Assembly (NCBI GenBank): GCA_946478895.1
Contig: CAMLDY010000078.1
Coordinates: 1 to 11,747 of the forward strand
Direction: 5' to 3'
DNA: 11,747 bases
Source: an uncultured Gemmatimonadota bacterium
GTDB lineage: Bacteria; Gemmatimonadota; Gemmatimonadetes; Gemmatimonadales; Gemmatimonadaceae
The translations under genes were made by a program, and so were the position numbers. Of the stretch, positions 1-11,747 are shown one piece after another (positions within the stretch are counted from its first letter, which is position 1; each line of letters starts with the position of its first letter). The notes beneath the pieces are model-generated. The model did no database searches, had not been told where the DNA came from, and saw only the letters and a program-made list of their open reading frames with translations.

Positions 1-25
1 TATCGGCCCTGAAACCATCTCCCTA

Positions 26-53
26 TTGACCGCGTATTGTCCCAATGTAATAG
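26..53 (+). promoter_or_regulatory. Putative promoter/operator of the gntR-slipin operon
   Basis: A -35-like TTGACC (26-31) and a -10-like TAATAG (48-53) are separated by 16 bp. Transcription would then begin near 59-61, only about five bases before the ATG at 66. The -10 element lies inside TAATAGTAC (48-56), which resembles one half of the palindromic GTAC-type sites bound by YtrA-type GntR repressors; a left half is only loosely recognisable at 39-47. TTGT (37-40) and ACAA (54-57) form a further spaced inverted pair. Autorepression through this site is an inference. Confidence 0.4.
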
Positions 54-65
54 TACAAGTGCACA

Positions 66-443
66 ATGGCCTATTTCCATGTTGATTCTGCCAGCCCCAC
101 CCCGATCTATGCCCAGCTGGACCGGTCCATCCGGGCAGCGATCGCGACTGGGGAGCTCGAGCCGGGAACCCAGCTACCGACCGTACGACAGCTGGCGGTT
201 GACCTGGCCGTGAACGCCAACACGGTCGCCCGGGTCTACACCCAGCTCGAGCGCGATGGGATTCTGGAGACTCGACGTGGAGTCGGCACCTTCGTTCGTG
301 ACTTGCCGTTGCCGCAACCGGCGCGGGCACGACGCGAGCGGGAGCTGCGCGAGCTCATTCGGCGCTTCATCGGCGACGCCGCGCTGCTGGGATTCACTTT
401 ACCCGAGCTAGTCGATCAGCTCAGAAACGAGGAGAAAAAATAA
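66..443 (+). CDS. GntR-family transcriptional regulator, YtrA subfamily
   Basis: This 125-residue cytoplasmic DNA-binding protein has an N-terminal winged helix-turn-helix (about residues 11-78). It carries the family pattern PIYAQL, then G-LEPGTQLPTVRQLA, the recognition helix VNANTVARVY, and the wing ETRRGVGTFV. Only about 45 residues follow, as a charged helical tail (88-124). This matches the short YtrA subfamily, which has a small dimerisation domain rather than the large ligand-binding domains of FadR or HutC members. The ATG at 66 fits the family start, but no Shine-Dalgarno precedes it and the predicted transcript start is a few bases away, so it may be translated leaderless. The TAA (441-443) directly abuts the slipin ATG. 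YtrA regulators typically control membrane-protein operons and themselves, so it probably represses this two-gene operon. The inducer is unknown. Confidence 0.93.
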   Translation: MAYFHVDSASPTPIYAQLDRSIRAAIATGELEPGTQLPTVRQLAVDLAVNANTVARVYTQLERDGILETRRGVGTFVRDLPLPQPARARRERELRELIRRFIGDAALLGFTLPELVDQLRNEEKK

Positions 444-1397
444 ATGCCTGGCATGGACGAAGTTCTCGCAGCACGCCGCGCCGCGCGGGCTTCGCGGTCG
501 CAAACGCAGGTGCGGGCGAATGTTGTCTCCGTGGCAATTCTGCTTTTGTCCCTACTGATCGGAATCCTCATGACGGCGTCGACCCAGCAGCCCCTGTGGC
601 TCGTCGCGTGGATTCTGTTCGGGATCTTCATGTCGCAATCGCCAAAGATTGCCAAGCAGTGGGAGCGCGCGGTCGTGCTCCGGCTCGGCAAGTACACGGG
701 CCTCCGCGGGCCGGGCCTGTTCTGGATCACGCCGTTCGTGGAGACGATTCCCATCTACATCGACCAGCGTGTGATCACCACCAGCTTTGCCGCCGAGGAG
801 ACTCTGACCTCGGATACCGTGCCGGTGAACGTCGACGCCGTCCTGTTCTGGATGGTCCACGACTCCGAGAAGGCGGCGCTCGAGGTGCAGGACTACGCTC
901 AGGCGGTGAGCTGGGCGGCGCAGACCGCATTGCGCGACATCATCGGTCGCACATCACTCAGCGAGCTGCTGCACGGCCGCGAGCGCATTGAATCGGAGCT
1001 GCAGGCGCTCATCGATCAGCGCTCGAATCCGTGGGGCGTGACGGTCCAATCAGTGGAGATGCGCGACATCGTGATTCCGACTTCGCTCCAGGACGCGATG
1101 TCCCGCGAAGCGCAGGCGTCGCGCGAGAAGTCGGCACGGATCATTCTCGGTCAGGCGGAAGTCGAGATCGCTAATCTGTTCTTCGAGGCGGCCAAGTCTT
1201 ATCAGAACAATCCGACCGCGCTGCACCTGCGCGCGATGAACATCCTCTACGAGGGACTCAAGGAGAAGGGCGCGCTGATGCTGGTGCCGAGCACTGCCGT
1301 GGAGTCAATGGGGCTCGGCGGATTGATGGGTGCTGCCGCGATCAGACAGCAGACCCTGAGCGAGGGTGAAGCCCGACAGGGGCCGCCGGCGATCTAA
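444..1397 (+). CDS. SPFH/band 7 membrane protein (slipin/stomatin-like)
   Basis: This 317-residue protein has two closely spaced hydrophobic segments (about 26-43 and 50-64), followed by an SPFH domain (about 66-235). Family landmarks are ERAVVLRLGKYTGLRGPGLFW (75-94), the QRVITT and TLTSDTVPVNVDAVLFW strands (108-136), LLHGRERIESEL (175-186) and WGVTVQSVEMRDIVIP (197-212). An Ala/Glu/Arg-rich helix with REAQASREKSARII (221-234) follows, of the kind that mediates oligomerisation. Slipins assemble into membrane-associated rings that organise membrane microdomains or restrain proteases; the partner here is unknown. Many bacterial slipins sit beside an NfeD gene, but none is present here. GAGGAG (429-434) lies 9 bp before the ATG, inside the end of gntR, so the two genes are co-transcribed and probably coupled. 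The stop overlaps the stop of the convergent gene downstream. Confidence 0.93.
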   Translation: MPGMDEVLAARRAARASRSQTQVRANVVSVAILLLSLLIGILMTASTQQPLWLVAWILFGIFMSQSPKIAKQWERAVVLRLGKYTGLRGPGLFWITPFVETIPIYIDQRVITTSFAAEETLTSDTVPVNVDAVLFWMVHDSEKAALEVQDYAQAVSWAAQTALRDIIGRTSLSELLHGRERIESELQALIDQRSNPWGVTVQSVEMRDIVIPTSLQDAMSREAQASREKSARIILGQAEVEIANLFFEAAKSYQNNPTALHLRAMNILYEGLKEKGALMLVPSTAVESMGLGGLMGAAAIRQQTLSEGEARQGPPAI

Positions 1398-2104
1398 CTG
1401 CCGCGGACCGTTTCCGGAGCACGCTGGCCGGCGCCGAGCGATGGCGCCGGCTGGCCTTCGGAAAGAAGCTTCGTCACGAACCGCTGCCCCTCCGATACGC
1501 GCTCGATTTCAATCGCGATCGCGTCAACAGAAGCTTCCAGTCTTTCCAGGCGGTTTGCCGTTTCGCTGAACACTGCCGGCGGTGGACCAGGTCGTGCCGA
1601 TCTCTTCATCATCGCACGAGCGACGCCGACGGCGAGCGGAAAGAGAACGAAAATTATCGACAGGACCGATAACGTCATCACCTGGCTCTGTCGCAGGCCT
1701 CCGAAAACCGGTACCGAGCTGCTGGCGAGCAATCCCGCCGCCGGACTGGTGAGTGCCTGACCCGTTGCCTGGATGTCGGACTCGAGCTGCAGCTGTCTGG
1801 CGTCGAGCAGCGCAATCCTGTTCTCCAGCCCCTTGATGACCGTCGGGTCGCTGGCCTGCTTGAGCTGGCTCATCAATCTGCTCCGGCGACCGTCCACCGA
1901 CTGGAGCTGGTTCGAGAGCTCCTCGCGACGCGCCTTGAGCGCCTCGATGTCCCGCGCGGTCCGCGGAAGTTCGATAGTTGTCGCTTGCGATCCCGGAGTG
2001 GCAGGCACGAAGACGAACGGTCCGGGGGCTGTTGGAGCCTGCGGCGCGGGTGTACCGACGGTCGTCGGGACGGGATCCTGTGTGAGGTACTGCACGGGGG
2101 ACAT
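1394..2104 (-). CDS. Hypothetical protein with coiled coils flanking one membrane segment
   Basis: I do not recognise a named family for this 236-residue protein. The first ~45 residues are rich in Pro, Thr and Ala (low complexity). A charged heptad-like region (about 48-114) is predicted coiled coil, followed by an Ala/Ser/Gly linker and one strong transmembrane helix (about 141-162). A second amphipathic helix (181-214) and a short disordered tail complete it. No signal peptide is visible. It could be a membrane-anchored scaffold or spacer; that is only inference. The ATG at 2104 has no clear Shine-Dalgarno and starts 68 bp after the end of the DinB-like gene on the same strand, so it may be the last member of that operon. 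Its TAG (1396-1394) overlaps the TAA of the convergent slipin gene. The overall domain pattern and lack of internal stops make it a credible gene. Confidence 0.75.
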   Translation of the reverse strand: MSPVQYLTQDPVPTTVGTPAPQAPTAPGPFVFVPATPGSQATTIELPRTARDIEALKARREELSNQLQSVDGRRSRLMSQLKQASDPTVIKGLENRIALLDARQLQLESDIQATGQALTSPAAGLLASSSVPVFGGLRQSQVMTLSVLSIIFVLFPLAVGVARAMMKRSARPGPPPAVFSETANRLERLEASVDAIAIEIERVSEGQRFVTKLLSEGQPAPSLGAGQRAPETVRGS

Positions 2105-2172
2105 TACGGTTGCGAGGCCGGGACGGTTGCAGACACGTTCGAGTGCGATTGTCGGTTTCTCATCGCGAATGG

Positions 2173-2670
2173 CTACGCCGAGGCAGGCGGGCCGTCAAAC
2201 TCGAACGGGCTTTTGGGCTGCTCGATCCCGACTCTTCCCGATGCGATGTCTGCCTTGACGTAAACCTCGGAGCGGACCGGAGAAAGATCCTGGCGCCTGA
2301 GCATTGCCAGTTGCCCGATGTGGGTGAGCACGTCGGAGATCGGTCCCTGAAAAAGTTCTTCGACCGTCGTTCCGAGCGGCGCATCGGATGACAGATATCG
2401 ATCGAGCGCCAGCAGTGACGCGTGAAAGCGCTCGACTTCCTTCCGCCACGAGCGCGGCTTCTGGGGTGTCCACTCCGAGCCGCCCTGTGCCATCCGGAGC
2501 GCCCAGTCCAGCAGGTCACCCATGTGTGCGAGGAGCTGCACCGCTGTGCGAGATCCTCTGCCGAGCGAGAAATCGGCAAAGCCCGCCGGCACGTTGCGCT
2601 CGACCTTTGCCGCGCGGTACGCGATGGTCGCGAGCATGTGGCGAACGAACGCGCGATTCGGATCGCTCAA
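2173..2670 (-). CDS. DinB-like small four-helix protein
   Basis: This 165-residue protein starts at a TTG (2670-2668) that overlaps the TGA of the upstream lipoprotein gene (2669-2667). The frame stays open further upstream, but that extension is Arg/Gln-rich noise antisense-style sequence, so the coupled TTG is the better start. The body is helical and carries two DinB-superfamily-like signatures, LLAHMGDLLDWAL (46-58, His49) and LTHIGQLAMLRR (115-126, His117), plus RSWRKEVERFHASL between them. DinB/YfiT proteins use a three-His metal site, and His11 could be the third ligand. Many members act as metal-dependent thiol-transfer enzymes, but most are uncharacterised. No signal peptide is present, so it is cytosolic although its operon partners are exported. 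The DinB assignment rests on these motifs only; the substrate is unknown. Confidence 0.8.
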   Translation of the reverse strand: MSDPNRAFVRHMLATIAYRAAKVERNVPAGFADFSLGRGSRTAVQLLAHMGDLLDWALRMAQGGSEWTPQKPRSWRKEVERFHASLLALDRYLSSDAPLGTTVEELFQGPISDVLTHIGQLAMLRRQDLSPVRSEVYVKADIASGRVGIEQPKSPFEFDGPPASA

Positions 2671-3350
2671 TGCCAGTCCGGCTCGTCGGTGAGCGTATCG
2701 ACATGGACCCGCGCCAGCGACGCTTTGCCGGAGAAGCGTTCCCAGGTGCCGCTGGTGTTGCGGTGTGCGACAGCGATCTCGAAGCTGTCCGGCGCGAACC
2801 AGCGCGCGTGGTTGAGGTCTTCGTCGCAATCACAGCCGCCGCCGCCCGGGCCTCTCGCGACGATCCGTCCAGACTTTATGTCGCGGACGACCGCGTAGGT
2901 GCCGGGATTCGCGGGAGTGCTGTCTTCGGCGACGTAGGCGAGGAAGCGGCCGTCGGGCGAAACGAGCACGTCCTGATACGACGGCCAGACATCGTCAGGG
3001 ATCGGCGTCGTCTCGACCCGGTGTTGGCCGAGCCGAAGCCGGAAGATCTGCCGCTGCGGTGTCGAGGAATCTTCGGAGGCTTGCACGAGCCCGATCACCA
3101 GGGTGTCTCCGACGACGATCGGCGCCGGCGGGATCACGTTGCGGATGGTGTCCGATCCAGCCGGAGACACCACCTCTATGCGATAGACGATGCCCGTGTC
3201 TTCCATCGGCGCCCACGACGAAGTGTAGGTCGAGTCGATGACCCGAATGTCGGTCGCGGATTCATTTTCGTCGTGGCTGCACGCGCCGCTCGCCGCCACC
3301 AGGGTGGCGCCGATCACGATGAGGGTGAGGCGTGTCGGCAAAGCAATCAT
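2667..3350 (-). CDS. Putative exported lipoprotein with a TolB-like propeller strand
   Basis: This 227-residue protein has a basic N-terminus and a hydrophobic stretch (8-20) ending in SGAC (21-24). Cys24 is a plausible lipidation site, although Ser at -3 makes the lipobox imperfect. Predicted beta-rich sequence follows. QDVLVSPDGRFLAYVAEDS (126-144) resembles a WD40-like/TolB propeller blade, but only one or two blades' worth of sequence is present. A striking GGGG-CDCDED patch (169-178) precedes HARWFAPDSFEIAVAH. The ATG at 3350 overlaps the TGA of the sortilin-like gene as ATGA, with no Shine-Dalgarno, so translation should depend on re-initiation. Its own TGA overlaps the TTG of the DinB-like gene. 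I do not recognise a specific function; a periplasmic or outer-membrane-attached role alongside the sortilin-like protein is inferred from the operon. Confidence 0.8.
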   Translation of the reverse strand: MIALPTRLTLIVIGATLVAASGACSHDENESATDIRVIDSTYTSSWAPMEDTGIVYRIEVVSPAGSDTIRNVIPPAPIVVGDTLVIGLVQASEDSSTPQRQIFRLRLGQHRVETTPIPDDVWPSYQDVLVSPDGRFLAYVAEDSTPANPGTYAVVRDIKSGRIVARGPGGGGCDCDEDLNHARWFAPDSFEIAVAHRNTSGTWERFSGKASLARVHVDTLTDEPDWH

Positions 3351-6300
3351 CGATCGTCGGCGTCGTCTGCCGGGGCGACAGCGCTGGCCGAACCCGTCGT
3401 CGTCGGCTCTGTCGCACTTGGCACGATTGGCGGCAGTCCCGCTTCCTTGAGCGTCGCGTTCAACAACGGAAGCGTGACCAGCAGCGGCCCACGCATCGCC
3501 TGCAGCTGGCGATCGAGCTGGGCGGAGAGATCATTGAAGACAGTATAGGACTGGCTCGTCGGTTTCGCATCGGTACCGCCGACCACGCCGGCGAGGGCGG
3601 CGATCTTGTTGTTCAACCTGATCGGATAATTGAGCGGATCCTGTCCCGAACGGTTCTTGACCTGGTAGATCTCGCTTTCTACCGAGTCGAGTCGAGCGGT
3701 CAGATTTGCCGCCAGCTGCGTGAACGAGGCTGCCTTGGGGCCAGTGATCCTCTTGCTGCGATCCGCGAGCTGTGCCTTGACGTTTCGAATCGTCTTCACC
3801 GCGTCGTTGGCCTCGCTGGTCTTGTCGCGGACGCGGATCAGGAAATCGAACTGCTCCTTGAGATCGGCGTCGGTCGCAGCGCTGCGCGGATCCTTGACCA
3901 CGGTGAAGGGCTGAGTGAATCGCTGCCCGCCGACATTGAGCCGAACGCTGTAGTTACCCGGCAACGCGATCGGACCTGCGACGCTGCCCGCCCACATGAT
4001 CATGTTCTGAAACACCGATGCGTCCGGATACCTCAGGTTCCAGGCGAAGCGGTTGAGCCCGGCCTTGTTGGGCACTCGCGGCGGTGGCGGACGGCGCACG
4101 GGGCCGTCTTCTCCCGCCGTTTCCTCACCGCGCGCTTCGCTGTGCGTCGTCGTGTCGGGTGGCAGACCCGCGCGCCGCAGGCTGTCATTGCGCGCGGCAC
4201 GAATGCTGTCGGCGCGCACCGAATCGGCGGCGACGGTCGGATCCTGCTGGCTGGTGAAGCTGCGAATGACCTTTCCCTGCGGGTCGAGAAAATCCATCGT
4301 CACTATCTGTCCCGGCTGCGCGAGCCAGTAGTAGATCACCGCGCCCGACGGGGGATTCGCGCCGGTAGGGTGATCGCCGGCGGCGCCGTTACCGCCGCCA
4401 CCGCCGAAGCTCGCACGATAGACCTTGCGTGGCTTGAAGAGGTGCGCGCGCTCCCGCGGCACCGCCGGCGACAGCTGTCGCAGCGATGACAGGTCATCGA
4501 GAATCCAGAACGACCGGCCATGCGTCGCGGCGATCAGGTCGCCCTCCTTGATCGCGAGATCGTGGACGGGGACGATCGGAAGATTCCGGCGCAGTGACTG
4601 CCAGCTCGCGCCGTCGTCGAACGAGACCCATACTCCGCGCTCGGTACCCGCGTACAGCAGGCCCGCGCGCTCCGGGTCTTCGCGCACTACGCGCGTGAAC
4701 TCGGTTGCGGGGATGCCATTGGTGATCAGAGTCCACGTCGCGCCGTAATCGCTGGTCTTGTACAGGTACGGCTTCATGTCGTCGAGCTGGTAGCGATTTG
4801 CGGCTAGATACGCGGTGCCGGTGGCAAAGTTCGATGCGTCGATCATCGAGATCCGGGTCCATTCCGGCAATCCGCGCGGGGTGACGTTCTTCCAGGTCCT
4901 GCCACCGTCGCGGGTGATGTGCACGAGTCCGTCGTCGGAACCGGCCCAGATCACGCCCGCCGTGCGTGGCGATTCAGCGATGGTGAAAACCGTGGCGTAG
5001 TACTCGACCGATGTCTGATCCTTGGTGATCGGGCCACCCGATGCGCCAAGGGTACGGGGGTCGTGGCGGGTGAGGTCGGGGCTGATGACTTTGTAGCTCT
5101 GACCCTCGTCGTCGGTCTGGAAGATCACACTGCTGCCGACGTACATCCGCGACGGATTGTGCGGCGAGATCACAATCGGAAACGTCCACTGGAATCGGTA
5201 CTTCGCGTCGGCGGCGTCGTGACCCATCGGATTGTTTGGCCACGGGTTCACGTCGCGCTCGAATCCCGTCTTGGTGTCCTTGCGGGTCAGGAGTCCGCCG
5301 TACGAGCCAGCGAACACGACGTCCGGAGTGTCGGGTCTCACGGCGATGTAGCCGCTCTCTCCGCCCCCGACATCGTACCAATCTTCGATATCAATGCCGC
5401 CGCTCTTCCGGCTGGGGCCGCACAGCGTGGAGTTATCCTGCTGCGCGCCGCACACCCGATACGGGAAATGCGTCGTCGTCACGACGTGGTAGAACTGCGC
5501 GGTCGCCTGGTCCTGTTCGGTCCAGGACTTCCCGCCGTTGAACGACACGTTGGCCCCGCCGTCGTTTGATTCGATCATCCGCTGCGGATCGTTCGGCGCG
5601 ATCCAGAGGTCGTGGTTGTCGCCGTGCGGAACCTGGATGCTCTTGAACGTCTTGCCGTCGTCCGTCGAACGGTACATGCCGGTGTTCAACACGTAGATCG
5701 AATGTTCGTCCCTGGGATCGGCGAAGATCCGCGTGTAGTACCACGCGCGCTGCCGCAGCCGGCGATCGCTATTGGTTCGCGTCCACGTCGCGCCGCCATC
5801 GGTCGAGCGGAACACTCCGCCCGAGTCGGCTTCGATGATCGCCCAAATGTGACTCGAGTTGCTGGGCGAGACCGCGAGGCCGATGTTGCCGATGACTCCC
5901 TGCGGGAGACCCGGATTCCGCGTCAGCTCGGTCCAGTGCTCACCCCCATCGGTCGATTTGAAGATGCCACTCCCGGCGCCGCCGGAGACGAGCTGCCAGG
6001 GAGTGCGCCACGCCTGCCAGAATGCCGCGTAGATGATCTCGGGGTTGTTCGGGTCGAGCACCAGGTCGGTGATGCCGGTCGAATCGTTCCGATAAAGAAT
6101 CCTGCGCCATGTCTTCCCGCCGTCAGTCGTCTTGAAAACTCCGCGCTCGCTGTTCGGTCCGAACACGTGACCCTGGGCGCCGACGTAAACGATGTCGGGA
6201 TTGGAAGGATGGACGCGCACCCGTGAGATCTGTCGGGTGTCAGCGAGGCCGACGGATGCCCAGGTCTTGCCGCCGTCACCGCTGCGGAACACGCCATCGC

Positions 6301-6709
6301 CGTGCGACACGTTGCCGCGAATCGGGTACTCGCCGGTGCCGACGTACACAATGTCGGGGTTCGATTCGCTGATCCCGATCGCGCCGATCGTACCGCCGAA
6401 ATATTTGTCGGTGACCGGAGCCCAGGTGACCCCGCCGTCGGTGGTCTTGAAAACGCCGCCGCCGGTGGTCCCGAAGTAATACTCGTAGGGTCGTTTGCTA
6501 GACCCTGCAACAGCGACCGATCGGCCGCCACGGAAGGGGCCGATCTCGCGCCAGCGCAGCGCGGCAAACACGCTCGTGTCGTATGGAGCGGCGGCGGTGG
6601 GCAGACTCCCACCTACGCGGCCGGGAAGTGGAATACGCTGCGCGGTTGAAGGGTGTGCGCAGACGAGCAGCGCACCGGCGGTAAGCGCGACTGCGTGGGT
6701 AAAGCGCAT
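3347..6709 (-). CDS. Large exported sortilin/VPS10-like Asp-box (BNR) repeat protein
   Basis: From the ATG at 6709 this is 1120 residues. A further in-frame TTG lies at 6763, but it would put non-signal sequence in front of a clean signal peptide (1-23, ending STA-Q) and lies upstream of the predicted -10 box. At least eleven Asp-box motifs of the S/T-x-DGG-x-T-W type (TTDGGVTW, SGDGGKTW, STDGGATW, SFDDGASW and others) run from about residue 85 to 700, forming one or two beta-propellers. A Gly-rich linker (~770) leads to a beta-sandwich-like region. A charged low-complexity insert (~820-880) is followed by NRFAWNLRYPDA and PGNYSVRL, then a helical region (~935-990). Such proteins are often labelled glycosyl hydrolase, but Asp boxes are structural and no catalytic residues can be assigned. 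It is exported and heads the coupled operon with the lipoprotein and DinB-like genes. GGAG (6727-6724) lies 14 bp before the ATG, unusually far. Confidence 0.93.
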   Translation of the reverse strand: MRFTHAVALTAGALLVCAHPSTAQRIPLPGRVGGSLPTAAAPYDTSVFAALRWREIGPFRGGRSVAVAGSSKRPYEYYFGTTGGGVFKTTDGGVTWAPVTDKYFGGTIGAIGISESNPDIVYVGTGEYPIRGNVSHGDGVFRSGDGGKTWASVGLADTRQISRVRVHPSNPDIVYVGAQGHVFGPNSERGVFKTTDGGKTWRRILYRNDSTGITDLVLDPNNPEIIYAAFWQAWRTPWQLVSGGAGSGIFKSTDGGEHWTELTRNPGLPQGVIGNIGLAVSPSNSSHIWAIIEADSGGVFRSTDGGATWTRTNSDRRLRQRAWYYTRIFADPRDEHSIYVLNTGMYRSTDDGKTFKSIQVPHGDNHDLWIAPNDPQRMIESNDGGANVSFNGGKSWTEQDQATAQFYHVVTTTHFPYRVCGAQQDNSTLCGPSRKSGGIDIEDWYDVGGGESGYIAVRPDTPDVVFAGSYGGLLTRKDTKTGFERDVNPWPNNPMGHDAADAKYRFQWTFPIVISPHNPSRMYVGSSVIFQTDDEGQSYKVISPDLTRHDPRTLGASGGPITKDQTSVEYYATVFTIAESPRTAGVIWAGSDDGLVHITRDGGRTWKNVTPRGLPEWTRISMIDASNFATGTAYLAANRYQLDDMKPYLYKTSDYGATWTLITNGIPATEFTRVVREDPERAGLLYAGTERGVWVSFDDGASWQSLRRNLPIVPVHDLAIKEGDLIAATHGRSFWILDDLSSLRQLSPAVPRERAHLFKPRKVYRASFGGGGGNGAAGDHPTGANPPSGAVIYYWLAQPGQIVTMDFLDPQGKVIRSFTSQQDPTVAADSVRADSIRAARNDSLRRAGLPPDTTTHSEARGEETAGEDGPVRRPPPPRVPNKAGLNRFAWNLRYPDASVFQNMIMWAGSVAGPIALPGNYSVRLNVGGQRFTQPFTVVKDPRSAATDADLKEQFDFLIRVRDKTSEANDAVKTIRNVKAQLADRSKRITGPKAASFTQLAANLTARLDSVESEIYQVKNRSGQDPLNYPIRLNNKIAALAGVVGGTDAKPTSQSYTVFNDLSAQLDRQLQAMRGPLLVTLPLLNATLKEAGLPPIVPSATEPTTTGSASAVAPADDADDR

Positions 6710-6753
6710 TTGCACTGAGGAGTCTCCGGACGGGTGGGTGGGTACGCGGATAC

Positions 6754-6783
6754 TATGTAGCAATCCCGCTGCTCGCTCGGCAA
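6754..6783 (-). promoter_or_regulatory. Putative promoter of the sortilin-like operon
   Basis: Reading the minus strand, TTGCCG (6783-6778) and TACATA (6759-6754) are separated by 18 bp. The predicted start lies about 35-40 bases upstream of the ATG at 6709. The -10-like box falls downstream of the alternative TTG at 6763, which favours the ATG start. Element A begins about 47 bp upstream of this -35 box. The match is by eye only. Confidence 0.35.
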
Positions 6784-6829
6784 GTAGCCGCCGCGTGTGC
6801 GGCGCGCCCCGCGCCGTTCAGGCATCAAT

Positions 6830-6899
6830 CCAACTGCGAAAAAAGTAAGGTGGAGGGTGCGAGGTGATAGGAAGGAGGGAAAGAGGGGTGCGGGCGTTT
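6830..6899 (+). repeat. Element A left inverted arm
   Basis: This 70-bp arm is purine-rich on the + strand. It begins CCAACTGCGAAAA, passes through AAGGTGGAGGGTGCGAGG and ends AGGGGTGCGGGCGTTT. It pairs with 7317-7386 and matches both arms of element B in the core. It contains the AAGGAGG string (6872-6878), a perfect anti-SD complement, and several GG/GGG runs. Confidence 0.9.
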
Positions 6900-6957
6900 T
6901 GGTCCGTCCGCTTGGAAACGATGTGACAGAAGCCGACCGTACGCGGCACCGTCCGGG

Positions 6958-7317
6958 ATGAGCGATTTCCGGAAGCTTCTCGTCTGGCGGAAGGCGCACG
7001 TTCTCGCGCTCCGGGTGGATCGGGTGGCGGGCACACTCCAGCGGCCCACGGACGCTTCGCTCAAAAACCAGATGACGAGGGCAGCGATGTCGATTCCCAC
7101 TAACATTGTCGAAGGAAGCAGTCAGGAAAGTAGAAAAGACTTCAAACGCTTCCTCCGCTACGCCTCAAACTCCGCCACGGAGCTGGAATATCACCTGCTC
7201 CTCGCGCGCGACAAGGGCGCCATCACCACGGGCGATTACGCGAACCTGTCGGCTCGGACGGTGGAAGTGCGCAAGATGCTGATCGGCCTGATGAAGAGGG
7301 TGGAGCAGACACTATGA
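6958..7317 (+). CDS. Four-helix-bundle protein (23S rRNA intervening-sequence-protein family)
   Basis: This 119-residue basic protein has the family's hallmarks: an N-terminal FRKLLVWRKAHVLAL (4-18), the central QMTRAAMSIPTNIVEGSSQ (38-56), DFKRFLRYASNSATELEYHLLLARD (61-85), and a C-terminal helix ending in LMKRVEQTL. Length and motifs are those of the IVP/four-helix-bundle family (TIGR02436 type). Its founding members are encoded in intervening sequences inserted in 23S rRNA genes, and its relatives include the Avd accessory protein of diversity-generating retroelements. These proteins assemble into oligomeric rings and are thought to bind nucleic acid; the cellular role is unsettled. Here the ORF is intergenic and enclosed by 70-bp inverted arms, with its TGA (7315-7317) touching the right arm. 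No good Shine-Dalgarno precedes the ATG. It is the only candidate protein for maintaining or moving the repeat unit. Confidence 0.93.
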   Translation: MSDFRKLLVWRKAHVLALRVDRVAGTLQRPTDASLKNQMTRAAMSIPTNIVEGSSQESRKDFKRFLRYASNSATELEYHLLLARDKGAITTGDYANLSARTVEVRKMLIGLMKRVEQTL

Positions 7318-7386
7318 AACGCCCGCACCCCTCCTCGCCTCCTCCCTATCACCTCGCACCCTCCACCATACTCAGTTCGCCCTTGG
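7317..7386 (-). repeat. Element A right inverted arm
   Basis: This is the inverted partner of 6830-6899, pyrimidine-rich on the + strand. Differences from the left arm cluster at arm positions 5-6, 12-19, 43-53, while the 20-42 and 54-70 blocks are intact. Similarity to the right end of element B continues a few bases beyond the arm (TTGGTTTT then GC). It ends 7 bp from the stop codon of the minus-strand gene at 7394. Confidence 0.9.
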
Positions 7387-7393
7387 TTTTTGC

Positions 7394-7666
7394 TCAGCGC
7401 AGGAATCTCTCCGCCAGCTGCGCCAGCCGCTCGTCGCCTTCCTGCTCGGCGCGCGCACGGATGTTCTCGACGTAAGGGCGCAGCTTCTTTTCGCCCCAGT
7501 AGTAACCCGTTGCGCTTTCGGCACTGCCGGTGTCGCCGGACCGCGCCGCGTCGAGCAGCGCTTCGGCAGCCGCTTCGTCGTACCCCGGATCGCTGCGAGA
7601 GGGAAGAGAATATCTCCTGCCCGGATCGCCCCACCCGCTGTCTTCCTTTACGAACGCGCGTGACAT
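7394..7666 (-). CDS. Small conserved-type hypothetical protein
   Basis: This is a 90-residue soluble protein with no signal peptide or membrane segment. The N-terminal third is basic and Pro/Gly-containing (MSRAFVKED, GRRYSLPSRSDPGYDEAAAEALLDAAR). An Asp/Ala-rich stretch follows, then the distinctive GYYWGEKKLRPYVENIRARAEQEGDERLAQLAERFLR (54-90). I recall short proteins of this layout (MSRAFVKE start, GY-WGE core, AERFLR end) as uncharacterised in several phyla, but I cannot assign a function. GAGGG (7678-7674) is followed by 7 bases and then the ATG, so the start is well supported. It diverges from the 7765 gene across a 98-bp gap that must hold both promoters, though I see no convincing boxes. 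Element A begins immediately beyond its stop. Confidence 0.8.
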   Translation of the reverse strand: MSRAFVKEDSGWGDPGRRYSLPSRSDPGYDEAAAEALLDAARSGDTGSAESATGYYWGEKKLRPYVENIRARAEQEGDERLAQLAERFLR

Positions 7667-7764
7667 GGTCTCACCCTCGACGGAAGTTGTTGATTGTCGC
7701 AGCTTTCACGCCGTTATCACGGGACTTGCAGAGCATTGGGGTAACCCGAGATCATGGAGGCTGG

Positions 7765-8109
7765 ATGAGAGAAGAATCCTACGAAGAGCTGCAGGAAGAT
7801 CTGGACCCACACCGGCAACAGGAGCGTGATGGAGCCGCGCTGGAAAACGCCGGGCGACTTCGCCAGAAGGGCGTCCTCCTCACCGGACGCGAAGCGAGCG
7901 CCGAGCTCGACGACATTCTCACCGCGGTCGAGAGATTCGAGGCGGCTGTGATTGCGCGCGGCGGCGATTCGTTCGTCAACACTCCTTTCTCCGATCAGCC
8001 CGAGGATCCCCGCTTCGTCATTCCCCAGCGCATTGCGGGTGAGGACGCAGAAGCCTACGCATTGCGCATCAATGAGGCGGCGGAAAGACTGGAGAAAGCC
8101 GACCTATAA
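7765..8109 (+). CDS. Acidic hypothetical protein upstream of the CDF transporter
   Basis: This 114-residue, Glu/Arg/Ala-rich protein is probably soluble and largely helical: 1-35 and 42-66 look like long amphipathic helices, and 93-112 is a third. Between them lies VNTPFSDQPEDPRFVIPQRI (71-90), the least repetitive and most family-like stretch. I do not recognise the family. The frame is open far upstream to 7390, but that part is antisense to the 7394 gene. The ATG at 7765 is chosen because GGAGG (7756-7760) lies 4 bp before it and because the divergent gene starts at 7666. The TAA (8107-8109) abuts the TTG of the transporter gene, indicating one operon. A role in metal handling is suggested only by position. 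Confidence 0.72.
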   Translation: MREESYEELQEDLDPHRQQERDGAALENAGRLRQKGVLLTGREASAELDDILTAVERFEAAVIARGGDSFVNTPFSDQPEDPRFVIPQRIAGEDAEAYALRINEAAERLEKADL

Positions 8110-9042
8110 TTGGCAATCGCGGTGAATAACGCCACGCGACGCAGCATTCGCTGGGCGCAGGCGGGACTGGTGGTCAACGCGGTGCTCGTCCTGGTGAAGT
8201 TCGTCGCGGGAATCGTCGGCCACGCCAACGCGCTCGTGGCCGATGCGGTCGAATCGTCGGCGGACATCTTTTCGTCGATGATCGTCTGGATGGGACTGAG
8301 CATTGCCGCCAAGCCCGCCGACGAAGACCATCCCTACGGGCACGGGAAAGCGGAGCCGCTCGCCGCGGCGGTGGTGTCGCTGATGCTGCTCGGAGCGGCG
8401 GCGGGGATATCGATCCTCGCGATTCGCGAGATCCTGCACCCACATCATTTGCCGGCGTCGTTCACGCTCTTCGTCGCCGCCGGTGTGATCATGGTGAAGG
8501 AAGTGCTCTACCAGCGTGTATCCAGAGTCGGCCGCGATGTCGGAAGCACCGCAATCTCAGCCGATGCCTGGCACCATCGTGCCGACGCAGCGAGCTCGCT
8601 GGCTGCGTTCATCGGAATCAGCATTGCACTCATTGGCGGACCGGGTTGGGAAGCGGCAGACGACTGGGCGGCGCTCGTCGCGGCGGTGCTGGTCGCGGTC
8701 AACGGTGTACGCACGCTGCGGCCGGCGATTTCGGGCTTGATGGATGAAGCTCCGGACAGCGCCGTAAACGCGCGCGCCCTCGAAGCGGCCAACACCATCG
8801 ATGGCGTGCGGCGCGTCGAGACTCTGAATGTTCGCCGGTCAGGACTTGGGTTCTACGTCGATCTACACGTCCAGGCTGACCCGGGGATCTCGCTCGAGGA
8901 GGCGCATGAGATCGCCGCGAAGGTGAAGTACGCGATTCTCGAGGCAATCCCGAGCGTCATCGCCGTCCTCGTGCACATGGAACCCTATCGCGGTCCTGCC
9001 GCCGTGCCAGCCGATACGGTTCTCAGCCTGCCGCCGGCCTGA
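8110..9042 (+). CDS. Cation diffusion facilitator (CDF) family metal transporter
   Basis: This 310-residue inner-membrane metal/proton antiporter has six predicted TM helices and a cytoplasmic C-terminal domain. TM2 holds ALVADAVESSADIFSS, giving E48-x3-D52 at the transport site. TM5 holds SADAWHHRADAASS, giving H155-x3-D159. The DEDHPYGHGKAEPLA loop (71-85) after TM2 is diagnostic of the family. The tail (about 210-295) matches the CDF ferredoxin-like dimerisation domain, with DGVRRVETLNVRRSG and LEEAHEIAAKVKYAILEAIPSV. CDF proteins export divalent cations such as Zn, Fe, Mn or Co. The Glu in the TM2 motif differs from the Asp or His of well-studied Zn members, so specificity is open. The start is uncertain: TTG at 8110, directly after the upstream TAA, or GTG at 8122. 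Neither has a clear Shine-Dalgarno, so coupling to the upstream gene is likely. Confidence 0.95.
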   Translation: MAIAVNNATRRSIRWAQAGLVVNAVLVLVKFVAGIVGHANALVADAVESSADIFSSMIVWMGLSIAAKPADEDHPYGHGKAEPLAAAVVSLMLLGAAAGISILAIREILHPHHLPASFTLFVAAGVIMVKEVLYQRVSRVGRDVGSTAISADAWHHRADAASSLAAFIGISIALIGGPGWEAADDWAALVAAVLVAVNGVRTLRPAISGLMDEAPDSAVNARALEAANTIDGVRRVETLNVRRSGLGFYVDLHVQADPGISLEEAHEIAAKVKYAILEAIPSVIAVLVHMEPYRGPAAVPADTVLSLPPA

Positions 9043-9084
9043 GCTCGTCGGTAATGCGTGCGCGCATCCCTTACGCCCATCCGT

Positions 9085-9130
9085 AATCCGCGCTCCGCAC
9101 TGGGACTCAGCCGGAATCCGCGCTCCGCAC
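9085..9130. repeat. 16-bp direct repeat at the 3' end of moaC
   Basis: AATCCGCGCTCCGCAC occurs at 9085-9100 and again at 9115-9130, a 30-bp period. The right copy encodes the last residues of MoaC (VRSAD on the minus strand); the left copy lies just past the stop codon. It looks like a local tandem duplication or a deletion scar. Confidence 0.85.
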
Positions 9131-9586
9131 CGGCAGTCCGCCGCTCTTGGCGGTCACACGCAGATTCGAGATTTCCATCTTGCGGTCGAGCGATTTCGCC
9201 ATGTCGTAGATGGTGAGCAGCGCGACCGACGCCGCCGTCAGCGCCTCCATCTCCACGCCCGTCCGGCTGCGCGACGCTGCCCACGCACTGACGCGAACGC
9301 CGGGTATAGCGGGGTCGATCTCGAAATCGACACCGATGTCGTCGAGAGCGATCGGATGGCAAAGCGGAATCAGCTCTGGGGTCTTTTTCGCGGCCATGAT
9401 GCCCGCGATTCGCGCGGTCGCTAGTGCGTCCCCCTTGACGAGCGCGTTGTTCTCGATCGCGCCCAGCGCGTCTGCATTCATGGTGATCGTTCCCTCGGCC
9501 GATGCACGTCGCGCGGTCTCCGGCTTGCGCCCGACATCCACCATTCGCGCGCGGCCTTCGGCGTCGATGTGGCTGAGGTCGCTCAC
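9107..9586 (-). CDS. moaC: Cyclic pyranopterin monophosphate synthase MoaC
   Basis: MoaC converts the 3',8-cyclo-GTP product of MoaA to cyclic pyranopterin monophosphate, the second step of molybdenum cofactor synthesis, in the cytosol. The 159 residues align with the E. coli numbering. MVDVGRKPETARRA (15-28) is the N-terminal motif, and the catalytic Lys51, His77 (in LIPLCHP), Glu112 and Glu114 (TGVEMEALTA), Asp128 and Lys131 (TIYDMAK) are all present. The start is GTG (9586-9584), overlapping the TGA of holB as GTGA, so translation should be coupled. No other moco gene lies in the window. The last few codons are part of a 16-bp direct repeat. Confidence 0.97.
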   Translation of the reverse strand: MSDLSHIDAEGRARMVDVGRKPETARRASAEGTITMNADALGAIENNALVKGDALATARIAGIMAAKKTPELIPLCHPIALDDIGVDFEIDPAIPGVRVSAWAASRSRTGVEMEALTAASVALLTIYDMAKSLDRKMEISNLRVTAKSGGLPVRSADSG

Positions 9587-10677
9587 CTCAGCACTTCTCC
9601 GAGATCGCGGATCAATCTCGAGGTGATCAGCTGGGGGCTGACATTGCCGCTGGCGTACACCTGAGCCTGCAGCACCGCGTCGACCGCTTTCGCCGCCGAT
9701 GCCGCGGCGCGCAGGTCCTGGTGATGCAGGGCGTCGCGCGCCCGTTCGCCGAGGAGCTCGACGAGGGCGTCGAGGGTGTCGGAAAAATTTCCGCGCGCTC
9801 CCATTGAACCCTGCGCGAGGGCGGCGGAGTGCGCGAGCGCCGGCCGCGCACTGGTAGCGGCATCGACGATGCGACGGGCGTTGATGGTGGCTTTCGCCTC
9901 GGTCGCGCCAGTGAACAGCCGGCCGGGTGCGCCGGCGGCGAGTCTGACGCGCTCCGAGGCAGACGTCTTCGACACCGAAGCGAGTGCTTTTTTGACTGCC
10001 GGATCCTCGACGAACGCGCGCACGGCTTTCTCCGCGACCAACGGCACGCGCACGGTGACGACCCGGGACTTGATCGTCGGCAACAATGCACCGGGTTCGC
10101 TCGAGGTCAGGATAATTGTCGTGTCCGCGGGCGGCTCCTCGAGGAGCTTGAGGAATGCGTTCGCCGCCATGTCGGCTCCTTCCTGGGGCACCATTCTCTC
10201 AGCATCGCCGACGATGAAGACCTTGCGCTTTCCGAGTGCCGGTGAGATCGCAGCCTGTTGAACGATGGAGCGGACGGTCGCGACGTAGATGCCCTCCGAT
10301 CCCGACGGAGCGGGGTAGAGGCCGTTATTCGCAGCGCGCTCCGCCAGCGCTTCGGCGTAGTCATCACGCACCTGCTCCAGGTCGGGATCAGAATCCCGAA
10401 GCCGCGGCCTCGGGAAGATCCAGTGCAGGTCGGGGTGGGTGAGCTCCCTGACATAGCGGCAGGAAGGACAATCGCCACAGCCCGCGAGCAGGGGTTTGTC
10501 GGCTACTTTCTCCGGCGCCTGGCAGAGCAGGCGCTGGGCGAGCCAGAGCGCGAGGCGCTGCTTGCCGACGCCCGGTGGACCCTGAAACAGCAGGCTCGCC
10601 GGGAGGATTCCCGCGCGCGCGGGCTCTGCAAGGCGCTCACGCACATGATCGTGGCCGTACAAATCGACGATTGGCAC
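9583..10677 (-). CDS. holB: DNA polymerase III, delta' clamp-loader subunit
   Basis: HolB is a structural subunit of the clamp loader that opens the beta clamp at primed DNA. This 364-residue protein has the RFC-like AAA+ layout: FQGPPGVGKQ (31-40) at the P-loop, four zinc-site cysteines (Cys52, Cys67, Cys70, Cys73, in CGDCPSC), a Walker-B-region DAERM (158-162), AANAFLKLLEEPP (171-183) and the SRV sensor segment (204-206). The P-loop has Gln in place of the Ser/Thr after Lys39, consistent with delta' not acting as an ATPase. About 40 extra residues (WIFPRPRLRDSDPD through YPAPSGSEG) sit between the zinc module and the next strand. The start is GTG at 10677; an in-frame TGA about 15 bases upstream rules out a longer form. 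No clear Shine-Dalgarno is seen. It is co-transcribed with moaC and diverges from the PfpI gene. Confidence 0.93.
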   Translation of the reverse strand: MPIVDLYGHDHVRERLAEPARAGILPASLLFQGPPGVGKQRLALWLAQRLLCQAPEKVADKPLLAGCGDCPSCRYVRELTHPDLHWIFPRPRLRDSDPDLEQVRDDYAEALAERAANNGLYPAPSGSEGIYVATVRSIVQQAAISPALGKRKVFIVGDAERMVPQEGADMAANAFLKLLEEPPADTTIILTSSEPGALLPTIKSRVVTVRVPLVAEKAVRAFVEDPAVKKALASVSKTSASERVRLAAGAPGRLFTGATEAKATINARRIVDAATSARPALAHSAALAQGSMGARGNFSDTLDALVELLGERARDALHHQDLRAAASAAKAVDAVLQAQVYASGNVSPQLITSRLIRDLGEVLR

Positions 10678-10754
10678 ATCGAAATATGGTCAGCGTTACG
10701 TTGGCTTGCGCGATCGTTTTTTGGAGACGGTGCGGCCGGTCCGCGGCGACGAGG

Positions 10755-10779
10755 TTCCGATTCGGGAATGTGCCGTTCC
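10755..10779. promoter_or_regulatory. Helically phased TTCC/GGAA half-sites, candidate operator
   Basis: In the 181-bp gap between divergent holB and the PfpI-type gene, TTCC (10755-10758), GGAA (10765-10768) and TTCC (10776-10779) alternate in orientation. Start-to-start distances of 10 and 11 bp place all three on one DNA face. Four-base units are short, so chance is a real possibility. No convincing -10/-35 boxes were found in this gap. Confidence 0.25.
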
Positions 10780-10858
10780 GCGTCTGTTTGCGCTCGACAG
10801 ATGGCACAATTTCTGACCAGTTATCTTGATCATTGAGCGAATCACACCGGAGATTGTC

Positions 10859-11482
10859 ATGCCCAACCAGCTGAAGGGACGCAAAGTCGCATTTCTCGCC
10901 ACCGATGGCGTTGAGCAAGTGGAGCTCACCGCACCGTGGAACGCCGTCCGTCAGGCTGGCGGCGAAACAATTCTCGTCTCGGACCACTCCGGCGAAATTC
11001 AGGGAGTGAACCACGACGCAAAGGGCGAGAAGTTTCGCGTCGACGTCGAAGTGGGTGGTGTGAGCGCGCGCGACTTCGACGCGCTGGTTCTGCCCGGAGG
11101 CGTGGCGAACCCGGACAAGCTTCGCACCAACGACGACGCGGTGCGATTCGTCCGCACTTTCATGGAGCTCGACAAACCCGTCGCTGCGATTTGCCATGGG
11201 CCGTGGCTGCTGGTGGAGGCCGATGCGGTGCGTGGTCGCACGATCACGTCCTGGCCAAGCCTGGAGACCGACATCCGGAATGCCGGCGGCGCGTGGGTCG
11301 ACAAGCAGGTGGAGCTGGATCAGAAGCTTCTGACCAGCCGAAAGCCGGACGACCTGCCGGCGTTCTGCGCCAAGCTGGTGGAGCTTCTCTCGACAGCGAT
11401 CGAGGAGCGCCGCCTGGACAAGATGGTCGAGCAGACTTTTCCGGCGAGCGACCCCCTTCCTGGGCCCATCAGTCTGGGGTAA
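10859..11482 (+). CDS. DJ-1/PfpI-family protein with FPASDP tail
   Basis: This 207-residue cytosolic protein belongs to the PfpI branch of the DJ-1/ThiJ superfamily, whose members act as stress-related glyoxalase/deglycase-like enzymes or proteases. The nucleophile elbow AAICHGPWLL (109-118) gives Cys112 and His113. Glu19 in DGVEQVEL aligns with the Glu that completes the active site in PfpI enzymes. ALVLPGG (75-81) and TSWPSLETDIRNAGGAWVD are further family signatures. GGAG (10849-10852), 6 bp before the ATG at 10859, decides the start over the in-frame TTG at 10826. After the domain, the last 21 residues read DKMVEQTFPASDPLP plus a short tail. This matches an FPASDP peptide motif that recurs at the ends of otherwise unrelated bacterial proteins. 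It diverges from holB. Element B lies 31 bp after its stop. Confidence 0.93.
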   Translation: MPNQLKGRKVAFLATDGVEQVELTAPWNAVRQAGGETILVSDHSGEIQGVNHDAKGEKFRVDVEVGGVSARDFDALVLPGGVANPDKLRTNDDAVRFVRTFMELDKPVAAICHGPWLLVEADAVRGRTITSWPSLETDIRNAGGAWVDKQVELDQKLLTSRKPDDLPAFCAKLVELLSTAIEERRLDKMVEQTFPASDPLPGPISLG

Positions 11483-11513
11483 CCGGACTGCGAGTACACA
11501 ACCTGCCAGTAGA

Positions 11514-11583
11514 CCACCTGCGAGAAGAGTAAGGTGGAGGGTGCTAGGTAATAGGGAGGAGGGAAGGAGGGGTGCTGGTGCTC
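11514..11583 (+). repeat. Element B left inverted arm
   Basis: This arm begins CCACCTGCGAGAA and continues through AAGGTGGAGGGTGCTAGG and GGGAGGAGGGAAGGAGGGG. It aligns to the element A left arm over the full 70 bp without gaps. Its purine bias lies on the + strand, as in A. Confidence 0.85.
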
Positions 11584-11661
11584 TGGTGCCTGCCGCTGCG
11601 TCTGCGTGGCGTGGCCCTCCCCGTTTGCCGGTGTATAGAGATCTGTGCGGCGGAACGACCC

Positions 11662-11731
11662 CCAACGCCCGTACCCCTCGCACGTCCTCCCAATCGCCTC
11701 GCACCCTCCACCTTGCTATTTTCGCGGTTGG
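11662..11731 (-). repeat. Element B right inverted arm
   Basis: Read on the minus strand, this arm begins CCAACCGCGAAAA and passes through AAGGTGGAGGGTGCGAGG. It carries about one base deleted relative to the element A arms in the GGAGG-rich part, then ends with TACGGGCGTT. It is the most diverged of the four arms internally but keeps the outer end well. Confidence 0.8.
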
Positions 11732-11744
11732 TTTTCGCGGTTGG
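11719..11744. repeat. 13-bp tandem duplication at the end of element B
   Basis: TTTTCGCGGTTGG occurs twice head to tail (11719-11731 and 11732-11744). The first copy is the outer tip of the element B right arm. A third copy may begin at 11745 (TTT), but the window ends there. Confidence 0.85.
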
Positions 11745-11747
11745 TTT

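Follow-up and report, generated by a model that had tools for sequence, protein, structure and literature searches.

REPIN/RAYT systems consist of paired inverted repeats scattered in intergenic positions, together with a unit that carries a gene and has ends matching these repeats. Intervening sequences of rRNA that carry an IVP gene are also well described, and transposon remnants and mobile elements are among the ideas on their origin (parts of PMC4990558 and PMC11270868). According to the same portions of these papers, the IVP gene of 23S rRNA insertions forms the loop between complementary ends, the insertions are thought to have moved horizontally, and that of Coxiella carries tandem heptamers just upstream of its ORF (PMC4990558, PMC11270868). 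The IVP domain was described as functionally uncharacterized in 2024 (available portion of PMC11270868). Avd, the accessory protein of DGRs, is required for their retrohoming (PMC12875486, in part). Eighteen IVP genes have been listed in cas loci (portion of PMC3936711), and such genes also appear in a figure legend of PMC10910872.

Intergenic heptamers have been reported, in the main texts of two papers, from Xanthomonas (GGGAATC) and from Nostoc and Beggiatoaceae (TAACTGA) (PMC4692102, PMC4679880). Two Xanthomonas genomes have 70 and 75 cases of the heptamers arranged as inverted pairs (PMC4692102). Neither main text contains the terms 'S23' or 'four helix' and no link to IVP is made in those words. 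Among the matches listed from searches of the literature, mostly other than subscription papers, no title or beginning of an abstract reports IVP elements that stand free or connects IVP genes with arms made of heptads.

Here we describe a hairpin unit in a Gemmatimonadota contig of 11,747 nucleotides (the window) and compare it with loci of the same family in Gemmatimonadota and other phyla. The unit is likely to be a free-living mobile relative of the rRNA intervening sequences, with an IVP gene placed between heptad-type arms. The features are as follows.

3347-6763, minus strand: large BNR-repeat gene
6827-7389: whole IVP unit, 563 bp, between the BNR-repeat gene and a short minus-strand ORF
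6827..6899, plus strand: 5' arm of the IVP unit, inverted repeat of 73 nt, 85% complementary to the 3' arm
6832..6838, plus strand: outer-end motif AACTGCG, of a type common to many units
6847-6895: heptad-like stretch of the 5' arm, AAGGTGG AGGGTGC GAGGTGA TAGGAAG GAGGGAA AGAGGGG TGCGGGC
6958..7317, plus strand: IVP (four-helix-bundle) gene, 119 aa, matching PF05635 23S_rRNA_IVP with 105.8 bits (cut-off 33.8)
7317..7389, plus strand: 3' arm of the IVP unit, inverted repeat
7373..7377, plus strand: CAGTT, the mirrored outer-end motif, short and weak taken alone
7394-7666, minus strand: short ORF
8110-9042: cation-efflux gene
further genes of the window: moaC-like, DNA polymerase III delta'-like and DJ-1/PfpI
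11513-11734: second unit, 222 bp, ORF-less, past the DJ-1/PfpI gene, with arms related to those of the first unit
11513..11578, plus strand: 5' arm of the second unit, inverted and direct repeat matches, lag-7 p 0.002
11685..11734, plus strand: 3' arm of the second unit, inverted and direct repeat matches, lag-7 p 0.12

Between the efflux and moaC-like genes there is also a 30-bp tandem duplication (9078-9137, 83% identical) which extends into the annotated end of the moaC-like ORF.

An earlier note on this DNA had described a four-helix-bundle gene enclosed by arms matching at 60 of 70 positions, and had placed it with the proteins of rRNA intervening sequences. Both statements hold, the first being compatible with 73 nt at 85% complementarity and the second following from the PF05635 match of the ORF. 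The arms are separated by 417 nt, and the stop codon of the ORF abuts the start of the 3' arm (7317). Their gapped alignment scores 46 (62/73 identical), against a maximum of 13.5 for shuffled flanks of the compared IVP loci (one shuffle each), and their complementarity is far above chance. As the note had proposed, the transcript is predicted to fold with the arms as one long stem enclosing the ORF (-265.5 kcal/mol for 6827-7389, z -7.5; none of 100 shuffles equally good). The cassette was also correctly placed outside rRNA: no Rfam family, rRNA included, exceeds the threshold anywhere in the window, and no rRNA match was found in 40 loci scanned around IVP genes. The absence of an accompanying transposase is borne out among the eight window ORFs scanned with Pfam.

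The related copy that the note had seen nearby is the unit at 11513-11734, whose arms match those of the first unit at 85% (74 nt) and 77% (65 nt) identity. The 124 nt between them contain no ORF of the IVP family, and beyond the right arm there is a further copy of a short terminal motif (AACCGCGAAAA, other strand).

The AlphaFold2 model of the window IVP predicts four helices (mean pLDDT 95.7), the fold being close to that of Avd, and its sequence relatives in the PDB are 2gsc and 2rld. The solved Xanthomonas relative forms a ring of five. X. campestris is the source both of the solved IVP XCC0516 (2gsc) and, in the main text of PMC4692102, of 70 inverted GGGAATC pairs. The IVP gene is under purifying selection, free-standing copies included, the selection ratios being only rough since dS exceeds 1 in the pairs measured. 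Arm similarity between units correlates with IVP protein identity (Mantel test), and part of this correlation may come from host relatedness. In two genomes (G001:C58:28682 and G176:C159:16815) IVP matches lie within open frames of about 600 aa, which are perhaps fusions or merely long open frames in GC-rich DNA.

Complementary arms around an IVP gene are a general arrangement. The window IVP has matches in 182 of 395 Gemmatimonadota genomes (E <= 1e-8), often several per genome. We sampled 30 loci and 40 regions among the best matches plus a few others, of which 64 IVP loci were left after duplicates and two contig-end loci had been dropped; having been drawn in this way, the sample is biased towards close relatives of the window IVP. 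The arm score was that of the best inverted repeat found on pairing 400 upstream bases with 450 downstream bases. It reached at least 20 in 55 and at least 16 in 57 of the 64 loci, strong arms being missing at nine, and among 198 control ORFs, picked mechanically from fetched loci of at least 4 kb, these values were reached by one and two, respectively. The single control ORF with strong inverted flanks (L175:3231-4034, score 38) lies near the IVP gene of Pseudanabaena galeata, and its flanks may be another such array. For 36 distinct loci of other phyla (Chloroflexi, Balneola/Gracilimonas, Deltaproteobacteria as titled, and cyanobacterial plasmids) the score was at least 16 in 21 and at least 20 in 13, the remaining 15 falling below 16. 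At one locus (L046:1724-1820) a small SRP RNA gene directly adjoins the IVP unit.

Although arm sequence is highly variable between loci, matching bases recur at a spacing of seven positions, and the arms tend to be degenerate 7-bp repeats. Identity at lag 7 is 0.460 in the arms of Gemmatimonadota compared to 0.277 after shuffling (0.400 at lag 14), and 0.759 compared to 0.332 in those of other phyla (24 arms, 21 distinct), with z about 25 in both sets; at the Gemmatimonadota loci the signal was not found in the IVP gene or in the outer flank. Tested singly, 38 of 54 arms gave p < 0.05 at lag 7, compared to 1 to 5 at six other lags. For the window unit's own arms the period is only suggestive, with lag-7 p values of 0.06 (5') and 0.09 (3'). 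The outer ends are likewise oriented: over 55 units AACTG occurs 33 times and CAGTT twice at the left end (motif in 21 units), and CAGTT 37 times versus five in the opposite orientation at the right end (motif in 20 units). As controls, gene starts gave 5 and 1, and far-upstream stretches 7/52. In the 5' arm G outnumbers C in 42 of 55 units, as it does in 17 of the 21 from other phyla. The earlier note mentions neither the heptads of which arms are made nor the occurrence in several phyla, and does not recognise gene-less derivatives as a class of their own.

These units are present or absent at orthologous sites and are dispersed with and without a gene, so that mobility is well supported. 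At the window's site, 19 of 30 loci were compared; both flanks fell on one locus in 13, and all 13 lack the unit, leaving 4-263 bp where the window sequence runs to 591-1208 bp (10 versus 610 bp in the case of G063). At some of these 13 empty sites the small ORF next to the unit is likewise missing or diverged. Three units of another genome, G012, were followed in other genomes. The full form of a gene-less unit of 193 bp is missing in all seven congeneric loci aligned with it; of the unit, G381, whose flanks are 97% and 95% identical, retains no more than a mini-hairpin and G293 a short trace. A second gene-less unit, which we read as lying in a His-rich coding stretch, is missing in eight of nine genomes showing both flanks (five aligned), the ninth, G333, being matched on one side only. 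A full IVP unit of G012 is also present in G396, is represented by a remnant of the 5' arm in G381 and is absent in G397, G351 and G095; in G138 a different hairpin replaces it (by eye). In G293 (L225:1-620, at a contig end) the IVP gene is inverted relative to the right flank as compared to G012, which is either an inversion between the arms or an assembly artefact. A 14-nt tandem array (AACTGAACGGCGGG) stands at the end of the contig that carries the left flank in G293 (L238). The hairpin at the L182 site differs, judged by eye, in each of three congeneric genomes, and one of the three has an IVP; the two without (L250 of G138 and L251 of G351) have CGCTGAC-type and GGGATGC-type repeats.

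Occupied and empty sites are also found in cyanobacterial plasmids, in records of named strains most of which are described as complete. A Nostoc gene cluster (8 of 11 matched records fetched) includes two junctions at which genes are separated by only a few bases. At the first (D/E), ATCC 53789 pNsp_a, C052 pC052_D and N6 pNPM1 carry an IVP unit whose heptads are CAGGAGT/CAGAAGT, and the site is empty in C052 pC052_A and pC052_B, C057 p057_H, and ATCC 53789 pNsp_b and pNsp_c. At the second, the IVP unit of pNsp_c is another one, with heptads of GGGAAAA type, and the five other plasmids compared are empty. The IVP gene of N6 pNPM1 is itself broken by a gene-less hairpin of 182 bp with the same heptads (L311:1523-1704), a nested insertion. 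Megablast with this hairpin found parts alike at 43 places in 32 plasmid records, and among the matches listed (15 of the 32) only its own record covered it to at least 80%. Two adjacent short 'four helix bundle' annotations of 204 and 294 nt in ATCC 53789 pNsp_b (L314:327-1005) are perhaps pieces of one interrupted IVP gene. Elsewhere, a unit lies between nrdB and nrdA in Nostoc edaphicum and is absent in Calothrix NIES-4105. IVP genes also occur between cas genes (cas6/cas4, cas10/cmr3) in the plasmids of L175, L179 and L180. The first of these, an IVP unit between cas6 and cas4 of Pseudanabaena galeata, has no counterpart in strain ABRG5-3; there the gap (L312:1645-1682) is 36 bp and not bare, holding a short direct array of AATTACG-type heptads. 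Since a relative lacks this unit, some of the published CRISPR association of IVP may reflect insertion. No convincing target-site duplication was seen at occupied versus empty plasmid junctions.

The earlier note had suggested that the unit may be mobile, and the empty orthologous sites and the dispersed gene-less copies point the same way. Empty sites were found in relatives, and the arm is not confined to a single place, its type occurring twice in the window alone. We regard the unit as very probably a mobile element.

The relation between gene-bearing and gene-less copies was traced in most detail with the arm of one G012 unit, which matches 5 of 9 genomes. In G351 it matches 34 places; one IVP unit is present, and most of the places form inverted pairs that span about 235 bp and lack IVP. 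A script sought pairs up to 900 bp apart and gave 26 for this CCGGCCGGGGGC family: 18 are gene-less (155-266 bp, 12 of them from G351), seven of 468-599 bp all contain IVP sequence, and a doubtful pair of 405 bp (L191) has no IVP match. Gene-bearing and gene-less copies thus coexist in the same pattern as in the window. No transposase-bearing unit was seen with the traced arm among these pairs, a longer one being able to escape because pairing was limited to 900 bp. A Y1 (HUH) transposase was not found in 7 of the 8 genomes of the family, which may be incomplete; G293 has one match above the cut-off.

The single long stem, which the earlier note had put forward, does not emerge as a conserved feature here, as arm co-variation is not clear in the 26 units. 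Similarity between a unit's own arms is 0.659 compared to 0.635 between units (at least as high in 382 of 5000 permutations), and joint arm changes number 66 against a mean of 61 with shuffled partners (sd 9), in a test made blunt by some arms being anchored one or more heptads apart. The CCGGCCGGGGGC arms look more like left and right transposon ends sharing a motif than like a stem under selection for base pairing.

This last property would also be expected if the arms were MITE ends moved by an unrelated transposase acting in trans, with IVP as a passenger that, for example, protects or processes the element RNA. Such an explanation has in its favour the excess of gene-less over IVP units in the traced family (18 versus 7 of 26, one doubtful), the absence of any catalytic motif known to us in IVP, and the range of our searches, which covered Y1 among transposases in the genomes and arm pairs of at most 900 bp. 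However, gene-sized units of the family carry IVP, save the doubtful 405-bp pair, and no Y1 was found in seven of the eight possibly incomplete genomes. Moreover, arm similarity tracks the IVP protein and the association extends across phyla, which a passenger need not maintain. We therefore consider this explanation rather unlikely.

An immobile hairpin, acting as a fixed RNA or terminator that regulates its neighbours with IVP as its RNA-binding regulator, would fit the strong predicted RNA stem and the position of several units between genes or at gene ends. It is contradicted by presence and absence at resolved orthologous sites, by the different hairpins at the L182 site in congeneric genomes, by the nested insertion and by the lack of clear arm co-variation, and is very improbable. 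That the unit is a relocated, decaying copy of an rRNA intervening sequence, as the common protein family and architecture (portion of PMC4990558) might suggest, is hardly credible given that no rRNA occurs in the window or in 40 loci around IVP genes and that free-standing IVP copies are under purifying selection.

The reading that we favour, a mobile relative of the rRNA intervening sequences, places these units among known systems as follows. Like 23S rRNA intervening sequences they have an IVP gene as a loop between complementary ends, appear likewise to move, and recall the heptamers of Coxiella (parts of PMC4990558 and PMC11270868). In contrast to these, they are located not in rRNA but between or beside protein genes, have dispersed gene-less derivatives, and their arms are mostly heptad arrays differing by family. 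They share with REPIN/RAYT the dispersed paired inverted repeats without a gene and the gene-bearing unit with matching ends, but the gene encodes a four-helix bundle and not a Y1 transposase, and the arms are longer and mostly heptad-based. The resemblance to DGRs lies in the Avd-like fold of IVP, whereas the eight window ORFs include no reverse transcriptase (Pfam) and template/variable repeats were not seen.

Whether IVP is the specific mobility factor of the element is, in our estimate, evenly balanced. The Avd-like protein probably recognises the arms, and would bind their heptad array as RNA or single-stranded DNA; its five-fold ring might, by conjecture, read successive heptads. Because we know of no catalytic motif in IVP, the strand-transfer step is not accounted for by this protein, which would instead bring the element to an enzyme encoded elsewhere, from host replication or repair, or a reverse transcriptase acting in trans. 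Gene-less units would then be non-autonomous derivatives mobilized by the IVP of the same arm type. We give even chances to tolerance of the insertions through RNase III: the arms of the transcript would pair and be cut as in rRNA intervening sequences, so that insertion between the genes of an operon would do little harm.

More tentatively, and with somewhat less than even confidence, these units may form a class of mobile elements present in several phyla, whose sole protein would be IVP. As a ring with no enzymatic activity, it would read a code of heptads in the arms, one to each subunit, and recruit copying or repair enzymes of the cell. The rRNA intervening sequences, the heptad hairpins of Xanthomonas and Nostoc and the IVP genes of cas operons would all count as members or products of this class. 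Some IVP genes in cas loci may be hitch-hiking insertions, as in Pseudanabaena. The finding connects intergenic heptad repeats for which no cause has been reported with the IVP genes of cas loci and with the question of where the Avd fold came from. Insertions in rRNA gave the IVP proteins their name, and free-standing hairpin units make the spread of such insertions testable. Polymorphic IVP units in cultured Nostoc strains, together with gene-less derivatives, render the function of IVP itself open to experiment.
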